From NCBI GenBank assembly GCA_002840095.1, contig PGZL01000008.1:248001-312000 (forward strand): a stretch of DNA of 64,000 nt, given 5' to 3'. The position numbers and the translations under genes are program-made. The notes under the pieces are model-generated. The model was given only the letters and a program-made list of their open reading frames with translations. It was not told the DNA's origin and made no database searches. Source of the DNA: Gammaproteobacteria bacterium HGW-Gammaproteobacteria-1. Its GTDB lineage: Bacteria > Pseudomonadota > Gammaproteobacteria > Thiohalomonadales > Thiohalomonadaceae. Shown here piece after piece: positions 1-64,000 of this stretch (position 1 is the stretch's first letter; every line of letters begins with the position of its first letter).

Positions 1-287
1 TGTTCTCCCGGGTGGGTGTGGGCGATGACGGGTCGATGGTGTTCCATCCGGGCAACAGCAAGGCGGGCGACTACGTCGAGCTGCGCTTCGAGATGAACAC
101 GCTGCTGGTGCTGTCCACCTGCCCGCATCCGCTTGATCCCAACCCGCAGTACGCGCCGAAGCAGGTGCAGCTGTCGGCATGGCGTTCCGAGCCGCCGGCG
201 GCGGACGATTACTGCCGCAATTTCCGTCCGGAGAACACGCGCGGTTTCTACAACACCGAAATCATGTTTCGTTGGGAGGGGCCATGA
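1..287 (+). CDS. DUF1989 protein, probable carboxyguanidine deiminase subunit (3' part)
   Basis: Only the last 94 residues are present; the 5' end lies upstream of the window. The visible part has the family pattern FHPGNSKAGDYVELRFEMN followed by STCPHPLDPNP, which matches the C-terminal half of urea amidolyase-associated protein 1 (DUF1989). Homologues of this pair have been shown to form a carboxyguanidine deiminase (CgdA/CgdB) that removes ammonia from carboxyguanidine to give allophanate. Its stop overlaps the ATG of the next gene (ATGA), so the two are translationally coupled. Function is inferred from family and context; which subunit it is cannot be decided here. Confidence 0.8.
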   Translation, partial: FSRVGVGDDGSMVFHPGNSKAGDYVELRFEMNTLLVLSTCPHPLDPNPQYAPKQVQLSAWRSEPPAADDYCRNFRPENTRGFYNTEIMFRWEGP

Positions 288-928
288 GCATAGTTGCAAG
301 CACGCTGAACCCGGCCCAGGCGGTGTACGACTACACCATACCCGCCGGCGAGCCGTGGATGTACGAGGTGAAACAGGGCCAGGTGATCCGCATGGTGGAT
401 CTGGAAGGCAACCAGGCGGTGGACACGCTGTTCTACAGTGCGGCCGATCCGAGTGAGCGTTACGATGCCCAGGCGACGATCCGCGCCCAGGGCAACATCT
501 ACCTGTCCACCGGCTCGGTGCTGCTGTCGACGGAAGGGCGGCCCATGCTGACCGTCGTTGCCGACACCTGCGGCCGCCACGATACCCTGGGCGGCGCCTG
601 TGCCGCGGAGAGCAACACCGTGCGTTATGCGCTGAAGACGCGCTCCATGCACAGCTGCCGCGACAACTATCTCATCGCCCTGGCGGAATGGGGCAACGGG
701 ATGAACAAGCGCGATCTCACCAGCAACGTCAACTTCTTCATGAACGTGCCGGTGACGCAGGACGGCGGCCTCACCTTCGCCGACGGCATCTCGGCGCCGG
801 GCAAGTACGTGGAGCTGCGCGCGGAGATGGACGTGTTGGTGCTGATCTCCAACTGTCCGCAGTTGAACAACCCCTGCAATGCCTACAACCCGACCCCGGC
901 GCAAATCCTGATCTGGGACGTTGTGTAG
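284..928 (+). CDS. DUF1989 protein, probable second carboxyguanidine deiminase subunit
   Basis: A 214-residue protein starting at the ATG that overlaps the previous stop. It is a DUF1989 paralogue of its neighbour: the segment [21 protein letters not shown] parallels the upstream protein's C-terminus. A Cys/His-rich stretch, [17 protein letters not shown], is a plausible metal-binding region. Known family members, long called urea amidolyase-associated protein 2, form with the first subunit a heteromeric carboxyguanidine deiminase producing allophanate and ammonia. The gene is followed by a 118-bp gap holding the riboswitch-like element and then the carboxylase, which fits a guanidine rather than a urea pathway. 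Confidence 0.85.
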
Positions 929-943
929 CACCAACAAAAAAGA

Positions 944-990
944 CTGTGGGACGACCCGCAGCTCTCTCACCCATGCCGGGACGGCCCGGC
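944..990 (+). promoter_or_regulatory. Guanidine-II (mini-ykkC) riboswitch candidate
   Basis: Two hairpins, each with an ACGR tetraloop, separated by 13 nt. Hairpin 1 is CTGTGGG-ACGA-CCCGCAG (944-961; 7 bp, one G-U pair). Hairpin 2 is GCCGGG-ACGG-CCCGGC (975-990; 6 perfect pairs). Twin stems capped by ACGR are the defining consensus of the guanidine-II riboswitch. It lies 56 nt upstream of the carboxylase ATG, whose ribosome site (AGGTGGAG) is at about 1035-1042, so control of translation of the carboxylase is likely. The match is by eye, not by a covariance model. Confidence 0.8.
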
Positions 991-1046
991 CCCTCGACCG
1001 TAAGACTCGCCGCCAGCGCGGCCAGCAGAATGACAGGTGGAGAGAC

Positions 1047-4000
1047 ATGTTCGACAAGATTCTGATTGCCAACCGCGGCGCCATTGCCTGCCGCATCATC
1101 CGCACCCTGAAGAAGATGGGCATCAAGTCGGTGGCCGTGTATTCCGAGGCCGACCGCCACTCGCTGCACGTGCGCGAGGCGGACGAGGCCATCTGCGTCG
1201 GTCCGGCGCCGGCGGCGGAAAGTTACCTGCGCCAGAACGTGATCCTGGATGCTGCCAGGCAGAGCGGGGCCCAGGCGATCCATCCGGGCTACGGCTTTCT
1301 CAGCGAGAACGCCGCCTTCGCCGAGGCCTGCGCGGCGGCGGACATCGCCTTCATCGGCCCGACGCCGCGGCAGATGCGCGACTTCGGTCTCAAGCACACC
1401 GCGCGCGAACTGGCCCAGGCCAACGGCGTACCCCTGCTGCCGGGCAGCGGCCTGCTCGACGACGTGGCCCACGCCACGCGTGAGGCCTCTCGCATCGGCT
1501 ACCCGGTGATGCTGAAGAGCACCGCCGGCGGCGGCGGCATCGGCATGCAGCTGTGCTGGAGCGAGCAGGAACTTATCGATGCCTTCCATTCGGTGGAGCG
1601 GCTGGCGCGCAACAATTTTTCCCAGGGCGGCATCTTCCTGGAGAAGTACGTGGAGATCGCCCGCCACATCGAGGTGCAGATCTTCGGCGACGGCCAGGGC
1701 AATATCGCCGCCTTGGGCGAGCGCGATTGCTCGGTGCAGCGGCGCAACCAGAAGGTGATCGAGGAGACCCCGGCGCCGGGTCTCAGCGACGAAACCCGGG
1801 CACGCCTGTATGCGGCGGCGATCAAGCTGGGCCAGGCGGTGCAGTACCGTTCCGCCGGCACCGTCGAGTTCGTGTTCGACGTGAAGAGCGGCGAGTTCTA
1901 TTTCCTGGAGGTGAACACCCGTTTGCAGGTGGAGCACGGCGTCACCGAGAAGGTGAGCGGCGTCGACCTGGTGGAATGGATGGTGCGCACCGCCGCCGGC
2001 GAGCCGCCTGCACTGAACACCTATGTGCACAAGCCCGTCGGTCACTCGGTGCAGGTGCGCCTCTATGCCGAGGACCCGGGCAAGAATTTCCAGCCCAGCA
2101 GCGGCCTGCTCACCGAGGCCTGCTTCCCGGACAATTTGCGGATCGATACCTGGGTGGAGAGCGGCAGCGAGGTGTCGGCGTATTACGATCCGATGCTCGC
2201 CAAGGTCATCAGTCACGCCGCCAGCCGCGAACAGGCCATCGTGCAGCTTGATGTGGCCCTGGCGCAGACGCGGCTCCACGGCATCGAAACCAATCTCGCC
2301 TATCTGCGCCAGGTGCTGGCCGACGAGGTGTTTGCGGCGGGCGAGCAGTACACGCGCTATCTCGGCAGCTTCGCCTACGCGGCGCACACGGTGGAAGTGT
2401 TGCAGCCGGGCACGCAGTCCATGATCCAGGACTATCCGGGCCGTACCGGCTATTGGGACGTGGGCGTGCCGCCGTCGGGTCCGATGGACCACTACGCCTT
2501 CCGCCTCGCCAACCGCATCGTCGGCAATGGCGAAGGCACCGCGGCGCTGGAGCTGACGGTCACCGGGCCCACCCTGCGCTTCAACACCGATACGGTGATC
2601 GCGCTCACCGGCGCCATGATGAAGGCGGAACTGGACGGCGCGCCGATCGACTACTGGAAGCCCGTTGCGGTCAACGCGGGCAGCGTGCTCCGGCTGCGCG
2701 GCATCCAGGGCGGCGGCAACCGCACCTATCTTTCCGTGCAGGGCGGCTTCGACGTGCCCGACTACATGGGCAGCAAGTCCACCTTCACCCTGGGCCAGTT
2801 CGGCGGTCACGGCGGCCGTGTGCTGCGCGTGGGCGACGTGCTGCGCCTCACCGGCGCCGTGGCCGACAGTCGCCGCGGCGCACCGGTGCCGCAAGCGCTG
2901 GTGCCGGACTATGCCGCCACCTGGGAGGTGGCGGTGATGTACGGTCCGCACGGCGCGCCCGACTTCTTCACCGCCGAGGACATCGCCACCTTCTTCGCCA
3001 CCGAGTGGGAGGTGCACTACAACTCCTCGCGTACCGGCGTGCGCCTCATCGGCCCCAAGCCGCAGTGGGCGCGCAAGGACGGCGGCGAGGCCGGCCTGCA
3101 TCCGTCGAACATTCACGACAATGCCTATGCCGTCGGCGCGGTGGATTTCACCGGCGACATGCCGGTGATCCTCGGCCCCGACGGCCCCAGCCTGGGCGGC
3201 TTCGTCTGCCCCGTCACCATCGTGCAGGCGGAGTTGTGGAAGGTGGGCCAGTTCCGGCCCGGCGACCGGGTGCGCTTCAAGGCCATAGACGTGGCCGAGG
3301 CGAACCGGCTGGAGCAGGCGCAGGATGCGGCGATCCATACGCTGGCCGCAGCCGACCTGAAAGCGCAGGCCTTCGTGACCGCCGGGGGCGAGGTGCAGCC
3401 GGTGTTGCGGGAGATCGCCGCCCAGGCCGAGCGCCCGGCGGTGGTCTACCGTCAGGCCGGCGACCGTTACCTGCTGGTGGAGTACGGTCCGCTGGTGCTC
3501 GATCTGGAACTGCGCTTTCGCGTGCAGGCTTTGCTGGAGCATCTGCGTGCGCAACACATGCCGGGCATCATCGACATGACGCCGGGCATACGCTCGCTGC
3601 AATTGCACTACGACGCGCGCGTCATCGGCCAGCAGGAATTGTTGCAGCAGCTGATCGCCGCCGAGGCGCAGCTGCCGTCGGTGGACGACATGGCGGTGGC
3701 GTCGCGCATCGTGCACCTGCCGCTGTCCTGGGATGACCCGGCCACGCGCCTCGCCATCGACAAGTACATGCAGTCGGTGCGCCCCGACGCGCCCTGGTGT
3801 CCGAGCAACATCGAGTTCATCCGCCGCATCAACGGCCTCGACTCGATAGACGAGGTGAAGCGCATTGTGTTCGAGGCCAGCTATCTGGTGATGGGCCTGG
3901 GCGACGTCTATCTCGGCGCGCCGGTGGCGACGCCGCTGGACCCGCGCCATCGCCTGGTGACCACCAAGTACAACCCGGCGCGCACCTGGACGCCGGAGAA

Positions 4001-4661
4001 CGCCGTCGGCATCGGCGGCGCCTATATGTGCGTCTACGGCATGGAGGGCCCCGGCGGCTATCAGTTCGTCGGCCGCACGGTGCAGATGTGGAACCGTTAC
4101 CGGCAGACCACTAACTTCACCGACGGCAAGCAGTGGCTGCTGCGTTTCTTCGATCAAATCCGTTTCTATCCGGTGAGCGGCGAGGAGCTGCTGCGCATGC
4201 GCGAGGATTTCCCTCACGGCGGCGTCGCGGTGAAGGTGGAACACAGCGAACTGCGTCTGGCCGATTACCGTCGCTTTCTCGCCGCCAACGACGCATCGAT
4301 CGGTGCATTCAAGCAGAAGCAGCAGGCGGCCTTCGAGGCCGAGCGCGAACGCTGGGAACAGAGCGGCCAGGCCCACTACGACAGCGACCCGGCCGGCGAT
4401 GCCGCGGGCAGCGATGCGGCGCTGGATATCCCGCCCGGCTGCATCGCCGTCGCCTCGCCCGTGACCGGCAGCGTGTGGCACATCCCGATCAAGGCCGGTG
4501 ATCGCGTCGCACTGGATCAGGAGCTGGTGGTGGTGGAGGCGATGAAGATGGAGATACCGATCAACGCCGACGAGGCGGGCGAGGTGATCGAGGTGTTGTG
4601 CGCCCAGGGCAGCCCGGTGTCCGCCGGACAGGCCCTCATCATTGTGCGACCGGAGGTGTGA
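1047..4661 (+). CDS. Biotin-dependent urea/guanidine carboxylase
   Basis: A 1204-residue multidomain carboxylase. The N-terminal biotin carboxylase domain (about 1-450) shows [21 protein letters not shown], the ATP loop [11 protein letters not shown] and [13 protein letters not shown]. The middle (about 480-1050) is the carboxyltransferase region related to allophanate hydrolase subunits KipA/KipI. The C-terminus is a biotin carrier domain with EAMKMEIP, the biotinylated Lys being about residue 1167. The start at 1047 follows AGGTGGAG and gives the usual [11 protein letters not shown] opening. Family members carboxylate urea to allophanate or guanidine to carboxyguanidine. The adjoining DUF1989 deiminase genes and guanidine-II-like element favour guanidine; this is inference from context. 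Confidence 0.92.
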
Positions 4662-4662
4662 G

Positions 4663-6465
4663 ATGGAATTGTCACTGGATATCGCCGGTCTGCGCGCCGC
4701 TTACCGCGACGGCCGTTACACCGTAACGCAGGTGCTGGACGAGGTGTTGCGCCGCATCGACTCCGCACCGCAACTCAACGTCTGGATCACGCGGCTGACG
4801 CGGGAGCAGGTGATGGATTATGTGGCGCGGCTGGCCGGGCGCAGGCCCGGCGAGCTGCCGCTGTACGGCATTCCTTTCGCCATCAAGGACAACATCGATC
4901 TGGCCGGGGTGCCCACCACCGCGGCCTGTGCCGAGTATGCCTACACGCCCGCCGAGTCGGCCTTCGTGGTGCAGCGCCTGATCGATGCCGGCGCCATCCC
5001 CGTCGGCAAGACCAACCTGGATCAGTTCGCCACCGGCCTCAACGGCACGCGCTCGCCCTATGGCGTCTGTGCCAACCCGTTCAACCCGGACTACATCGCC
5101 GGCGGTTCGTCATCCGGTTCGGCGGTGAGCGTGGCGCAGCAGCTGGTGAGCTTTTCCCTCGGCACCGATACCGCCGGTTCGGGCCGTGTGCCGGCCGCCT
5201 ACAACAACCTCATCGGCCTCAAGCCGACCCGCGGCCTCTTGTCCACCCGCGGCGTGGTGCCCGCCTGCCGCTCTCTCGATTGCGTGTCGGTGTTCGCCTT
5301 CAATGCCCAGGATGCGCAGAGCGTATTCGAGGTGGCGGCGGCCTATGACCGCGAGGAGCCTTTTGCGCGCCCGGCGGAGACGCCGCGCCTGGGCAGCCGC
5401 GGCGTGCCGGCGCAGGGATTCCGCTTCGGCGTGCCGCGGGCCGATCAACTGGAGTTCTTCGGTGACGAGGCTTACGCCCGCCTGTTTGCGCAGTCGGTGC
5501 GCCAGCTGGAGGCCCTGGGCGGCGTGCCGGTGGAAATCGACTTTGCCCCGTTTCTCGCCGCCGCGCGCCTGCTCTACGAGGGACCGTGGGTGTCCGAGCG
5601 CTACGCGGCCATCGAGGACTTCATCGGCCGGCATGCCGACGCGCTGTTGCCGGTGACGCGCGCCATCATCGAAGGGGGCGCGCGCCCCGGCGCGGTGGAT
5701 GCCTTCAAGGCGAGCTATCGCCTGGCGGAGTTGTGCCGGCAGAGCGAGCGGGTGTGGGAGCAGGTGGACGTGATGCTGACGCCGACGGCGGGCACCCACT
5801 ACAGCGTCGCGCAGATGCTGGCCGAGCCGATCAGGTGCAACAGTGATCTCGGTTACTACACCAATTTCATGAATCTGCTCGACCTGGCCGCGGTGGCGGT
5901 ACCCAGCGGATTCACCGAAAGCAGCCTGCCCTTCGGCATCACCCTGGTGGCGCCGGCCTTTACCGATGGCGACCTGCTGCGCCTGGCGGCGCGCCTGCAT
6001 GCAGCGGCGGAAACCGGCGCCGGCCTGGCCCGCACCGCGGTGCCGGCGTCCGAACCGGCAGCAGGTGTGGCCGGCGACGAGATGGCCATCGCGGTGTGCG
6101 GGGCCCACATGGGCGGGCTGCCGCTCAACGAGGAGCTGACCGGCCGCGGCGGCCGCCTGCTCATGCGCACCCGCACCGCACCCTGTTACCGCCTCTATGC
6201 CCTGCCCGGCGGACCGCCGGTACGGCCCGGTCTGGTGCGGGTGGATGAAGGCGGCGGCGCCATCGAGCTGGAGGTATGGAGCCTGCCGCGCTGGGCGGTG
6301 GGGGGATTCATGGCCGGTATTCCGGCGCCCCTGGCCATCGGCCGGGTGCAGCTGGAAGACGGCGGCGCCGTGGCCGGGTTCGTTTGCGAGGCCTACGCCG
6401 CGGCGGCGGCGGAGGATGTCACGGCCCTGGGCGGCTGGCGCGCCTATCTGGGCCGCGCCTCCTGA
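4663..6465 (+). CDS. atzF: Allophanate hydrolase
   Basis: A 600-residue enzyme converting allophanate to CO2 and two ammonia. The amidase-signature domain (about 1-450) carries the Ser-cisSer-Lys triad: Lys75 in PFAIKDNIDLAG, the cis-Ser in IAGGSSSGSAVS near 150, and nucleophile Ser173 in GTDTAGSGRVPA. The C-terminal 130 residues (from about EMAIAVCGAHMGG) are the second AtzF domain, so the protein is full length. The ATG follows the carboxylase stop by one base, which indicates tight coupling. It is the last step of the pathway whether the entry substrate is urea or guanidine, and the operon ends here. Confidence 0.93.
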   Translation: MELSLDIAGLRAAYRDGRYTVTQVLDEVLRRIDSAPQLNVWITRLTREQVMDYVARLAGRRPGELPLYGIPFAIKDNIDLAGVPTTAACAEYAYTPAESAFVVQRLIDAGAIPVGKTNLDQFATGLNGTRSPYGVCANPFNPDYIAGGSSSGSAVSVAQQLVSFSLGTDTAGSGRVPAAYNNLIGLKPTRGLLSTRGVVPACRSLDCVSVFAFNAQDAQSVFEVAAAYDREEPFARPAETPRLGSRGVPAQGFRFGVPRADQLEFFGDEAYARLFAQSVRQLEALGGVPVEIDFAPFLAAARLLYEGPWVSERYAAIEDFIGRHADALLPVTRAIIEGGARPGAVDAFKASYRLAELCRQSERVWEQVDVMLTPTAGTHYSVAQMLAEPIRCNSDLGYYTNFMNLLDLAAVAVPSGFTESSLPFGITLVAPAFTDGDLLRLAARLHAAAETGAGLARTAVPASEPAAGVAGDEMAIAVCGAHMGGLPLNEELTGRGGRLLMRTRTAPCYRLYALPGGPPVRPGLVRVDEGGGAIELEVWSLPRWAVGGFMAGIPAPLAIGRVQLEDGGAVAGFVCEAYAAAAAEDVTALGGWRAYLGRAS

Positions 6466-6506
6466 GCGGAACGGAGGGCGGCCTGCCGCCCTCCGCGCTG
6501 CACCGC

Positions 6507-6749
6507 TTAGGGCAGGCGTTGTTCCAGTTCGGCGATCTTCTTTTCCAGTTCTTCCAGCTTGGCCCGGCTGCGTGCCAGCACGCGGGCCTGGGCGTCGAAT
6601 TCGTCCCGCGTGACCAAATCCAGCTTCTCGAACTGGGCGCGCAGCACGGCATGAAAGTTCTTTTCGGCATCCTGCGCCAGGGCGTGCAGTCCCGGCGGCA
6701 GCGCCCCGGCGAGGCGGCGGGAGAGTTCGTCGATGAAGTGCGTATCCAT
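6507..6749 (-). CDS. ubiK: Ubiquinone biosynthesis accessory factor UbiK (BMFP family)
   Basis: An 80-residue protein with the family opening MDTHFIDELSRRLAGALPPG, a central AQDAEKNFHAVLRAQFEKLDLVTRDEFD and a C-terminal coiled coil ending KLEELEKKIAELEQRL. UbiK (YqiC) forms trimers, binds lipid and the UbiJ SCP2 protein, and helps aerobic ubiquinone synthesis. The start at 6749 was chosen because the family begins there; longer in-frame extensions are not conserved-looking. It is transcribed away from the nitrogen-regulated operon, with the NtrC-like sites lying between the two. Confidence 0.85.
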   Translation of the reverse strand: MDTHFIDELSRRLAGALPPGLHALAQDAEKNFHAVLRAQFEKLDLVTRDEFDAQARVLARSRAKLEELEKKIAELEQRLP

Positions 6750-6808
6750 GGGGTGTTCACAGGTTGTGGAATGTGGGGGCAAGTGTACGCGATCTGCGCT
6801 ACACGTTA

Positions 6809-6856
6809 TGCACCATAACTGTGCGCTACGGAGGACAAGCAGGCACATATTGGTGC
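6809..6856 (+). promoter_or_regulatory. Two NtrC-like binding sites
   Basis: Site 1 (6809-6825) reads TGCACCATAACTGTGCG: GCAC, seven bases, GTGC, the spacing of enteric NtrC sites. Site 2 (6843-6856) is GCACATATTGGTGC, like a classical site but one base short in the spacer. Both lie 65-115 bp upstream of the sigma-54-type promoter at 6922, the usual enhancer distance. NtrC itself is not in the window. Confidence 0.6.
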
Positions 6857-6921
6857 GCCCCATTCTGGAACGCCTTCAGTAATAGTTACGTAACATTATG
6901 AATTGCCGCGTTTAATTCCAC

Positions 6922-6938
6922 TTGGCACAGGCGATGCA
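6922..6938 (+). promoter_or_regulatory. Sigma-54 (-24/-12) promoter
   Basis: TTGGCACAGGCGATGCA matches the sigma-54 consensus TGGCAC-N5-TTGCA: GG and GC are exactly 10 bases apart, with one mismatch (A for T) in the -12 element. It is 56 bp upstream of the porin start and would drive porin-glnK-amtB under nitrogen limitation together with the NtrC-like sites. Confidence 0.7.
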
Positions 6939-6993
6939 ATAAGTTTCTTGCGCAGTTTTGTACGCAACCCATTCCAAACCGAGGAGAGAAACG

Positions 6994-7746
6994 ATGAGCA
7001 GCATGTTGAAGAAATCTGTACTGGGTTCCGCCGTTGCCCTGGCCCTGCTGGCCGGTGGCCAGGCTGTCGCCTCCGAGCTGACCGCCAACGCAGGCATCGT
7101 GTCCAACTACGTGTACCGTGGCGAGACCCAGAACGGTGACCTGTCCGCCATCCAGGGCGGCATCGACTACAGCCACGATTCCGGCTTCTACGTCGGCACC
7201 TGGAGCTCCAGCCTGAACGCCGCCAGCGGCTACGAGATGGACATCTACGCCGGTTACGGTTTCGAAGTCAGCGGCATCGGCATGGACGTCGGCTACATCT
7301 CCTACATGTACCCCATGGGCGAAACCAACGGTGACCCCTCCACCGAGAACAAGTATGACTTCCAGGAGATCTACGTCGGCGCCAGCTACGGCATGTTCAG
7401 CGCCAAGTACTCCTACTCCGACAACTACCTGGGCCACAGCGAGTACGCTGCGGACGGCGCCAAGAAGGCTGCCTACTACCTGGAGCTGGGCATGGACTAC
7501 CCGCTGAGCGACGAGATGACCCTGGGTCTGCACGTGGGCCAGAAGGCCGGCGCCTTCTTCGACGTCGACGCCTCCCAGTGCACCACCACCATCTGCGACG
7601 GCGCCGTGACCGACTACAGCGTCAGCCTGAGCAAGGGTGAGTTCAGCTTCAAGGTCAGCAACATGGACAACAAGAAGTCCTCCGTTGCCGCCCAGTCCGA
7701 CAACTTCCGCGTAATCGTCGGCTACACCCACGACATCGCGCTGTAA
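6994..7746 (+). CDS. TorF-family putative porin (gcw_chp family)
   Basis: A 250-residue outer-membrane protein with a signal peptide (MSSMLKKSVLGSAVALALLAGGQAVAS, cleavage after AVAS) and alternating beta-strand sequence typical of the TorF/gcw_chp family, opening SELTANAGIVSNYVYRGETQ. The start follows GAGGAGAGAAACG. It is the first gene after the sigma-54-type promoter and precedes glnK-amtB, an arrangement seen in many proteobacteria, so it probably admits a small nitrogen compound across the outer membrane. The specific substrate is unknown. Two Cys residues near the C-terminus (ASQCTTTICDG) may form a disulfide loop. Confidence 0.82.
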   Translation: MSSMLKKSVLGSAVALALLAGGQAVASELTANAGIVSNYVYRGETQNGDLSAIQGGIDYSHDSGFYVGTWSSSLNAASGYEMDIYAGYGFEVSGIGMDVGYISYMYPMGETNGDPSTENKYDFQEIYVGASYGMFSAKYSYSDNYLGHSEYAADGAKKAAYYLELGMDYPLSDEMTLGLHVGQKAGAFFDVDASQCTTTICDGAVTDYSVSLSKGEFSFKVSNMDNKKSSVAAQSDNFRVIVGYTHDIAL

Positions 7747-7759
7747 GTAATCCAATCCC

Positions 7760-7782
7760 GGGGCCGCCGTTGCGGCGGCCCC
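7760..7782 (+). other. Intercistronic hairpin between porin and glnK
   Basis: GGGGCCGCC-GTTGC-GGCGGCCCC, a perfect 9-bp GC stem without a T-run. It may stabilise the porin message or partly block read-through into glnK-amtB, giving unequal expression. It is not a typical full terminator. Confidence 0.5.
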
Positions 7783-7798
7783 TCCCAGGAGGAGTTGA

Positions 7799-8140
<342 letters not shown>

Positions 8141-8154
8141 CGGAGGATGCGACG

Positions 8155-9402
<1,248 letters not shown>

Positions 9403-9427
9403 CGCCCCTCTCCTCTATAGGCGCATT

Positions 9428-9459
9428 GGCGGGCATCGTGAGATGCCCGCCATTTTTTT
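9428..9459 (+). terminator. Rho-independent terminator after amtB
   Basis: A perfect 10-bp stem GGCGGGCATC / GATGCCCGCC with a GTGA tetraloop followed by ATTTTTTT. It closes the porin-glnK-amtB operon. Confidence 0.9.
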
Positions 9460-9465
9460 AGACTC

Positions 9466-9590
9466 AGATAAAAGAGTAAAGATACAAGATACAAGTGGAT
9501 GAGCTCGCTGCGCTCGTAGTGTTTTGAATTCAAAATCGCGCGCGTAGCGCCCATCCTCCCTTGTATCTTTTCTCTTGCATCTTGTATCTC
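9466..9590. repeat. Palindromic intergenic repeat, family F (GATACAAG type), copy 1
   Basis: The left arm (9466-9494) contains AAAGATACAAGATACAAG and the right arm (9560-9590) contains CTTGTATC...CTTGTATCTC. The loop carries GAGCTCGCTGCGCTCG and GTGTTTTGAA, which recur in the loop of the copy at 29767-29864. It occupies the gap between amtB and the CDGSH gene. Confidence 0.75.
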
Positions 9591-9631
9591 TCGTCGTGGA
9601 GGCGGCAGCCTTCACCATTCCACGAAGCTTC

Positions 9632-9868
9632 TTACAGCGCCTTGTGCGTCCCGTCGCAGTGCGGCGACTTGCCGCTGCGGCGGCAGCCGCACAGCCATAC
9701 CTTGCCCTTTTCCGTGAGGGTGAATTTCTGCGGGGTGAGCCCCGTACCGCTGTGGGAGCCGTCGCAAAAAGGCTGGCTTTTGGAGCGACCGCAGCCGCAC
9801 CACCAGTAGTCTCCGGCTTCCAGCTCCAGGACGTAGGGTTTCTTCTGGGTGATTTCAGGTTCGCTCAT
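9632..9868 (-). CDS. CDGSH iron-sulfur domain protein with two CDGSH motifs
   Basis: A 78-residue protein with two CDGSH-type [2Fe-2S] motifs: CGCGRSKSQPFCDGSH and CGCRRSGKSPHCDGTH. Each supplies three Cys and one His for a cluster, so one chain can hold two clusters, a known small bacterial subclass. The start at 9868 (MSEPEITQKK) follows ACGAGGC; a 20-residue upstream extension is possible but unlikely. The role is presumably redox or iron/sulfur homeostasis. It is divergent from the FetA-type gene, which also concerns iron. Confidence 0.88.
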   Translation of the reverse strand: MSEPEITQKKPYVLELEAGDYWWCGCGRSKSQPFCDGSHSGTGLTPQKFTLTEKGKVWLCGCRRSGKSPHCDGTHKAL

Positions 9869-9951
9869 GTTGGCCTCGTTCTGCTTTTTCGTAATGATCC
9901 CGTAGAATGAATCGACGTCCTTAACCATAGTTGACGGCGGAGCCTTACCCC

Positions 9952-10590
9952 ATGGTGGGGTGCGGGCCGTCTGATTCCAAGCAGGAGATCATCCTGAACC
10001 TGTTGCGCTTGAAGGGGGTGGCCAGCCACTCCATGAGTATTCCCGCGCTGGAAGTGGCGGCGGGGGAGTGCGTCTGTCTCTCGGGGCCGTCCGGCGCGGG
10101 CAAGAGCCTGCTGCTGCGGGCCATCGCCGATCTCGATCCCCATGACGGCGAGGTCTGGCTCGACGGCCGCGAGTCGCGCGAGTTTGTACCGCGTGACTGG
10201 CGCCGCCAGGTCGGCATGCTGCCGGCGGAAAGCCAGTGGTGGCGCGAGCGGGTGGGGGAACATTTTGCCGAGGTGGATGAGACGCGCTGGCAGGCCCTGG
10301 GCTTCGGCCGCGAAACCCTGGACTGGGAGGTGGCGCGCTGCTCCACCGGTGAGCGGCAGCGCCTGGCCCTGCTGCGCCTGCTGGCCAACAAGCCGCGCGT
10401 ACTGCTGCTGGACGAACCCACCGCCGCCCTGGACCCGGCGTCGGTGCAGAGCGTCGAGGCCATGGTGGCGGCCTATCGCGAGGAACACCGGGCAGCCGTG
10501 CTGTGGGTAAGTCACGACCCGGCCCAGATGCAACGCGTGGCGAGCCGCCAGGTCCGCATCGTGGCCGGCCGGCTGGAGGAGGCGGCATGA
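9952..10590 (+). CDS. fetA: ABC transporter ATPase, FetA/YbbL type
   Basis: A 212-residue ATPase with Walker A GPSGAGKS, signature CSTGERQR, Walker B VLLLDEPT and a switch His in WVSHDP. Small size and partnership with a FetB-type permease point to the FetAB family, linked in E. coli to iron export and resistance to oxidative stress. ATG 9952 was chosen because CGGAG lies 9 bases upstream; a TTG at 9931 would add seven residues. The normally adjacent permease gene is separated by 154 bp holding a palindromic repeat. Confidence 0.82.
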   Translation: MVGCGPSDSKQEIILNLLRLKGVASHSMSIPALEVAAGECVCLSGPSGAGKSLLLRAIADLDPHDGEVWLDGRESREFVPRDWRRQVGMLPAESQWWRERVGEHFAEVDETRWQALGFGRETLDWEVARCSTGERQRLALLRLLANKPRVLLLDEPTAALDPASVQSVEAMVAAYREEHRAAVLWVSHDPAQMQRVASRQVRIVAGRLEEAA

Positions 10591-10610
10591 ATCCAAAAAA
10601 AGCGCTTGCT

Positions 10611-10724
10611 CTCGCCAAGACGCCAAGCACGCCAAGAACACCCTATCGCACCAGGCAATGGCCACGCCTGGCCTCAACGGCTACCTTGTTTCCTGCTTTC
10701 TCTGCGCCTTGGCGTCTTGGCGAG
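10611..10724. repeat. Palindromic intergenic repeat, family E (CGCCAAG type), copy 1
   Basis: The left arm begins CTCGCCAAGACGCCAAG (10611) and the right arm ends CTTGGCGTCTTGGCGAG (10708-10724), a perfect 17-bp outer pairing with a loop of about 80 nt. It sits between fetA and fetB, genes that are usually contiguous. A second copy is at 26510-26691. Confidence 0.85.
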
Positions 10725-10744
10725 ATTAACAACGGTTATTTCCG

Positions 10745-11542
10745 ATGAATGTCATCGCCCTGTCCCCCTTCGACCTGAGCCTGACGGCCCTGCTGGTGCT
10801 GCTGCTGGCCTTTCTTTCCTGGCGCCTGCAACTGGGCATGGAGCGCCGGCTGCTCGTCGCCGCCCTGCGCACCACCATCCAGCTCATGCTCATCGGCCTG
10901 GTGCTCAAGGTCTTGTTCGACCATGTCCAGTGGTGGTGGGTCAGCCTGATGGCGCTGATCATGCTGCTGGTGGCGGGGCGCGAGGTGATGGCCCGGCAGC
11001 AGCGCCGCTTCGCCGGCTGGCGCGGCTACGGCGTCGGCACCAGCGCCATGTTTGTTTCGTCCTTTACCGTCACCCTGCTGGCCCTGATTGTGGTCATCGG
11101 CAACGACCCCTGGTATCAACCGCAGTATGCAATTCCGCTGCTGGGCATGGTGCTGGGCAATACCATGAACGGCATCGCCCTGGGCATGGATCGCCTCACC
11201 AGCGGCGCCTGGCAGCAGCGCACGGTGATCGAGGCGCGGCTGCTCCTGGGCCAGGGCGCCATGGAGGCGGTGAGCGATCTGCGCCGCGAGGCCATGCGCG
11301 TCGGCATGATCCCCATGATCAATTCCATGGCGGCCGCCGGCATCGTCAGCCTGCCGGGCATGATGACCGGCCAGATCCTGGCCGGCACGCCGCCGTTGGA
11401 GGCGGTGAAATACCAGATACTGGTGATGTTCCTCATCACCGCCGGCACCGGTTTCGGCACCATGGTGGCGGTATGGCGCGGCGCCCGCAGCCTGTTCGAC
11501 GAGCGGGAGCGCCTGCGCCTGGAACGGTTGGCGAATTCTTGA
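10745..11542 (+). CDS. fetB: ABC transporter permease, FetB/YbbM type
   Basis: A 265-residue inner-membrane protein with about seven hydrophobic segments. Family stretches include GNTMNGIALGMDRL, LRREAMRVGMIPMINSMAAAGIVSLPGMMTGQILAG and FLITAGTGFGTMV. It pairs with the upstream ATPase as a FetAB-like exporter, where iron is the substrate proposed in E. coli. The gap to fetA is filled by a repeat, so co-transcription would have to pass through a strong hairpin. The gene ends six bases before a composite repeat. Confidence 0.82.
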   Translation: MNVIALSPFDLSLTALLVLLLAFLSWRLQLGMERRLLVAALRTTIQLMLIGLVLKVLFDHVQWWWVSLMALIMLLVAGREVMARQQRRFAGWRGYGVGTSAMFVSSFTVTLLALIVVIGNDPWYQPQYAIPLLGMVLGNTMNGIALGMDRLTSGAWQQRTVIEARLLLGQGAMEAVSDLRREAMRVGMIPMINSMAAAGIVSLPGMMTGQILAGTPPLEAVKYQILVMFLITAGTGFGTMVAVWRGARSLFDERERLRLERLANS

Positions 11543-11547
11543 AAGCA

Positions 11548-11812
11548 GTTTCGAGTTTCGGGTTTGAAATTTCGGACGGAGCGCGGAGAGGTGAATCTGG
11601 ACGCGCCGGTAGGATGGGTAGAGCGTAGCGAAACCCTTCATGCGGCGTAAGGGAAAAGCGATGGGTTTCGCGTTGCTCTACCCATCCTACATATGAAAGA
11701 GGTTTCGAGTTTCGGGTTGGAAGTTTCGCATGGCCACGACACACTCTTGCCAAAACTCGAAACTCGAAACTCGAAACTCGAAACTCGAAACTCGAAACTC
11801 GAAACTCGAAAC
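11548..11812. repeat. Composite repeat G, copy 1 (heptad array plus nested family A hairpin)
   Basis: It starts with GTTTCGAGTTTCGGG, contains a complete family A hairpin (11609-11690), and ends in eight tandem copies of the heptamer AACTCGA (11754-11809). The outer ends are inverted with respect to each other (GTTTCGAG / CTCGAAAC). It is nearly identical to 12226-12492, in the same orientation 678 bp away. Confidence 0.9.
11609..11690. repeat. Family A hairpin (GTAGGATGGGTAGAGC), copy 1
   Basis: GTAGGATGGGTAGAGCG at the left and CTCTACCCATCCTAC at the right, with a second paired segment (GCGAAACCC / GGGTTTCGC) nearer the centre. This 82-bp element lies inside composite repeat G and also occurs alone at 46967-47049. 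Confidence 0.9.
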
Positions 11813-12220
11813 CTGGCGTCGGGCGCCGGGGTGTACAAATGGGTCGACGAGCAGGGCCGGGTGCATTACGGCGAGCGGCCGCCGGAGCGTATCCAGGCGC
11901 AGGAGATGCAGATCAAGGAAGCGCCGCCGGATGTGTCACCGATCGAGGACGAGGCGGGACGGCGCGACAAGGAACAACGCCTGTTGCGTGCCTTCGATGA
12001 GGAGCGGGCGCAGAAGAAGGAATTGCAGCAGAAGAGCCGCGAGGAACAGGAAAAGCGGCAGCGCAACTGCGCCCTCGCCCGCGACCGTCTGCGGCGCTAC
12101 CAGAATGCAAGCAGCCTGTACAACCTGGACAAGCAGGGCGAACGCCGCACCCTCAGCGACGCGGAGCGCAGTGCCTCCGAACAGCGCGCGCAGCAGGACG
12201 TGGCGCGTTGGTGTGATTGA
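11693..12220 (+). CDS. DUF4124-like protein whose 5' end is overwritten by repeat DNA
   Basis: From about 11820 the frame encodes GAGVYKWVDEQGRVHYGERPPE, a classic DUF4124 opening, then a charged helical/coiled-coil region (EERAQKKELQQKSREEQEKRQRNC) and a C-terminal ALARDRLRRYQNASSLY. DUF4124 proteins normally begin with a signal peptide placed just before VYKW. Here that part is replaced by composite repeat G, whose heptamers are read as LETRNSK units. The only in-frame ATG (11693) lies inside the repeat and gives no signal peptide. It is probably a broken or mislocalised envelope protein, and heptamer number would change the reading frame. Confidence 0.65.
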   Translation: MKEVSSFGLEVSHGHDTLLPKLETRNSKLETRNSKLETRNLASGAGVYKWVDEQGRVHYGERPPERIQAQEMQIKEAPPDVSPIEDEAGRRDKEQRLLRAFDEERAQKKELQQKSREEQEKRQRNCALARDRLRRYQNASSLYNLDKQGERRTLSDAERSASEQRAQQDVARWCD

Positions 12221-12225
12221 ATCCG

Positions 12226-12492
12226 GTTTCGAGTTTCGGGTTTGAAGTTTCGGACGGAGGGCGGAGAGGTGAATCTGGACGCGCCGGTAGGATGGGTAGA
12301 GCGTAGCGAAACCCATCATGCGGCGTAAGGGAAAAGCGATGGGTTTCGCGTTGCTCTACCCATCCTACATATGAAAGAGGTTTCGAGTTTCGGGTCGGAA
12401 GTTTCGCAAGGCCACGACACACTCTTGCCGAAACTCGAAACTCGAAACTCGAAACTCGAAACTCGAAACTTCGAAACTCGAAACTCGAAACT
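12226..12492. repeat. Composite repeat G, copy 2
   Basis: Near-identical direct copy of 11548-11812: same GTTTCGAGTTTCGGG start, same nested family A hairpin (12287-12368), same eight heptamers, one of them with an extra T (12467-12474). It ends one base before the speE stop codon. The two copies bracket the DUF4124-like gene. Confidence 0.9.
12287..12368. repeat. Family A hairpin (GTAGGATGGGTAGAGC), copy 2
   Basis: Same 82-bp palindrome as at 11609-11690, differing for example in GCGAAACCCATCATG against GCGAAACCCTTCATG. It is nested inside composite repeat G copy 2. Confidence 0.9.
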
Positions 12493-12493
12493 G

Positions 12494-13354
12494 CTATTTA
12501 ATCTTCCCGAACGCTTCCTTCATGAACGGCGGCAGGGCCAGGGCGCCCTGGTGCACCTCGGCGCTGTAGTAGCGGGTGGGGAAGGATTTGCACACGCTGT
12601 CCTCGATGCGGAATCCCTTGAAAGCATGCTTGGCGGCCATGGTGCAGGTCCACCAACCGGAGGGGTAGACCGGCTGCGGGAAGTGCAGGGTCTGCACGTC
12701 GGCGTAGCCGGCGTCGCGCATGGCCTGGTGCATGTCGGTGAGGATCTGCATGTTGAGCAGCGGCGATTCGCTCTGCTGCACGATGATGCCGTTTTCACCC
12801 AGCGCCCGGTGGCAATCGCGGAAGAAGGGTTCGGAGAACAGGCCGATGGCCGGGCCCACCGGGTCGGTGCTGTCGACGATGATGACGTCGTAGCTGCCGG
12901 GTGCGGCGTCCTTGACCCACTTGATGCCGTCGGTGAAATGCAGCTCGGCGCGCGCATCGTTGTTTGATTCGCACAGTTCAGGGAAAAATTTCTCCGAGGC
13001 GCGGGTCACGCCGGCGTCGATGTCCACCTGTTGCACCTGTTCCAGGTCCGGGTGGCGCAGCACCTCGCGCAGCGTGCCGCAGTCACCGCCGCCGATGATC
13101 AGCACGCGCTTCGGGTTGGGGTGGGTGAACAGCACCGGGTGCGCCATCATCTCGTGATACAGATAGTTGTCGCGGGCGGTGAGCATGATGTAGCCGTCGA
13201 TGACCATCAGGTTGCCGAAGCCTTCCGTGCCGTACACCTCGATCTTCTGGAAGTCGGTCTGTTCCTCGTGCAGCTTGCCGGTGACCTTGAGGGAAAGGGT
13301 GGAACCGTCCGCCGTGGGGTTTTCGGTGAACCAGAGTGTGTCGTCGAGGGCCAT
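12494..13354 (-). CDS. speE: Spermidine synthase
   Basis: A 286-residue aminopropyltransferase joining putrescine and decarboxylated SAM. It shows VLIIGGGDCGTLREVLRH (nucleotide-binding loop), VDIDAGV, DGIKWVKD and the catalytic-region DVIIVDSTDPVGPA, plus the family motif QPVYPSGWWTCTMA. Length is normal. It is divergent from speA across 85 bp, so the arginine to agmatine and putrescine to spermidine steps may share a control region. Its 3' end abuts composite repeat G. Confidence 0.95.
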   Translation of the reverse strand: MALDDTLWFTENPTADGSTLSLKVTGKLHEEQTDFQKIEVYGTEGFGNLMVIDGYIMLTARDNYLYHEMMAHPVLFTHPNPKRVLIIGGGDCGTLREVLRHPDLEQVQQVDIDAGVTRASEKFFPELCESNNDARAELHFTDGIKWVKDAAPGSYDVIIVDSTDPVGPAIGLFSEPFFRDCHRALGENGIIVQQSESPLLNMQILTDMHQAMRDAGYADVQTLHFPQPVYPSGWWTCTMAAKHAFKGFRIEDSVCKSFPTRYYSAEVHQGALALPPFMKEAFGKIK

Positions 13355-13439
13355 GGATGCTCCGCTTGCTGTTCGGTCGGGGGTTATTCGCCTATATTGT
13401 CACCCGGTACCGTGACATCTTCAACGTTGGATACGTGAC

Positions 13440-15344
13440 ATGAGCGATTGGGATCGGGAAGCGGCGCGCGAAACCTACGGCATTCCCCATTGGAGCGGCG
13501 GCTATTTCGACGTCAGCGAGGCCGGCCACCTGCTGGCACGGCCCGATCGCAACCAGGCCCATGCCGGCATCGACTGCTACGAGCTGGCGGACAAACTGCG
13601 CCAGGAAGGTCTGACGCTGCCGGTGCTGGTGCGCTTCAGCGACATCCTGCGCGATCGGGTGGACGTGCTGTGCCACGCCTTTGCGCACGCCATGGTCGAG
13701 GACGACTATCGCGGCGGCTACACCGCCGTCTATCCCATCAAGGTCAACCAGCAGCGCAGTGTGGTGGAAGAGCTGCTGCGCCATGGTGGCCGCCGCGTCG
13801 GCCTGGAGGCCGGGTCCAAGCCGGAACTGATGGCCGTGCTGGCCCTGTCCGACCGCGAAGGCGGCACCGTGGTGTGCAACGGCTACAAGGATCGTGAATA
13901 CATCCGCCTTGCCCTCATCGGCCTGCGCCTGGGCCTGCGCGTGTTCATCGTGGTGGAAAAGCTGTCCGAACTGGAACTGGTCATCGAGGAGTCCAGGGCG
14001 CTGGGTGTCGCGCCCCTGCTCGGAGTGCGCGTGCGCCTGGCCTCCGTCGGCGCCGGCAAGTGGCAGAACACCGGCGGCGAGAAGGCCAAGTTCGGCCTGT
14101 CCGCGGCGCAGGTGCTGCGCGTGGTGCAACGCCTGGGCGAGGCCGACATGCTGGGCGCCTTGCAGATGATCCATTTCCACATGGGCTCGCAGGTGGCCAA
14201 CATCCGCGACATCCAGCGCAGCATGCGCGAGTGCGCCCGCCACTACGCCGAACTGCGCGCCATGGAAGTCGACATCCGCTACGTGGACGTGGGCGGCGGG
14301 CTGGGCATCGACTACGAGGGCAGCCGCTCGCGCAGCGACTGTTCCATGAACTACGGCGTGCAGGAGTATGCCAACGACGTGGTGCATGCCCTGTGGCAAA
14401 TCTGCGAGGAGCAGGGCCTGCCCCATCCCCACATCATCACCGAGTCGGGCCGTGCCATGACCGCCCACCACGCCGTTCTCTTCACCCAGGTCATCGATCA
14501 GGAGCAGGCGCCGGCGCCACGCCAGGTGGCACCGGCGGAAGACGAGGAGCCGCTGATCATCCACAACCTGTGGCAGGGGCTGCAGGCCGTGCAGGAGTAT
14601 GGCGGCAATGCCCGCTCCCTGGTGGAGACCTATCACGACGCGGTGTACTGGCTGGCCGAGGCCAATGGCATGTATCAGCACGGCGTCATCACCCTGGAGC
14701 AGCGAGCCCGCATCGAAGAGCTCTATTTCGCCATCTGCCAGCAGGTGCGTGCCCGCCTGCAACCGGGTGTGCGGGCCCACCGCGAGATGCTGGACGAGCT
14801 GAACGAAAAACTGGCCGACAAGTATTTCTGCAACTTTTCCCTGTTTCAGTCCCTGCCCGACGCCTGGGGCATCGACCAGGTGTTTCCGGTGCTGCCGCTG
14901 CACCGTCTCAACGAGCGCCCGGCACGGCGTGCGGTATTGCAGGACATCACCTGCGATTCCGACGGCCGCATCGATCACTACATCGATCACGACAGCCTGG
15001 AGACGACGCTGCCGGTGCACGGCCTGCGGCCGGGTGAACCCTATCTCATCGGCATGTTCCTGCTCGGCGCCTATCAGGAAATCCTGGGCGACCTGCACAA
15101 CCTGTTCGGCGACACCGACTCGGTGAACGTCGAGCTGCTGCCCGACGGCAGTTACCGCCTGACGGCGCCGCAGCACGGCGATACCGTGGACACGGTTCTG
15201 CGCTATGTGAATTTCGATACGGCGCTCCTGCGCACTGCATATCAGGCTAAACTGGACGCCGCGGCGCTGCCTCCCGACGAGCGCGCCCGTTATGCCGAAG
15301 CGCTGGAGGCCGGGCTGGCCGGCTACACCTACCTGGAAGATTGA
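13440..15344 (+). CDS. speA: Biosynthetic arginine decarboxylase
   Basis: A 634-residue PLP fold-III decarboxylase converting arginine to agmatine. The PLP Lys is residue 101 in AVYPIKVNQQ; further motifs are IHFHMGSQVANIRD, VDVGGGLGIDYEG and TESGRAMTAHHAV, and CDSDGRID is the conserved Cys region near the C-terminus. Length fits the SpeA family (about 630-660). The opposite promoter belongs to speE, and the next gene starts three bases after the stop. Confidence 0.95.
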   Translation: MSDWDREAARETYGIPHWSGGYFDVSEAGHLLARPDRNQAHAGIDCYELADKLRQEGLTLPVLVRFSDILRDRVDVLCHAFAHAMVEDDYRGGYTAVYPIKVNQQRSVVEELLRHGGRRVGLEAGSKPELMAVLALSDREGGTVVCNGYKDREYIRLALIGLRLGLRVFIVVEKLSELELVIEESRALGVAPLLGVRVRLASVGAGKWQNTGGEKAKFGLSAAQVLRVVQRLGEADMLGALQMIHFHMGSQVANIRDIQRSMRECARHYAELRAMEVDIRYVDVGGGLGIDYEGSRSRSDCSMNYGVQEYANDVVHALWQICEEQGLPHPHIITESGRAMTAHHAVLFTQVIDQEQAPAPRQVAPAEDEEPLIIHNLWQGLQAVQEYGGNARSLVETYHDAVYWLAEANGMYQHGVITLEQRARIEELYFAICQQVRARLQPGVRAHREMLDELNEKLADKYFCNFSLFQSLPDAWGIDQVFPVLPLHRLNERPARRAVLQDITCDSDGRIDHYIDHDSLETTLPVHGLRPGEPYLIGMFLLGAYQEILGDLHNLFGDTDSVNVELLPDGSYRLTAPQHGDTVDTVLRYVNFDTALLRTAYQAKLDAAALPPDERARYAEALEAGLAGYTYLED

Positions 15345-15346
15345 GC

Positions 15347-15853
15347 ATGAGCGAGACCGTGCGCAAGTTCATGGCCAGCGACGCCATGGCCTATGTTGAC
15401 ACCTACCGGCGCCTGGTCATGAATACACCCGGTGATATCACCGCGGCCAAAGAGCGGCTGGAGACGAAGATGCGGGACATGAACCTGGTCCCGGCCCGCC
15501 TGTTTGCCGAATTACGCGCCCATGAGCACGCCCTCAACTTCGTGCTGAAAAAACAGGACCCCGGCATGGTGACGCTGGGCGAGGCGCAGGCCGATACCGA
15601 AAGCGCTGCCGGCATCGCCGCGCGGGATCAGGAGCGGCGCCAGCTGGAGGACGACATGGCGGAACTGCGCCGCAACCTGAAAAAGGCGGCGCAGCGCGAG
15701 CATGAGCTGGAAACGGAACTGGTGATGCAGCAGCAGGAACTGAACCGGTTCAAGCGCAAGCTGGCGCAGACCTACAACTCGGTGGCGGTGGGCGGGGTGG
15801 CGATGGTCGTCGTGCTGCTGGCGCTGTTTTCCATCATCGCCTTCCGCGGCTGA
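15347..15853 (+). CDS. Coiled-coil protein with C-terminal membrane anchor
   Basis: A 168-residue protein I do not recognise. Residues about 85-140 form a long charged coiled coil (DQERRQLEDDMAELRRNLKKAAQREHELETELVMQQQELNRFKRKLAQ), and residues about 143-166 form one hydrophobic helix (VAVGGVAMVVVLLALFSIIAF) ending in RG, a tail-anchor layout. ATG 15347 is two bases after the speA stop; a TTG at 15341 would overlap it. The position suggests co-transcription with speA, but a role in polyamine metabolism is not evident. Confidence 0.7.
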   Translation: MSETVRKFMASDAMAYVDTYRRLVMNTPGDITAAKERLETKMRDMNLVPARLFAELRAHEHALNFVLKKQDPGMVTLGEAQADTESAAGIAARDQERRQLEDDMAELRRNLKKAAQREHELETELVMQQQELNRFKRKLAQTYNSVAVGGVAMVVVLLALFSIIAFRG

Positions 15854-15880
15854 TGGCGCCCACGGAAAGTCAAAAGCCTT

Positions 15881-15967
15881 CAACGCAAAGATGCAAAGAA
15901 ATTCAACCCTTGCCGCAGAAGCGCAGAGACGCAGAGGGATAGCAGGCGAAATTCTCTGCGTCTGGGA
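15881..15967. repeat. Palindromic intergenic repeat, family D (CGCAGAG type), copy 1
   Basis: The left arm (15914-15936) reads CGCAGAAGCGCAGAGACGCAG and the right arm (15954-15965) CTCTGCGTCTGG, preceded by the related CAACGCAAAGATGCAAAG. A degenerate copy in the gap between the coiled-coil gene and the chemoreceptor. A short gene-free tail follows to 16042. Confidence 0.7.
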
Positions 15968-16042
15968 AATATGTTCCAGACATTTCCAACCGACCACATC
16001 CATGTAGTCGTCCGCGACAATTAGGTTTTACGAGTGCCTGCG

Positions 16043-18064
16043 TCACACCTGGAACACCGCCACCATGCCGTTCAGTTCCTCGGCCAGGCGCGCCAGCTCG
16101 GTGCTGGACGATGCGGTCTGGGTGGAGGCTGCGGCGTTCTGATCGGACACCTGGGCAATCTGCGTCACGTTGCGGTTGATTTCCTCGGCCACCGTGGACT
16201 GTTCCTCGGCGGCGGCGGCGATCTGGGCGCTCATGTCGGCGATGGTGGCCACCGAGCGGGTGATGGAGTCCAGCGCAGTGCCGGCGCGCGCCGCCATGGC
16301 CACGCCTTCTTCCGTCTTGCTCTCGCTGGATTCCATGGCCTGAACCGCGGTGCGCGCACCCGCCTGCAGGCGCTCGATCATCGCCTGGATCTCCTGGGTC
16401 GACTGCTGGGTGCGCCCGGCCAGGGTGCGCACCTCGTCGGCCACCACGGCAAAGCCGCGGCCCTGCTCGCCGGCGCGGGCCGCCTCGATGGCGGCATTGA
16501 GGGCGAGCAGGTTGGTCTGTTCGGCGATGGTGCGGATCACGTCCAGCACCTTGCCGATCTCCTGGCTGTCGTCGCCCAGCTGACGTACGGCGGACGCGGC
16601 ACCGCGGATCTCGTCGGCCAGGGAATTGATGGTGTTGACCGTGTCGCGCACCACGCCGTGGCCGGTGTGCGATTCTTCCTGCGCGTTGCGGGTGGCGTCG
16701 GAGGTGGAGGCGGCGCTGCGCGCCACTTCCTGCACCGTGGCGCTCATCTGGTTGACCGCCGTGGCCACCTGGTCGGTCTGCGCCAGCTGTTCGTTGATGC
16801 CCTGATTGGTCTGTTCGCTCACCGCCGACAGCTCTTCCGCCGCCGTGGCGACGTGGTGGGTGGAACGCAGCACGTTGCCCACCAGTTCGCGGAAGCGGCT
16901 GCCCATGGCGTTGACCTGATCGGCGATGTGGCTGATTTCGTCGCGGGTCTGCAACGACAGCTGTACCGTGAGGTCACCATCGGCCATGCGGTGGATGGCG
17001 TTCTTCAGATCGGCGATGGAACGCAGCACCCCCAGGTAGAAGGCAGTGAACAGGTAGATCATGACGAGCAGCACTGCCAGCATGGTGCCCAGAGTGGTCA
17101 TCTTGATGGTGTTGTAGTCGGCGATGCGCTGCTCCAGCAGCTGATCCAGGGTGGGCACGATGAGATCGAACAGGCCGAACACCGCGTCGATGGCGCGGGT
17201 GCTCTGGCCGAAGATCTCGCCGGCGGTGACGGTGACCTGATCCTTCTCCAGCATGCCGTTGAGCAGGCGTCCGTAACCGGCCACGGTTTCCGAGGCGTTG
17301 GCGCCCGCCTGGCGCAGTGTGCCGCTTAGGGCCGGGTTCTCGCGCAGGGCGGTGTCGAGATTGGAGGCCAGCGCCTTTTCCGCCTCGCGGATGCGGTCGA
17401 CGCGTATGGCCAGCTGCGCCCAGGACTGCGGGGTGAACGCGCCCTTGGCGGCGACGCCGGAGCCGATGGCGCGGGACTGGCCCATGCCCTCGGTGAGCGC
17501 CGGCAGGCGCGCCACCATCAGGTCCATCAGGTAATAGCTGTCCAGTTCCGGATCGAGGATCAGGTTGGAGGTGTCGGCGAGGTAGGTGATGTAGTCGCGC
17601 AGTCCGTCGATGAGGGCGGTGTGGCGCTCGAAGCTCTGCGGCGGCGTGTAAGCGGTCACTTCCCGCTTCAGGGCGGCCCACTGGCGTTCCAGCGCGGCCA
17701 GTTTCTCGCCGCTCTTGAGGGCGCTGCCGAGGCGCTGATCGACGGCGCGCAGGGCGGCGAACTGTCCGTCGACGGCCGCCTGGCGCTGCTGCATGCGCTC
17801 AAGGAAACTGGCGTCGCCGTTGAGGAAGGCCGCGCTCATGCCGCGATGCTGCTGGATGTCCTGGATCGGCTTGCGCAACTGGGCGATGTATTCGACGCCG
17901 AGCCGCTCCTGCTCCATGAAGCTGATGCGGTGATTCACCTCGGCGATGAGGAAATACCCCATCACCACCAGCGGTGCGAGGAAGAGAAGGCCGATGAGCA
18001 GAAACTTGTGCGGGTAACGCAAACGATTGAGCAGCCCGATGCCGGGCTTGAAGACCATATCCAT
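16043..18064 (-). CDS. Methyl-accepting chemotaxis protein
   Basis: A 673-residue chemoreceptor. TM1 is near residues 21-41 and TM2 near 315-340; between them is a helical periplasmic sensor of about 275 residues resembling NIT-type domains ([25 protein letters not shown]). A HAMP segment follows ([19 protein letters not shown]), then the signalling tip [40 protein letters not shown]. No C-terminal CheR-binding pentapeptide is seen; the chain ends MVAVFQV. The start follows GGAGAGGGG. Ligand unknown; no che genes are nearby. Confidence 0.92.
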
Positions 18065-18257
18065 TTTTCCCCTCTCCTGATGCTTGGCGCCGGTGGAGGC
18101 GCCGTTGATGTCACCCGTTTGGTATACGTCTTCTGATGGACGGCCGGGTAAGCGAAATCTTTATAGCGGTTATCGGGAATAGGGGCAAGAGGGGAAAATT
18201 GATAAATGTCAAAAAATCATGTGGTTACGAGAAATTACAGGGGGTTAAGCACCAGTT

Positions 18258-18298
18258 GAGTGCATGAATTTTTTGTGAATAGCCGGTTTCATGCACTC
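18258..18298. other. Inverted repeat downstream of the SPOR gene
   Basis: Perfect 11-bp arms GAGTGCATGAA / TTCATGCACTC with a 19-nt loop in an AT-rich gap between the SPOR gene end and the chemoreceptor start. The T-run lies on the + side, so it is not a clear terminator for the minus-strand SPOR gene. Confidence 0.5.
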
Positions 18299-18314
18299 TT
18301 TTGGACGCGAACCG

Positions 18315-18902
18315 TCAGCTCTTTTCACGCAGCAACATGAAGGGAATATCGTGCTGCTTGAGGGTGCTGCGCACCTGATCCAGGCGATTCATGTCGCTGA
18401 GGGGGCCGATGCGCACCCGGTGCAGGGTGTTGCTGTCGATGGTGATGACCTGGATGGATGAGACGATGCCGAGCAGGGCCAGTTCCGCCTTGCGGGCGTC
18501 GGCGTCCTTCAGGGCGCGGAAGGCGCCCACCTGCACCACGTAGCTGCCGGGGGCCACCGGGGTGGGTGGCAGGCCGCGGGCGGCCGGCTCGTTGTCGGGT
18601 ACCGGCACTTCCATCTCGGGCAGCAGGGTGTAGAAGTCGTAGGCGAGGCCCTTGCGCTCCTCCCTGGCCTGGGCGTCGGGTGCCTTGGCCGGCGCCTCCT
18701 TCTTCACGCTGCGCGCGTCCTTGGCGGGGGCCGGCTTTTCCACGGCCGTGCGGGCCGCCGGTTTGGGCGTGGGCAGCTTGTCCAGCCAGACCAGAAAGGC
18801 CACCAGCAGTCCCACGGCCAGCCCGGCCAGCAGCCAGACCCAGCCCGGTACCGCGGCCTTCTTCTTCGCCGGCGGGCGTCTTTTGTAGTCGCGGGTGGCC
18901 AT
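18315..18902 (-). CDS. SPOR-domain cell-division protein (FtsN-like)
   Basis: A 195-residue protein with a short basic cytoplasmic head (MATRDYKRRPPAKKK), one membrane helix (about 20-41), a Lys/Pro/Ala-rich periplasmic linker, and a C-terminal SPOR domain (about 120-195: SYVVQVGAFRALKDADARKAEL ... LHRVRIGPLSD). SPOR domains bind denuded glycan at the septum. It is three bases downstream of argS, the same order as in pseudomonads (priA-argS-SPOR), where this gene is FtsN-like. Confidence 0.88.
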   Translation of the reverse strand: MATRDYKRRPPAKKKAAVPGWVWLLAGLAVGLLVAFLVWLDKLPTPKPAARTAVEKPAPAKDARSVKKEAPAKAPDAQAREERKGLAYDFYTLLPEMEVPVPDNEPAARGLPPTPVAPGSYVVQVGAFRALKDADARKAELALLGIVSSIQVITIDSNTLHRVRIGPLSDMNRLDQVRSTLKQHDIPFMLLREKS

Positions 18903-18905
18903 GAA

Positions 18906-20666
18906 CTACATGGTCTCCGGTGCGGACACGCCGAGCAGGGACAGGCCGTTGCGCAGCACCTGGCGTACCGCGCCGATCAGGGCCAGGCGCGCGTCGCGCA
19001 GGCCTGCGTCGTCGACCAGGAACTGGTGGGCGTTGTAGTAGGTGTGGAGGCCGTTGGCCAGCTCGCGCAGGTAGTGGGCCAGCTGGTGCGGCTCGTGATT
19101 GAGCGCCGCCGCCTCCAGCACTTCCGGGTAGCGGGTCAGCGCCTGGATCAGCTCCTGTTCGTGCGACTCGCCGAGCAGGTGCAGGTGTTTGAGTCCTGCC
19201 GCCTGGTCGTAGGACAGGCCCTTCTCGCCCAGCTGGCGCATCACGGAGCAGACGCGGGCGTGGGCGTACTGGATGTAGTACACCGGATTATCCGCACTCT
19301 GCGACTTGGCCAGATCGAGGTCGAAGTCCATGTGCTGTTCGCACTTGCGCAGCACGTAGAAGAAGCGCGCCGCGTCGTTGCCCACCTCGTCGCGCAGCTC
19401 GCGCAGGGTGACGAAGGAGCCGGAGCGGGTGGACATCTGCACGCGCTCGCCGCCGCGGTAGAGGATGGCGAACTGCACCAGCAGCACGTCCAGCTTGGAC
19501 GGGTCGTCGCCCATGGCGGTGAGGGCGGCCTTCACCCGCGGCACGTAGCCGTGGTGGTCGGCGCCCCACACGTCGATGACGCGCTCGAAGCCGCGCTCCA
19601 GCTTCTCCATGTGGTAGGCGATGTCGGAGGCGAAGTAGGTCTTCACGCCGTTGTCGCGCACCACCACGCGGTCCTTCTCGTCGCCGAAGGCGGTGGAGCG
19701 GAACCACAGCGCGCCTTCCTGCTCGTAGACGTGGCCGGCGGCCTGCAGGCGCTTGATTGCCTCGTCCACCTTGCCGCTCTCCACCAGGGTGCGCTCGGAG
19801 TACCACTCCTCGTAGGCGACGCCGAATTCTTCCAGGTCCTGCTTGATGTCGGCGAGGATGGTGTTCAGTCCCAGGTCGAACACCTTGCGGTAGGCACCGG
19901 CGCCGAGCAGCTCCTTGGCGCGGGCGATCAGTTCGTCGATGTGGATTTCCTTGTCGCCGCCGGCGGGCTCGTCGGCGGAGATGTCCTTGAACACCGCGCC
20001 GGCGGGATGACGGAAGGCATCGCCGTTGTCGCGATGCAGGGTGGCGGCGATGTCCCACACGTAGTCGCCCTTGTAGCCGTTCACCGGGAAGGGAATGGTC
20101 TCGCCGCACAGGTCGAGGTAGCGCAGCCACACCGAGGTGCCGAGGATGTCCATCTGGCGCCCGGCGTCGTTGACGTAGTACTCGCGGTGCACCTGGAAGC
20201 CGACGGCGGCCAGCAGGTCGGCGACGGTGGCGCCGTAGGCCGCGCCGCGGCCGTGGCCCACGTGCAGCGGGCCGGTGGGGTTGGCGGAGACGAACTCCAC
20301 CTGCACGCGCTTGCCGTTGCCGAGGGTGGAGCGGCCGTAGGCCTCGCCCGCCTCCAGCACCTCGCCCACCACGGCGGTGAAGGCGTCGGCGCCCATGAAG
20401 AAGTTGATGAAGCCAGGGCCGGCGATCTCCACCTTGGCCACCTTGCCCGATGCCGGCAGGGCACCGACGATCAGCTCGGCCAGTTCGCGCGGTTTGCGCC
20501 GCGCGCTCTTGGCCAGCAGCATGGCGACGTTGGCGGCGAAGTCGCCGTGGCTCTTGTCGCGGGTGTGTTCGATGACGATGGAGTCGGGCGCCGCGCAGTC
20601 CAGCGCGCCGCTGGCGCGGAGGGTGTCGAGGGCGGCGGTGATGAGCTGTTGCAGGTGGTGTTTCAT
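18906..20666 (-). CDS. argS: Arginyl-tRNA synthetase
   Basis: A 586-residue class I synthetase. The N-terminal Add-1 domain is followed by the HIGH-type motif [16 protein letters not shown] and a catalytic core with [16 protein letters not shown]. The C-terminal anticodon-binding domain ends [14 protein letters not shown]. As in many ArgRS the KMSKS loop is replaced, here by [11 protein letters not shown]. Length is typical. It forms an operon with the SPOR gene downstream. Confidence 0.95.
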
Positions 20667-20670
20667 GGAG

Positions 20671-20770
20671 TCAGATACAAGAGTAAAGGGGAAAGAGAAA
20701 AGGGACTTAAGAGACTTTCCGGCGCGGTGAAGTATACAGATTTGCCTTGTCTCTTGTCCCTGATCACTTG
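20671..20770. repeat. Palindromic intergenic repeat, family F (GATACAAG type), copy 2 (degenerate)
   Basis: The left part has AGATACAAGAGTAAAGGGGA and the right part CCTTGTCTCTTGTCCC. It resembles the repeats at 9466 and 29767 but is more diverged. It lies between the argS start and higB. Confidence 0.55.
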
Positions 20771-20804
20771 CACCCCTTAACAGCAGACTGTCCGCCTGGT
20801 TGAC

Positions 20805-20825
20805 GTATAACGCTATGCGTTATAC
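20805..20825. promoter_or_regulatory. Operator candidate for HigA
   Basis: A perfect inverted repeat GTATAACGC-TAT-GCGTTATAC, 9-bp arms, ending nine bases before the higB ATG. A -35-like TTGACG (20800-20805) abuts it and its right half can serve as a -10 region, so HigA or HigBA binding here would block the promoter. Confidence 0.7.
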
Positions 20826-20834
20826 GCTTTGCGC

Positions 20835-21113
20835 ATGATCAAGTCGTTCCGCTGCAAGGATACGCAGGCGCTGTACGAGGGAGGGAGCCCGCGGCGTTTC
20901 CGCGCCTGGCAGGCGCAGGCCGAACGCAAACTGCAAATGCTGGATAGCGCCGCCGCGCTGGATGATTTGAAAAGCCCGCCCGGCAACCGGCTGGAAAAGC
21001 TCGCCGGAGATCGCGCCGGTCAATACAGCATCCGCATCAACGACCAATGGCGTGTCTGTTTCCACTGGCAGGACGGCGATGCGCACGACGTGGAAATCGT
21101 CGATTACCACTGA
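20835..21113 (+). CDS. higB: HigB-type toxin (RelE/ParE superfamily)
   Basis: A 92-residue toxin with the family opening MIKSFRCKDTQALYEG and the C-terminal core GQYSIRINDQWRVCFHWQDGDAHDVEIVDYH. HigB proteins cleave mRNA on the ribosome; the catalytic surface is formed by this beta-sheet. ATG 20835 was preferred to the TTG two codons earlier because the family starts MIKSF. As is normal for hig loci the toxin precedes the antitoxin, nine bases away. Confidence 0.92.
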   Translation: MIKSFRCKDTQALYEGGSPRRFRAWQAQAERKLQMLDSAAALDDLKSPPGNRLEKLAGDRAGQYSIRINDQWRVCFHWQDGDAHDVEIVDYH

Positions 21114-21122
21114 GGAAATGCG

Positions 21123-21419
21123 ATGAGCAACAAACTGCGCCCCATCCATCCCGGCGAGATCCTGCGCGAGGAGTATCTCGCCCCCCTTGGCCTGTCAGCC
21201 CACGCCCTGGCCCAGGCCCTGCGCGTGCCGGCGACGCGCATCGGCGAGATCGTCAACGAGCGCCGCGCCATTACGCCGGATACCGCCCTGCGCCTGGCGC
21301 GCTACTTCCGTACCAGCCCGGATTTCTGGATGAACCTGCAAACAGCCTACGACCTCAAGGTTGCCAGCGCCGATCTCGCTGAACGCATTGCGCGTGAAGT
21401 GGAGCCGCGCGCGGCGTAA
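21123..21419 (+). CDS. higA: HigA-type antitoxin (XRE family)
   Basis: A 98-residue antitoxin with a helix-turn-helix: HPGEILREEYLAPLGLSAHALAQALRVPATRIGEIVNERRAITPDTALRLARYF. This is the HigA/VapI pattern. It neutralises HigB and represses the operon, probably through the perfect palindrome at 20805-20825. The tail (DFWMNLQTAYDLKVASADLAERIAREV) is the usual HigA helix. Confidence 0.93.
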   Translation: MSNKLRPIHPGEILREEYLAPLGLSAHALAQALRVPATRIGEIVNERRAITPDTALRLARYFRTSPDFWMNLQTAYDLKVASADLAERIAREVEPRAA

Positions 21420-21496
21420 GACGGTCTTTGCGGCAAAGACGCGGCTAAAACAACCTAAGACCAAACCGCCACGGAGACGCAGAGAAATGCCATCGA

Positions 21497-21560
21497 GTTC
21501 GTAGGGTGCGCACTGCGCACCGGCGGGTACCGGGTGGTGCGCAGTGTGCACCCTACGAAC
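21497..21560. repeat. Palindromic repeat, family B (GTAGGGTGCGCA), copy 1
   Basis: Arms GTTCGTAGGGTGCGCACTG and CAGTGTGCACCCTACGAAC pair over about 24 bp around a short GC loop. It fills the gap between higA and the priA stop, next to a solitary family D half-arm (GCCACGGAGACGCAGAGA, about 21468-21485). Confidence 0.88.
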
Positions 21561-21564
21561 ACCC

Positions 21565-23760
21565 TCAGAACATCTCCGCCGGATCCACGTCCAGCGACCA
21601 GCGCACCTTGCGCCCGGCCTTCGATTCTTCCAGCAGCGGCAGCCAGCGGTCCAGCAGGCGGTGCAGGGCGGCGCGGCTGGCGGCCTGCAGCAGCAGCTGG
21701 GCGCGGTAGCGCCCGGCGCGCCTTTCCATGGGGGCCGGCACCGGCCCCAGCACCATCACCCCGGCGTGGCCGACGCTCTCCGCCAGCCCCCGCGCCTCCT
21801 CCAGAAAGGCCAGGGGCACGGCGGCGGCCGGGGCCTCGGCGCGCAGCAGGGCGAGAAAGGAATAGGGCGGCAGCTCGGCCTGCTGCCGCTCGCCGAGGGC
21901 GGCGGCGGCGAAGGCCGCGTAGCCCTGCTCGATGAGCAGGCGCAGCAGCGGGTGTTCCGGGTGATGGGTCTGGATCACCACCTCGCCGGGCCGTTCGGCG
22001 CGGCCGGCGCGGCCCGCCACCTGGAGGATCAGCTGGGCCATGCGCTCGCCGGCGCGGAAATCGGCGGAGAACAGGCCCTGGTCGGCGTCGAGGATGCCCA
22101 CCAGGGTGACGTCGGGAAAGTGGTGGCCCTTGGCCAACATCTGGGTGCCGATGAGGATGCGCGCCGCGCCGCTGTGCACCCGTTCCAGCTTGGCCTCCAG
22201 GCTGCCCTTGCGGCGGGTGGCGTCGCGGTCGATGCGCTCCACGCCGAGGTCCGGGAAGCGGGCGCGCAGCGCCTCCTCCACCCGCTCGGTGCCGTGGCCG
22301 ACCGGGCGCAGGTCGAGGCTGCCGCAGCCGCCGCATTGCTGCGGCACCGGGCGTTCGGTGCCGCAGTGATGGCAGCGGATGCGCTTCTGTCCGGCGTGGT
22401 AGGTGAGGTGGGCGTCGCAGCGGCGGCAGGTGGCCACCCAGCCGCAGTCATGGCACAGCAGCACCGGGGCGTAGCCGCGGCGGTTGAGGAACAGCAGCAC
22501 CTGTCCGCCCTGCCCCAGGTGATGGTGCATGGCGCGATACATGGGCTCGCTGACGCCGCCATCCAGGGACTGGTGGCGGATGTCGAGCAGGCGCATGTGC
22601 GGGTGGACGGCGGCACCGGCGCGCTCCGGCAGTTCCAGCCGGGTGTAGCGCCCGGCGGCGGCGTTGGCCAGGCTTTCCAGCGCCGGGGTGGCGGAGCCGA
22701 GCACGATGGGCACGCGGGTCTTTTGCGCGCGCACCACCGCCACGTCCCGGGCCGAATAACGGAAGCCGTCCTGCTGCTTGAACGAGGGATCGTGCTCCTC
22801 GTCCACCACGATGAGGCCGAGGCCGGGCAGCGGGGTGAAGGCGGCGGAGCGGGTGCCGATGACGATGGGGGCCAGGCCGGCGCGGGCGGCGAGCCAGGCG
22901 TTGAGGCGTTCGCCGTCGGACAGGCCCGAGTGCAGCACGGCGATGGGCACCGGAAAGCGGCGGCGGAAGCGCTCCAGCAGTTGCGGGGTGAGGCCGATCT
23001 CCGGCACCAGCACCAGGGTCTGGCGTCCGGCGGCCAGCGCCTGCTCGATGAGGCGCAGGTAGACCTCGGTCTTGCCGCTGCCGGTGACGCCGTCCAGCAG
23101 GAAGCCGGCATAGCCGCCGAAGGCGGCGCTGACCGCCGCCACCGCCGCCTGCTGTGCGGCGCCCAGGGGCGGCGCCTTGTCCGTGGCGGCGGACGCCGGC
23201 AGCATCAGGGTCTCTTCCGCCAGCACCCAGCCCTTTTCCTCCAGCCGCTTCATGGCGCCCGGCCAGCCGTCCAGCTCGGCCAGGTCGTCGGGACCGGCGG
23301 CCATGGCCGCCATGGCCAGTCGTTGCAGGCGAGCCAGCAGGGTGGCCTGGCGCGGTGCCCGTTTCAGCTGTTCCGGGCTCGCCTCCGCACCGGCCGGGGT
23401 GAGGCGGTAGCGGCGCAGGCCGCGCGGCTGTGCCGGCTGCCCCTGGCGCAGGGCCACGGGCAGGGCGGCAGCGCAGACCTCGCCGATGGGATGGTGATAG
23501 TAAGTGCTCGCCCAGTGCAGCAGTTCCAGGATTTCCGGCGGCAGCAGGGGGGCCTCGTCGAGCACGGCGTCCACCGGCCGCAGCTTCTCCCGCGGCACCT
23601 CGCTCCCCTCCGCGCCGCCCAGCACGATGCCCACCACCGGGCGGCGGCCGAAGCTGACGGACACCCGGCTCCCCGCCGGCACCGGCCGGGCCGGTGCCAG
23701 GTAGTCGAAGCGGCGCCGCAGGGGCGAGGGTATGGCGATATGGAGCACGGCGTGGGACAT
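21565..23760 (-). CDS. priA: Primosomal protein N' (replication restart helicase)
   Basis: A 731-residue SF2 helicase. The N-terminal DNA-binding domain opens HIAIPSPLRRRFDYLAP. Helicase motifs are Walker A LLDGVTGSGKTEVY, motif II VVDEEHD, and VLGSATPALE. The zinc-binding insertion has paired cysteines (CHDCGWVATCRRCDAHLTYH ... CHHCG ... CGGCGSLDL). Motifs V-VI appear as IGTQMLAKGHHFPDV and QVAGRAGRAERPG. Length is normal. PriA reloads the replisome at stalled forks. A DnaA-box-rich gap lies just upstream. Confidence 0.96.
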   Translation of the reverse strand: MSHAVLHIAIPSPLRRRFDYLAPARPVPAGSRVSVSFGRRPVVGIVLGGAEGSEVPREKLRPVDAVLDEAPLLPPEILELLHWASTYYHHPIGEVCAAALPVALRQGQPAQPRGLRRYRLTPAGAEASPEQLKRAPRQATLLARLQRLAMAAMAAGPDDLAELDGWPGAMKRLEEKGWVLAEETLMLPASAATDKAPPLGAAQQAAVAAVSAAFGGYAGFLLDGVTGSGKTEVYLRLIEQALAAGRQTLVLVPEIGLTPQLLERFRRRFPVPIAVLHSGLSDGERLNAWLAARAGLAPIVIGTRSAAFTPLPGLGLIVVDEEHDPSFKQQDGFRYSARDVAVVRAQKTRVPIVLGSATPALESLANAAAGRYTRLELPERAGAAVHPHMRLLDIRHQSLDGGVSEPMYRAMHHHLGQGGQVLLFLNRRGYAPVLLCHDCGWVATCRRCDAHLTYHAGQKRIRCHHCGTERPVPQQCGGCGSLDLRPVGHGTERVEEALRARFPDLGVERIDRDATRRKGSLEAKLERVHSGAARILIGTQMLAKGHHFPDVTLVGILDADQGLFSADFRAGERMAQLILQVAGRAGRAERPGEVVIQTHHPEHPLLRLLIEQGYAAFAAAALGERQQAELPPYSFLALLRAEAPAAAVPLAFLEEARGLAESVGHAGVMVLGPVPAPMERRAGRYRAQLLLQAASRAALHRLLDRWLPLLEESKAGRKVRWSLDVDPAEMF

Positions 23761-24232
23761 GGGCGGAGTTTACCGAAGGCGGCGGACAAATGATGTCACC
23801 CCGTGGGCGCAATGCTCTTTACGGGAACCCGGATCGGCCGGCAGGGCACGCGGGAAAACAGGGTGCGCCTGAGGTCCCGGCGGAGGCTTTCGGAGGTGTC
23901 GGCTAATATGACAATTTGAGGGGGAATATGCGTAATATCACCTAACTCCTTGTACTGTCTGCGGAAGCTGGATTATCCACAAATCCTGTGGATAACTTTG
24001 TGGATGAATTGGGATCAAGCGCCCCTAAGCCCCGTCACTGCTACAGTTTTGTTAAACTGGCGAGAATTTGACCGCCTAATAAAGTTATTGTTTTTCAATG
24101 TGTTGCGAGATTGTGTGCGAAATATGGCGGGGGGGCGGCAAATTTTCGGCGAAATCGCCCCGCTGCCCTGTTGACTGTGCATAAAGATTCTGTTTTGGGC
24201 CCGGAAAGTGTTGCCCGCAGGGTAGGGCTGTG
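23761..24232. other. Gene-free region with a DnaA-box cluster (candidate replication origin)
   Basis: 472 bp between priA and the 3' end of the HDOD gene. DnaA boxes: TTATCCACA (23973-23981), TGTGGATAA (23987-23995), TGTGGATGA (23999-24007, one mismatch) and TGTGCATAA (24176-24184, reverse of TTATGCACA). Between the last two lies AT-rich sequence (about 24041-24125) of the kind that unwinds at oriC. dnaA, dnaN, rpmH and mnmG are not in the window. Confidence 0.5.
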
Positions 24233-25729
24233 TTATCGGCGGCGCTGCGCCAGGTGCCCCAGGCCCAGCCCGGCCTGCTGCGCGAAGTGCTTGAAACTCT
24301 CGAAACTTTCCTCGTCCAGGGGGCGTCCGCTCAGGGCCCGGTCGGCATAGAACAGGCCGATGGCATTGCCGTTGACCAGGATGGGGGCGGCCAGGAACGG
24401 CGCCCGCCCGACCACTCCAGCCAGTTGGGTGGTCTGCCAGCGGCGCTGCTCCGGCCGCCGGGCCGGGTCGAACCAGAGGGCGGCGGGCTTGTCGAGCAGG
24501 TGGAAAAACACGTTTTCCTCCTGCGGGTGGCGGGTGAAATGGAAGCCGCCGGTAAGGCTGTCGCGTTCGCCGCCCAGGGCGAACTTGGCCCGCAGGCCGC
24601 GCCGGTCCGGGGTCAGCAGGGCAAACAGGGTGCGGTCCATGCCGGCACCGCGGTACATCCCCTCCAGCACCAGCTCCATCACCAGGTTGAAGTCAGATTT
24701 GGGGTCGTCCAGGAGCAGGGCCAGTTCCCGCAGTATGCGCAGTTGCAGCATGCCGTCCGGCTGCGGGTATTCCGGCACCTCGAGCTCTTCCTCCTCCAGC
24801 ATCTGCTCGCCGCGCGGCAGCGGAATCACCGCCGCCGCGGCCGCTGCGCCGTAATAGCCGGCGATGCGGGCGGCGTCGCGGGCGTTCTGGTGCAGGTGGG
24901 TGTTGACGGTCTTTTCGCTCTGGCCGGTCAGTTCGGTGAGCTCCCGGGTGAGCTGCTTGACCTGGGGGCTTTCCCAGCCCTGCTCGGCCGCCCGCGCCAA
25001 CTGGTGGCACAGGGTGATGTTGCGGCTGCGGGTGTCCATGCTGTCCGGGTGTCTCAGGGTGGCGCTGAGCAGTTCGTTGATGCGCCACTCCTTGACCAGG
25101 TTGCCGGTGAGCTGGCGCAGGCGGAAGCCGAGCACCTCGGTTTCCGCCTGCTCCGGGGTGTTTCCCGGCTGCCGCAGCAGGGTGTCGAGCCGGTCGCCGG
25201 CCTCGCCGCTGAAGCACCAGAAGGCGAGGTCGCCCAGGTGGTAAAGCAGGGTGGCGATGAACACCTCTTCCGGCGATTCGTCGCCGCGGGCCATGGCCAC
25301 GGTGCGGGCCTGCACCGCGGCGTGGATGGCGCGGGCCAGTTCGCGGGTGAGGCGGTCGCGCGGCGCACCCTGGACGAAGGAATCCACCAGGGCGATGGAC
25401 AGGCACATGCTGCGCACGGTGGTAAAGCCCAGCACCACCACGGCGCGGCTGATGGTGCTGATCTGCTGTTCGTGGGGGTTGTAATAGACGCTGTTGGCCA
25501 GCTTGAGCACGCGCGCCGTCATGGAGGCGTCCTGCAGGATGACGCGGGCCAACTCGACGGTGGGGGCGTTTTCGTCCTCGGCCACGCTCACCACCTGCTG
25601 CACGGTGTGGCCGAAGATGGGCATCTCCTCTTCGCTGATGCGACGGACCCAGTCGTCCAGGGAGCTGCGCTTGGGGGTGGTCAAAAGGGCGTGTCCGGGT
25701 TGTTGAGAATTATCGTGCAGTATACACAA
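24233..25729 (-). CDS. HDOD-domain protein with C-terminal GAF-like region
   Basis: A protein of up to 498 residues. The N-terminal part is an HDOD domain (about 40-250; ILQDASMTARVLKLANSVYYNP ... ISRAVVVLGFTTVRSMCLSIAL ... ATLLYHLGDLAFW). The C-terminal part (about 340-495) looks like a GAF sensor (LVMELVLEGMYRGAGMDRTLFALL ... FLAAPILVNGNAIGLFYADR). Such proteins act in signalling and cyclic-di-GMP-linked regulation without HD catalysis. The start is uncertain: the longest frame opens at TTG 25729, other TTG starts follow, and the first ATG (MPIFGHTV) is about 35 codons in. Confidence 0.8.
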   Translation of the reverse strand: MCILHDNSQQPGHALLTTPKRSSLDDWVRRISEEEMPIFGHTVQQVVSVAEDENAPTVELARVILQDASMTARVLKLANSVYYNPHEQQISTISRAVVVLGFTTVRSMCLSIALVDSFVQGAPRDRLTRELARAIHAAVQARTVAMARGDESPEEVFIATLLYHLGDLAFWCFSGEAGDRLDTLLRQPGNTPEQAETEVLGFRLRQLTGNLVKEWRINELLSATLRHPDSMDTRSRNITLCHQLARAAEQGWESPQVKQLTRELTELTGQSEKTVNTHLHQNARDAARIAGYYGAAAAAAVIPLPRGEQMLEEEELEVPEYPQPDGMLQLRILRELALLLDDPKSDFNLVMELVLEGMYRGAGMDRTLFALLTPDRRGLRAKFALGGERDSLTGGFHFTRHPQEENVFFHLLDKPAALWFDPARRPEQRRWQTTQLAGVVGRAPFLAAPILVNGNAIGLFYADRALSGRPLDEESFESFKHFAQQAGLGLGHLAQRRR

Positions 25730-25769
25730 GGGAAAACCTGTCGCAGACGACTACGCCGACGCAGGTTTG

Positions 25770-25833
25770 GTAGGGTGCGCATTGCGCACCATGGCCTTGC
25801 CCGCCGCCCCAAGGTGCGCGGTGCGCACCCTAC
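25770..25833. repeat. Palindromic repeat, family B (GTAGGGTGCGCA), copy 2
   Basis: GTAGGGTGCGCATTGCGCACC at the left (split here at base 20 in any quotation: GTAGGGTGCGCATTGCGCAC) pairs with GGTGCGCGGTGCGCACCCTA at the right. A solitary family D half-arm (CTCTGCGTTTCTGCGCC, from about 25845) follows at once, so two families abut. Confidence 0.85.
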
Positions 25834-25883
25834 GAACTTGTTTTCTCTGCGTTTCTGCGCCTTTGCGGCAGATGTGTTGACCT

Positions 25884-26435
25884 TCAGCGCTCCAAACCCG
25901 GTGCCGGCAGGCCGTCGATGCTGACGGCGTTCTTCTGCCGGCGGTACTCCGCCATGCCGTCCTCGCCCTTGTTGCGGGCCCAGGCCAGCAGCTCGTCGCG
26001 CGGGCCGCGGTAGTCCAGCAGCGGCACGCCGGCGCCGCAGGAGGTCTGCACACGCTCCACCGCCACGTGCATGATCTGGCGTACGCCCGGGAAATCGGGA
26101 AACTGCGGCCGCAGGCTGTCCCAGGCGGCGCTGCCGGGCAGGACCACCGTGCCCCGGCCGTACAGGCGCAGGATGCGCGGCGGGCCGGCGAAGGCGCAGA
26201 ACATCACCGTGACGCGGCCGTTTTCGGCCAGGTGGGCGGCGCTTTCGTTGCCGCTGCCGGTGAGGTCAAGCCAGGCCACCTCGTGCGGGCCGAGCACGCG
26301 GAAGGTATCCCGCCCGCGCGGCGACAGGTTGACGTGGCCGTCGCCGGCCAGGGGCGCCGTGGCGTTGAAGAACAGCGGCTGCGCCGCCATCCAGGCGGCC
26401 AGTTCGGCGTCGATTTCGGGCAGTACTTTTGCCAT
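25884..26435 (-). CDS. Pyridoxamine 5'-phosphate oxidase-related flavoprotein
   Basis: A 183-residue protein of the PNPOx-like split-barrel family: VNLSPRGRDTFRVLGPHEVAWLDLTGSGNESAAHLAENGRVTVMFCAF, followed by PPRILRLYGRGTVV. These bind FMN or a related cofactor and typically act as small reductases. The start at 26435 (MAKVLPEID) is the only ATG before the split barrel. It stands alone between repeat elements. Substrate unknown. Confidence 0.85.
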   Translation of the reverse strand: MAKVLPEIDAELAAWMAAQPLFFNATAPLAGDGHVNLSPRGRDTFRVLGPHEVAWLDLTGSGNESAAHLAENGRVTVMFCAFAGPPRILRLYGRGTVVLPGSAAWDSLRPQFPDFPGVRQIMHVAVERVQTSCGAGVPLLDYRGPRDELLAWARNKGEDGMAEYRRQKNAVSIDGLPAPGLER

Positions 26436-26509
26436 TTTTTGTCACCGTGTTGGTGTAGGACATCAGTCCGCCAATGAACGCGAATGGACGCAAATTGAAG
26501 AAATTCACT

Positions 26510-26691
26510 CTCGCCAAGTACGCTAAGCACGCTAAGAAAAAACATCGCATCCAGTGCGATCGGTGAATGCGCTCCGCATATGTCCATGGATGGACGGTAT
26601 TTGGCGGGAGGCAGGATGCCGACAGCCATATCCACCCAACCGTTTATGCCTTGCTCGTAGTTCTCTTGGCGTGCTTAGCGTACTTGGCGAG
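26510..26691. repeat. Palindromic intergenic repeat, family E (CGCCAAG type), copy 2
   Basis: The left arm begins CTCGCCAAGTACGCTAAGCA (26510) and the right arm ends TGCTTAGCGTACTTGGCGAG (26691), nearly perfect over about 27 bp. The loop is about 125 nt, longer than in copy 1, with no gene. It lies in the 381-bp gap between the PNPOx gene and the GT9 gene. Confidence 0.85.
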
Positions 26692-26781
26692 ACTTAATTG
26701 TGTTCTGGGTTGATCTTAATTGCGTCCTTTGCGGACCTGATTCTGTGTTCCGTGACATCCGTGGTCAACCGCTTTTCACCG

Positions 26782-26787
26782 TATAAT
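26782..26787 (+). promoter_or_regulatory. -10 element of the GT9 gene promoter
   Basis: A perfect TATAAT 29 bases before the ATG. No convincing -35 hexamer is seen at the usual spacing. Confidence 0.45.
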
Positions 26788-26816
26788 CGCAGCTCTTGTT
26801 GCGGAGCCAAGGCACG

Positions 26817-27812
26817 ATGGGTGAGACAAACCGACAGGCGGGACCGCGGGTGCTGGTAATCCGCTGCGGCGCGGTGGGCGACACCGTGCTGGCCACCTGC
26901 GTGCTCGATCCCATCCTGGCGCGCTGGCCCGACGCCCGCATCGAGTGGCTGGCCACGCCGGGTTCCGCCGCCCTGTTCGGGGCCGACACGCGCCTCGCCG
27001 GCGTCCACCGCCTGCGCCATCGCAAGCTGCCCGTCTGGCTGTCGCCGGTGAAGCGCGCCCTGGTGCGCGCGTCACGCCGCGATCCCTATGCCCTGATACT
27101 CAATCTGGAGAGCGCTGCCTATTTCCGCCGCTTCGCCCATGCCCTGCGCGCCGAGCGCGTGGTGGGCTACGGCGACGGCGCAAGCTGGCAGGATCGCCAC
27201 GGCGTGGAAAATCATCGCGCGGTGCTGGCCGCCGCCGGCCTGGCCGGTGACGCCGCCCTGCCGCGGCTGGTGCCGGCGCCGCCGCCGGAGGGCCTGCCGC
27301 CGCGCTTCGTGGTGCTGCATCCGGGCAACAGCCACAGCGGCGGCAACCGGGTGAACATCCGGGCCTGGCCGGCGGAGCGCTGGCTGGAGCTGAACCGCCG
27401 CCTCAGCGCCGCCGGGGTGGCGACGGTGATTACCGGTGCGCCCAACGAGGCCGCCCTGGCGGCGCAGGTGGCCGCCGGCGGCGGCCTGGATCTGGCCGGG
27501 CGCACCACCCTGCCGGCCATGGCCGGGGTGATGGCCCGGGCCGAGTTATTGGTATGCACCGACACCGGCCCGGTGCACATCGCCGCCGCCGTCGGCACCG
27601 CCGTGCTCGGCCTGTACGGCCCGACCCGGCCGACCCAGACCGCGCCTTACGGCGTGCCGGGCCAGGTGCGCCTGCTCAGCCACGACATCGACTGCGGTCC
27701 CTGCTACGGCACGCCGCGCCACAAGACCTGCGCCGACAACCGCTGCATGCGGCTCATCACCGTCGACGAGGTATTCGACGCGGTCATGGCACGGTGGGAC
27801 ATGGATGCATAA
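26817..27812 (+). CDS. Glycosyltransferase family 9 (heptosyltransferase-like)
   Basis: A 331-residue GT9 protein. The opening PRVLVIRCGAVGDTVLATCVLDPILARWPDARIEWLA and the C-terminal donor-site motif CTDTGPVHIAAAVGTAVLGLYGPT match LPS heptosyltransferases (RfaC/RfaF/RfaQ type). DCGPCYGTPRHKTCADNRCM near the C-terminus is the usual GT9 cysteine loop. ATG 26817 was preferred to an upstream in-frame start because of position and spacing from TATAAT. It probably adds heptose in LPS inner-core synthesis. The acyltransferases downstream are also envelope-related. Confidence 0.88.
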   Translation: MGETNRQAGPRVLVIRCGAVGDTVLATCVLDPILARWPDARIEWLATPGSAALFGADTRLAGVHRLRHRKLPVWLSPVKRALVRASRRDPYALILNLESAAYFRRFAHALRAERVVGYGDGASWQDRHGVENHRAVLAAAGLAGDAALPRLVPAPPPEGLPPRFVVLHPGNSHSGGNRVNIRAWPAERWLELNRRLSAAGVATVITGAPNEAALAAQVAAGGGLDLAGRTTLPAMAGVMARAELLVCTDTGPVHIAAAVGTAVLGLYGPTRPTQTAPYGVPGQVRLLSHDIDCGPCYGTPRHKTCADNRCMRLITVDEVFDAVMARWDMDA

Positions 27813-27821
27813 AACCAAACC

Positions 27822-27900
27822 CAACGCAGAGACGCAGAGGCGCAGAGAACGCAGAGGTGACTTAGATGTTTTTCCTCTGCGTCTCTGCGCCTCTGCGTTG
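27822..27900. repeat. Palindromic intergenic repeat, family D (CGCAGAG type), copy 2
   Basis: The left arm opens CAACGCAGAGACGCAGAGGC (27822) and the right arm ends TCTGCGCCTCTGCGTTG (27900); arms are about 26 bp with a 27-nt loop. It separates the GT9 gene from the fructosamine-kinase-like gene. Confidence 0.88.
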
Positions 27901-27938
27901 AAGGGTTTTGCAGTTTTACGCCACTTGGCGGCCGAGCT

Positions 27939-28820
27939 ATGACCGCCGATCTGTGGAACGCCATTGCCGCAGAAATTTCCCGCGCCGGCGGAGAGCCCTT
28001 CGTGGCGCGTGTGCCGCGCAGCGTCGGCGGCGGCTGCATCAATGCGACCCACGTACTAGAGGACGGCGGACGGCGCTGGTTCGTCAAGCTAAATGATGCC
28101 GACCGGCTCGACATGTTCGCCGCCGAGGCCGACGGCCTGAACGAAATCGCCGCCACGCATACGGTGCGCGTGCCGCAGCCCCTGTGTCATGGCGTCGCTG
28201 CCGGGCAGGCCTTCCTGGTGCTGGAGTGGCTGGACCTCTCCGGCCACGGCGCGCAGGAGCTGCTCGGGCGGCAGCTGGCGGCCATGCACCGCGTGGTGCG
28301 CGAGGAGTACGGCTGGTTCCGCGACAACACCATCGGTTCCACGCCGCAACCCAACGAGCAGAGCATGGACTGGATGGAGTTCATGTGCGAACGCCGCCTC
28401 GGCCATCAACTGGATCTGGCGGTAAAGGGCGGCGACCGGCGGCTGCACCGGCGCGGCGAGGAGTTGCTCGATCGCATGCCCGATCTGTTCGCCGGTTACA
28501 CCCCGGCCGCATCGCTGCTGCACGGCGATCTGTGGTCGGGCAATTACGCGGTGAGCGCCGCAGGGGAGCCGGTAATCTTCGATCCGGCGGTGTACTATGG
28601 CGACCGCGAGGCGGACCTGGCCATGACCGAACTGTTCGGCGGCTTCGGCCCGGCGTTCCATGCCGCCTATAACGAGGCCTGGCCGCTGGACCCCGGTTAC
28701 AAGGTGCGCAAGACCCTGTACAACCTGTATCACGTGCTCAATCACTACCACATGTTCGGCGGCGGCTACGGCGGCCAGGCCGAACGCATGATCGATCAAC
28801 TGCTGGCTGAACTGCGCTGA
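27939..28820 (+). CDS. Fructosamine kinase family protein
   Basis: A 293-residue kinase-fold protein. It shows the family pattern SVGGGCINATHVLEDGGRRWFVKLN (nucleotide-binding Lys), FAAEADGLNEIAATHTVRVPQPL, the catalytic loop LLHGDLWSGNYAVSAAGEPVIFDPAVYYGDREADLAM and the C-terminal YNLYHVLNHYHMFGGGY. Bacterial members phosphorylate ribulosamines or similar glycated amines for protein deglycation. The ATG of the next gene follows the stop by one base, so the two are coupled. Confidence 0.93.
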   Translation: MTADLWNAIAAEISRAGGEPFVARVPRSVGGGCINATHVLEDGGRRWFVKLNDADRLDMFAAEADGLNEIAATHTVRVPQPLCHGVAAGQAFLVLEWLDLSGHGAQELLGRQLAAMHRVVREEYGWFRDNTIGSTPQPNEQSMDWMEFMCERRLGHQLDLAVKGGDRRLHRRGEELLDRMPDLFAGYTPAASLLHGDLWSGNYAVSAAGEPVIFDPAVYYGDREADLAMTELFGGFGPAFHAAYNEAWPLDPGYKVRKTLYNLYHVLNHYHMFGGGYGGQAERMIDQLLAELR

Positions 28821-28821
28821 C

Positions 28822-29760
28822 ATGACCACCACGCCCCCGCGTCCCTATCCGCCGCCGCTGCCGCGCCGCTTTCTCGCGCCGCGTTACTGGGGGGTATGGC
28901 TGGCGCTGGGTGTGCACGCGCTGATCGGTCAACTGCCCACGATGCTGCGGCGCGGCCTCGGCGCCTGGCTGGGCGGGCGCAGCTATCGCCGCAACGGCAA
29001 GCGCAGCGGCATCGCCCGCCTCAACCTGGCCTGGAGTTTCAACCACTGGGACGAGGCGCGGCGCGAGGCGGTACTGCGCGAGAGTTTCCGTTCCCAGGGT
29101 GCGGCCCTGGCCGACTTCGGCCTGTTCTGGTGGGCCGGCCGGCGGCGTTTCTTTTCGCGCATCGTCATCGAGGGCGAGCAGCATCTGGCCAATGTGCTCA
29201 GCGCCGGGGAGCGGGCAATCCTGGTGACGGTGCACTCCCACGGCATGGATTTCGGCGGCATCGCCCTGTCCGGCCGCTGGCCGCTGGTGACCTACGCCAA
29301 CCGCATGCGCAATCCGCTGGTCGAGTGGCTCATGTCCCACCGCCGCACCCGCTTCGGCTGCCTGCTGTATACCCGCGAGGAAGGCATGCGCCCGGTGGTC
29401 CGCGAGGTGAAGGCGGGGCGCGTATTCTTCTATCCGGTGGATGAGGACGGCCACGGCGGCGAGGCGGTGTTCGCGCCCTTCTTCGGCGTGCCCAAGTCCA
29501 CCCTCACCGCGCCGTTCCGCCTGGCCCGCCTGTGCCAGGCGCGACTCATTCCCTGCACCACCTGGTATCGCGCCAGCGACCAGCGCTACGTGGTGCAGAT
29601 CCTGCCGCCCCTGGAAGGCGTGCCCAGCGGCGACCACGAGGCCGACGCGCGCCGCCTCAATGCGGCTTTCGAGGAGTTGGTGATGCTGGCGCCGGAGCAA
29701 TACATGTGGGGCCAGCGCATGTTCCAGACGCGGCCGGACGGGGGCGAGCGGCCGTACTGA
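28822..29760 (+). CDS. Lysophospholipid acyltransferase family protein (LpxL/HtrB-like), first copy
   Basis: A 312-residue membrane-associated acyltransferase with an N-terminal hydrophobic segment (GVWLALGVHALIGQLP), the HX4D catalytic box in VTVHSHGMDFGG, VFFYPVDEDGHGGEAVFAPFFGVP and the C-terminal APEQYMWGQRMFQTRPDG. LpxL-type enzymes add secondary acyl chains to lipid A. It converges with a second family member at 29867-30742; the tails APEQYMWGQRMFQTRP and APEQYQWAYKRFRTRP are clearly related. Acyl-chain specificity cannot be read from the sequence. Confidence 0.87.
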   Translation: MTTTPPRPYPPPLPRRFLAPRYWGVWLALGVHALIGQLPTMLRRGLGAWLGGRSYRRNGKRSGIARLNLAWSFNHWDEARREAVLRESFRSQGAALADFGLFWWAGRRRFFSRIVIEGEQHLANVLSAGERAILVTVHSHGMDFGGIALSGRWPLVTYANRMRNPLVEWLMSHRRTRFGCLLYTREEGMRPVVREVKAGRVFFYPVDEDGHGGEAVFAPFFGVPKSTLTAPFRLARLCQARLIPCTTWYRASDQRYVVQILPPLEGVPSGDHEADARRLNAAFEELVMLAPEQYMWGQRMFQTRPDGGERPY

Positions 29761-29766
29761 AGAACA

Positions 29767-29864
29767 GAGATACAAGATACAAGTGGCAAGATACAAGGGA
29801 ATGAGCTCGCTGTGCTCGTGTTGTTTTAAGCCACTTGTATCTTTCCTCTTTACTCCTGTATCTG
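29767..29864. repeat. Palindromic intergenic repeat, family F (GATACAAG type), copy 3
   Basis: The left arm carries AGATACAAGATACAAGTGGC and the right arm GCCACTTGTATC plus CTCCTGTATCTG. The loop GAGCTCGCTGTGCTCG with GTTTTAAG matches the loop of copy 1. It separates the two convergent acyltransferase genes and could act as a bidirectional transcription stop. Confidence 0.78.
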
Positions 29865-29866
29865 CC

Positions 29867-30742
29867 TCAACGATACACCGGTGCCTCGCCTTCCGGCCGG
29901 GTGCGAAAGCGCTTGTAGGCCCACTGATACTGTTCCGGCGCGATGTGCACGCACTGTTCCACCCCCTGATTGAGCGCGGTGGCCGCCGCGACGGTGTCGC
30001 CGCCGGCGATGTCCGCCGGCGCCGGCAGGAAGTGCAGGCGGAAGCCGCGCCCCCAGGACAGGCGCTCGGCAAAGCAGTACAGCATGGCCGCCCCGCTCTT
30101 GTGGGCCAGCCGCGGCAGCAGGGTCATGGTGTTGGTGGCCACGCCGAAGAACGGGGCGAAGACGCCGCCCTGGTCACGGGGATCCTGATCGGGCGGCACG
30201 CCGATCATGCCGCCGCGCGCCAGGGTCTGGTACAGGGCGCGGATGCCGCTGGCGCTGGTGGGAACCAGGGTGGCGCCCAGGCGCTCGCGTCCGGCGCGAA
30301 TCAGCGGCTCCAGGTTTTTCTGGCGCAGGGGGCGGTACAGGCTGGTGATGCCGTAGCGCGCCAGATAGAGGCTGCACAGCTCCCAGTTGCCCAGGTGCGG
30401 CGCGATGATGATCAGGCCGCGCCCCGCCGCCATGGCCTGCCGCACCATTTCCTCGCCCCGCACCTCGCGCACCAGGCCGAAGGTGCGCCGGCCGGACGTG
30501 AGCCAGAGGGTGGGCGTCTCCAGCAGTGCCTTACCCAGTTCAACCATGCCGAGCCGCAGCAGGCGTCGCCGCTGTCCGGGAGAAAGATCGGGATAGCAGA
30601 GCGCGATGTTGCGCTGCGCGACGTCGCGATTGGGATTGGGTATGAGCCAGGACAGCCAGCCCAGCAGCGTGCCGACGCCATGCAGCAGCGGCAGCGGCAG
30701 GCGCGCGATGAAGTGCAGCAGGAGCAGGGTGGCCGGATGCAT
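29867..30742 (-). CDS. Lysophospholipid acyltransferase family protein (LpxL/HtrB-like), second copy
   Basis: A 291-residue protein with an N-terminal hydrophobic helix (LLLLHFIARLPLPLLHGVGTLLGWLSWLI), RDVAQRNIALCYPDLSPGQ, a box of the HX4E type in IIAPHLGNWELCSLY, GGMIGVPPDQDPRDQGGVFAPFFGV and tail APEQYQWAYKRFRTRPEG. The start MHPATLL at 30742 shares one base with the ttcA stop (TAATG). It is closer to textbook LpxL than the convergent neighbour. Confidence 0.9.
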   Translation of the reverse strand: MHPATLLLLHFIARLPLPLLHGVGTLLGWLSWLIPNPNRDVAQRNIALCYPDLSPGQRRRLLRLGMVELGKALLETPTLWLTSGRRTFGLVREVRGEEMVRQAMAAGRGLIIIAPHLGNWELCSLYLARYGITSLYRPLRQKNLEPLIRAGRERLGATLVPTSASGIRALYQTLARGGMIGVPPDQDPRDQGGVFAPFFGVATNTMTLLPRLAHKSGAAMLYCFAERLSWGRGFRLHFLPAPADIAGGDTVAAATALNQGVEQCVHIAPEQYQWAYKRFRTRPEGEAPVYR

Positions 30743-31536
30743 TACATGCCGTCCGTATCGCCGTCTTCGGCGCCGGCATCGCGGCCGTCGACGCGGTCGC
30801 CCATAAGCGGACGCATGGTGTGCAGCAGGTTGCGGAACAGGTGCTTGTAACGGCCTTCCTCGTCCAGCAGCAGCTGCTTCATGTGCTCGCGTTCGGTGGG
30901 CATGTCGAAACAGGCCGGACAGTTCTCCGGCACGATGGGCAGCTGCGCCGCCTCGGCGAAGGCCGCGGTCTGCCGCTCGCGCACGTAGATCAGGGGCCGG
31001 ATCACGCGCAGGTCGCCGGCGTCGATGGTGTAGTGGGCCTTCATGGTGCGCAGCTGGCCGCGGTGCATGGCCGACATGAGAAAGCTCTGCGCCAGATCGT
31101 CCAGGTGCTGGCCCAGGGCGATGACGTTGTAGCCTTCGCGCCGTGCAGTGCTGTAGATGATGCCGCGCTTCATGCGCGCGCAGAAGGCGCAGAAGGAAAA
31201 GCCGGGATCGGCCGCGTGCTTGCTGGCGTCGTCCATGATCGGCTGCTCCTGAAAGAAATACGGTACGCCCAATTCCGCCAGGTAGGGCTTGAGCGCCGCC
31301 GGATTGAAGGCGGGAATTTGCGGGTCGACGGTGATGGCGCCCACCTCGAAGTGAATGGGCGCGGCGCGTTGCAGGTGACGCAGCACATGCAGCAGGGACA
31401 GTGAGTCCTTGCCGCCGGACAGGCCGAGCAGGACGCGATCGCCTTCCTTGATCATGCCGTAGTGGGCGATGGCTTGGCCGACCAGGCGCAACAGGGATTT
31501 GGGTGGATGGACGAGGGTGCTCATGGTGTCTCGCAA
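30742..31536 (-). CDS. ttcA: tRNA 2-thiocytidine biosynthesis protein TtcA
   Basis: A 264-residue PP-loop ATPase with VLLGLSGGKDSLSLL, the iron-sulfur CxxC pairs in FCAFCARMKRG and ENCPACFDMPTEREHMK, and ALGQHLDDLAQSFLMS. TtcA thiolates C32 of certain tRNAs using a [4Fe-4S] cluster. The start is uncertain between 31536 (MRDTMST) and 31524 (MSTLVHPP); neither has a good ribosome site. It lies six bases downstream of the DHH gene and overlaps the acyltransferase, giving a three-gene operon. The acidic tail GRDAGAEDGDTDGM is unusual. Confidence 0.93.
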   Translation of the reverse strand: MRDTMSTLVHPPKSLLRLVGQAIAHYGMIKEGDRVLLGLSGGKDSLSLLHVLRHLQRAAPIHFEVGAITVDPQIPAFNPAALKPYLAELGVPYFFQEQPIMDDASKHAADPGFSFCAFCARMKRGIIYSTARREGYNVIALGQHLDDLAQSFLMSAMHRGQLRTMKAHYTIDAGDLRVIRPLIYVRERQTAAFAEAAQLPIVPENCPACFDMPTEREHMKQLLLDEEGRYKHLFRNLLHTMRPLMGDRVDGRDAGAEDGDTDGM

Positions 31537-31542
31537 TGGATG

Positions 31543-32502
31543 CTAGCGCCGGAACTGCGCCTGGAAGGCGGCGACGAAGCGATCCAGCTCCGCCGCCGGC
31601 AGGTGGTTGATGCCCGCCGCCGACTTGCGGCCGCCGCCGCCGGGGAAGCGGCGGCACAGCTCGTCGGCGCCGCTCTTGACGGCGAGTGGCGCGCGCACGC
31701 TGACGCGGTAGCCGCCCTCGGGCAGCAGGGTGAGCAGGGCATGGGCGCGCTGCGCGTGCTGCTCGGCCAGGGCGTTGCCGTAGACGCCGCTGACGCGGCG
31801 GCTCCAGTCGGTGTCGGGGAAGACGTACAGGGCGGTGTGATCGTTCACGGCGCCGGGCGCGACGGCCGCGGCCTGCGCCATGTCGTCGCGGTAGCCATCG
31901 GCCAGGCGGCGGAACACGGGCTCCTCGGCGGCGAAGGCGAAGGGATCGGCGTAGGGTTGCAGGGTGCGATACAGCGCGTCCGGGGCGATGAACAGGTCCT
32001 CCAGTTCGTTGCCGTAGCCGTTGTAGTTGATGCAGGTGCCGACGTCGCGCAGCACGTCGATCTGCGATGCCGACAGGCCCAGCGCGGCGGCCATGCGCTG
32101 CGCCGTGTCCAGTATGTTGTCGCCGAAGGCGGCGGCGATGGCCCAGGAGCGGTAGCGCCCGTTCAGGTGGCCGTCCACCAGCACGCTGGTGCAGACGTCG
32201 GCGGAGGTGTTGATGGTGGTTTCCAGCGCCGGGTGCGTGGGGATCGCGCCGGGGAAGTGGTGATCGAAGTAACGCACGCTGGCACCGGCATCGAGCAGCC
32301 GCACCAGGTCAGCCAGATTCTTCTCCAACGCGACGTCCAGCACGGTGACATGGTCGCCGGCGCCGGCCTCGACACGGCGCAACAGCGCGATGTCGCGCTT
32401 GACGCCGGTGACCAGGACGGCGTCGAGCGGCTCGGCCAGGCGCAGCTGGTGCAGGGCCAGGATGCCGTCGGCATCGCCGTTGAATACATCGAAACAAGCC
32501 AT
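31543..32502 (-). CDS. DHH-family phosphoesterase
   Basis: A 319-residue protein with FDVFNGDADGILALHQLR (motif I), ILDV-type motif VTVLDVALEKNL, the DHH motif in VRYFDHHFPGAIPTH, and the DHHA1-like C-terminal GGGGRKSAAGINHLP. This resembles nanoRNase/oligoribonuclease or cyclic-dinucleotide phosphodiesterases, but the exact substrate is unknown. The start MACFDVFN at 32502 puts motif I at the N-terminus as expected. It is first in an apparent operon with ttcA and the acyltransferase. Confidence 0.85.
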   Translation of the reverse strand: MACFDVFNGDADGILALHQLRLAEPLDAVLVTGVKRDIALLRRVEAGAGDHVTVLDVALEKNLADLVRLLDAGASVRYFDHHFPGAIPTHPALETTINTSADVCTSVLVDGHLNGRYRSWAIAAAFGDNILDTAQRMAAALGLSASQIDVLRDVGTCINYNGYGNELEDLFIAPDALYRTLQPYADPFAFAAEEPVFRRLADGYRDDMAQAAAVAPGAVNDHTALYVFPDTDWSRRVSGVYGNALAEQHAQRAHALLTLLPEGGYRVSVRAPLAVKSGADELCRRFPGGGGRKSAAGINHLPAAELDRFVAAFQAQFRR

Positions 32503-32616
32503 GGAAACATCCGTCGTGCAGGGACGCAACATGTTAGCAGATGGCGCGGCGTATTCCTTCGCCGGTGAGGGTGGTGCTACGCTAGGCCGCCGCCACAACC
32601 CTGAAGAGGAGTCCCC

Positions 32617-33549
32617 ATGGAAGGTTTCGCCACATTCGTTCTGTTCCTGCTCGCGCTGGCCGTGGTGCTGGTGTTTCTCGGCGTCAAGTCGGTGCCGCAG
32701 GGCATGGAGTTCACGGTGGAGCGCTTCGGCCGTTACACCCGGACCCTGGAGCCGGGGCTGCATTTCATCATCCCGGTGGTCGATCGCCTCGGCGCCAAGA
32801 TGAACATGATGGAGACGGTGCTCGATGTGCCGTCGCAGGAAGTGATCACCAAGGACAACGCCATGGTGCGGGTGGACGGCGTGGTGTTCTTCCAGGTGCT
32901 CGATGCCGCCAAGGCGGCCTACGAAGTGAATCAATTGCAGCTGGCCATCCTCAACCTCACCATGACCAACATCCGTACCGTGATGGGTTCCATGGACCTG
33001 GACGAGCTGCTGTCGCAGCGCGACAAGATCAACGCCCAGCTGCTGCACGTGGTGGACGACGCCACCACGCCCTGGGGCGTGAAGGTGACGCGTATCGAGA
33101 TCAAGGACATCTCGCCGCCGCGCGACCTGGTGGACTCCATGGCGCGGCAGATGAAGGCCGAGCGTGAAAAGCGCGCTTCGATCCTGGAAGCCGAGGGCCA
33201 CCGCCAGGCGGCCATCCTGCGCGCCGAAGGCGAGAAGCAGTCGGCGATCCTCGAAGCCGAGGGCAAGCGCGAGGCGGCCTACCGCGAGGCAGAGGCGCGC
33301 GAGCGCCTGGCCGAGGCCGAGGCCAAGGCGACCCACATGGTGTCGCAAGCCATCGCCAAGGGCGACATCAACGCCATCAATTACTTCGTCGCCACCAAGT
33401 ATGTGGAGGCCCTGCAACAGATCGCCTCGGCCGAAAACCAGAAGGTGGTGTTCATGCCGCTGGAGGCCTCCGGCGTCATCGGTGCCATCGGCGGCATCGC
33501 CGAGCTGGCGAAAAACTCCCTGGCCCAGCAACAGGCCAGGCAGGGCTGA
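32617..33549 (+). CDS. SPFH/Band 7 protein (slipin/QmcA-like)
   Basis: A 310-residue membrane protein: one N-terminal helix ([17 protein letters not shown]), a Band 7 domain ([33 protein letters not shown] ... [21 protein letters not shown] ... [16 protein letters not shown]), then a long Ala/Glu-rich coiled coil (about 190-240) typical of stomatin-like oligomers. GAGGAG precedes the ATG. It is followed four bases later by an NfeD partner gene, the standard membrane-microdomain pair. Confidence 0.93.
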
Positions 33550-33553
33550 GGCC

Positions 33554-34003
33554 ATGGACGCCTTGTTCGGGCAGCTGAATCACTGGCACTGGTGGATCCT
33601 GGCCGTGCTGTTCGTGGTGCTGGAGGTGTTCACCCCCGGCACCTACTTCCTGTTCATGGGCATCGCCGCCGCCATCGTCGGCGGCGCCGTCCTGATTGCG
33701 CCGGGCATGGGCTGGGAATACCAGGTACTCGGCTTCGCCGTGCTGGCGGTGGCCGCCACCGTGGCCGGGCGCAATTACCTGAAGAAGCGCCCCATCATCT
33801 CCGATCATCCCACCCTCAACCGCCGCGGCGCGCAGTACGTGGGACGCGTCTTTACGCTGGAAGAACCCATCGTCAACGGCCAGGGCAAGATCCGCGTCGA
33901 CGACTCCACCTGGAAGATCAGCGGCAGCGATTGCGCGGCGGGCAGCCGGGTGAAGGTGAGCGGGGTGGACGGCACGGTACTGCGCGTGGAAACGGCGGAC
34001 TGA
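33554..34003 (+). CDS. NfeD family protein
   Basis: A 149-residue protein with two or three membrane helices (WWILAVLFVVLEVFTPGTYFLFMGIAAAIVGGAVLI ... YQVLGFAVLAVAATVAG) and a C-terminal OB-fold domain (RRGAQYVGRVFTLEEPIVNGQGKIRVDDSTWKISG). It is the short NfeD form that accompanies slipins. It partners the SPFH protein immediately upstream and is followed directly by the SMR gene. Confidence 0.92.
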   Translation: MDALFGQLNHWHWWILAVLFVVLEVFTPGTYFLFMGIAAAIVGGAVLIAPGMGWEYQVLGFAVLAVAATVAGRNYLKKRPIISDHPTLNRRGAQYVGRVFTLEEPIVNGQGKIRVDDSTWKISGSDCAAGSRVKVSGVDGTVLRVETAD

Positions 34004-34004
34004 C

Positions 34005-34325
34005 ATGGGCTGGAACTACCTGCTGCTGGCCGGCCTGTTCGAGCTGGGCTTCACCACCAGCCTCAAGCTGTCGGACCAGTTCACCCGCCTGGGGCCGACG
34101 CTGCTGACCCTGCTGTTCGGCGGCATCAGCTTCTGGCTGCTGTCCAAGGCGATGCAGAGCATACCGCTGGGCACCGCCTACGCGGTGTGGACCGGCATCG
34201 GCGCCTTCGGTACCGCCATCATCGGCATGCTGTTCTTCAAGGACCCGCTCACCTTCTGGCGCGCCTTCTTTCTCTGCACCCTCATCGGCTCCATCGCCGG
34301 ACTCAAGTTCATCGCCCACGAGTAG
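34005..34325 (+). CDS. Small multidrug resistance family transporter, Gdx/SugE-like
   Basis: A 106-residue four-helix SMR protein. Glu13 (LLLAGLFELGF) is the conserved ion-coupling residue; PLGTAYAVWTGIGAFGTAIIGMLFF and the C-terminal GSIAGLKFIAHE resemble Gdx (SugE), the guanidinium exporter, more than EmrE. It starts one base after the nfeD stop. No guanidine riboswitch is visible upstream here. If it is a Gdx it would complement the guanidine catabolic operon at 1-6465. Confidence 0.82.
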   Translation: MGWNYLLLAGLFELGFTTSLKLSDQFTRLGPTLLTLLFGGISFWLLSKAMQSIPLGTAYAVWTGIGAFGTAIIGMLFFKDPLTFWRAFFLCTLIGSIAGLKFIAHE

Positions 34326-34496
34326 GCGTGCCCGCCACGCCGGTTTAAAGCCCGGCCGGGACAGTGAGCCCGGCGGTAATTAATTGGTGAAATGCCGCGG
34401 CGGTAAAGGTATTATCCATGCCAAGAGTAATGGAATATCGTGTTAGTGGACGGCTGAGCCAGGGAGGTCCAACGACTTTCTGACGGTACCGCCACC

Positions 34497-36467
34497 ATGT
34501 TTTCTTCCAATGCCGAAAGCCCCCCGTTGCGCGAATATTTCAAAGTATTCGCCCTCGCGTTTTTGCCCATTTTCCTTGTTGTCTCACTTGCCGTTGCCTA
34601 CCTGGATTACCGTGATCACCAGTTGGGGCTGGACAAGATTCGCAGCGCCGAGCTCAGCCAAATCGTGCCGCCTGCACAATTGCTCAACCGCGATATCGAT
34701 TCAGTACTGTCGGATTTGATGATCCTGGCGCATGCCGACGAACTGGCCCGTTACGTCGCGCAGCCGGATCGACAGGCGCGGCAGCGGGTTGAGCGGCTGT
34801 TTGCGCTGTTCTCGCGTGAAAAACGCATCTACGACCAGATCCGCTACCTGGACGATACCGGCATGGAGCGGGTGCGGATCAATTTCCATGGTGGCACCGC
34901 CACGGTAACGCCGCCGGAGGAGTTGCAGGACAAGTCGGCCCGCTACTACTTCACCGAGGTTCGCCGCCTGAACGCCGGTACCGTGTTCGTTTCTCCCCTG
35001 GACCTGAATGTCGAGCATGGCGCGCTGGAAGTTCCCCACAAACCGATGTTGCGTTTTGCGACGCCGGTGTTCGGTGCCCACGGCGAACGCCATGGCGTTG
35101 TGGTCCTGAATTACCTTGCCGGCAATATGCTTGAGCGCGCACGCAGCCAGCTGGCCGGGGGCGCCGGCATGCTGCTGGACGGTGATGGATACTGGCTGTT
35201 CGGCCCCGAGCCGGGCAAGGAGTGGGGGCGCGATCTGAATCACGGCGCCACCTTTGCCGCGGAACATCCCCGAGCCTGGGCGGCCATGCAGGCAGAGCCG
35301 GCAGGGCAGTTGTTGATCGACGATGCGCTGTTTACCTATCGCATGATCATACCCCTGGCAGAAAGCGGCACAGGCGACCTGAAGGGCAGAAATGACATGG
35401 TCTTTCACGCCTTGAACGGTGGTGCCCGCGCCTACCACTGGTATCTGATCAGCTACCTGTCACCGCAGCATCTGACCGAACTGCTCGCGGTGCAAAGTCA
35501 TGACTACCTGTCGATCTATCTGTTTTCCCTGTTGTTGTTCATGATGCTGGCGGCCAGTTATGCCTATGTGCGTGTGCACCAGCGCCTGGCCGAACGCAAT
35601 ATCCGCCTCGCGGCGATGGTCATGGATGTAACCAGGGACGGTGTGGTGATCGCCGACCAGGAAAAGCGGATCATCTCGATCAATCACGCCTACAGCGCGC
35701 TGACCGGCAGGACACATATGGACGTGATCGGGAAAGATCTGCGCGCCGTGCATGGTGAACTGTACGACGACGAGCATTGCACAGAGATATGGCGGGGCGT
35801 CGAGGAAAACGAAATCTGGCAGGGAGAGGCATGGCTACGCCATAAGGACGGAGAGTTTGTGCCGTTGGTGACCATGCTCGGTATGGCCGTTGATGGGCAG
35901 CGTCGCTGCCGCAATTTTGTCGAGATCATGTCTGATATCAGCGCGCTTAAATCGAAGGAGCAGAATCTGCAGCGACTGGCCTATCACGACGCGCTCACCG
36001 GCCTGCCCAACCGCTACCTGTTCGAGGATAGGCTGGCCATGGCCGTAGCCGCCGCCACGCGCGACAATGGGCGTGTCGCCGTGGTGTACGTCGATCTCAA
36101 CGATTTCAAGCCGATTAACGATCAGTATGGCCACGACACGGGCGACAGGGTCCTGCGCGAAGCCGGCCGGCGCCTGCGGCAAGCCTGTCTGCGCAGCACC
36201 GATACTGTAGCCCGCCTCGGCGGAGACGAGTTCGCGATCATTTTGCAGGATATTGATTCGCCCAGGATGGTGGAGGAGCTGATACATCGTCTGCATCTGG
36301 CCCTGCGCGAGCCGTTGGCCCTGGCGACGGTGGAGCTGACGATATCGGCCAGCATCGGCTACGGCCTTTATCCGGAAGCAGGCACTGATGCGGAGACTGT
36401 GTTGCAGGCCGCGGATCGGGCGATGTACCGCGAAAAGATGCGCGCACGCGAGAATCGGGTGCACTGA
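34497..36467 (+). CDS. Diguanylate cyclase with periplasmic sensor and PAS domain
   Basis: A 656-residue protein: TM1 about 18-38, a dCache-like periplasmic sensor (about 40-325), TM2 near residues 340-360 (IYLFSLLLFMMLAASYAYV), a PAS domain (about 370-485, RNIRLAAMVMDVTRDGVVIADQEKRII), then GGDEF (about 490-650) with LAYHDALTGLPNRYLFEDRL and the intact active site LGGDEFAIIL. An RxxD inhibitory site is not obvious before GGDEF. It makes cyclic-di-GMP in response to an external signal. It is tail-to-tail with an HD-GYP protein. Confidence 0.93.
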   Translation: MFSSNAESPPLREYFKVFALAFLPIFLVVSLAVAYLDYRDHQLGLDKIRSAELSQIVPPAQLLNRDIDSVLSDLMILAHADELARYVAQPDRQARQRVERLFALFSREKRIYDQIRYLDDTGMERVRINFHGGTATVTPPEELQDKSARYYFTEVRRLNAGTVFVSPLDLNVEHGALEVPHKPMLRFATPVFGAHGERHGVVVLNYLAGNMLERARSQLAGGAGMLLDGDGYWLFGPEPGKEWGRDLNHGATFAAEHPRAWAAMQAEPAGQLLIDDALFTYRMIIPLAESGTGDLKGRNDMVFHALNGGARAYHWYLISYLSPQHLTELLAVQSHDYLSIYLFSLLLFMMLAASYAYVRVHQRLAERNIRLAAMVMDVTRDGVVIADQEKRIISINHAYSALTGRTHMDVIGKDLRAVHGELYDDEHCTEIWRGVEENEIWQGEAWLRHKDGEFVPLVTMLGMAVDGQRRCRNFVEIMSDISALKSKEQNLQRLAYHDALTGLPNRYLFEDRLAMAVAAATRDNGRVAVVYVDLNDFKPINDQYGHDTGDRVLREAGRRLRQACLRSTDTVARLGGDEFAIILQDIDSPRMVEELIHRLHLALREPLALATVELTISASIGYGLYPEAGTDAETVLQAADRAMYREKMRARENRVH

Positions 36468-36486
36468 GTACGCGGATCGCGGCGGA

Positions 36487-39003
36487 CTACAGCGCGGCGA
36501 GACTGTTGCCGCTGCGAACCAGGCGGTAGCCCTTGTCGCGGAACAGGCCCAGGCAGGTGTCGACGATGAGGGGATCGAACTTGAGGCCGCGGTGGCGTTC
36601 CAACTGCTCCAGCGCGGCGGTGATGCCCAGCGCCGGCCGGTAGGGGCGGTGCGAGGCCATGGCCTCCACCGCGCCGGCGACGCCGATGACCTGGGCCTCC
36701 GGCAGGATTGCGCCGTTCCTCAGGCCGGAGGGATAGCCGGTGCCGTCGAGCAGCTCGTGGTGTTGCAGCACCATGTCGGCGATGGGCCAGGGAAAATCGA
36801 TGGTGTTGAGTATCTTGTAGCCGATGTGCGGATGGTTCTTCACCAGCTCGAATTCCAGCGGCGACAGCTTGCCGGGCTTGCTGAGGATTTCCGCCGGTAC
36901 GTAGATGTTGCCCACGTCGTGCACTAGGGCGGCGATGCCCAGCGCTTCGACGCGCGCCTCTTCCCAGCCCAGCTCGCGCGCAATGTTCACCGCCAGGTCC
37001 ATCACCCGCTGCTGGTGGCCGGCGGTATAGGGATCGCGCGCCTCCACGGCAGTGGAGAGGGCGAGCACGGTGTTGCCCAGCAGGTTCTTCAGGCGTTCCA
37101 GCGTACCGAGCTGCGCCTGTTCCGCGCTGATGCGGGCGCGGCGGCCGCGCAATGCGTCGATGCCGTAGGCTAGGTCGCCGGCCAGTTCCTGCAGCACGTC
37201 GATTTCCTGGGGGGTGAAGGCGTGCGGCGTGGCGGCGGCGATGAACAGCACGCCCAGCACTTCATCGCCGGTGCGCAGCGGCAGGGCGGCGGCCGAGGCA
37301 TAGCCGAGACGGCGTGCCAGCGCCGCGCTTTGCGGCAGGTCGTTGTCGTTCTGGATGTCGTGCCCCAGCGCCACCTCGCCGCTGCGTATGGCCTGCGCAC
37401 TCAGCATGTGTTGGGCGGCTTCGTCATGCCAGCTCAGGTTCAGTTGCCGCAGTTCGTCCAGGGAGATGCCCGACGCACCGACGGGATGCAGGCTGCGGGC
37501 TTCGTCGTCACGCTTGTAGGCGGCCCAGGCGAGGAGATAGCCGCCCTCTTCCGTGGCGATGCGACACACTTCCTGCAACAGCCCCTCTTCGCTGTCGGCG
37601 TGGATCAACGCCTGGTTGCTGGCGCTGATGGTGCGGCGCGCGCGCATCTCGTGTTGCAGCGTGTGGGTGAGCTGCTCCAGTTGGGTGACGTCCTGCAATA
37701 CGTGGATGGAATAGCGGTAGCCGCCGTGATCGTCGCGGATGGGGAAGGAGCGCGAGATGTACACGCTGCCGTCGTGCAGCCGCACCTCCTCTTCGTTGCG
37801 ATTACCGCCGTGCATGGCGGCGGCACAGCCGGGCAACGGTCCGCCGTTGCGCGGAAACACCTCCCAATAGGGTTTGCCGAGCAGCTCGTGAAACGGCATC
37901 CCTGCCCGCTCGGCATAGGTGCGGTTGGCGCGGATGACGCGAAACAGGTCGTCATGGATGAAGATCGGCTGCTCGATGGCATCGAAGGAATCGACCCATT
38001 CGGCATGGGCGGTTTCCAACGCATCCAGCGTGTGCTGCAGCTCGCGTTCCGACTCCGCCAGCAGCCGTTCGGCGCCCTGGGTGATGTGGTGCAGGAAGAA
38101 CAGCAGCAGGGTGAGTATGGTGAAGGTGACCAGGGCGATGGTGCCGACACCGAGCAGCAGGGCGGCGCGCACGTCGCTGACGTCGCGCAGCGTCACCAGC
38201 CAGCCGATGGGGGCGTCGCTCACATCGGCGAGCGGTATGGCGCCGGCAAAAAACCATTTGTCGGCGCGTTCCAGCGCCACGCCCGCCTCCAGTTCCTGGA
38301 TGCGGTCACGGTGCAGCAGCGAAGTCAGCGCGCCGGGCGGCGCCACCAGGGAAGACGGCAACTGCACGAGGGCATCGGTGCCGGTGCGCAGTGCGGTGAG
38401 CGTGATCAAGTGCTGCATGCCGAACAGCTGGTCGAGTTCGCCGGCGAGTTGCTCGAAGGCTGTTCCCAGCACGATGTAACCGAGCAGCCGCTCTTCGTGA
38501 CGCCACGGGCTGGCGCCCAGCAGGTGCAGCGTATTGGATGCGTCGAATTCCAGGCCGGCCTGCGGCATGCCGCTGGTCATGGCCTGGCGCAACACGGCGG
38601 ATTTCATGCGCTCGCCGATGAGGGCGGTATGGTGCAGCCCGAACAGTACGCGGCCGTCGGCGCTGAGCAGGGTGAGGTTGGCGATGCCGTAATCATTTTG
38701 CAGACGTGCGAACAGCGGTACGGTGATCCGGCCGATGGCGCTGGCGTCGCGGGCGATGAGCGCATTGCGCAGCGCCGGCTCGTGCATCAGTCCGGCGCTG
38801 AGGGCGTGCAGCTGCGAGACATGGTGCTCCACGCCGTTGTGCCAGCTGGCGCGGATGGTGGTGAAGTCCCGTTCGAATTCCTGCTTGGCACCGTGCGACA
38901 GCACGGCCAGCAGCAGCACCAGCAGGATGACGCTGGTGACGATCATCGCCAGCGCCACCGGCAGCAGCACGCTCTTCTTCAGCCAGTGGGGTTGCAGTCG
39001 CAT
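36487..39003 (-). CDS. Sensor protein with PAS, GAF and HD-GYP domains
   Basis: An 838-residue protein. TM1 is about 15-37 and a second TM about 305-330, enclosing a periplasmic sensor; then PAS (about 365-480; DSFDAIEQPIFIHDDLFRVIRANRTYAERAG), GAF (about 500-640) and HD-GYP (about 660-838). The HD-GYP region has VEARDPYTAGHQQRV, LVHDVGNIYVPAEILSKPGKL and HHELLDGTGYPSGL. The usual HDxGK is HDVGN here. HD-GYP enzymes degrade cyclic-di-GMP. The start at 39003 follows AAGGAG; a longer upstream frame lacks support. Confidence 0.92.
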   Translation of the reverse strand: MRLQPHWLKKSVLLPVALAMIVTSVILLVLLLAVLSHGAKQEFERDFTTIRASWHNGVEHHVSQLHALSAGLMHEPALRNALIARDASAIGRITVPLFARLQNDYGIANLTLLSADGRVLFGLHHTALIGERMKSAVLRQAMTSGMPQAGLEFDASNTLHLLGASPWRHEERLLGYIVLGTAFEQLAGELDQLFGMQHLITLTALRTGTDALVQLPSSLVAPPGALTSLLHRDRIQELEAGVALERADKWFFAGAIPLADVSDAPIGWLVTLRDVSDVRAALLLGVGTIALVTFTILTLLLFFLHHITQGAERLLAESERELQHTLDALETAHAEWVDSFDAIEQPIFIHDDLFRVIRANRTYAERAGMPFHELLGKPYWEVFPRNGGPLPGCAAAMHGGNRNEEEVRLHDGSVYISRSFPIRDDHGGYRYSIHVLQDVTQLEQLTHTLQHEMRARRTISASNQALIHADSEEGLLQEVCRIATEEGGYLLAWAAYKRDDEARSLHPVGASGISLDELRQLNLSWHDEAAQHMLSAQAIRSGEVALGHDIQNDNDLPQSAALARRLGYASAAALPLRTGDEVLGVLFIAAATPHAFTPQEIDVLQELAGDLAYGIDALRGRRARISAEQAQLGTLERLKNLLGNTVLALSTAVEARDPYTAGHQQRVMDLAVNIARELGWEEARVEALGIAALVHDVGNIYVPAEILSKPGKLSPLEFELVKNHPHIGYKILNTIDFPWPIADMVLQHHELLDGTGYPSGLRNGAILPEAQVIGVAGAVEAMASHRPYRPALGITAALEQLERHRGLKFDPLIVDTCLGLFRDKGYRLVRSGNSLAAL

Positions 39004-39200
39004 GCAGAAGCTCCTTGCCGCGCAATATATCATTGTTTGTATTATGGTTTTTGCGCTGTACGCTTCATCCTTATACCAAGTGTGGCCTTGCAGGGAAAGG
39101 ATATCTACCAAGCGCCGCGCTGATGAATTCCGCCGGCCCGCAACAAAACCTGCCCGCCGCCGCCTGGCCGCGGCGGGGGTGGGGTGGGGCCATCGGGGAA

Positions 39201-39425
39201 TCAGAGGTCGATCAGGTGGGCGTGCAGCCCGCGCTCGTTGACGATGGCCACCAGGTCGTGGGGGCACATTTCGTCCGGGTCATAAGCGACGAACAGCAGA
39301 TGTTCCTTGTCCGACTTCATGTGCGGTTGCAGGCCTTCCGGGCGGTTGCCGAGCCAGGCGAGCAGTTCGTCACGCTGGGCCGGGTCCAGGGTTTCGTCGA
39401 TGTGGAGCAGGGTTTCGGTGACCAT
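39201..39425 (-). CDS. Small protein of unknown function
   Basis: A 74-residue protein, MVTETLLHIDETLDPAQRDELLAWL then HLLFVAYDPDEMCPHDLVAIVNERG. The beta-alpha-beta rhythm resembles a ferredoxin-like, HMA-type fold, but there is no metal-binding CxxC. The start at 39425 follows GGAGGAAG. It is on the same strand as the ZnuA-like gene 123 bp upstream, so it may be its partner. I do not recognise the family. Confidence 0.7.
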   Translation of the reverse strand: MVTETLLHIDETLDPAQRDELLAWLGNRPEGLQPHMKSDKEHLLFVAYDPDEMCPHDLVAIVNERGLHAHLIDL

Positions 39426-39548
39426 GATGGCTTCCTCCATGGCAGCAGACACCCTTCAGTCTAGAACCGATCCGGGAAAAGTGTTCTGCGCAGCGGTGCA
39501 ACGGAGGGCGCGCCCCGTCCGGCACGCCGGACGGGGCGGCAGGGGAGG

Positions 39549-40361
39549 TCAGAGGGCGACGGCGGCGTACCGTGCCGGCAGGCAGGTGAGCAGCGGCGCC
39601 GCCTGCCGCTCCAGCAGGCGGAAGTACAGGTCGGAACCGGCCGGGAGGCTGTCGCCCAGTACGTCGCGGCCGTCGACGGTGCAGCCCGTCGCCACCGACG
39701 TCAGGCCGGCCTGGCGCACCGGTTCCGCCGCCTCGAGGCCGAAGCGGTGATAGAAGTACGGCGCCGCGTCGGCGCCGAGCCGGACCGTGTGGCCCGCCAG
39801 CGGCGCCAGGTTGCTGCGCAACTCGTCCTCGGCCTGGCGCAGGCGCGCCAGCAGGCGGATCTCGTTGTCCAGGTAACGTTCGGTGTTGTCGGGGTCCAGC
39901 CGCACCAGGTGCGGGGTCAGGTGGTGCACGGCGACGGCGGCGAGGCGGGGATCGAGCCAGAAGCGCGGGTCGCGGGCGATGCCGTCGGCGTGGTGATGGG
40001 CGCCGTGCGCGGCCAGCGGGCTGTCCGGCAGGGCGGCGAGCAGGGGCAGGTGATGGCTGAGCATCATGGCCTGGCGCTGTGCCGCCGGGGTCTGCGCCAG
40101 GGCGGTGGCGAGGGCGGTTTCCAGTTCGGGGCCGGCCCACAGCAGCAGGTCGGCCTGCAGCACCAAGCGCATTTGCGCCCGCTGCAGCTTCGGCGCCCGC
40201 ATCTCTTCCTCGTTGCGCAGCAGCAGTTCCGGCGCGGCCACGCCTTCCATCAGCGCCGTCACCAGGGAGTGCAGGGGCGGCACGCTGACCACCACGCGCG
40301 GCGCCGCCTGGAGCGGGGCGGCGGCGACTATCAGCAGGGCAAACATCAGTTGCTTGTACAT
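39549..40361 (-). CDS. ZnuA-like metal ABC transporter substrate-binding protein (degenerate)
   Basis: A 270-residue exported protein (signal MYKQLMFALLIVAAAPLQAA) of cluster A-I, with VVVSVPPLHSLVTALMEG, a short His loop HGAHHHADG, and a C-terminal GCTVDGRDVLGDSLPAGSDLYFRLLERQA. Two of the expected zinc ligands look substituted: DPHxWLDP is DPRFWLDP and the HDAY-type motif is ADAAPYF. No ABC permease or ATPase is adjacent. It may bind a different ligand or be a vestigial or scavenging protein. Confidence 0.82.
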   Translation of the reverse strand: MYKQLMFALLIVAAAPLQAAPRVVVSVPPLHSLVTALMEGVAAPELLLRNEEEMRAPKLQRAQMRLVLQADLLLWAGPELETALATALAQTPAAQRQAMMLSHHLPLLAALPDSPLAAHGAHHHADGIARDPRFWLDPRLAAVAVHHLTPHLVRLDPDNTERYLDNEIRLLARLRQAEDELRSNLAPLAGHTVRLGADAAPYFYHRFGLEAAEPVRQAGLTSVATGCTVDGRDVLGDSLPAGSDLYFRLLERQAAPLLTCLPARYAAVAL

Positions 40362-40539
40362 GGCGGGTCTCCGGGTGTGGATTAGACCCGGAACAGAGCA
40401 GATGCCGTGCCAGAAACTGACATTAATCAAATCAAGCCCTTGGCGGGGGCTGGGTGAGGCGGGTGGGCGATATGCCGCGGTTGTTGCGGCTGGTCACGCA
40501 GGGGGCGCCTGTGGACGGACTTCAGTCCGACCCACAGGG

Positions 40540-42942
40540 CTAGGGCATGGGGGCCTTGAGGCCGAAGGCCTTTTCCACCTGCAGGGCGATGGCGCAGAGG
40601 CGGCCCACCACCAGGCGCTGGAGCAGGGCCAGGTTCTGCACCGCATCGGTACCGCGGTCCAGTGCGGCGGCGGCGTTGCCCTCGGGTTGGGCGTTGCGCA
40701 GCACCCACTGCATCAGGTTGCGGTACTTCTGCTGTGAGGGGAAGGGGAAGGGCACGTTGCGCAGGGTGACCTCGATGCCTTTCAGGGTGCGGTTGATGTC
40801 GTCGGATTTCTCGGTGATCAGGTCGCGCAGCTTGCGCTTGGCGCGCGGCGAGTCGTGGCTGAGCAGCGATTCCAGCAACAGGGTTTGCAGGCGCAGGTTG
40901 CGCAGTTCCGGGTAGATATGCTCGATGCGGGCGCCGGCGTGGATGACCAGCGCCTCGGCCTCGCTGTGCAGGCGCGCGCCGTGCTCCACCCGCTCCTGTC
41001 CCTGCGGGATGGTGAGCAGGGCCAGGGTGGCGGCGAGGCGGCCGATGTAGGGCGTGACCGCCTTGCCGGCATCTTCCAGCGCGGTCTCGAACTTGGCCTC
41101 GTACTCACGGCAGATTTCGTGGATCTCGTCCTGCTGCTTTTTCAGCAGGGGCAGCTCGCCCAGATAGCTGCCGTAGCCGGCACGGTGCATCACCTCGCGG
41201 TTGCTGACGGTGATCAGGTCGTCGTCGTACTGGTGCAGGGTGGTCATCGCCGCCCGCGCCTTGGGACGCTCCTTTTCCATCAGCGCCAGGGACAGCGTCC
41301 AGTGCTGGATGGCCGCCTCGATGTCGGCAGGCATCTGGCTGAAGCGGGTCTCGAAACCGAGGGGGGCGAAGTCCGCGTACAGGGCGCCGAAATAGCAGGC
41401 GATGACGTGGTTGGCCTCGTATTCACGGCTACCCTTGGGCGGGGTGCGGACCAGGTTGTGGGTGGTGACCGGCAGGCGCAGGTGCTGGTGGTAATAGCGC
41501 ATGGTGATGCTGTGCATCAGCTTGCCGAAACGGCGGAACAGCAGGGCGCTGTCGGAGGCGCAACGGTAGTTGCCTTCCTCGTGCAGCAGATCGATCCAGG
41601 CCAGGCGCTGGCTGTCGGCGGGAAGCAGCGCCTGCGTCTGGGCGACGTGCTGCGCCTGGCGGTCGCGCAGCTGCTCATGCACGGTGTCCGGCAGGTGCGA
41701 GGCCTGGGCCACCACGGCCATGGTGATGTTGTCCGGCAGCTCGTTGCGGTCGCGCCACATGCGGGCCAGGGTCGGCAGGGTCTTTTGCGCGGCGTAGGCC
41801 AGCACCCGGCTCTGTTCCAGCATGTGGCGGAAATCGCCGTTGCCCGCCAGGCGGCGGGCGGCGGCATCGGCCTGGGTGACGCGGCACTGGAACAGCCTGC
41901 CCGCCACCCGCCGGCTGAGCCAGAGGTCCATGCGCAACGGCAGGCGCGACAGGGCAAAAAGGCGCAGGGCGGCATCGTACAGGGCGACGTTGTGTTCCGA
42001 GCGCTCGCGTCCCCGCTCCAGGCGGCGGTCGAGGAAATCGGTGTCGTGGGTGGCGCGCTGCATCCAGTCGTTGATGCTTTCGATGAGCCGCACCGTGCGC
42101 GGTGCGGCACGCGGTGCCCAGCCATGCATGGCCTGGGCGACGGCGCCGGCCAGCTGGCGCACGTTGAGACTGGCGAGCAGGGGCAGCCCCAGCACCAGCA
42201 CGGTCTGACCCTTGATCAGGCCGCGGTTGATGTCATCGTGGAAGCGCACGCTCAGCACGGCATCGTGACCGAGGCGGATCTCTGCCGGAGGCGGCACGTC
42301 GATGCGCTGGCACACGTCCTCGACGAAGGCATACAGGTCCGGCTCGCGTTCCGGCGACAGCGGCATGGTGGGGTGGTCGGTGACCCGCAGCGCCAGCAGC
42401 GGCTTGAGCAGCAGCGCCATCAGCAGCAGGCCGAATACCAGGATGAAGGCAAAGGAGGCGGCGGCGGCGAGGGCGGAGGGAATGAGCGCGAGCATCTGCT
42501 GGGCGAGCAGTTCCGGATGAAACAGTACCAGCAGCAGGCCCAGGGTCAGTCCCAGCCACGCCAGCACCATGCCCAGTTCAAACAGTGCAACGAGGGTGAG
42601 GGCGGGGCGGTACAGCCATGGCGTCTTCCAGGGCTTGAGCGGCGGCAGGGCACGCGGTGCCTTGGGGGCAGCGGCCTTGCGGGCGGGGCGGCGCTGCGCC
42701 ATGTCCTCGGGTGTTTCCACCAGGGTCACCAACCCGGCCCGGGCGAACATCTCCACATAGCGGGTGGCCTTTGCCAGCGTGTCGGCGTGTTTCAGCACCT
42801 GCTTTTCGCCGGAGAAGAATGCCTCGATTTTCTCGGGAGTGAGGCTGAGCTGGCTGGCCAGGCCGCGCTTGACCTCGGCGGGTTCGAAACCCTCCAGCAG
42901 GCGGCCGGAAAAGATGATGCGGTAGGTGTGGCTGTTATCCAT
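40540..42942 (-). CDS. M48-like membrane protein lacking the HExxH zinc motif
   Basis: An 800-residue protein. The N-terminus (about 1-75; YRIIFSGRLLEGFEPAEVKRGLASQL) is a small helical domain. Two hydrophobic segments (about 112-142 and 152-185) precede an M48-type region (LYAFVEDVCQRIDVPPPAEIRL ... QTVLVLGLPLLASLNVRQLAG). Where the peptidase has HEFGH this protein reads VAQAMHGW (268-275), so the catalytic site is lost. The remaining 500 residues are mainly helical. The start MDNSHTYR at 42942 is preferred over an 11-residue extension. It is probably a non-enzymatic scaffold or regulator. Confidence 0.82.
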   Translation of the reverse strand: MDNSHTYRIIFSGRLLEGFEPAEVKRGLASQLSLTPEKIEAFFSGEKQVLKHADTLAKATRYVEMFARAGLVTLVETPEDMAQRRPARKAAAPKAPRALPPLKPWKTPWLYRPALTLVALFELGMVLAWLGLTLGLLLVLFHPELLAQQMLALIPSALAAAASFAFILVFGLLLMALLLKPLLALRVTDHPTMPLSPEREPDLYAFVEDVCQRIDVPPPAEIRLGHDAVLSVRFHDDINRGLIKGQTVLVLGLPLLASLNVRQLAGAVAQAMHGWAPRAAPRTVRLIESINDWMQRATHDTDFLDRRLERGRERSEHNVALYDAALRLFALSRLPLRMDLWLSRRVAGRLFQCRVTQADAAARRLAGNGDFRHMLEQSRVLAYAAQKTLPTLARMWRDRNELPDNITMAVVAQASHLPDTVHEQLRDRQAQHVAQTQALLPADSQRLAWIDLLHEEGNYRCASDSALLFRRFGKLMHSITMRYYHQHLRLPVTTHNLVRTPPKGSREYEANHVIACYFGALYADFAPLGFETRFSQMPADIEAAIQHWTLSLALMEKERPKARAAMTTLHQYDDDLITVSNREVMHRAGYGSYLGELPLLKKQQDEIHEICREYEAKFETALEDAGKAVTPYIGRLAATLALLTIPQGQERVEHGARLHSEAEALVIHAGARIEHIYPELRNLRLQTLLLESLLSHDSPRAKRKLRDLITEKSDDINRTLKGIEVTLRNVPFPFPSQQKYRNLMQWVLRNAQPEGNAAAALDRGTDAVQNLALLQRLVVGRLCAIALQVEKAFGLKAPMP

Positions 42943-43105
42943 GTGCAGGGTCCGATTCCTTCCTTCAACGGGCACGCAAAGTGTACCGGCCGGGGGTACA
43001 GCATACTGACGACGCGGTCAAAGTTGTAGCCGCGGGGGTACGGCGCCGCCGCCGTCGCGCCATGATAGAATTGCGCATTCCGTCAATAAGATATACGCCA
43101 AATCC

Positions 43106-46888
<3,783 letters not shown>

Positions 46889-46966
46889 ATTTGATGCCTG
46901 CCGCCTCCCCCGCACGATGGGGGAGGCCGGGAGCAGCAGTAACGGTCCCGTGGGCTGGGTCGTCCT

Positions 46967-47049
46967 GTAGGATGGGTAGAGCGACAGCGAAACCCATCAT
47001 GGCAACCTGTGAAAAGGCGATGGGTTTCGCTCCGCTCTACCCATCCTAC
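46967..47049. repeat. Family A hairpin (GTAGGATGGGTAGAGC), copy 3
   Basis: A solitary 83-bp copy with GTAGGATGGGTAGAGCG at the left and CGCTCTACCCATCCTAC at the right, following metH. Unlike copies 1 and 2 it is not nested in composite repeat G, which shows family A is an independent element. Confidence 0.92.
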
Positions 47050-47536
47050 GCAAAGCAAGCGAGTGGAAGGTGTACGGATGGTTCCACCCTGCGGTACGCC
47101 GCAAACGTCGTGAAGATGATTTGCAGCAAGCTGCGCGTCAGTATTCCATGATCCAGCTATCGCCCAGTCGTAGCGCCAATATCCTCGTCATCGTCGCTAT
47201 ATGGCAGGCCGTTGAGGGCGTGGCCGCGACAACGGGGCCGAGTGCGCTGGACATACAATCACCTGCGACGTTGCCGTTTCCTGTTCGCAGTGTAAGAGCG
47301 TTTATGTAGGGATTTGCGCCGATTGGTGAACGCGTCCGCACATCAGACGTGTCACCGGCGTTCTGCCTCGTCATTTCTTGACTTCCCCCTACCCGTGCAC
47401 TATTCGTTTCCCACGGCTTGATCGAGGGCTGTGCAACAGGGATGTAGGAATTCATGGAAACGGATATCGCTCACAGGCTGCTCTGCGGCATGCCCTGTGC
47501 CCTTCGAACAGAAATGTATTTCGCGGCGGTGCGGCC
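47050..47536. other. Gene-poor stretch before the radical SAM gene
   Basis: 487 bp with no convincing gene. A 53-codon frame from ATG 47148 (opening MIQLSPSRSANILVIVAIWQ) has no ribosome site and no recognisable family. No hairpin family was found after 47049. It could carry the promoter of the island. Confidence 0.5.
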
Positions 47537-48649
47537 ATGAAATACACCCTCTTCGTTACCCGTCAGTGCAATCTCCGTTGCGACTATTGCTACATCGGCA
47601 AGGACATCAGCGCGATGCCGCTGGAGCTGGCGCGCCGTGTGGTGGATTACGCTTATGCGCGGACGCCGCCCGGGGAGCAGATGGATTTCGTGTTCTTCGG
47701 TGGCGAACCGTTGCTGGAGTTCGACCGGGTGCGCGACATCACGGCGCTGATTGAGCAGCACCCGCGTTTTGATCCGATCGCCGTCCAGCTGACCCTGGTA
47801 AGCAACGGCACGATATTCAGCGATGACATTGCCGACTATGTGCGGGAGCACAATGTCGCCTTCGGCATCAGCTGTGACGGGCCACCCGAGGTGCACGACC
47901 GCTTCCGCCGTTACCGCAGCGGCAAGGGCTCGGCGGCGACGGTGGAGGAGACGATACGCGATGCCATCGACGCTTTGGGACAGCTGATGGTCAATGCCGT
48001 ATATCGGCCGGAGACCGTGGACGCGCTGCCGGACACGGTGGCGTATTTCTCCTCCCTGGGGGTACGCCAGATCTACCTGACCCCGGACTACTCGGCGCCC
48101 TGGACGCCCGCCCACCGGCGGCTGCTGGGCGACATCTACCGCGCGGTCGGCGCGCACTACAAGGATTATTACCGCGCCGACGATCCCCATTTCATCAGCC
48201 TCATCGACAGCAAGATCGCGCTGTTGCTGCGCGGCGGCTATCAGCCCGGCGAACGTTGCAGCATGGGCCGCGGCGAACTGGCGTTCACCCCGGACGGCGG
48301 CATCTATCCCTGCGAGCGCCTGGTGGGCGACGGCGGCGGCGCCCATCGCATCGGCCATATCGACGGCGCCTTCGCGCCGCAACTGATGCAGTGCCATCAC
48401 GCGCCCAAGGTCGACGGTGCGGAGGCGGCACCCTGTGCGGAGTGCGGCATCAAGCCGTATTGCATGAACTGGTGCGGCTGCTCCAACTATTTCGCCTCCG
48501 GCTACTACGACCGCGTTTCGACGCTGCTGTGTGCATCGGAGCGTGCCGCCATCGAATGCGCGGCCGAGGTCTACCGGACGCTGGAAGCTGAGCTGGGGGA
48601 TATGTTCTTCGACCATGCCAGCGGCTCGCCCTTGATGAACAGCATCTAA
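47537..48649 (+). CDS. Radical SAM/SPASM-domain maturase
   Basis: A 370-residue radical SAM enzyme. The [4Fe-4S]/SAM motif is CNLRCDYC (Cys11, 15, 18); FVFFGGEPLLEFD is the GGE motif. The C-terminal SPASM region has Cys241, 259, 286, 300, 303, 309, 313 and 315 (GERCSMGRGELAFTPDGGIYPC ... CAECGIKPYCMNWCGC), enough for two auxiliary clusters. This architecture is that of peptide- and protein-modifying maturases such as anaerobic sulfatase-maturing enzymes and RiPP maturases. No sulfatase or recognisable precursor is nearby. The start ATG 47537 has a weak ribosome site. It heads a co-directional cluster of unknown small genes. Confidence 0.92.
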   Translation: MKYTLFVTRQCNLRCDYCYIGKDISAMPLELARRVVDYAYARTPPGEQMDFVFFGGEPLLEFDRVRDITALIEQHPRFDPIAVQLTLVSNGTIFSDDIADYVREHNVAFGISCDGPPEVHDRFRRYRSGKGSAATVEETIRDAIDALGQLMVNAVYRPETVDALPDTVAYFSSLGVRQIYLTPDYSAPWTPAHRRLLGDIYRAVGAHYKDYYRADDPHFISLIDSKIALLLRGGYQPGERCSMGRGELAFTPDGGIYPCERLVGDGGGAHRIGHIDGAFAPQLMQCHHAPKVDGAEAAPCAECGIKPYCMNWCGCSNYFASGYYDRVSTLLCASERAAIECAAEVYRTLEAELGDMFFDHASGSPLMNSI

Positions 48650-48726
48650 ATAGCTGTTCCGAAATGTTGACCATGACAATGTGGACGGAAATTGTGGGTC
48701 GGCCAGCAATCCGGAACAGCTATTTA
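48647..48726 (+). other. Perfect 15-bp inverted repeat overlapping the maturase stop codon
   Basis: TAAATAGCTGTTCCG (48647-48661) and CGGAACAGCTATTTA (48712-48726) with a 50-nt loop. The left arm begins with the TAA stop of the radical SAM gene. No T-run follows, so it is not a standard terminator; it may be a processing site or a small mobile repeat. Confidence 0.7.
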
Positions 48727-48838
48727 GACGGGTAGCGGACAGGAATTGCGCGGCAAGCCGTGCACAACGACGGGACGGGAAACCGTTTCACTGACGATGG
48801 CCGCATGGGGCGGCGTGTAACGAACAGGAGGTTTCATC

Positions 48839-49255
48839 ATGGCTGAACTCGATCCAATCAGGGTGCTGAAGTGGAAGGCGGGGCGCCCGGCGGACATCTG
48901 GCTTTCACACCGCGATCTGGTGGCGGGGATGATCAAGAAATTCAATCTCAAGGCACTGGAGATCGACGCCTATCCGTCTATGCCCGCCGCCGCCATGCCC
49001 GAGGCAGCGGTGACGGCGACGAAATCCAGGTCGCTGGCGGTGGAGGCAAAGCTGCGCTGGCCCAAGCCTTTCCCCGGCGGCCTGCGTATTCCCCACCTGC
49101 ACTACGGCGCCGATATCTACCTGCTGGATCGGGCGCAGTGGAAGGAGTTTTCCGGCACGGTGCTGCGCGAGGCGGCGGAGCGCATCGCCAAGGCCAAGGA
49201 GATCAGCTTCGAACAGACGCTGGAACTGACCGAAGCGGTGAATACCCTGGGCTAA
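48839..49255 (+). CDS. Unknown protein in the radical SAM cluster (138 aa)
   Basis: A 138-residue cytoplasmic-looking protein I do not recognise. The N-terminus (MAELDPIRVLKWKAGRPADIW) is followed by a Pro/Ala-rich middle and a distinctive block WPKPFPGGLRIPHLHYGADIYLLDRAQWKEFSG, then an amphipathic helix. His-x-His in PHLHYG could bind metal. AGGAGG precedes the ATG. It has no signal peptide and no Cys. The position between the maturase and the Cys-rich protein suggests a substrate, chaperone or partner; this is inference only. Confidence 0.75.
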   Translation: MAELDPIRVLKWKAGRPADIWLSHRDLVAGMIKKFNLKALEIDAYPSMPAAAMPEAAVTATKSRSLAVEAKLRWPKPFPGGLRIPHLHYGADIYLLDRAQWKEFSGTVLREAAERIAKAKEISFEQTLELTEAVNTLG

Positions 49256-49259
49256 TCAC

Positions 49260-49298
49260 ACCCGGCGGCGCCGGCCGCAAACACCGGCGCCGCCGGGT
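49260..49298 (+). other. Hairpin between island genes
   Basis: Perfect 15-bp arms ACCCGGCGGCGCCGG / CCGGCGCCGCCGGGT with a 9-nt loop and no T-run. Very stable, probably separating expression of the two flanking genes. Confidence 0.6.
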
Positions 49299-49369
49299 GC
49301 AATGGAAGTCATGGACAAGCAGGCCGCTGCGGCCTGTGCATCGGAACCATCCGGCAAGGAGAGTCAGCA

Positions 49370-50212
49370 ATGGCAACACTGAGAGGTTATGCAGTAAAGA
49401 TCAGTTGGCTAGGCGCCGACCATACCTACGTCAAGAGCAGCGACGGCTATGTGTGGCCGTGCTGGGGACGCAGTTCCGGCGGCCGCAACATCTGCTCCGG
49501 CAGTGGGAGCTCGTCGCAGGCCAATTGTATTTCCCAGCCCAGTTCCCATGCGGGCATCATCTACGGCATTACCGGCGTCTGTCACCAGACGGCCAACCGC
49601 ATCCTCTGGCCCAGCCGCAAGCTCGTTTCCGCCGCACGCGGCTACTGGGCCTCGTCCCTCGCCTACGGCACCTATGGCAGCGATATCGTCGCCTGGCTGG
49701 CGCGTATTGCGGCCTGCTCCCTGGTCAAGACCGACCGCGCCGCCAAGGCGGCGGTCATGGCGCCCGCCAAGGAACGGGAGGCGGCGCCGCAGTCCGCCGG
49801 CGAGAAATCGTACATGGAGCGTTTGCAGGCCCTGTATGAAAAAGAGGCGGCCGCGCCGCGCACGCTCATGCCCGGGGGCAAGGGCGGCGCGCCGGCGGAG
49901 CTGCTCGGCGCCGAACTGGACCTCATGCTCGACTACCGCCTGGGCAAGCGCGTGACGGACGACGCCGGCGCGGAGCTGAAGGGTTTGCAGCAAAAGCTGC
50001 TGGCGCAGATGGATAGTCTGGGGAAGGGGCTGTACAGCAACGACATCACCGCCGCGCAGTATGCCGACAGGGTCAATGAGCAGTTTGCCGAGACGCTGAA
50101 GCGCGCCGTGCGCGTGCTGGGTCCGGAAGGCTACAGCAGCCTGTTTGGTGTGGCGGTGGACGAACGCATGCTGCTGATCGATCCCAAGATCATGGTGAAG
50201 GTACACAAGTAG
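49370..50212 (+). CDS. Unknown Cys/Gly/Ser-rich protein with C-terminal helical domain (280 aa)
   Basis: I do not recognise this 280-residue protein. The N-terminal domain (1-about 118) has Cys31, 42, 53, 71 and 116 in Gly/Ser-rich sequence (WPCWGRSSGGRNICSGSG) and a striking YGITGVCHQTANRILWPSRK block. The C-terminal domain (about 147-270) is helical with DLMLDYRLGKR and LGPEGYSSLFG, and is paralogous to the next gene's product. No signal peptide. A strong ribosome site (AAGGAGAG) precedes the ATG. The Cys-containing domain is the best candidate target of the radical SAM maturase, or it could be a Cys/His enzyme. Confidence 0.75.
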   Translation: MATLRGYAVKISWLGADHTYVKSSDGYVWPCWGRSSGGRNICSGSGSSSQANCISQPSSHAGIIYGITGVCHQTANRILWPSRKLVSAARGYWASSLAYGTYGSDIVAWLARIAACSLVKTDRAAKAAVMAPAKEREAAPQSAGEKSYMERLQALYEKEAAAPRTLMPGGKGGAPAELLGAELDLMLDYRLGKRVTDDAGAELKGLQQKLLAQMDSLGKGLYSNDITAAQYADRVNEQFAETLKRAVRVLGPEGYSSLFGVAVDERMLLIDPKIMVKVHK

Positions 50213-50222
50213 TCCGGTACAA

Positions 50223-50260
50223 GCTGCCGGGAAGTGCGGTGACGGCACTTTCCCGGCGGC
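50223..50260 (+). other. Imperfect hairpin between island genes
   Basis: GCTGCCGGGAAGTGC and GCACTTTCCCGGCGGC pair with one bulge and one wobble. No T-run. It lies between the 280-residue and 136-residue genes. Confidence 0.45.
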
Positions 50261-50286
50261 GCCGGAATGGCAAAGGAGGAAAGGGT

Positions 50287-50697
50287 ATGTCGTCGACAAT
50301 GCGCATGACGGAGCAGGAATACCTGGATCGTCTGGAAAACCTACAGTCCATTGTTGCGGACGAGACGGCCGGCGGCGAACCCGGCGGGGCGCTCAACAGC
50401 CGTTATGCGGCGCTGGAATTCGATCTTGCCATCGACTATCGCCTGGGCCGGAATTTTCCCCGGGAGCGGCGCCGCATGCTGCACGCCATCCGCGAGCGCT
50501 TCGATAACGAGAGGAGCCGCCTGGTGCACCTGCTCAGTGCCGGCCGTGTGGATGAGGACGCGTTTCGGCAGCGGCTGCAGGTGCTGGTGGACGCCATGGC
50601 GGCCCGCTATGCCGATGTGTTGATGCCGCAGGAATATGGTGAATTCATCGGTCCGGCCACGGGAATCATCGCCCGTTCCGGCGAAGAGTTGGGTTGA
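50287..50697 (+). CDS. Helical protein paralogous to the C-terminal domain of its neighbour (136 aa)
   Basis: A 136-residue helical protein. EYLDRLENL, ALEFDLAIDYRLGRN and LLSAGRVDEDAFRQRLQVL ... PQEYGEFIG align in order with YMERLQALY, GAELDLMLDYRLGKR and LYSNDITAAQYADRVNEQF ... PEGYSSLFG of the preceding protein. The layout (helical hairpin with a PE/PQ-x-Y tail) recalls Spy/CpxP-like proteins, but there is no signal peptide. AAAGGAGG precedes the ATG. Probably arose by duplication; it may form complexes with the 280-residue protein. Confidence 0.75.
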   Translation: MSSTMRMTEQEYLDRLENLQSIVADETAGGEPGGALNSRYAALEFDLAIDYRLGRNFPRERRRMLHAIRERFDNERSRLVHLLSAGRVDEDAFRQRLQVLVDAMAARYADVLMPQEYGEFIGPATGIIARSGEELG

Positions 50698-50721
50698 TCG
50701 TCAATACACAGGGAGACAGTT

Positions 50722-51192
50722 ATGGACAGTTATCTTTCGCGTGCTGCGGCAGGTGGGCGCCAGGGGGCATTCCTCCTGCTCGTCGCGGCTTTGGTGCTGG
50801 GCGGCTGCACCGTGCAGCTGGTCGCCGACTACGATGCCGCATCCTTTGAGGAGACCCTGCGCGTCGGCAAGATGGTCGATCGCTTTTACGGCGATCTGCT
50901 GGATACGCCGCCGGGTGAACGGGCCTATGCCAACTTCGCCGCCACGTACATCGAGATCGAGGCGGAACTGCGTTCCCTGTTGGCACGCAATAAGGCGCGG
51001 CCGTTGAACGAGGAATCCGTCGCCATCGCCGAGATCATCCTCAAGCAATGGACCGCGCGGCGGGATGAACACAAGAAAACCGGCACCTATGCGGACGGCG
51101 AGGCACGGCTGGATCGCGATCGCTTTGCGCGGGAGTTCGCTTCCGCCGCCAGGGCCGAAACGTACAAGGCGGCCGGCGGTAGCGGCCAGTGA
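50722..51192 (+). CDS. Small lipoprotein of unknown function (156 aa)
   Basis: A 156-residue precursor with a lipobox: hydrophobic FLLLVAALVLGGC, lipidated Cys29, mature start CTVQLVADYDAASFEE. The rest is helical (LRVGKMVDRFYGDLLDTPPGERAYANFAATYIEIEAELRSLL). +2 Thr suggests outer-membrane sorting. GGGAGA precedes the ATG, and the gene is 24 bp from its upstream neighbour and 20 bp from the next. It is the only envelope protein of the cluster, so it may anchor or export the system. Confidence 0.82.
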   Translation: MDSYLSRAAAGGRQGAFLLLVAALVLGGCTVQLVADYDAASFEETLRVGKMVDRFYGDLLDTPPGERAYANFAATYIEIEAELRSLLARNKARPLNEESVAIAEIILKQWTARRDEHKKTGTYADGEARLDRDRFAREFASAARAETYKAAGGSGQ

Positions 51193-51212
51193 CACAACGG
51201 GAGGGGACGGCA

Positions 51213-51551
51213 ATGAAAGACGTAGCCATGGACATGGACAAAGTGTGGCAGGACATGACGGCGGCGGTCGCCACGGTGTTGAACAAGGAATGGGGCAAGG
51301 CGGGAGCCTGCGTGCAGGATGCGCTGCAGCAGGAGCAGGGGGCGCTGGGGCGTATCGCCAAGGAGCGCCTGGCCGGGACCATCGACGACGCCCAGATGCG
51401 CAGGCTGCTGGAAGACGAGAAGGACGCGCTGAAGGTGGCCTTGCTGGCCTGCGAGGTGCAGGGAAAGAAGCTGGTGGAAGCGGCTGCCAATGCCGCCACC
51501 GATGCGCTGGTCGCAGCCATACGGACCACGCTGGGGTTGCCGCCGGTGTAG
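51213..51551 (+). CDS. Small helical protein of unknown function (112 aa)
   Basis: A 112-residue alpha-helical protein (MDKVWQDMTAAVATVLNKEWGKAGACVQDALQQ, RIAKERLAGTIDDAQMRRLLEDEKDALKVALLACEVQGKKLVEAAANAATDALVAAI). Two Cys, no signal peptide. GGGAGGGG precedes ATG 51213. The C-terminal repeat of Ala-rich helices suggests oligomerisation. Last gene of the radical SAM cluster; not recognised. Confidence 0.72.
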   Translation: MKDVAMDMDKVWQDMTAAVATVLNKEWGKAGACVQDALQQEQGALGRIAKERLAGTIDDAQMRRLLEDEKDALKVALLACEVQGKKLVEAAANAATDALVAAIRTTLGLPPV

Positions 51552-51707
51552 CGGGCATGGCCATTGCCGCGGTGCATGCCTATTTCGGCATAACGCGCAC
51601 CGTCGCCGGCGGCGGCAGTCACCTGCCACCGGCTGGCGGAACGCAGATGTAGTAAATGCAACATATTGAGCTACAATTATCCGCAGGTGACCCTGCGGAG
51701 TCTTTCC

Positions 51708-52100
51708 ATGGCACAGATCGAGACGGCAAAGGGCGAGGCGGCCGATCGCGGCGCCCTGGCCCGCATGACCATCCAGCTGTTCGACCACTGGCAGCTGACG
51801 GCCGATGACCAGCTGGCCCTGCTGGGGCTGGCGGCCGGCAACCGGGCGGCCCTGAGCCGCTACCGCAAGGGCGAGCCCCTGGCCGCGAGCCGCGACCTGC
51901 TGGAGCGGGTGGGCTACCTGCTCGGCATCCACAAGAACCTGCGCCTGCTGTTTCCCCACAACCGCGAACTGGCCTACGCCTGGATGAGCACCCGCAACCG
52001 CGCCTTCGACGGCCGCAGCCCGGTGGAGGTGATCCGCGACTGGGGCTTTGCCGGCCTGCTGATGGTGCGCGCCTACCTGGACCGGGCCCGCGGCCGGTGA
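51708..52100 (+). CDS. Xre/MbcA/ParS-type antitoxin of a RES toxin
   Basis: A 130-residue antitoxin with an Xre-type helix-turn-helix ([54 protein letters not shown]) followed by the toxin-binding DUF2384 (MbcA/ParS) C-terminus ([40 protein letters not shown]). ATG 51708 with CGGAG seven bases upstream is preferred over TTG 51666. The stop overlaps the toxin start (TGATG). Confidence 0.92.
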
Positions 52101-52795
52101 TGGACGGCCTGTTTGCGGGACTGGGCCTGGCCGACGTACACGACGACCTGGCCCGCAACATCGTCTCCCTGCGCGTCTCCGAAGACCTGTTCGACGATCT
52201 GTCCGCCGATCCGGCGGAGCAGGCGCAGGCCCTGCGCTGGGAACTCGCCACCAAGCCGCCCCTTTACGGCGGCGAGCCGCCGGTGATCCACCGCCCCTTC
52301 GAGGAGGCCGCCTGGTTCGAGGCCATCGGCTTTCCATTCCGCAACTGGGCCGCCAGCCGCTATTCCGACGGCCGCTTCGGTGTGTGGTACGGGGCCGACA
52401 GCGTGGAGACCACGGTGCATGAAACGGCGTATCACTGGCGCCACGGCCTGCTGGCGGATGCGGGCTTCGACCGGGACGGCGTCAGCATCGAACGCAAGGT
52501 CTACAACGTGCGCTGCGATGCGGCGCTGGTCGATCTGCGGCCCCGCGCCGAGGAGTTTCCCGCCCTGCTGCATGCCGACGATTACGGCTTCGCCCAGCAG
52601 GTCGGCGCCCGCCTGCACCGCGAAGGCCATCCCGGCCTGGTGAACCGTTCGGCGCGCTGCGCCGGCGACGTCTACGGCGTGCTCAATCCGGCGGTGCTGA
52701 GCCGGCCGCGGGCGGCCTGCTATCTGACCTACCGGATGGAGGGCGGCGCCGTGGTGGTGGAGCGGGAGCCGGGCCGGGAATGGCTGCGCCTTTGA
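52100..52795 (+). CDS. RES-domain toxin
   Basis: A 231-residue RES-family toxin. Members degrade NAD+ (for example by phosphorolysis in MbcT) and fold like ADP-ribosyltransferases. Visible motifs are [10 protein letters not shown], a RES-type core [33 protein letters not shown] and the late [21 protein letters not shown]. The RES Arg, Glu and Ser positions appear in this core ([15 protein letters not shown]). Coupled by overlap to the antitoxin. The pair lies right after the radical SAM cluster and may stabilise the island. Confidence 0.92.
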
Positions 52796-52847
52796 TCCCG
52801 TCGTCCGGTGTATGCTGATGCGCCCCCCCTGGCGGATGGATTCCCGT

Positions 52848-53618
52848 ATGGACGCGTTCACCCTTGATGTCATCGCCCTGCTGAGCCTGGTGGCGCTGGT
52901 CGCCGGTTTCGTCGACGCCATTGCCGGCGGCGGCGGCCTGCTGACGGTGCCCGCCCTGCTCACCGCCGGGCTGCCGCCGGCACAGGCCCTGGCCACCAAC
53001 AAGTTGCAGGGCAGTTTCGGCAGCCTGGCGGCGGCGCTGCATTTTCTGCGTGAGGGATACGTGTCGCTGCGCGAGATGCGCCTGGCGATTCTGTGCACGT
53101 TCATCGGTGCGGGCCTGGGGGCGGTGGCGGTGCAGGTGCTTGCCCACGGCGTCCTGGCCAGGGTGGTGCCGGTCCTGCTGATCCTGGCGGCCCTCTATTT
53201 CGTGTTCTCGCCACGGGTGAGCGACGTGCACGGCGAGCGTCGCATCGGCGATGCGGCGTTTGCACTGCTCATCGGCGGCAGCGTCGGTTTCTACGACGGC
53301 TTCTTCGGGCCGGGCACCGGCTCGTTCTTCGTGCTGGGCTATATCGGCCTGCTCGGCCTGTCGGCGCGGGTGGCGACGGCGCGCACCAAGGTGCTCAACT
53401 TCACCAGCAACTTCGCCGCCCTGCTGTTCTTCATCGCCGGCGGCAAGGTGGTGTGGGCGGTGGGCCTGCCCATGGCCGTGGGCCAGTTCATCGGCGGGCG
53501 GCTCGGTGCCGGCGTGGTGATCGGTGCCGGGGCGCGGGTGGTCAAACCGATGCTGGTGGCGGTGTCGCTGCTGCTGACGGTGAAGGTGTTGCTGGAGAAC
53601 GGCGGCGCCCTGCTGTAG
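52848..53618 (+). CDS. TauE/SafE family (TSUP) membrane exporter, YfcA-like
   Basis: A 256-residue inner-membrane protein with about eight hydrophobic segments. Family motifs: FVDAIAGGGGLLTVPALLTAGLPP near the N-terminus and GFYDGFFGPGTGSFF plus ARTKVLNFTSNFAAL in the second half. TSUP proteins export or import sulfite, sulfoacetate or related anions; the substrate is not known here. MDAFTLD at 52848 was chosen as start; ATG 52836 is an alternative. Confidence 0.9.
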   Translation: MDAFTLDVIALLSLVALVAGFVDAIAGGGGLLTVPALLTAGLPPAQALATNKLQGSFGSLAAALHFLREGYVSLREMRLAILCTFIGAGLGAVAVQVLAHGVLARVVPVLLILAALYFVFSPRVSDVHGERRIGDAAFALLIGGSVGFYDGFFGPGTGSFFVLGYIGLLGLSARVATARTKVLNFTSNFAALLFFIAGGKVVWAVGLPMAVGQFIGGRLGAGVVIGAGARVVKPMLVAVSLLLTVKVLLENGGALL

Positions 53619-53623
53619 GAGCC

Positions 53624-53687
53624 CGTAGGGTGCGCATTGCGCACCATGAGGCATCTGCGGCGGATTGGTGCGCGGTGTGCACCCTAC
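53624..53687. repeat. Palindromic repeat, family B (GTAGGGTGCGCA), copy 3
   Basis: CGTAGGGTGCGCATTGCGCA at the left and GTGCGCGGTGTGCACCCTAC at the right. It starts six bases after the TSUP stop and is followed directly by a family C element. Confidence 0.88.
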
Positions 53688-53696
53688 GCAAACTGT

Positions 53697-53752
53697 TGTA
53701 GGAGCCGAGTCCTCTCGGTGCATCGTTCGCCCACGGGGAGTGGGCTGCTACA
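53697..53752. repeat. Palindromic repeat, family C (TGTAGGAGCC), copy 1
   Basis: TGTAGGAGCC at the left and GGGCTGCTACA at the right with inner pairing (CTCTCGGTG region less regular). Its right end overlaps the last codons of the Dyp peroxidase gene (stop at 53748). Confidence 0.7.
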
Positions 53753-54662
53753 GGGTGCGCAGCCGCTCCACCGCCGGCGCGAAGAAGTATCCTCCGCTCA
53801 CCGCCTCGGTGAATTCCATCAGGCGATCGTGCAGGCCGTCGCCGCTGAGGCCGAACATGCGTTGCAGCATCTTGTCGTATATGCCCAGGTCGCGGGAGTA
53901 GGCCAGGAAGAACAGGCCGCTTTCGCCCGAGGCCCTGCCGTAGGGCAGGCTGTGGCGCACGATCTCCAGCTCCTCGCCGTCTTCCTCGATCACCACGCGG
54001 GCAATGTGCGCGGTGGGCGGCTTCACCTCGTCGTCCAGTTCCATCGAGTCGGGCTTGCTGCGGCCGATGACGCCTTCCTGCTCCTGCTGCGGCATGGCGT
54101 CCCAGCGTTCCAGGCGGTGCACGTAGCGTTGGGCGATGACGTAGCTGCCGCCGGCGAATTCCGCATCCTCCTCACCGATCAGCGCCGCCTCGCGCCGCTC
54201 GTCCTGCTCCTGCGGGTTCTCCGTGCCGTCGATGAAGCCGGTAAGGTCGCGCGCATCGAGATAGCGGAAGGCGGCCGTTTCCTCGGCGCGGGCGATCCTG
54301 GGTTTGAGTGCGGCGACGAAACGATGGGCCACCAGGTAGTTGAGATCGGCGCGTGTCGAGTGCAGGTGCAGCAGCAGATCGCCGCCGGTGGCCGGGGCGT
54401 GCAGCCGGTCGCTGTCGAGAGGTGGAAAGGGTTTGAGCAATTTCGGCCGCGTCCGGCTCAGGCGATCCCACTGCTGCGGGCCGAAGGCCAGCGTGCCGGT
54501 CAGCTGCGCCTCCGGCGCGGAGGAAGACACTTCTTCCAGCAGCGTAGGAAAGGCGGCGGCAGCCTGGCGCACGGCGTCGTCGGCGCCGGGCTTGAAGTGC
54601 AATACCAGGAACAGGCCGAGCGGGCCGTCCGGTGCGAGGATGGCGGATTGCGGGGTGGGCAT
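53748..54662 (-). CDS. Dyp-type peroxidase
   Basis: A 304-residue heme peroxidase of the dye-decolourising family (YfeX-like). The signature is LTGFIDGTENPQ with the catalytic Asp; the proximal-heme region is in PPTAHIARVVIEEDGEELEIVRHSLPYG, and GESGLFFLAYSRDLGIYDKML is the usual C-terminal block. No signal peptide, so cytoplasmic. The start MPTPQSAIL at 54662 is chosen; an extension of 23 residues runs into the family C repeat and is rejected. Confidence 0.92.
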   Translation of the reverse strand: MPTPQSAILAPDGPLGLFLVLHFKPGADDAVRQAAAAFPTLLEEVSSSAPEAQLTGTLAFGPQQWDRLSRTRPKLLKPFPPLDSDRLHAPATGGDLLLHLHSTRADLNYLVAHRFVAALKPRIARAEETAAFRYLDARDLTGFIDGTENPQEQDERREAALIGEEDAEFAGGSYVIAQRYVHRLERWDAMPQQEQEGVIGRSKPDSMELDDEVKPPTAHIARVVIEEDGEELEIVRHSLPYGRASGESGLFFLAYSRDLGIYDKMLQRMFGLSGDGLHDRLMEFTEAVSGGYFFAPAVERLRTL

Positions 54663-54691
54663 GATCGTTTTCCGTAAGCAGGTGACGGTGT

Positions 54692-54764
54692 TGTAGGAGC
54701 CCACTTCGTGGGCGAACAGCGCCGGAGACAAGCACTGCTTTCGCCCACGGAGTGGGCTCCTACA
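54692..54764. repeat. Palindromic repeat, family C (TGTAGGAGCC), copy 2
   Basis: TGTAGGAGCCCACTTCGTGG at the left and CGGAGTGGGCTCCTACA at the right, giving a long near-perfect hairpin. It separates the peroxiredoxin fusion gene from the Dyp peroxidase gene. Confidence 0.9.
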
Positions 54765-54773
54765 GGTGGTGGA

Positions 54774-55511
54774 TCAGTCGTGCTGGGCCAGCCAGGCTTC
54801 CAGCTTGTCGGAGCCGCCGACCAGCGTGCCGTCGATGAACACCTGCGGCACCATGTCGACGCCGCTGACGGCACGCAGGGCGCGGCCGGTGTAATGCCGG
54901 TTGAGCACCAGTTCCTCATAGGGAATGTCGCGGTCCTGCAGCAGGCCCTTGGCCTTGACGCAGTAGGGGCAGCCTTCGCGGGTGAACACCACCACTTCCA
55001 GCGGCTTTTTGGCGTTGGGCGCGATGTAGTTGAGCATGGTGTCGGCGTCGGACACCTCGAACGGATCGCCCGGCTTGTCCGGCTCGACGAACATCTTCAC
55101 CACCTTGCCGTCCTTCACCAGCATGGAGTAGCGCCAGGAGCGCTTGCCGAAGCCGAGGTCGTCCTTGTCCACCAGCATGCCCATGCCTTCGGTGAACTCG
55201 CCGTTGCCGTCGGGAATGAACATGATTTCGTCGGCCTTCTGTTCGGCCCTCCAGGCGTTCATGACGAAGGTGTCGTTGACCGAGACGCAGGCGATGGTGT
55301 CGACGCCGTGCTTGCGGAACACCGGCGCCAGTTCGTTGTAGCGCGGCACGTGGGAGGAGGAGCAGGTGGGGGTGAAGGCGCCGGGCAGGGAGAACACCAC
55401 CACGGTCTTGCCCTTGAAGATATCGTCGCTGGTGATGTCGAGCCACTCATGGCCGCGGCGGGTGCGGAACACGACGAAGGGGACGTTCTGGCCCTCACGA
55501 TTCTCTAGCAT
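54774..55511 (-). CDS. Peroxiredoxin-glutaredoxin fusion
   Basis: A 245-residue hybrid antioxidant enzyme. The N-terminal Prx5-type domain (1-about 165) has the peroxidatic Cys50 in [19 protein letters not shown]; the C-terminal glutaredoxin (about 170-245) has the redox pair CPYC in [13 protein letters not shown] and [15 protein letters not shown]. The fused glutaredoxin lets glutathione recycle the peroxiredoxin directly. It follows a Dyp peroxidase gene on the same strand, so the two form an oxidative-defence pair. Confidence 0.95.
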
Positions 55512-55649
55512 GGTGTTTCTCCTTGATGGGCGGCTTGAAGCAGTACCCTAGCTTACCGGGATGCCGCCGGGATTAAAAACCCTTTGCCCCGGCAGCCGGC
55601 ATTCATACCCGCTACGCTGATGACAACACGGCTGATGCAGGTGGCTGCC

Positions 55650-55841
55650 ATGACTGCACTACTCGAATGTTCCGTCCAGTGCCCCTACTGCGGCGAGGAA
55701 AACACCCTGCTGATCGATCCGTCGCTGGATGAGCAGGATTACGTGGAGGATTGCCAGGTGTGCTGCCAGCCGATGCGCGTGCGGGCGTCGCTCGATGCGG
55801 GCGAGGTGGCGGCGGTGGAAGTGACGCAGGAAAACGGCTGA
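55650..55841 (+). CDS. CPXCG motif-containing cysteine-rich protein
   Basis: A 63-residue protein with CPYCGEENTLLIDPS and EDCQVCCQPMRV, a four-Cys zinc-ribbon-like layout that defines this small family. ATG 55650 follows AGGTGG and gives the family start MTALLE; a longer frame from 55584 is rejected. Function unknown. It lies upstream of another small gene on the same strand. Confidence 0.85.
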   Translation: MTALLECSVQCPYCGEENTLLIDPSLDEQDYVEDCQVCCQPMRVRASLDAGEVAAVEVTQENG

Positions 55842-55900
55842 GGCCGCGGTGGCCGCCATCTGCGATAATCGCTGCCCCATCCCACGCACCCGGTCCCATC

Positions 55901-56107
55901 ATGAACCTGAAGCAGCTGCACCATCTGTGTCACGACACTCCGGCAGCCATACGCGCCCTGGCGGCGGAGCAGGCGCTCGATCCCGTGGTGGCGCTGGGGG
56001 TGGCGAAGCTGCTGCTGGCCAACGACGGCAATCTCGCCAGCCTGTCGCCGAAGCAGCGGCAGTGTTACGAGCAGGTGTTGCATCCCCTCATCGAGGCAGG
56101 TTCCTAG
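55901..56107 (+). CDS. Small hypothetical helical protein
   Basis: A 68-residue helical protein, MNLKQLHHLCHDTPAAIRAL ... VALGVAKLLLANDGNLASLSPKQRQCYEQVLHPLIEAG. A -10-like GATAAT (55863-55868) lies upstream, with no clear ribosome site. Its last 20 bases overlap the end of the convergent symporter gene. Not recognised. Confidence 0.65.
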   Translation: MNLKQLHHLCHDTPAAIRALAAEQALDPVVALGVAKLLLANDGNLASLSPKQRQCYEQVLHPLIEAGS

Positions 56108-57515
56108 GCGCCTCTGTGGTCCTGCCGCTGAACAGCCGCGCGGCGACGAACACCAGCAGCCCGGCGCTGATGCCGGGCGCCACCGCGTACACCGCAGACG
56201 GGCCGTACAGGCTCCAGGCGTACATGGTCGCCACGCCGGCCAGCAACATGGCGACGGCCACCCGCTCGCTTACCCGCAGGCCCAGGGCGTAGACGGTGAG
56301 CAGGGGGGCGAAGGCCGAGGCCAGCACGCCCCAGGCATCCAGCACCAGGTCGTAGACGCTCTTGTTGCCGGACAGGGCGATGCCGAGGGCGCCCAGGGTG
56401 ACGGCCACGGTGCCCAGCTTGGTGAGCCAGTAGCGGTCCTGTTTCTGCCAGTGGAAGTCACGCGTCAGCGCCGCGGCGCAGCTCAGGATCAGCGAGTCGG
56501 CGGTGGACATGGTGGCGGCGAAGATGCCGGCGAGGATCACGCCGACCAGCACCTCGGGCAACAGTTGCAGGGCCAGGGTGGGCAGGGCCAGTTCCGCGTC
56601 GAAGCTTTCCACCTCCGGCAGCAGCAGGCGCGCCCCCAGGCCGACGATGATGGCCGCGCTCCAGAACAGGGTGAACCAGCCGTAATACCAGGCCCGCGCC
56701 GCCTGCAGATTGGCGGCGTCGTCCAGGGCCATGAAGCGGACCATGATGTGCGGCTGCCCCACCACGCCGAAACCGGCGCACAGCCAGCCGGCCACGAACA
56801 GCAGCGGGCCGAGCCACGGCCCGAAGCCTTCCACCGGCGGGAAGGGAGACATGTAGCCGGGACCGACGGCGTGCAGGCCGGCGACAAAGGCCGTCCAGCC
56901 GCCCAGCTGATCCAGGGCCACCACCATCAGCAGCGCCATGGCGGCGATCATCACGACGGACTGCGCCGCATCGGTCCAGATGGAGGCGCGGATGCCGCCG
57001 GCGAAGGAGTAGAGCAGGACCATCACCGCTCCCATCATCGCACCGGCCCAGTGCTGCCAGCCGAACAGCACCTGCAGGGCCTTGCTGCCGGCGGAGAGCT
57101 GGGCCGCGGCATAGGTGCCGAGAAACAGCAGGATCAGCAGGCCGGAGATGAAGCGCAGCACGCGGTAGTTGCCGCCCTGCCAGCGCGACAGCAGGCCGCT
57201 GAAGGTGTGCACGTCGTGGCGTTCGGTGGCGAGGCGCACCTGGCGGTGGACGAAGCTGGAGGCGATGAAGTCGCCGCTGATCCAGCCCAGCATCATCCAG
57301 ATTGCGGCGAGGCCGGTGGCATAGGTGTAGCCGATGAGGCCGATGAACATATAGCCGCTGTTGTTGGTGGCCACCGCGGACAGGGCGGTGAGCCAGGGCG
57401 GAACGTTGCGCCCGGCGAGCAGATAGTCGATGCTGTTGTGGCGGCTGCGGCGCATGGACCACAGGCCGATGGCGACAAAGATCAGCAGGAAGGCGAGAAA
57501 ACTGGCGACGATCAT
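56088..57515 (-). CDS. Sodium/solute symporter (SSS family)
   Basis: A 475-residue transporter with about 13 hydrophobic segments. SSS motifs are SIDYLLAGRNVPPWLTALSAVATNNSGYMFIG near the N-terminus, GGIRASIWTDAAQ, GFGVVGQPHIMVRFMA and GIFAATMSTADSLILSCAAALTRD, which contains the Na+-site Ser/Thr. It is closest to PutP-type proline or related symporters; substrate not determined. Start 57515 has CGGAG upstream and avoids a hydrophilic 34-residue extension. Confidence 0.9.
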   Translation of the reverse strand: MIVASFLAFLLIFVAIGLWSMRRSRHNSIDYLLAGRNVPPWLTALSAVATNNSGYMFIGLIGYTYATGLAAIWMMLGWISGDFIASSFVHRQVRLATERHDVHTFSGLLSRWQGGNYRVLRFISGLLILLFLGTYAAAQLSAGSKALQVLFGWQHWAGAMMGAVMVLLYSFAGGIRASIWTDAAQSVVMIAAMALLMVVALDQLGGWTAFVAGLHAVGPGYMSPFPPVEGFGPWLGPLLFVAGWLCAGFGVVGQPHIMVRFMALDDAANLQAARAWYYGWFTLFWSAAIIVGLGARLLLPEVESFDAELALPTLALQLLPEVLVGVILAGIFAATMSTADSLILSCAAALTRDFHWQKQDRYWLTKLGTVAVTLGALGIALSGNKSVYDLVLDAWGVLASAFAPLLTVYALGLRVSERVAVAMLLAGVATMYAWSLYGPSAVYAVAPGISAGLLVFVAARLFSGRTTEAPRNLPR

Positions 57516-57712
57516 GCGCACTCCGTGAGCGGGATTGCGCTTCACCCTACACGACGCAGGGGCATGGTTCAAACCACGCGCAGCGCACAATACGCAGAAA
57601 ACACGCGAAAAAAGCATGGTTTACAGCCCGGGCGGCATTCGCTAGATTGCGTCGCCGCCCGCAGAGGCGGTCACCACACTCCACACTTGTCATTACTCAA
57701 AGAGATAAAATT

Positions 57713-57826
57713 ATGGATGCCACTGCAATTGGAGCCGTCCTGGGCGTCGTCGGCTCGATCATCGTGTTCGTGTTTCTCGGCGTGCGTATCACGCAGCTGA
57801 TGAAGACCTGCAATTCGCAGGACTGA
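57713..57826 (+). CDS. 37-residue single-helix membrane protein
   Basis: A short frame, MDATAIGAVLGVVGSIIVFV then FLGVRITQLMKTCNSQD, ending TGA at 57824-57826. One hydrophobic helix fills residues 5-24. It is preceded by AAAGAGATAAAATT (weak ribosome site) and followed 13 bases later by an intrinsic terminator, which supports a real transcription unit. Too short for most gene finders. Function unknown; it is divergent from the symporter and could be its regulator, which is inference. Confidence 0.7.
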   Translation: MDATAIGAVLGVVGSIIVFVFLGVRITQLMKTCNSQD

Positions 57827-57839
57827 GCGGAAACGAAGG

Positions 57840-57865
57840 AGGGGGCGCAAGCCCCCTTTTCTGTT
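57840..57865 (+). terminator. Terminator of the 37-residue membrane protein gene
   Basis: Stem AGGGGGC / GCCCCCT with a GCAA loop followed by TTTCTGTTT. Confidence 0.8.
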
Positions 57866-57936
57866 TGCTTCGGCATGGAACCCGGTAGAGTGGTCCCGGT
57901 CATTAATCACAGGTCAGGTTTCGAGAGGTAGCTGCG

Positions 57937-58374
57937 ATGAAGCGTCTGTTGTTCACTTTGCTGTCACTGGGTCTGTTGCTGCAATCGCCGCTGCTGCGCG
58001 CGGCCGGCGACATGCTGACCGCACCCGAGGCGCAGGCCGCCGTCGAGGCGGGGAAGATCACCCTCATCGACATCCGCACGCCGCCGGAGTGGCGCCAGAC
58101 CGGCGTGGCCAAGGGGGCGCTGCGGATCAACATGCATCATCCGCAGGGTGCGCAGGGCTTCATGGCCGAGGTGCTGCAAAAAGTGGGCGGCGACAAAAGC
58201 GCGCCCATCGGCCTGATCTGCCGCACCGGCAACCGCACCACCCAGGTACAGAAATACCTGGAGGCGCAGGGCTTCACCAGGGTGTACAACGTCAAGGAAG
58301 GCATGGCCGGCAGCGCCGCCGGCCCCGGCTGGCTGCGCCGCGGCCTGCCGGTGGAGGCGTGCGCGCGCTGCTAG
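57937..58374 (+). CDS. Periplasmic rhodanese-like protein
   Basis: A 145-residue precursor with a signal peptide (MKRLLFTLLSLGLLLQSPLLRA, cleavage near AAG) and one rhodanese domain: LIDIRTPPEWRQTGVAKGALRI, active-site Cys95 in ICRTGNRTTQVQKYLEAQGF and VYNVKEGMAG. Such proteins move sulfane sulfur in the periplasm, which would fit the SoxXA proteins farther along. A C-terminal CARC may bind metal or form a disulfide. Confidence 0.92.
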   Translation: MKRLLFTLLSLGLLLQSPLLRAAGDMLTAPEAQAAVEAGKITLIDIRTPPEWRQTGVAKGALRINMHHPQGAQGFMAEVLQKVGGDKSAPIGLICRTGNRTTQVQKYLEAQGFTRVYNVKEGMAGSAAGPGWLRRGLPVEACARC

Positions 58375-58382
58375 AGGAGGTT

Positions 58383-58438
58383 GCAGGGTGCGCCGCGCAC
58401 CGTCACGCTGAAAGAACGGTGCGCAGTGCGCACCCTAC
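58383..58438. repeat. Palindromic repeat, family B (GTAGGGTGCGCA), copy 4 (degenerate)
   Basis: GCAGGGTGCGCCGCGCACCG at the left and CGGTGCGCAGTGCGCACCCT at the right. The left arm has diverged. It lies between the rhodanese and DUF1840 genes. Confidence 0.75.
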
Positions 58439-58466
58439 GCAAGACCGAGGCTGTCGAGGAGGCATC

Positions 58467-58781
58467 ATGCTGGTGACATTTCATAGCCGCGCCTACGCCG
58501 ACATCACCCTGTTCGGCGAGGTCGCGCAGACATTGCTCCGGATGATGGGCCACAGCGGAACCGTGCCCGGCGCCCTGCCGGCGGAGGACATCCCGGCGGC
58601 GCGTGTGCATTTGCAGAAGGCCCTGGCGGCGCAGCAGGCGGCTGCCGCAGAAACGCCGCAGGATGGGGTAGAGGACGACGAGGAGCAGGAGGAGGCCCCG
58701 CCGCTCAGTCTGCGCGCCCTGCCGCTGCTGGAGCTGCTCGATGCCTCGGCCCGTGCCGGCTGCGACGTGATGTGGGATTGA
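58467..58781 (+). CDS. DUF1840 domain protein
   Basis: A 104-residue protein with the family ends MLVTFHSRAYADITLFGEVAQTLLRMMGHSG and SLRALPLLELLDASARAGCDVMWD. The middle is acidic and low complexity (GVEDDEEQEEAPP). GAGGAGG precedes the ATG. DUF1840 is a small cytoplasmic family of unknown function common in beta- and gammaproteobacteria. Confidence 0.85.
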   Translation: MLVTFHSRAYADITLFGEVAQTLLRMMGHSGTVPGALPAEDIPAARVHLQKALAAQQAAAAETPQDGVEDDEEQEEAPPLSLRALPLLELLDASARAGCDVMWD

Positions 58782-58787
58782 GCCGCC

Positions 58788-58854
58788 GCAGGAGCGCATC
58801 GTATTCGCGACTATCGTCCGACGGACAGGTCGCGAATACGATACGCTCCTACGC
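58788..58854. repeat. Palindromic repeat related to family C (GCAGGAGCG...CGCTCCTACGC)
   Basis: GCAGGAGCGCATCGTATTCG at the left and CGAATACGATACGCTCCTAC at the right, nearly perfect over about 26 bp. It shares GGAGC / GCTCC with family C but has its own inner sequence (ATCGTATTCGCGA). Confidence 0.8.
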
Positions 58855-58918
58855 TCCTTCGTTTGGCACGGCCGCCTGTGCCATGATCGGCGCCTGACTC
58901 GCTTTCCCGGTTCTCCCC

Positions 58919-60064
58919 ATGCCCGCATCCCGTTGGGACATCTTCTGTTCGGTGGTCGACAACTTCGGCGACATCGGCATCTGCTGGCGCTTGGCGCGGC
59001 AACTGGCCGTCGAGCACGATCTGGTTGTCCGCCTGTGGGTGGACGATCTGGCCAGCTTCCGCCGCATCAACCCGGACATCGATCCGGCTGCCGCCGTGCA
59101 GCACAGCCGCGGCGTCGAGGTATGCCGCTGGGACGCGCCGTTTCCCGCCGTCACGCCCGATGACGTGGCCGACGTGGTCATCGACACCTTCGCCTGCACC
59201 CTGCCCGAACCCTACCTGCACGCCATGGCCGCCCGGCGCGAGGCGCCGCGTTGGGTCACGGTGGAACACCTGAGCGCCGAGGACTGGGTGGCCGGTTGCC
59301 ATGGCCTGGCCTCGCCGCAGCCGCAACTGCCCCTGAGCCGGCATTTTTTCTTTCCCGGCTTCGCCCCGGGCACCGGCGGGCTGCTGCGCGAGCGCGGCCT
59401 GCCGGAGGCGCGCCGCGCCTTCCAGGCCGATGCCACGGCACAGGCGGCATTCTGGGCCGGGCTCGGCGTGCCGCCCGCGGGCGATGAGCTGCGCCTGTCG
59501 CTGTTCGCCTACGACTGCGCGGACAGCGTCCCCCTCCTGCGCCGCTGGGAAGGCTCGGCGCGGCCGCTGCGCTGCCTGGTGCCGGACGGGGCGCTGGCAC
59601 GGCGCATGGGCGAGGTGTACGGCGCCGAGGCGGTGCCCGGCGCCTGCTTTGGCGCCGGCGCGCTGACGGTGCAGGTGCTGCCCTTTGTGGAACAGGACCG
59701 CTACGACCGCCTGCTGTGGGCCTGCGACGTCAATTTCGTCCGCGGCGAGGACTCCTTCGTGCGCGCGCAATGGGCCGGCCGGCCCCTGGTGTGGCAGCCC
59801 TACCGCCAGGACGAGGATGCCCACAGCCACAAGCTGGAGGCCTTTCTGCATCGCTACTGCGCCGGGCTGGGGCCGCTGGAGGCGGCGGCGCTGAGCGACA
59901 TGTGGCGGGCCTGGAATCGCGAGACCGGCATGGCGGCGCACTGGGACGCCTTCCTCGCCCACCGCGTCGCCTATGCCGTGCATGCGGAGCTGTGGGCGCG
60001 ACAAATGTCGGATTTGGGCGATTTGGTTACGAATCTGGTGTTCTTTTGCCGAAAACCTTTATAA
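58919..60064 (+). CDS. earP: EF-P arginine rhamnosyltransferase EarP
   Basis: A 381-residue GT-B glycosyltransferase (DUF2331). The opening RWDIFCSVVDNFGDIGICWRLARQLA contains the catalytic Asp region of the family, and the C-terminal donor site reads ACDVNFVRGEDSFVRAQWAGRPLVWQPYRQDEDAH. EarP transfers rhamnose from dTDP-rhamnose to Arg32 of EF-P. efp follows 36 bp downstream and carries Arg32. The stop codon lies within the efp promoter's TATAAT. Confidence 0.97.
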   Translation: MPASRWDIFCSVVDNFGDIGICWRLARQLAVEHDLVVRLWVDDLASFRRINPDIDPAAAVQHSRGVEVCRWDAPFPAVTPDDVADVVIDTFACTLPEPYLHAMAARREAPRWVTVEHLSAEDWVAGCHGLASPQPQLPLSRHFFFPGFAPGTGGLLRERGLPEARRAFQADATAQAAFWAGLGVPPAGDELRLSLFAYDCADSVPLLRRWEGSARPLRCLVPDGALARRMGEVYGAEAVPGACFGAGALTVQVLPFVEQDRYDRLLWACDVNFVRGEDSFVRAQWAGRPLVWQPYRQDEDAHSHKLEAFLHRYCAGLGPLEAAALSDMWRAWNRETGMAAHWDAFLAHRVAYAVHAELWARQMSDLGDLVTNLVFFCRKPL

Positions 60065-60065
60065 T
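60060..60065 (+). promoter_or_regulatory. -10 element of efp
   Basis: TATAAT overlapping the earP stop codon and 35 bases before the efp ATG, so efp can be transcribed independently of earP. Confidence 0.5.
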
Positions 60066-60100
60066 TCGGCCCTCTTTTCCACCCAGACAGTACCCTCACT

Positions 60101-60658
60101 ATGAAAACCGCACAGGAAATCCGCGCCGGCCAGGTCATCATGGTCGGCAATGACCCCATGGTTGTGCTGAAGGCCGAGTTCAACAAATCGGGCCGCAACG
60201 CCGCCGTGGTGAAGATGAAGATGAAGAATCTCCTCACCAACGCCGCCATGGAGACGGTGTACCGCGCCGACGACAAGTTCGAGACCGTGATCCTGGAAAC
60301 CAAGGACGTCACCTACTCCTACTTCGCCGATCCCATGTACGTGTTCATGGACGAGGAGTACAACCAGTACGAAATCGAAGCCGAGAACATGACCGACGCG
60401 CTGAAGTACCTGGAAGACGGCATGCAGTGCCAGGTGACCTTCTACAACGGCAAGGCGATCGCCGTGGACCTGCCCACCACCGTGGTGCGCGAAATCGTCT
60501 ACACCGAGCCGGCCGCCAAGGGCGACACCTCCGGCAAGGTGATGAAGGTGGCCAAGCTGAACACCGGCTACGAAATCTCCGTGCCGGCCTTCGTCGAGAT
60601 CGGCGACAAGATCGAAATCGATACCCGCACCGACGAGTACCGCAGCCGCGCCAAGTAA
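60101..60658 (+). CDS. efp: Elongation factor P
   Basis: A 185-residue three-domain [23 protein letters not shown], with the modification loop [14 protein letters not shown] in which the tip residue is Arg32. Arg32 (rather than Lys34 of the EpmABC type) is the substrate of the neighbouring EarP. EF-P relieves ribosome stalling at polyproline. The gene ends in a strong terminator. Confidence 0.97.
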
Positions 60659-60678
60659 GCGCGCCGCGCAGTGAAATG

Positions 60679-60710
60679 AAAAAGGGGCAGCCGCGAGGCT
60701 GCCCCTTTTT
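60679..60710 (+). terminator. Rho-independent terminator after efp
   Basis: AAAAAGGGGCAGCC-GCGA-GGCTGCCCCTTTTT, a perfect 14-bp stem ending in a T-run. The A-tract on the other side may also serve adk transcription from the opposite strand. Confidence 0.92.
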
Positions 60711-60733
60711 CATTTTGCTACTTCAAACCTCGC

Positions 60734-60805
60734 CGCAGAGACGCGGAGGCGCAGAGATGTTTATAAAATACGGCTCATCAAACTCTGCGTCTCCGCGTCT
60801 CTGCG
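60734..60805. repeat. Palindromic intergenic repeat, family D (CGCAGAG type), copy 3
   Basis: CGCAGAGACGCGGAGGCGCA at the left and TGCGTCTCCGCGTCTCTGCG at the right; arms of 23 bp with one mismatch and a 26-nt loop. It lies between efp and the adk stop. Confidence 0.92.
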
Positions 60806-60832
60806 ACAGATGGTTTTCGGCGTTTTCAGCGC

Positions 60833-61501
60833 TTACGCGCAGCTGCCGCAGCAGCCGACGCCGAGCTTGCTCTTGATGGTGGCCACCACGGTTTCGCTGG
60901 AGGTGGCGTTGATGTCGAGCAGCATGCCGAGCTTGCGGTAGTAGTCGGCCAGCGGGGCGGTCTTTTCGTTGTAGGTGTCGAGACGCTTGCTGATGGCTTC
61001 CTCGGTTTCGTCGTCGCGCTGGATCACCGGGCTGCCGCACTTGTCGCACACACCTTCCTTCTTGGTCGGCTTGCTCTTGACGTTGTAGATCTCCTGGCAG
61101 GCGGAGTTGGAGCAGGTGCGGCGGGTGGTCAGGCGATCGAGGATCACTTCACGCGGCACATCCAGGTTCACGGCGAAGTCCAGCTTGATGCCCAGCTTGT
61201 CCAGCATGCCGCCCAGCGCTTCCGCCTGCGGGATGGTGCGCGGGAAGCCGTCGAGCAGGAAGCCCTTGGCGCAGTCCGGCTGCTGCAGGCGCTCGCCCAT
61301 GATGCCGAGGATCAGGTCGTCCGGCACCAGGTCGCCGGCCTTCATGAAGGCGTCGGCCTTCTTGCCCAGCTCGGTGCCTTCCTTCACGGCGCCACGCAGG
61401 ATGTCGCCGGTGGAAATCTGTACGGAACCGTCCATCGCGGTCAGCAGCTTGGCCACGGTACCTTTGCCGGCGCCGGGGGCGCCCAGAAGAATCAATCGCA
61501 T
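60833..61501 (-). CDS. adk: Adenylate kinase with zinc-type LID and Cys-rich tail
   Basis: A 222-residue kinase interconverting AMP, ADP and ATP. P-loop LLGAPGAGKGTVAKLL, FLLDGFPRTIPQ, and a LID with four cysteines (Cys130, 135, 152, 155 in RRTCSNSACQEIYN and GVCDKCGSP) that should bind zinc; enteric Adk lacks these. The C-terminus GVGCCGSCA (Cys217, 218, 221) is an unusual extra Cys cluster. Single gene; the start is the only sensible ATG. Confidence 0.95.
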   Translation of the reverse strand: MRLILLGAPGAGKGTVAKLLTAMDGSVQISTGDILRGAVKEGTELGKKADAFMKAGDLVPDDLILGIMGERLQQPDCAKGFLLDGFPRTIPQAEALGGMLDKLGIKLDFAVNLDVPREVILDRLTTRRTCSNSACQEIYNVKSKPTKKEGVCDKCGSPVIQRDDETEEAISKRLDTYNEKTAPLADYYRKLGMLLDINATSSETVVATIKSKLGVGCCGSCA

Positions 61502-61707
61502 GTCTTTCGTCTCCGAGTAATTGAATTATTGTCGTTGGCAGGACAGTCGTGCTGTCGGGCGGACCCCGATTCTAACGGTTGAGGCCCGGAGATGACGGCA
61601 AATAATCGTTATCGGCGCATAAGCAGAATTGCAGTGCTGCCGCTGCGGTCCCCTCACGGGACGATATGCTCTACACTGGTTTTTCTGTATCTGGTCCAAG
61701 TCTGCCG

Positions 61708-62154
61708 ATGCCACGCGCTGCCGCACTTATCGTCCTCTGCTGTCTTGTCGCTGCGCCGCCGCTGCGGGCGCAGGAGTCGTATCTGGCCTGGCAGGCGGAC
61801 AATCTCGCCATCGAGGCACCCCTCGGCGGCCTGCGCGGCGATGCGGCGCGCGGCCGCGCCATCGCCGCCTCGCGCGACAAGGGCAACTGCATCTCCTGCC
61901 ACATGCTGCCCATTCCTGAAGAGCCCATGCACGGCACCCTGGCGCCGCCCCTGTTCGGCGTCGGCGCCCGCCTCAGTGCCGGCGAACTGCGCCTGCGGGT
62001 GGTGGACGAAAAGGTGGTGAACCCCGAGACCATCATGCCGGCCTTTTACGGCGACCCCGCGCGCTATTACCGGCCCCATCCCGAATTCGCCGCCACCATA
62101 CTCACGGCGCAGGAGGTGGAGGACGTGGTGGCCTATCTGGTGACGCTGCAATGA
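61708..62154 (+). CDS. soxX: Sulfur-oxidation cytochrome c SoxX
   Basis: A 148-residue exported monoheme cytochrome. Signal peptide MPRAAALIVLCCLVAAPPLRA; heme motif CISCH (Cys61, Cys64, His65); distal Met110 in NPETIMPAFYG. It forms the SoxXA complex that attaches thiosulfate to SoxY. MPRAAAL at 61708 is chosen over a 14-residue extension. Its stop overlaps the soxA start (ATGA). Confidence 0.93.
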   Translation: MPRAAALIVLCCLVAAPPLRAQESYLAWQADNLAIEAPLGGLRGDAARGRAIAASRDKGNCISCHMLPIPEEPMHGTLAPPLFGVGARLSAGELRLRVVDEKVVNPETIMPAFYGDPARYYRPHPEFAATILTAQEVEDVVAYLVTLQ

Positions 62155-62909
62155 AGCGTGCCGCATACCTGCTGCTGGCGTTGCTGCCGCTGCATGCGGC
62201 GGCCTGGGAGCAGCCGGTGTCGGGCTACGCCTACCTGCCGGAGCAGGTGCAGGCGATGCAGGACGATCCCATCGAAAACCCCGGCATGTTCGCGGTGGAC
62301 GAAGGCCGCGCGCTGTTCAACACGCCCGGCTACAACGGCAAGTCCTGCGCCTCCTGTCACGGCACCGACGGCATGAAGCTCGAGCCACAGTCCCTGGCGC
62401 GCTATCCGGTATACAGCGCCGCACGCAAGGGGCCGCTCACCCTGCAGCAGCGCATCAACGACTGCCGCGAGAATCGCCTCGACGAGTTTCCCCTGCCTTA
62501 TGACGACGCGGATCTGGTCCGGTTGGAAACCTTTGTGCGCCACCGCGCCCGCGGCGCGAAGGTGAACGTGGACGTGAGCGGACCGCTGCGGCCGTGGTAC
62601 GAGGCGGGCAAGGTCCTGTACCACACCCGCATCGGCCAGCTCGACATGGCCTGCACCCATTGCCACGACCGCTACGTGGATCTGCGCCTGCGCGATCAGG
62701 TGCTCAACCAGGGCCACAGCAACGCCTTTCCCGCCCATCGCCTGCTGAGCGGCGACATCTCCAGCCTGCACGGCAAGTTCCGCGACTGTTACGCCACGCT
62801 GCGTGCGCTGCCCTTCGAGGTGGGTTCCGATGAATTCATCAGCCTGGAGGTGTATCTCAACGCGCGCGGCAACGGCCTGGCCATCGAGACGCCGGGGATC
62901 CGGCGATGA
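62151..62909 (+). CDS. soxA: Sulfur-oxidation cytochrome c SoxA (diheme)
   Basis: A 252-residue exported diheme cytochrome. Signal MKRAAYLLLALLPLHAAA; heme motifs CASCH (66-70) and CTHCH (168-172); Cys105 (INDCREN) and Cys213 (GKFRDCYATLR) are likely axial or active-site cysteines, Cys213 being the probable persulfide residue. Partner of SoxX. soxYZ, soxB and soxCD are not in the window. Overlaps the next gene (ATGA). Confidence 0.93.
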   Translation: MKRAAYLLLALLPLHAAAWEQPVSGYAYLPEQVQAMQDDPIENPGMFAVDEGRALFNTPGYNGKSCASCHGTDGMKLEPQSLARYPVYSAARKGPLTLQQRINDCRENRLDEFPLPYDDADLVRLETFVRHRARGAKVNVDVSGPLRPWYEAGKVLYHTRIGQLDMACTHCHDRYVDLRLRDQVLNQGHSNAFPAHRLLSGDISSLHGKFRDCYATLRALPFEVGSDEFISLEVYLNARGNGLAIETPGIRR

Positions 62910-63580
62910 AGTGGTGGCCCGCCCTGCTGTTGCCGCTTGCGTTGCCGCTGCACGCGGCGGAGCCGACGGCAGAGGAGCTGGAGCGCTGGTTCGAGGACGA
63001 CAGCCGCGCGCAGCCCTACGATTTCGACGTCAACACCGGGGCGCTGGAGTTTCTCGCTGCGCCGCCGCCGGACAAGCGTGTCCCCCATTCGCGCAACAGC
63101 CTGACGCTCAATGCCGGCAGCCTCGACGACGGCTGGGTGGAGCAGGCGCAGTGCCATGAAAATCTCGATCCGGTGCCCCTGGCCGAGGTGGTGTACAGCT
63201 ACCGCGAGATGCGCGACCTGCGCGTGGTGTCAGCCGAGGGCATCGGTCGCGCCTGGGTCGAGGGGCAGTCGGTGCAGATGGAGAACATCGAACGGGGCGC
63301 CGTGCTGTGCGTCGCCGCGGCGGCGCGTCTGTTGCGCCGCGAAGGCGGGGAGTATGTGCTGCGCAACGGGCCGTTCCAGCGCCGCTTCCTCGACGGCTAT
63401 TTTCCGCTGCGCGTCACCCTGACCCTGGACTATCCGGCGCAGCGGTTGCGGGTGGCCAGCATCGATCCGCCCCAGGAGCCGGGCTTCAGCGTGCGGCAGT
63501 CACCCGGCCGCATCGTCCTGGAGGCCCTGTTCGAGGGCAAGCTGTATACCGAGGTGCGTTTCCGCGCCGTGGGAGAGTGA
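62906..63580 (+). CDS. Exported protein coupled to soxXA, unknown function
   Basis: A 224-residue protein with a signal peptide (MKWWPALLLPLALPLHA) and no heme motif or lipobox. Hydrophilic beta-rich sequence, with segments RNSLTLNAGSLDDGWVEQAQCHENLDPV and FLDGYFPLRVTLTLDYPAQRLRV. It overlaps the soxA stop by four bases, so it is part of the operon. I do not recognise it; a role in periplasmic sulfur oxidation or SoxXA maturation is inference from coupling. Confidence 0.8.
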   Translation: MKWWPALLLPLALPLHAAEPTAEELERWFEDDSRAQPYDFDVNTGALEFLAAPPPDKRVPHSRNSLTLNAGSLDDGWVEQAQCHENLDPVPLAEVVYSYREMRDLRVVSAEGIGRAWVEGQSVQMENIERGAVLCVAAAARLLRREGGEYVLRNGPFQRRFLDGYFPLRVTLTLDYPAQRLRVASIDPPQEPGFSVRQSPGRIVLEALFEGKLYTEVRFRAVGE

Positions 63581-63601
63581 CGGCGCCGACGGCCGTCGTT
63601 T

Positions 63602-64000
63602 TCACTTGGCCCAGCGCTGTTCCTCCACCGCCAGCTGGCGCAGTCCGTGCAGCGCCGTGGCCAGGTGCGGCTCGCGCCGGTCGGTGGGATAGACCACATA
63701 GGCCGGCATGGAGAACAGCGGGCTGCCCTCCACCAGGTAGAGGCGCTCCTGCTGCAGCAGGCGGCGCACGAAACGCAGGGGCAGGTAGGCCGAGCCGCCG
63801 TTGTGCAGCAGGCACTGCATGGCCAGCCAGCCGATGTTGGCGGCGAGGGCCAGGGGCGGAATGTCGGCGTGGTGGGTCGTGAACTGGGCGTGGAATTCCT
63901 GGCCCCAGTCGATGTGGACGTAGCCCGGATCGGGCCAGCCGCGTGCCGGATCGGTGCTCACCAGCAGCAGGGTTTCGTCGAACAGTCGTTCAATTCCCAG
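63602..64000 (-). CDS. LysR-type regulator, C-terminal effector-binding part
   Basis: The frame runs from the window edge to a TGA at 63602-63604, about 132 residues. It has the LysR substrate-binding pattern: LGIERLFDETLLLVSTDPARG, YVHIDWGQEFHAQFTTHHAD, ALAANIGWLAMQCLLHNGGSAYLPLRFVRRLLQQERLYLV and SMPAYVVYPTDRR. The DNA-binding domain lies beyond 64000. It converges on the sox operon. Its signal is unknown. Confidence 0.85.
   Translation of the reverse strand: MGIERLFDETLLLVSTDPARGWPDPGYVHIDWGQEFHAQFTTHHADIPPLALAANIGWLAMQCLLHNGGSAYLPLRFVRRLLQQERLYLVEGSPLFSMPAYVVYPTDRREPHLATALHGLRQLAVEEQRWAK

Follow-up and report, generated by a model that had tools for sequence, protein, structure and literature searches.

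The twin hairpins at positions 944–990 of the 64-kb stretch of DNA analysed here (the window) are supported as a Guanidine-II (mini-ykkC) riboswitch aptamer, and they very probably act, with a probability that we would put at about 85%, as a translational ON switch within a polycistronic cgdA–cgdB–carboxylase–atzF transcript. The riboswitch adds one more case to a published, common arrangement; the surroundings upstream of it are more useful than the riboswitch itself and suggest that guanidine use is gated by nitrogen status first and by guanidine second. The element and the site on which it would act are laid out as follows.

944–961, plus strand: Guanidine-II hairpin P1, 7 bp including one G–U, loop ACGA (direct reading and RF01068)
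962–974, plus strand: inter-hairpin linker of 13 nt, with 962–966 (CUCUC) and 968–971 (CACC) as a candidate anti-Shine–Dalgarno against 1036–1044 (from the predicted fold)
975–990, plus strand: Guanidine-II hairpin P2, 6 bp, loop ACGG (direct reading and RF01068)
1036–1044, plus strand: GGUGGAGAG, putative ribosome-binding region for the carboxylase; in the fold predicted without ligand, it pairs with the linker

By direct reading, the end of P2 lies 56 nt before the carboxylase ATG (1047). The preliminary description had reported twin ACGR hairpins with stems of 7 and 6 bp and a 13-nt gap, ending 56 nt short of the ATG and placed between the second deiminase gene and the carboxylase, and each of these particulars proved exact. 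Its assignment to the Guanidine-II class held as well: the Rfam covariance model RF01068, which it had proposed to run, matched the plus strand at 943–989 with 36.1 bits, above the gathering score of 32, and E = 0.0015 over 64 kb, and this was the sole Rfam match at the gathering threshold within the window. With 150 of 752 first-look candidates scored, the 4.23-Mb genome gave no RF01068 match at E ≤ 0.001 other than the window element. A strict pattern of two ACGR loops, each on a stem of at least 5 bp, occurred once in the 64 kb read on both strands (128,000 strand-bases). In the best 80 related loci, defined below, the same pattern occurred 30 times in the 260 nt preceding the carboxylase and seven times elsewhere (1,972,846 strand-bases), and five of these seven sit directly 5′ of cgdA. 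The genes downstream of the window element, encoding guanidine carboxylase and allophanate hydrolase, provide a context of guanidine metabolism, and the ligand of the aptamer is presumably guanidine. Among same-family RF01068 matches, one (L012) precedes a carboxylase gene and another (L013) precedes a gene that by eye, from its translation, resembles a small multidrug-resistance exporter; a match in L014, below the cut-off and by eye within coding sequence, was rejected as false.

The genes around the riboswitch are listed next; L008 denotes the coordinate frame of the fetched DNA that includes the region upstream of the window.

3–287, plus strand: 3′ part of cgdA, carboxyguanidine deiminase subunit A (TIGR03425; whole gene L008:11544–12287)
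284–928, plus strand: cgdB, carboxyguanidine deiminase subunit B (TIGR03424, 349.8 bits, cut-off 284.7)
1047–4661, plus strand: guanidine carboxylase (TIGR02712 'urea carboxylase', 1949.7 bits, cut-off 1303.85; Asp at both diagnostic positions)
4663–6465, plus strand: allophanate hydrolase atzF (NF006043, TIGR02713)

The whole cgdA gene scored 366.2 bits against TIGR03425 (cut-off 205.95). By the rule given in the excerpted text of PMC11410670, guanidine carboxylases are told apart from urea carboxylases by Asp at the positions equivalent to 1330 and 1584 of the Kluyveromyces lactis enzyme. In an alignment to 5i8i, on the printed form of which the diagnostic positions were counted by hand, residue 700 of the window carboxylase is D, opposite K. 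lactis N1330, and the D of its GLGDVYLG motif aligns with K. lactis D1584. Because the carboxylase has both published guanidine-carboxylase aspartates, the operon is a guanidine rather than a urea carboxylase operon; the name urea carboxylase, used in the preliminary description, is ruled out by the two diagnostic residues and should be guanidine carboxylase. P1 starts 15 nt past the cgdB stop, and neither a sigma70-like promoter nor an intrinsic terminator was found in L008:11100–13100. Because of both observations, cgdA, cgdB, the carboxylase gene and atzF are likely to share a single transcript.

We then compared the internal position of the element across relatives, taken as the best 80 of at least 585 confirmed loci, chosen by similarity to the window carboxylase, with several loci being near relatives of one another. 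Seventy-eight of the 80 were evaluable; L083 and L093 were dropped because fewer than 60 nt precede their carboxylase start. Within this best-80 set, 49 of the 78 loci had an RF01068 match at E ≤ 0.1 in the 250 nt preceding the carboxylase, and 28 of 78 had one above the gathering score; when a looser hairpin pattern, with ACGN loops and one mismatch permitted, was accepted as an alternative to RF01068, the number of loci with an element in this position rose to 52 of 78. Three of the remaining 26 (L032, L038 and L045) have, by eye, two ACGR hairpins with a P1 mismatch. A threshold of E ≤ 0.1 is loose (control genomes gave matches in 4 of 14, two above the cut-off), and the counts come from a scored part of the first-look candidates; it is the position directly before the carboxylase that carries the weight. 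The preliminary description had called this internal position unusual, a view ruled out by the same placement in 52 of 78 relatives and by the layouts described in the excerpted texts of PMC12186494 and PMC12508155. An RF01068 match before cgdA, instead or additionally, was present in 4 of 78 loci (L052, L081, L082 and L086). Of the 52 loci that have the internal element, 26 also have a Guanidine-I further upstream, in the same orientation and inside the DNA that was fetched. L034 is dropped from this count; its Guanidine-I, like the minus-strand Guanidine-I of L047 and of L052, belongs to another contig whose coordinates overlap, and all three were excluded.

Pair types vary in both stems over 47 elements that were selected for paired stems, so that pairing is built in and pair variety is not: the third P1 pair is GC in 31, AT in 7, CG in 4, GT in 3 and unpaired in 2. 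From P2 to the ATG, 45 of the 47 have a spacer of 9–25 nt, the exceptions being the window (56 nt) and L037 (134 nt). Nine of these elements (L018, L022, L025, L026, L027, L028, L048, L065 and L079) combine one ACGC or ACGT loop with an ACGR loop, and elements of this kind may bind one ligand or have altered specificity. In two Azospirillum loci the cgdA leader has a Guanidine-I (3316–3437) followed by a long-linker twin ACGR pair (L051, about 3510–3576; L058, about 3510–3577), resembling a tandem of the two classes; these hairpins were recognised by pattern, without an RF01068 match. A second Guanidine-II-like hairpin pair, directed away from the carboxylase operon, is found on the minus strand of L052 (1192–1237) and L071 (1116–1161).

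The Guanidine-II class is described in the excerpts of PMC9094411 as a translational ON switch, in which a putative anti-Shine–Dalgarno in the linker is released from the ribosome site upon kissing of the loops. In the window, with guanidine absent, the 13-nt linker (CUCUC-U-CACC) would pair with GGUGGAGAG and hide the ribosome-binding region; with guanidine present, the two ACGR loops would kiss, the linker helix could not persist, and the carboxylase, and likewise atzF behind it, would be translated. The minimum-energy fold has 962–971 (CUCUC-U-CACC) paired with 1036–1044, with a complementarity of 9 bp and one bulge, and with P1 and P2 both still formed. The duplex between linker and ribosome site, computed for the 11-nt linker 964–974, has an energy of −10.8 kcal/mol and is no better than with shuffled linkers (z = −0.9), and the fold of 929–1076 has no marked stability, with z = −1.18 and 30 of 200 shuffles folding equally well. 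Forcing P1 and P2, in a model without ligand or kissing loops, raised the openness of the window Shine–Dalgarno from 0.31 to 0.41; the same model gave a rise of more than 0.1 in 8 of 46 elements and a lower value in 2. Taken together, the z-scores of fold and duplex and the small change in openness are weak as thermodynamic proof of switching. Over the 46 elements (L037 was left out, as its carboxylase start looks duplicated), the linker–Shine–Dalgarno duplex was not enriched (mean z = +0.26), with only L066 similarly strong, and a linker anti-Shine–Dalgarno is not supported as a general rule for carboxylase-linked elements. Because the fold and duplex evidence is modest and the 46 elements are unenriched, we only infer that the linker masks the ribosome site.

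Support for the ON switch includes, by analogy, an element at the same position in Vreelandella boliviensis that binds guanidine in vitro: in the excerpts of PMC12508155, in-line probing of the Guanidine-II element between cgdB and gca gave a KD of 93 µM for guanidine and 83 µM for methylguanidine, and the Guanidine-I element at the front bound guanidine at 44 µM, with no methylguanidine binding in the tested range. Counted against the ON switch is the 56-nt spacer, where 45 of 47 elements have 9–25 nt.

The aptamer could bind guanidine and exert control through mRNA stability or Rho-dependent polarity past cgdB in place of ribosome-site masking, which would suit a spacer longer than in 45 of 47 elements and a linker anti-Shine–Dalgarno that is not shared among elements; the excerpted PMC12508155 also cautions that transcript level and translation may be coupled. 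We nevertheless consider this mode of control unlikely, given the complementarity of the linker to the ribosome region (9 bp with one bulge) and the absence of an intrinsic terminator-like site from L008:11100–13100. A spacer of 56 nt against 9–25 nt in 45 of 47 might also mark a decaying element, with an intact aptamer and a link to the ribosome site severed by inserted sequence. The most similar of the best-80 loci (L085), in which the carboxylase pieces are 92.6% and 89.2% identical, lacks the element, and neither Guanidine-II nor Guanidine-I was found in its genome at E ≤ 0.1 (113 of 525 and 59 of 59 candidates scored). Decay is nonetheless quite improbable in our estimate, with both stems and loops of the window element intact, a score above the gathering cut-off and a linker complementary to the ribosome site; moreover, the carboxylase of L085 (5001–8515) reads as two pieces, in different frames, that lack some 33 residues between them, and that locus may be damaged or misassembled. 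By eye, the gap between cgdB and the carboxylase in L085 (4879–5001) holds a long inverted repeat.

A translational ON switch responding to guanidine remains our preferred reading. Methylguanidine or another guanidine derivative might be sensed besides or in place of guanidine, as the internal V. boliviensis element binds guanidine and methylguanidine similarly (KD 93 and 83 µM in the excerpts of PMC12508155), but in the window atzF directly follows the carboxylase and mgdH–mgdL are absent between those two genes, and we regard a derivative as an improbable ligand. That the hairpins are no aptamer and only a chance pair of GC-rich hairpins, to which the GC content of the matched stretch (0.72) might point, is already contradicted by conservation, as 52 of 78 relatives in the best-80 set have the element in the corresponding place; the covariance-model match exceeds the curated cut-off and one such pair occurs per 128,000 strand-bases, leaving chance with next to no weight.

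The preliminary description had also proposed looking for another guanidine riboswitch upstream of the window. One was found, a Guanidine-I aptamer, and it points to a divergent importer, not to the cgdA operon. The features of this upstream region are as follows.

L008:11237–11337, minus strand: Guanidine-I aptamer, 93.4 bits, about 660–760 nt before the first base of the window
L008:11340–11543: divergent region between the importer Guanidine-I and cgdA, about 460–660 nt before the first base of the window
L008:11365–11350, minus strand: sigma54-like site, 1 mismatch, its −12 end 13 nt before Guanidine-I
L008:11406–11422: perfect NtrC palindrome, between the two divergent sigma54-like sites
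L008:11493–11508, plus strand: sigma54-like site, 1 mismatch, preceding the cgdA ATG at 11544

Guanidine-I leads to a divergent ABC importer, the binding protein of which matches TIGR03427 with 562.2 bits (cut-off 333.9). A search of the cgdA leader against Rfam 15 gave no guanidine aptamer at E ≤ 1, which removes at that threshold a second guanidine aptamer ahead of cgdA as a candidate. Control of the carboxylase and hydrolase separately from the deiminase subunits, as the preliminary description had suggested, fits this genome, with its cgdA leader lacking a guanidine aptamer at E ≤ 1. Once overlapping contig coordinates had been removed, 2 of 78 relatives (L073 and L078) had a minus-strand Guanidine-I facing the cgdA operon, and in both a further Guanidine-I precedes cgdA itself. 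The pairing found here, of an internal Guanidine-II with a facing importer that has a separate Guanidine-I, was observed in 0 of 78, within DNA that for many loci ends 5 kb upstream; the split promoter layout upstream of the window is uncommon. Having an internal Guanidine-II as the sole guanidine aptamer is not special to this genome: of the 52 loci with internal Guanidine-II, 15 come from genomes that gave no Guanidine-I match at E ≤ 0.1.

Promoters dependent on sigma54 have the consensus GG(−24)/GC(−12), near TGGCACGNNNNTTGCW, and the NtrC palindrome is TGCACC-N5-GGTGCA. With up to two mismatches, the sigma54 pattern occurred twice in 16.7 kb, both times in the divergent region and pointing outward. 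The number is unremarkable (shuffle mean 3.95; 178 of 200 shuffles with two or more), and it is their place, orientation and closeness to consensus that give these putative sites their weight. Shuffles of the 203-nt divergent stretch produced a plus-strand sigma54 match with at most one mismatch in 7 of 2,000 cases and a perfect NtrC palindrome in 0 of 2,000, and the genome encodes both RpoN (498.5 bits, cut-off 277.35) and NtrC (765 bits, cut-off 558.6). Counting the aptamer upstream of the window and those of 38 relatives in the best-80 set, a sigma54-like site with at most two mismatches lay no more than 110 nt upstream of 29 of 39 Guanidine-I aptamers, compared with 40 of 3,900 dinucleotide shuffles and about 1.3% of random places in the same loci; this count omits L034 (other contig) and L059 (aptamer beginning at the contig end). 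The ten misses are cyanobacterial (L070, L073 and L078), campylobacterial (L055 and L080), L092, and four loci with three mismatches (L052, L076, L077 and L088). In the 120 nt before the carboxylase a sigma54-like site was present in 1 of 76 loci. Among genomes without Guanidine-I, 0 of 20 readable 250-nt cgdA leaders had a sigma54 site with at most two mismatches, and sigma54 is not supported as a rule for every guanidine operon; the promoters of those 20 leaders may lie further upstream.

We take COG3665 to be the deiminase family. In the excerpts of PMC12316311, COG3665 (102 genes, 59% named 'urea carboxylase') is assigned to sigma54 in alpha-, beta- and gammaproteobacteria, and the excerpted Burkholderia cenocepacia NtrC regulon table of PMC5491218 lists a urea carboxylase gene at −6.0. 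The excerpts of these two papers hold pieces of the sigma54/NtrC link, without joining it to guanidine; judged by title and start of abstract, none of the matches listed joined a guanidine riboswitch to sigma54/NtrC, in a search with subscription papers mostly outside its scope.

Judged from these sequence sites, the best reading is a series arrangement, with nitrogen control through sigma54/NtrC followed by guanidine sensing. Transcription of the operon would most likely start from the sigma54 promoter under NtrC, the carboxylase and hydrolase would be made only at nitrogen shortage with guanidine present, the deiminase subunits would answer to nitrogen status alone, and the divergent importer would be served by a separate sigma54-like promoter and a Guanidine-I riboswitch of its own. 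More broadly, we lean somewhat towards the view that many proteobacterial guanidine operons form an AND gate, which in this genome would be split divergently: the sigma54/NtrC promoter would fire only in nitrogen shortage, and the importer and carboxylase parts would each have to see guanidine, through Guanidine-I and Guanidine-II, respectively. The odds of this wider view are lowered because none of the 20 cgdA leaders in genomes without Guanidine-I has a sigma54 site. With the gate split as here, the deiminase subunits would be guanidine-blind and the internal Guanidine-II would be the only guanidine sensor of the catabolic operon. The locus offers a naturally split arrangement in which the role of that element can be tested with no Guanidine-I ahead of it on the transcript.

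Of the closest known systems, the V. boliviensis gca operon, in the excerpts of PMC12508155, likewise has Guanidine-II between cgdB and the carboxylase, together with an importer, cgdA/B, the carboxylase and atzF; there, however, Guanidine-I heads the entire operon including the importer, whereas here the divergent importer alone has Guanidine-I and the cgdA leader is without an aptamer, and mgdH/mgdL lie between the carboxylase and atzF, where the window has none. In three enterobacteria (excerpts of PMC12186494), Guanidine-I goes with the importer and deiminase, and Guanidine-II with the carboxylase and the hydrolase immediately downstream; the latter pairing is as in the window, but the enterobacterial importer and deiminase share Guanidine-I, whereas the window deiminase genes have no guanidine aptamer. 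The Escherichia coli sugE/gdx Guanidine-II element, in the excerpts of PMC9094411, resembles that of the window in its two ACGR hairpins, and its linker has a putative anti-Shine–Dalgarno, for which the window linker offers a candidate; it differs in serving an exporter gene, the window element being inside a catabolic operon. In Pseudanabaena (L073 and L078), the importer and the cgdA operon are divergent, as in the window genome, but Guanidine-I stands in each direction and no Guanidine-II was found before the carboxylase.

Further downstream in the window, a sigma54-like site with two mismatches lies at 6923–6938, and an NtrC-like site with two mismatches at 6809–6825, the latter being one of 15 such matches in the window against a shuffle mean of 7.16. 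The sigma54-like site is followed by ORFs that, named from their translations only, are porin-like (6958–7746), a PII-type protein (7802–8140) and ammonium transporter-like (8155–9402). At about 11436–12450, overlapping ORFs with the repeated peptides KLETRNSKLETRNS and GWVEQRETHRFSLTPH indicate repeated DNA.
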